NCBI GenBank assembly: GCA_949742895.1
Contig: CATJRT010000091.1
Span: 1 to 5,952 of the forward strand
Direction of reading: 5' to 3'
Source: an uncultured Eubacteriales bacterium
GTDB lineage: Bacteria > Bacillota_A > Clostridia > Oscillospirales > Oscillospiraceae
DNA length: 5,952 nt
Of the stretch, positions 1-5,952 are shown one piece after another. The translations under genes and the position numbers were made by a program. A model generated the notes under the pieces. That model saw nothing but the letters and a program-made list of their open reading frames with translations, did not search any database and was not told the DNA's origin. How positions within the stretch are numbered: the first letter of the stretch is position 1; every line of letters starts with the position of its first letter.

Positions 1-744
1 CTTGCGCAGCTCGGACACGCCCAGGACGATGGCCTCATAGCCCATGTCCTCCACGATCTTCTTGACTTTGGGGTATCCCTCGGGAACCAGCACGTAGTCG
101 TTGACCCACACGCAGTTGGCGGCGTACATCTCATCTTCGGGGATCTCCACTTTGTTGAAGTCCTTGAACAGCGGGTTATCAATAAATTCACCGGCCACCA
201 GCAGGTTGTTGTTCTCCAGGTAATTGACGCCGGACTTCAGGTGGAACATCTCCTTCAGCTCCACCAGAATGGGGTTATGGCCGTACTTTTTCAGGATGGC
301 GGCCATGTTCTCAGCACCGGCACGGGTGGTGCGCTTGGAGATGCCGATGTAGAAGTCGTTGCCAACCATCATGATGTCGCCGGGTTCGCAGGTTCCCTCG
401 GTGATCTGCTCCACGTTGTCGTAGAACTTTTCAAGGGTGGGGCGCAGGTCGGGCAGACGAACCTCGCCATTGCGGGTCATGGCGCCGGGGTTGCTGATGA
501 TGGCCACCTTATCGGTAAGCAGAGCGTTGTCCTCAATGAAGATGGAGCTGGCAAAGTCCTCACAGGGAGCCAAGACGGTTACGTCCAGACCGGCCTTGGC
601 CAGGGCAGCCACATACTGTTCGTGCTGTACGATGGCCTTCTGGTAGTTGGGGCGGCCCTCCAGATAGACGCTGCTCAGCAGACCCTCGGAGATGGAATGA
701 CCTGGGATGCGGACGATGGCGTTTTTAAATTTCTTAGCGGACAT
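1..744 (-). CDS. DDAH-family guanidino hydrolase (dimethylarginine dimethylaminohydrolase-like), 3' end cut by window edge
   Basis: The 248 visible residues align along their whole length with bacterial dimethylarginine dimethylaminohydrolase as I recall it from Pseudomonas aeruginosa (about 254 residues). DDAH hydrolyses methylated arginine to citrulline and a methylamine in the cytoplasm through a covalent Cys intermediate. Visible family features are IFIED at 68-72 (Glu71, Asp72), Arg91 in the NPGAMTR segment, EPGDIMMVG at 120-128 with active-site Glu120, GISKRT at 134-139 with Arg138, and HLKS at 168-171 with catalytic His168. The frame stays open to base 1, and the nucleophilic Cys expected about 6-8 residues further on is outside the window. 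The start at 744 follows AAAAGAGG (754-761) at 9 nt. One oddity: the Asp that contacts the substrate alpha-amino group in DDAH, just before the FxED motif, is Ser66 here, while the carboxylate-binding arginines remain. It is the last visible gene of the minus-strand operon. Family membership is firm, but methylarginine as the substrate is doubtful. Confidence 0.9.
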   Translation of the reverse strand, partial: MSAKKFKNAIVRIPGHSISEGLLSSVYLEGRPNYQKAIVQHEQYVAALAKAGLDVTVLAPCEDFASSIFIEDNALLTDKVAIISNPGAMTRNGEVRLPDLRPTLEKFYDNVEQITEGTCEPGDIMMVGNDFYIGISKRTTRAGAENMAAILKKYGHNPILVELKEMFHLKSGVNYLENNNLLVAGEFIDNPLFKDFNKVEIPEDEMYAANCVWVNDYVLVPEGYPKVKKIVEDMGYEAIVLGVSELRK

Positions 745-792
745 TGCATATTACCTCTTTTCCTTTAGTGTGAAGCGGATGGGTACTTTATG

Positions 793-817
793 CTAAAACT
801 AAGGGGCTTAGTTTTAG
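793..817. repeat. Perfect 11-bp inverted repeat with 3-nt loop between carrier and hydrolase genes
   Basis: CTAAAACTAAG (793-803) and CTTAGTTTTAG (807-817) are exact reverse complements separated by GGG. In the operon transcript this forms an 11-bp hairpin in the 110-nt gap between the carrier stop and the hydrolase start. No T-run follows the stem on the minus strand, so a standard intrinsic terminator is unlikely. An RNA processing, stability or attenuation element, or an operator, is possible. Only the symmetry is seen directly. Confidence 0.7.
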
Positions 818-854
818 GTCGGGATTGCCTGTGGCTCTGCCTGAGCGCCTGGGG

Positions 855-2384
855 TCAGACCATAACCCCCACAATTAGGAGCCCGCAGCAGGCGGCAAAC
901 AGAATCAGCATGAACTTCCAGTTTGTTTTGACCCATTGACCGTAGTCGATGTGGGCCACCTGGGTGCAGGTCATGACTGCGATGGAGGTGGGCATAATCA
1001 TCTTCACCATGCCCAGGCCCATGAGGTAGACCAGGATCATCACGTCCGGTTTTACCCCGGCGAACACCGCCATAGGAGCCATGATGGACATGGTGGCGGC
1101 AGCCAGTCCGGAGGAACTTGGAATTAGGATAGCGATCAGGAAATAGAATACCAGACAGACCAGGACAAAGACAATGGGAGGCAGGGTGCTCAGTGTGCGC
1201 TCACCAAAATTCAGGATGGTGGGGGTGATAGAGCCGGTGGTCATGATCACCTGGATGCCCCTGGACAGGGGCACGATGAAGGCCGTGGACACCAGCCCTG
1301 CCGCGCCCCGGATGGTGACATCGATGATCTTGTCCACGCTATAGTGCATGACAAAACCGACGATAAAGGTAGCGACCAGCACCAGGATGCTTAGCTCGTT
1401 GAAGTACCACTGGCCAAAGGGGGTGATGCTCTTACCCAGGATCATACCCAGCACGGGGATGTTGGTTACCCAGGCGGCGAAATCTTCGAAAAAAGTCCAG
1501 CTCTCGTTCAGGGAACTCCATGGAATCAGGGAGATAATCATGATCGCGAAGGTGGCACAGAACACGATGATGGCCCGGGTCTGCTCCTTGCTCATGGTCA
1601 GGTTTTCATCATCGGCCACCGGGAATTCCTTGAGGTCATCTTCCCTTCTGAAATACTGGGGGGACTTTGTGGGGTCCCTTTTGATTTTATCCGCATAGCG
1701 GCAGATGTAGATGGAAATCAGGCTGAGAATGACAACGAATACGATGGTGCGGAGCAAAATGCCTTCGCCGGGGCCGATTCCTGCGATGCCCGCCGCAATA
1801 CCCGTGGCGAAGGGGTTGACCACGGAGGCCAGACAGCCGCCTTGGGTGCCCAGCACCACAATCATCACGGTGACCATGGTGTCCAGCCCCAGCGCCAGCA
1901 CCACTGGCATGAGCATGAGCAGGTAGACAAAGCCCTCTTCGTAAGCGCCGTAAATGGTACCCAGGGCACCCATAACAAAGACCAGAATCCAAATCAGCTT
2001 GTGGTAGCTGTCTTTGCTCTTGTTGGCAATCCGTTTCAGCAAAAGTTTGATGGAACCGGACTCGTTCATAATCTCCAGGAAGCTGCCGAACAGCATAATG
2101 CAGAGGGAGATAGAGATGGCACCGGAGATCTGGGCGTTACCGCACATACCGATAATAGGGGCCATGATGATATCCCACAGGCCCTGTGGGTTGGCTTCCG
2201 CCTGGGTATAGGTACCGGCGATAGCGTTTCCGCTTTCGTCGATTTGATACTGGCCGCCGGGAATGATCCACGTCAGAACTGCAACAGCCACCATGATCAG
2301 GAAGATAATAACATATGCATTAGGAGCTTTAAACTGTTTCTTCGCTGGGGCCTGGCCGGCCTGTTCCTTATTCGGTTTTGCCAT
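855..2384 (-). CDS. YfcC-family (DcuC superfamily) membrane carrier
   Basis: This 509-residue protein of the inner membrane belongs to the YfcC branch of the C4-dicarboxylate anaerobic carrier superfamily, whose members are often annotated as basic amino acid antiporters. It has a lysine-rich cytoplasmic N-terminus (1-20), a first membrane helix at about 23-41, and roughly a dozen hydrophobic segments in all, split by a polar loop at about 231-270. Family-like motifs are YEEGFVYLLMLMP at 148-160, VNPFATGIAAG at 189-199 and IPSSSGLAAATM at 421-432. The length is normal for the family. The start at 2384 has GGAGGA (2391-2396) 6 nt upstream. It begins 59 bp after the carbamoyltransferase and is followed 110 bp later by the DDAH-like gene, so a role importing the hydrolase substrate or exchanging it for the amine product is a reasonable inference from context. 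The family assignment is well supported; the transported compound is not known. Confidence 0.9.
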   Translation of the reverse strand: MAKPNKEQAGQAPAKKQFKAPNAYVIIFLIMVAVAVLTWIIPGGQYQIDESGNAIAGTYTQAEANPQGLWDIIMAPIIGMCGNAQISGAISISLCIMLFGSFLEIMNESGSIKLLLKRIANKSKDSYHKLIWILVFVMGALGTIYGAYEEGFVYLLMLMPVVLALGLDTMVTVMIVVLGTQGGCLASVVNPFATGIAAGIAGIGPGEGILLRTIVFVVILSLISIYICRYADKIKRDPTKSPQYFRREDDLKEFPVADDENLTMSKEQTRAIIVFCATFAIMIISLIPWSSLNESWTFFEDFAAWVTNIPVLGMILGKSITPFGQWYFNELSILVLVATFIVGFVMHYSVDKIIDVTIRGAAGLVSTAFIVPLSRGIQVIMTTGSITPTILNFGERTLSTLPPIVFVLVCLVFYFLIAILIPSSSGLAAATMSIMAPMAVFAGVKPDVMILVYLMGLGMVKMIMPTSIAVMTCTQVAHIDYGQWVKTNWKFMLILFAACCGLLIVGVMV

Positions 2385-2443
2385 TTTGAATCCTCCTTTT
2401 TCTCTGTCGGCATACTAAAGCTCCGGGTTTGCCTTGTCCTAAA

Positions 2444-3382
2444 TTAAAGCGCGATAGCGGCCAGGATGCCTTTGATGGAGTGCATACGGTTTTCCCCCTG
2501 ATCCCAGACCATGCTCTGCTCACATTCCATCACTTCGTCCGTCACGTCAATGCCGCGGTAGGCGGGCAGGCAGTGCATGAAAATGGCGTCGCTCTTGGCC
2601 TTCTTCAACGCCTCCATGGTCACCTGGTAGGGATGGAACGCCTTTTTCAGCTTCTCTACCTCCTCGGGGGCTTGTCCCATACTGTAATGACTCATGCCGT
2701 AGACGATATCCGCATCCTTCAGGGCTTCGTCATAGTCGGAGGTGAATACGATTTTTGCACCAGAGACCTTCGCACGCGCCATGGCCTCAGCCAGCACTGC
2801 GGCATCAGGCTCCAGACCATCAGGGCGGGCGACATACATATCAATGCCCAGGGTGGCACAGAAGATCATAGTGGTGTAGCACACGTTGTACAGGTTGCCC
2901 GCGTAGCACAGCTTCAGCCCCTTGTAGCCGCCCTTTTTTTCTTTGATGGTCATCATATCCGCGATGCCCTGGGTGGGGTGGGCGGTGGTGGTCAGGCCAT
3001 TGATCACCGGGTGATCCATCCACTGGGCGTATTCCTCCACGATCTCATGGCCGAAGGTGCGGATGAACAGGCCATCATAGTAGCGGTCAAACATACGAGC
3101 GGTATCCTTCAAAGGTTCGCCCCTGCCGCTCTGCAGTTCATCGGGACGCAGATAGACGGTGGTGATGCCCAGGTCGGCGGCAGCCCGCTGGAACGCGTTC
3201 CTGGTTCGGGTCGAGTTTTTCTCGAACAGCGCGGCCCACACCTGGCCTTTCAGGTACTCGTGGGGCTCCCGGGCCACCCACTTGTGCTTTAGCTCGATGG
3301 AAAGGTCGGTGATAAACTCCATCTCCTCCCGGTTCATATCCTTAAACGCTAAAAAGTCTTTGCCTCTGAAATTTTTCCTCAT
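2444..3382 (-). CDS. Ornithine carbamoyltransferase-like enzyme with altered amino acid site
   Basis: The 312-residue product is a full-length member of the aspartate/ornithine carbamoyltransferase family and resembles Bacillus-type ArgF from end to end. Carbamoyl phosphate motifs are intact: STRTR at 57-61, KDTAR at 92-96, RTFGHE at 108-113, HPTQ at 135-138, HCLP at 270-273 and ENR at 297-299. In ordinary enzymes the reaction is carbamoyl phosphate plus ornithine to citrulline, run backwards in catabolic operons. Several amino-acid-side positions are unusual. The Asp-x-x-x-Ser-Met-Gly motif reads M-S-H-Y-S-M-G at 230-236, so the Asp that holds the ornithine alpha-amino group is Met230. The G-D-x-N-N segment reads G-N-L-Y-N at 162-166, keeping only one Asn. 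The cytoplasmic enzyme is first in the operon, with the carrier 59 bp downstream. It lacks the PTC WYG signature and the long YgeW insertions I remember. Fold and chemistry are confident; ornithine as the acceptor is not. Confidence 0.92.
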   Translation of the reverse strand: MRKNFRGKDFLAFKDMNREEMEFITDLSIELKHKWVAREPHEYLKGQVWAALFEKNSTRTRNAFQRAAADLGITTVYLRPDELQSGRGEPLKDTARMFDRYYDGLFIRTFGHEIVEEYAQWMDHPVINGLTTTAHPTQGIADMMTIKEKKGGYKGLKLCYAGNLYNVCYTTMIFCATLGIDMYVARPDGLEPDAAVLAEAMARAKVSGAKIVFTSDYDEALKDADIVYGMSHYSMGQAPEEVEKLKKAFHPYQVTMEALKKAKSDAIFMHCLPAYRGIDVTDEVMECEQSMVWDQGENRMHSIKGILAAIAL

Positions 3383-3390
3383 AAGAATGA

Positions 3391-3395
3391 CCTCC
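3391..3395 (-). promoter_or_regulatory. Ribosome binding site fixing the carbamoyltransferase start
   Basis: GGAGG lies 8 nt before the ATG at 3382. The same frame is open upstream to 3484, which would add 34 residues, but that extension runs through the predicted -10 box and promoter repeats, and the family N-terminus (MRKNFRGKDFL) begins exactly at 3382. Confidence 0.88.
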
Positions 3396-3439
3396 ACTGA
3401 TTTTGGTGAATTTATGGTAATTTTGCCTGCTGCAGTTTT

Positions 3440-3468
3440 ATTATAGGAGTTTCCTGCCTGCTTGGACA
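3440..3468 (-). promoter_or_regulatory. Predicted operon promoter with good -10 and weak -35
   Basis: On the minus strand TATAAT (3440-3445) is a consensus -10 box. Seventeen nt upstream is TGTCCA (3463-3468), a poor match to TTGACA. Transcription would start near 3433 and give a leader of about 50 nt. A strong -10 with a weak -35 that overlaps the GGACA/TGTAC repeats suggests activation by a bound regulator, plausibly the divergent PucR-type protein. The boxes are seen; the regulation is inferred. Confidence 0.6.
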
Positions 3469-3514
3469 TTGTACTAATGTACATTTTAAATCAATATTCA
3501 TTGTACATTTGTCC
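3464..3514. promoter_or_regulatory. Candidate operator: clustered TGTAC repeats inside a GGACA/TGTCC inverted repeat
   Basis: Within 51 bp GTAC occurs three times (3471-3474, 3479-3482, 3503-3506). TGTAC (3470-3474) and GTACA (3479-3483) form an inverted pair around TAAT. TGTACATTT occurs twice as a direct repeat (3478-3486 and 3502-3510), 24 bp apart. The cluster is bounded by GGACA (3464-3468) and its complement TGTCC (3510-3514). It sits between the two divergent promoters and overlaps the -35 of the enzyme operon. The best inference is a binding site for the adjacent PucR-family regulator, but no binding motif for this particular protein is known to me. Confidence 0.6.
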
Positions 3515-3524
3515 GATTTGCCCC

Positions 3525-3553
3525 TTGATTTTTTGCCGCATTATAGATATAAT
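3525..3553 (+). promoter_or_regulatory. Sigma-70-type promoter of the PucR-family regulator
   Basis: TTGATT (3525-3530) and TATAAT (3548-3553) are separated by exactly 17 nt, a near-consensus housekeeping promoter. The expected start is near 3560, leaving a leader of about 75 nt before the GTG codon. Compared with the opposed enzyme promoter it has the better -35 box, fitting constitutive regulator expression. Confidence 0.75.
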
Positions 3554-3622
3554 TTCTTTGAAATATCTCCGCATTATTGGCGTAATAACAAAATAGCGAG
3601 TTGATCAAAATGCTGTCGGATC

Positions 3623-3627
3623 GGAGG
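3623..3627 (+). promoter_or_regulatory. Ribosome binding site supporting a GTG start for the regulator
   Basis: GGAGG lies 8 nt before GTG at 3636. The next in-frame ATG (3657) would remove the ITVREAM segment, which is the typical beginning of the PucR N-terminal domain, and has no comparable ribosome binding site. Confidence 0.85.
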
Positions 3628-3635
3628 AAAACCAC

Positions 3636-5267
3636 GTGATTACAGTGAGAGAAGCCATGGACACCGAGGGACTAAAGGATGCTACTGTCTTGTGCGGAGC
3701 AGGCGGGCTGGACCGGCAGATGTTCGGCGTCACCATTATGGACATACCTGATATCGCAAATTGGCTGTCTGGCGGGGAACTTGTCATTTCTGGAATTTTG
3801 CTCCCGAAGCATTTTTCCCATGCAATGATAGATGACTTCCTGGAAAAAAATGTGGCCGGAATCGTCACCAAGGAAAAATTCACGACGTCCATTGATCCGG
3901 AGCTCCTGACATACTGTGACCAGCTGAATTTTCCCATCATCCTGTCCAATCCGTCCCTCAATTGGGGTCAGATCATGAGCCCCATCACTACCTATATTGT
4001 TCGCAAGCCCTATCTGCTGATTGAGGAATCCCAGCGGTTTCACAATGCCCTGATGAAGTCCCTGATCAAGGGTGCTGGCCTTTCGGAAATGTGCGGGCTG
4101 ATGCACGAGATGGCGGGAGAAACCCTGTCCGTTATGGACAACGACCTGCACCTACTGGGCATGAGCCAGAATTTTGATTGGAAAAGCTACACCCGGGAGA
4201 TCAGTGGCGGAAAAATCCAATATGCCGATATTCGCTTCCACTTCCCTGATGAGAACAGCGTTTATGTCTATCAGTACCAGAACCTTCTGCTGCGCTCCAT
4301 TGGCAGCAAGATCCTTCTGTATCCCGTAACGCTGAACCGCATCAAATACGGGTATATCGCTTTGCTTGTGCCCATGGATACCAAGGAGCTGTCCCCCTTC
4401 CGCACCGTAAAGATCCAGCAGCTCGCCCTGTTTGTGGCATTGAACTCCACGCGGAAAAGCGAGATCAGCAATGCGCTGCGCCGCTTCAATGGCCTGATTA
4501 TGGATCAGCTCTTGGCCAGCAAGAATTTGAACCAGCGGCAGATCGAAGACCTTCTGGCACCGCTGGGCAAAAAAATACACCGCAAATACTATGCGGTGCA
4601 GCTGGTGTACGACGAGCTCTCCACGTTGGATTCCTTCCTGCTTCGCAATAACCGCATCAGCCAGTTCCACGTCCAGATGGAGAAGGGCATCCCAATTTTT
4701 GACCACCTGCTGTTGTTCGAAAAAAACAACGCGCAGATCATCCTGATTCCGGATCCTTGTGACGACCTGGATGATCTGGTGTTCAGAATCCGGGAGTATT
4801 TTATCAGTTCCACCAGCATACAGAACGTATACATTGGCATCAGCGACGCTGTCCACCTCTGCAATATTGAGACGGCTTTCCGCCAGAGCTCCTACGCTGC
4901 AAATTATCTGCTCTCCACAAAAAGCCGGAAAATCTGCTTCTACTACAAGGACTTGGGCATTTTGAAGTTCTTTATGGACAGCTGGGGCAGTCTGGATGAG
5001 ACCTTCCTGCGGCACACCTATGACCAATATATCTCCCCTCTCAAGGCGTATGACCGGGAGCACAACACCAGTCTGCTGGATACCCTGGAATTGTACTTAC
5101 ACAACAACTGTTCTAAAACCGAGACGGAAAAGCAGCTTTTTATCCACAAAAACACCTTGCGGGCCAGACTTGAGACCATCGGGAAGATTCTGAACTGCGA
5201 CCTTTCTAAAACCGAGGATCTGTTCAACATCCAGCTGGCCATAAAGATCAAGTTTTTCATTGACTGA
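3636..5267 (+). CDS. PucR/CdaR-family transcriptional regulator
   Basis: This 543-residue cytoplasmic regulator shows the usual three-part PucR layout. Residues about 5-125 are the purine-catabolism regulator N-terminal domain (opening ITVREAM, with DIPDIANWLSGGELVIS at 36-52). Residues about 130-275 form a GAF-like sensing region. Residues about 300-430 form the CdaR-type GGDEF-like domain, with YIGISDAVHLCNIETAF at 399-415. Residues about 481-540 are the C-terminal HTH_30 domain, with the DNA-reading segment around SKTETEKQLFIHKNTLRARL (493-512). Members control purine, sugar-acid, amino acid or polyamine catabolism, usually of neighbouring genes, in response to a small molecule. Here the gene diverges from the carbamoyltransferase operon across 253 bp that hold the repeat cluster at 3464-3514, so it is probably that operon's activator. 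The ligand is unknown, and the name does not by itself imply purines. No convincing terminator follows the gene. Confidence 0.93.
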   Translation: MITVREAMDTEGLKDATVLCGAGGLDRQMFGVTIMDIPDIANWLSGGELVISGILLPKHFSHAMIDDFLEKNVAGIVTKEKFTTSIDPELLTYCDQLNFPIILSNPSLNWGQIMSPITTYIVRKPYLLIEESQRFHNALMKSLIKGAGLSEMCGLMHEMAGETLSVMDNDLHLLGMSQNFDWKSYTREISGGKIQYADIRFHFPDENSVYVYQYQNLLLRSIGSKILLYPVTLNRIKYGYIALLVPMDTKELSPFRTVKIQQLALFVALNSTRKSEISNALRRFNGLIMDQLLASKNLNQRQIEDLLAPLGKKIHRKYYAVQLVYDELSTLDSFLLRNNRISQFHVQMEKGIPIFDHLLLFEKNNAQIILIPDPCDDLDDLVFRIREYFISSTSIQNVYIGISDAVHLCNIETAFRQSSYAANYLLSTKSRKICFYYKDLGILKFFMDSWGSLDETFLRHTYDQYISPLKAYDREHNTSLLDTLELYLHNNCSKTETEKQLFIHKNTLRARLETIGKILNCDLSKTEDLFNIQLAIKIKFFID

Positions 5268-5417
5268 GTTATACGTGAAGTGGGTTGTGTGTGCTCACGG
5301 TCCAAAATTATATTTCTGGACAGAATCGTTTTGCGTAAAATCAGGGCAATCTATTAGGGTTAATGACCAACTTACCGTTCAAGCCGGTATTGTATCCGTA
5401 GCACCTAAGATGGACTT
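5268..5417. other. Intergenic stretch without an assignable gene
   Basis: I see no intact coding region, RNA gene or clear terminator in these 150 bp after the regulator. A weak GTCCA/TGGAC pair (5300-5304 and 5317-5321) with a 12-nt loop lacks a following T-run. The segment leads into decayed mobile-element sequence and may itself be remnant DNA. Confidence 0.5.
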
Positions 5418-5576
5418 TTAGAAGTGCTGTCTTAGAAAAATACCCTGCTCCATTGCCCGTGCCAGGTTGTTTAGGGCCTTTTCGGCTTCTGTCTACTCCG
5501 CTTTCAGCCCTTCGATATAACCCATGTCCTCAGACTCTTTCCGATAGTACGTTGCGGAGGTACGTTTTCTGTTCCG
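5418..5576 (-). pseudogene. Decayed fragment resembling the C-terminal coiled coil of a large serine recombinase
   Basis: Read on the minus strand, 5576 down to 5420 gives a peptide with YYRKESEDMGYIEGLKAE, a TAG stop at 5493-5495, then TEAEKALNNLARAMEQGIF, and a stop at 5418-5420. The pattern of a charged helix followed by E-K-A-L-x-N-L-x-R-A-x-E-x-G-I-F resembles the coiled-coil region after the zinc ribbon of large serine recombinases in Clostridia elements. After GIF a one-base shift gives S-K-T-A-L, closer to the family's usual continuation, so both a nonsense change and a frameshift seem present. No catalytic domain is nearby. An unrelated helical fragment remains possible. Confidence 0.45.
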
Positions 5577-5617
5577 GCCTGCGTCCGGCAGGGGCCCCTT
5601 TTAGGGGTAAGCGTCAA

Positions 5618-5651
5618 ATAAAAAGCCGCGGTGCCGAAGTGGCATCGCGGC
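5618..5651 (-). terminator. Rho-independent terminator, minus strand
   Basis: GCCGCG (5625-5630) pairs with CGCGGC (5646-5651), and TGCC (5632-5635) with GGCA (5641-5644), separated by one mismatch and closed by a 5-nt loop. On the minus strand the stem is followed by TTTTTAT (5618-5624). It lies 10 nt after the stop at 5662-5664, so it marks the end of the gene whose tail is read in that frame. Confidence 0.88.
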
Positions 5652-5661
5652 AAAATTTAGG

Positions 5662-5727
5662 TCAAGGCACTCGGCAGTTCTTCGGAGTGTCCTGTATCAG
5701 TTTGAACACCGACACGATGTGCCCTGG
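5662..5727 (-). pseudogene. C-terminal tail of an unidentified gene, joined out of frame to the DUF3991 fragment
   Basis: This minus-strand frame reads PGHIVSVFKLIQDTPKNCRVP and then stops at 5662-5664, 10 nt before a strong terminator. The position suggests the true 3' end of a gene, but upstream the frame does not continue into the DUF3991-like reading frame. The peptide is too short for me to name a family. Confidence 0.4.
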
Positions 5728-5952
5728 CTGTTGGTGCTGCGCTTGTGGGCGTGGCGGGACGTGCCGTCCTTGTCCATGCCCACGAACACGGCGTTGTGGT
5801 ACTTCTGATCTTCATAGACCAGCCCCAGCCGGACGAAGGTGGTGAGTACCTCCCGATCCAGATGGCGGTGCTTCAGCCGGTAAGCGAATACCCGCCTGTT
5901 GGTGTCGTTGGCGGGCGGCAACTCGAAGGGCTTTTTCACTTTTCCCCGGGGC
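5697..5952 (-). pseudogene. Truncated DUF3991 (toprim-associated) gene fragment; 5' part beyond window edge
   Basis: The frame is open from the right edge and matches the DUF3991 domain found N-terminal to a toprim domain in proteins of conjugative elements and plasmids of Firmicutes. Recognisable blocks are FELPPAN, RRVFAYRLKHRHLDREV, FVRLGLVYED, HNAVFVGMDKDG and RHAHKRSTNSQG. In intact proteins the sequence goes on for a few hundred residues into the toprim domain. Here it stops 8 residues after NSQG (stop at 5697-5699), so it is broken. The GTG at 5939 is probably internal, because conserved-looking sequence continues upstream. The intact family probably acts in DNA processing during element transfer or replication; this copy is unlikely to function. 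Confidence 0.8.

Follow-up and report, generated by a model that had tools for sequence, protein, structure and literature searches.

The operon examined here may encode an arginine-deiminase-like energy pathway (probability roughly 0.5, as judged from sequence), whose substrate would carry arginine's guanidino end and carboxylate but no free alpha-amino group, most likely as 2-oxoarginine or argininic acid, with N-methylated forms entering through a branch related to dimethylarginine dimethylaminohydrolase (DDAH). Most of this one operon lies in the window, the whole stretch of 5,952 nucleotides that was analysed, and the DDAH gene is truncated by the window edge. The parts of the window are as follows.

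1..744, minus strand: DDAH-like amidinohydrolase, Ser66 clade; the gene is cut at base 1, leaving 248 of about 260 aa
547..549, minus strand: Ser66 codon, in place of the alpha-amino-binding Asp of DDAH (from alignment)
855..2384, minus strand: YfcC/DcuC-type transporter, 509 aa (PF03606; NF008611 at 196.4 bits, below the cut-off of 500)
2444..3382, minus strand: carbamoyltransferase resembling ornithine carbamoyltransferase (OTC), 312 aa (GGAGG precedes the start at 3382)
2693..2695, minus strand: Met230 codon, in place of the Asp of DxxxSMG (from alignment)
3383..3635, no strand: divergent intergenic region separating the operon from the probable regulator (from sequence and gene layout)
3636..5267, plus strand: divergent PucR-type regulator (PF07905 and PF13556)

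An alternative transferase start at 3484 extends the 312-aa frame upstream. In the window, an Rfam scan at the gathering threshold and a tRNA scan were both empty.

The sequence-only reading had placed Ser66 where DDAH has Asp and had described the other DDAH residues as kept, and the DDAH alignment bears out both observations. Ser66 aligns without a gap with the Asp of two known motifs, PDSVFVED (Pseudomonas DDAH) and PDCVFVED (human DDAH1). Arg91, Glu120, Arg138 and His168 are all found where that reading had put them, along with Glu71 and Asp72. Among the best 120 of 483 matches, this column is cleanly split: the alpha-amino-binding Asp of dimethylargininases (Asp60/Asp73) is absent from the clade, with Ser in 12/12 rows (the window and P0001-P0011), as against Asp in 108/108 other rows (P0013-P0120), so Ser66 is not a chance substitution; P0012 likewise has Ser. 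The surroundings of the lost contact are altered as well, Ile/Leu/Val being replaced by Thr249 and Asp by Asn250. Compared with DDAH of Pseudomonas aeruginosa (1h70) and human DDAH1, the changes are Asp60 to Ser, Ile243 to Thr and Asp244 to Asn (numbered by counting back from Cys249), and the lid-side loop is longer. Both carboxylate arginines of DDAH are conserved in the clade, and the fold model of the relative P0001 has DDAH as its closest match. The catalytic Glu120 and His168 lie inside the window; the catalytic Cys falls beyond its edge and is seen as GGLSC in full-length relatives, including that at locus L096. The dimethylargininase model NF045658 (cut-off 450 bits) is reached neither by the truncated window protein (271.5) nor by full-length L096 (301.8) or P0001 (282.8), and this cut-off is strict, since the Asp-type P0013 (393) and P0062 (412.1) also fall below it.

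The loss of the OTC Asp from the transferase, also claimed at the outset, was confirmed: Met230 lies in VYGMSHYSMG, a position occupied by Asp in all 12 OTC-type rows of the comparison (mostly YTDxWxSMG), while the STRTR and HCLP motifs are retained as described. The equivalent residue is Asp231 in E. coli OTC, which we take to be the contact to the alpha-amino group specifically. Among the best 120 of 7,720 matches (P0121 being the cluster of the window itself), the residue is Met in 89, Asn in 28, Val in 2, Ala in 1 and Asp in none. The window enzyme has MxxxSMG in place of the ornithine-binding motif DxxxSMG, and on the tree the loss is a single change; Ser234 is present in 108 of the 120. 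Further differences from OTC are Gly for the preceding Thr, a Tyr before SMG, and Asp81. The window enzyme passes the OTC cut-off (TIGR00658, 335.4 bits against 280.85) and misses those for putrescine carbamoyltransferase (TIGR04384, 255.7 against 500), acetylornithine carbamoyltransferase (NF003384, 135.8 against 288) and YgeW (TIGR03316, 68.3 against 500); on these family scores, a purine-type (YgeW) reading was dropped.

The enzymes might nevertheless act on ordinary alpha-amino substrates (methylarginine, arginine or citrulline), with Asp81 of the neighbouring subunit and backbone carbonyls of the amidinohydrolases replacing the lost contact. In E. coli OTC, ornithine is bound by D231, S235, M236, N167 and K53, and residues 83/84 of the adjacent subunit participate in the active sites of PTCase and ATCase (PMC4581275), so Asp81, which is close to the 80's loop, could bind the amino group instead. 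Asp81 occurs in 24/24 Met-type rows and is not among the three commonest residues there in 12 OTCs. Glu82 was dropped as a new acid of the transferase, Asp or Glu being found at that position in some OTC rows. The score above the OTC cut-off also suits ordinary substrates, as does human DDAH1, which likewise holds the amine by backbone contacts (Leu30 and Val268, beside the side chain of Asp73; PMC10958460). Against this explanation, which we regard as unlikely, the same side-chain contact must be lost in three enzymes.

The third enzyme is a distantly related deiminase, here called DEIM, found in the operon of 20/20 scorable related loci. At the column of Ser66/Asp, DEIM has Val in 120 and Ile in 1 of 121 rows (the best 120 of 782 matches plus L012), which also speaks against ordinary substrates, and Asp is found in the PDB rows for DDAH and ArgZ. 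The alignment of DEIM with DDAH, made by two methods, has no gap at this column, and conserved arginines of DEIM align with both carboxylate arginines of DDAH. The DEIM of L076 has Tyr at the contact column. Taken from the alignments, the side-chain contact to the amino group thus appears to be missing in all three of Ser66 DDAH, DEIM and the transferase. The original proposal of a substrate with no free alpha-amino group is thereby strengthened, through DEIM and through the altered surroundings of Ser66.

Gene content points to which substrate this might be. Among 21 related loci, DEIM and the YfcC carrier occur in 20/20 scorable loci and a D-2-hydroxyacid dehydrogenase in 18/20 (it is absent from L006 and L059); L079, whose contig ends inside the kinase, was left out of these counts. 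A PucR match, in some cases partial, adjoins 21/21, and carbamate kinase is present in 12/21, two of them partial. Around 46 other carbamoyltransferases (L013-L058), none of DEIM, dehydrogenase, YfcC, PucR or DDAH was found at E 1e-20, and carbamate kinase occurs in one only (L027); these control loci span 3 to 21 kb, some of them short, and the threshold used for the related loci was 1e-15. At L096, the transferase, carbamate kinase, Ser66 DDAH (87% identical to that of the window), YfcC, dehydrogenase and DEIM lie on one strand with a divergent PucR, and this is the one observed locus that joins Ser66 DDAH to the remaining pathway genes. The contigs of P0003 and P0132 agree in length at 18825 and those of P0011 and P0211 at 10867, which hints at two further candidate contigs with Ser66 DDAH and the transferase.

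Since the D-2-hydroxyacid dehydrogenase occurs in 18/20 loci, a 2-oxo or 2-hydroxy analogue is the best fit among the substrates first suggested, and ordinary substrates would leave this enzyme unexplained. Its catalytic Arg/Glu/His are invariant in 13 aligned copies; the active-site Glu was no longer taken to point to a cationic substrate, because a glyoxylate reductase also carries an acidic residue at this position. Both Asn-type loci seen (L076, L093) are without the dehydrogenase and have a carrier of another kind, so it is not strictly tied to the Asp loss. An N-alpha-acylated substrate (N-alpha-acetyl-ADMA or acetylarginine), also among the first suggestions, would have a parallel within the superfamily, in the branch of succinylarginine dihydrolase (AstB); it fits less well, as a scan of 46 flanking ORFs (chosen from 92 found) showed no recurrent acylase family, and with the transferase below the acetylornithine and YgeW cut-offs and the dehydrogenase left without a role, we consider it very unlikely. 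Val or Met at the amino site would suit a bare alpha carbon, as in 5-guanidinovalerate or the shorter 4-guanidinobutyrate. Such analogues offer no obvious step for the dehydrogenase, however, and the two kept carboxylate arginines suggest arginine length, which makes them improbable. Least probable is the D-form of arginine or methylarginine, in which the amino and carboxylate groups change places: inversion would likewise move the amine off the Asp, but the carboxylate residues are unaltered, no D-amino-acid enzyme recurs among the families of the 46 flanking ORFs, and the dehydrogenase is again unexplained.

For the preferred 2-oxo or 2-hydroxy analogue, the YfcC carrier, probably a substrate/product exchanger, would import the substrate against product. 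DEIM would then release ammonia, and Ser66 DDAH (its Cys being seen in relatives) a methylamine, to give 5-ureido-2-oxo/hydroxypentanoate. The transferase, whose fold and catalytic motifs are present, would phosphorolyse this ureido acid to carbamoyl phosphate and 5-amino-2-oxo/hydroxypentanoate, carbamate kinase would make ATP, and the dehydrogenase may interconvert the 2-oxo and 2-hydroxy acids; the genes for the last two are seen in related loci and not in the window, which ends inside the DDAH gene. A more specific and still doubtful proposal, put forward tentatively, is that Ser66 DDAH is a dimethylaminohydrolase for alpha-keto-dimethylguanidinovalerate (DMGV/ADGV), and that the bacteria live on AGXT2-made animal keto-acids of dimethylarginine, with ATP obtained by way of an Asp-less transcarbamylase acting on 5-amino-2-oxo/2-hydroxypentanoate.

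The arginine deiminase (arc) pathway consists of ADI, OTC, carbamate kinase and ArcD. The proposed pathway shares its order of chemistry, with guanidino hydrolysis, phosphorolysis of a ureido acid, ATP from carbamoyl phosphate and a dedicated carrier; it differs in having Ser66 DDAH or Val-DEIM, a transferase without the DxxxSMG Asp, and an added dehydrogenase and PucR regulator. Like the agmatine deiminase/putrescine carbamoyltransferase pathway, it would be a deiminase route for an arginine derivative minus one group, whereas the putrescine carbamoyltransferase model is missed here and the carboxylate-binding residues are kept.

The operon looks rare, since the window transferase at E 1e-100 matched 6/105 genomes in the family of G007, and 1/295 and 1/397 in two more genome sets, each the seed genome. 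The transferase search with P0226 that yielded L096 matched 10/395 genomes in the order of G006 at E 1e-105. A search for a further Ser66 DDAH context, at E 1e-60, gave candidates at 49-50% identity in 1/394 genomes in the order and 2/200 in the family of L004. The Klebsiella operon had no megablast match in an E. coli collection of 5,426 genomes. In the openly accessible literature, none of the titles and abstract openings among the matches listed described the operon, and combining its gene names gave no papers.

Both 2-oxoarginine and DMGV are monitored in human plasma. In one study, a fall in plasma 2-oxoarginine was tied to engraftment of two gut species, a link its authors call purely statistical (PMC11340759). 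If the proposed pathway is real, the operon would provide a concrete gene set for testing such links between plasma 2-oxoarginine and gut species. It would also represent a catabolic route so far unrecognised, in which the transcarbamylase has a new substrate, and this route would take in proteins now annotated as "ornithine carbamoyltransferase" or "dimethylarginine dimethylaminohydrolase family" in Klebsiella, Enterococcus, Streptococcus, Lactobacillus and clostridia.

The window carries an operon of three minus-strand genes opposite a regulator:

1-744, minus strand, DDAH-like gene, cut at base 1
855-2384, minus strand, YfcC-type carrier
2444-3382, minus strand, OTC-like transferase
3636-5267, plus strand, PucR-type regulator, opposite the three minus-strand genes
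5697-5951, minus strand, fragment of a DUF3991 protein, beyond the regulator

Neither a dehydrogenase nor a kinase gene lies within the window itself. DUF3991 is a domain known from genes of plasmids and conjugative elements, and the operon may lie on or near a mobile element; a blastn search of the plasmid collection with bases 5400-5952 gave no match. A like operon (L059, 8248-14186), in which the search found neither dehydrogenase nor kinase, is carried by a plasmid of Enterococcus mundtii that is typed as conjugative; recombinase genes stand a few kilobases from it.

The sequence-only reading held that both enzymes have lost the Asp that recognises the substrate alpha-amino group, and the residues it named are all correct in the two proteins. 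The closest relatives of the DDAH-like protein (P0001-P0012) are 76-96% identical to it among the matches listed (120 of 483). Within these matches, column 66 is Ser in 12 of 12 clade rows (the window and P0001-P0011; P0012, with a different end, was excluded, yet has Ser too) and Asp in 108 of 108 remaining rows (P0013-P0120), so the replacement is real. Around the guanidine and carboxylate groups the clade has not changed: among the matches listed, Glu71, Asp72, Arg91, Arg138 and His168 are present in all 12 clade rows and all 108 others, while Glu120 is invariant in the clade and is Glu (95) or Asp (13) outside it. Phe69 occurs in 11 of the 12 clade rows, the last having a gap. Structures of DDAH1 show the alpha-amino group contacted by the side chain of Asp73 and by the backbone at Leu30 and Val268 (PMC10958460). 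Val268 was paired with Thr249 by counting back from Cys; Thr249 replaces Ile/Leu/Val and Asn250 replaces Asp in 11 of 12 clade rows (the window stops at residue 248), and the post-lid loop is about two residues longer.

In the transferase, where Met230 faces the Asp of the OTC DxxxSMG motif, the loss is real too: Asp occurs at this position in none of the 120 homologues among the matches listed, and in a tree of 56 chosen rows one change suffices to separate Asp from non-Asp sequences (branch 100/99). Lys55, Asn166 and His270 are kept in all 120 listed homologues, Met235 in 119 and Ser234 in 108, with Ala (10), Val (1) or Cys (1) replacing this Ser of SMG. The swap is seen in the GMTHYAMGH transferases (P0180, P0191, P0200 and others), in which, judging by the motif, a second OTC substrate contact is gone. 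Asp81, found in 24 of 24 rows with Met at the OTC Asp231 column (Met-type), is outside the three commonest residues at that place in 12 OTCs. Since adjacent-subunit residues 83/84 contribute to substrate binding in PTCase and ATCase (PMC4581275), Asp81 is a possible replacement amine contact, against an amine-free substrate.

The genome scan gave 58 loci, with transferases 67-87% identical in L001-L012 and at most 47% in L013-L058. With L059 and further genome searches (L077-L079, L094-L098), there are 21 related loci. A PucR match adjoins all 21, and carbamate kinase is present in 12, two of them partial. L079, whose contig ends within the kinase gene, was set aside for the other counts. All 20 remaining loci have the YfcC carrier and an amidinohydrolase of 284 aa, called DEIM (that of L004 has an in-frame stop). 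Of these 20, 18 have a D-2-hydroxyacid dehydrogenase, which is partial in L001 and split in two in L094; L006 and L059 lack it. The 46 control loci of other carbamoyltransferases (L013-L058), which span 3 to 21 kb and are in some cases too short to reveal much, hold none of these genes save one carbamate kinase. Other neighbours are a sodium/solute symporter as second membrane protein at the Klebsiella operon (L002, 15608-17047; L003, 15553-16992) and relatives of a Gate-domain (PF07670) protein (L012, 15282-16592; L005, L077, L078, L094, L098). A single flanking PanE-type reductase gene (L094, 8119-9039) and a lactate-racemase-family gene (Lar_N, one match among flanking ORFs, which may be L097 13559-15025) are compatible with hydroxy-acid chemistry.

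DEIM is a member of the DDAH/ADI superfamily (PF19420, 124.8 bits; PF02274, 92.8) and is distant from the window DDAH (19% identity by profile alignment). Its Val77 lies opposite DDAH Asp60 with no gap (hhalign of both alignments, 98.7% probability); aligning with HMMER to the DDAH of Pseudomonas and to ArgZ gives the same ungapped pairing. Column 77 is Val in 120 and Ile in 1 of 121 rows among the matches listed; ADI has Asn here. Thus neither amidinohydrolase type of these operons has the acid; the arginines aligned with the two carboxylate-holding DDAH arginines are conserved. The names given to DEIM in public records seem to mislead: '2-nitroimidazole nitrohydrolase' and 'nitrate reductase' (P0260, P0279, P0308), and elsewhere 'dimethylarginine dimethylaminohydrolase family protein'.

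L096 is the only locus seen that links a Ser66 DDAH with dehydrogenase and kinase. Transferase, carbamate kinase, Ser66 DDAH, YfcC, dehydrogenase and DEIM share one strand there, and a divergent PucR lies in two pieces. Its DDAH has 260 aa, is 87% identical to that of the window and ends in GGLSCISLRF; the transferase is at zero distance from a Vagococcus elongatus protein (P0189) in the tree. By this gene content, window-type DDAH and DEIM belong to one pathway. On its guanidine side the Ser66 clade matches ordinary DDAHs, so the Ser66 DDAH would most simply take methylated guanidino groups and DEIM plain ones.

The dehydrogenase (PF02826/PF00389) keeps R241, E270 and H290 (L012 numbering), the catalytic Arg, Glu and His, in all 13 copies aligned of 18. 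A 2-hydroxyacid enzyme beside two amidinohydrolases and a transferase, these three without the amine contact, points to an arginine analogue whose alpha carbon bears oxygen. The proposed substrate without a free alpha-amino group is thus strengthened and narrowed by DEIM and by the dehydrogenase in 18 of 20 loci, but not proven, given Asp81 and the sister clade with Asn at the transferase position (Asn-type). Neither Asn-type locus seen (L076, intact; L093, frames broken) has a dehydrogenase match, therefore the Asp loss is not tied to that enzyme; both have a carrier of another kind. L076 (8624-16386) encodes a GNTWHSMG transferase, carbamate kinase, PucR, a sodium symporter, an APC-like carrier by our reading, different from YfcC, and a DEIM in which Tyr stands where DDAH has Asp.

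Candidate compounds are known from animals: uremic solutes include 2-oxoarginine and argininic acid (PMC8745165), and AGXT2 converts methylarginines to alpha-keto-dimethylguanidinovalerates, N-alpha-acetyl forms being a minor route (PMC6769906). Fold models and structure comparisons confirmed folds alone. With one defining binding residue different in each, the enzymes are placed outside OTC proper and DDAH proper. The system would work like the arginine deiminase pathway, and a 2-oxo substrate would have the merit that cyclising of 5-amino-2-oxopentanoate could pull the unfavourable phosphorolysis forward.
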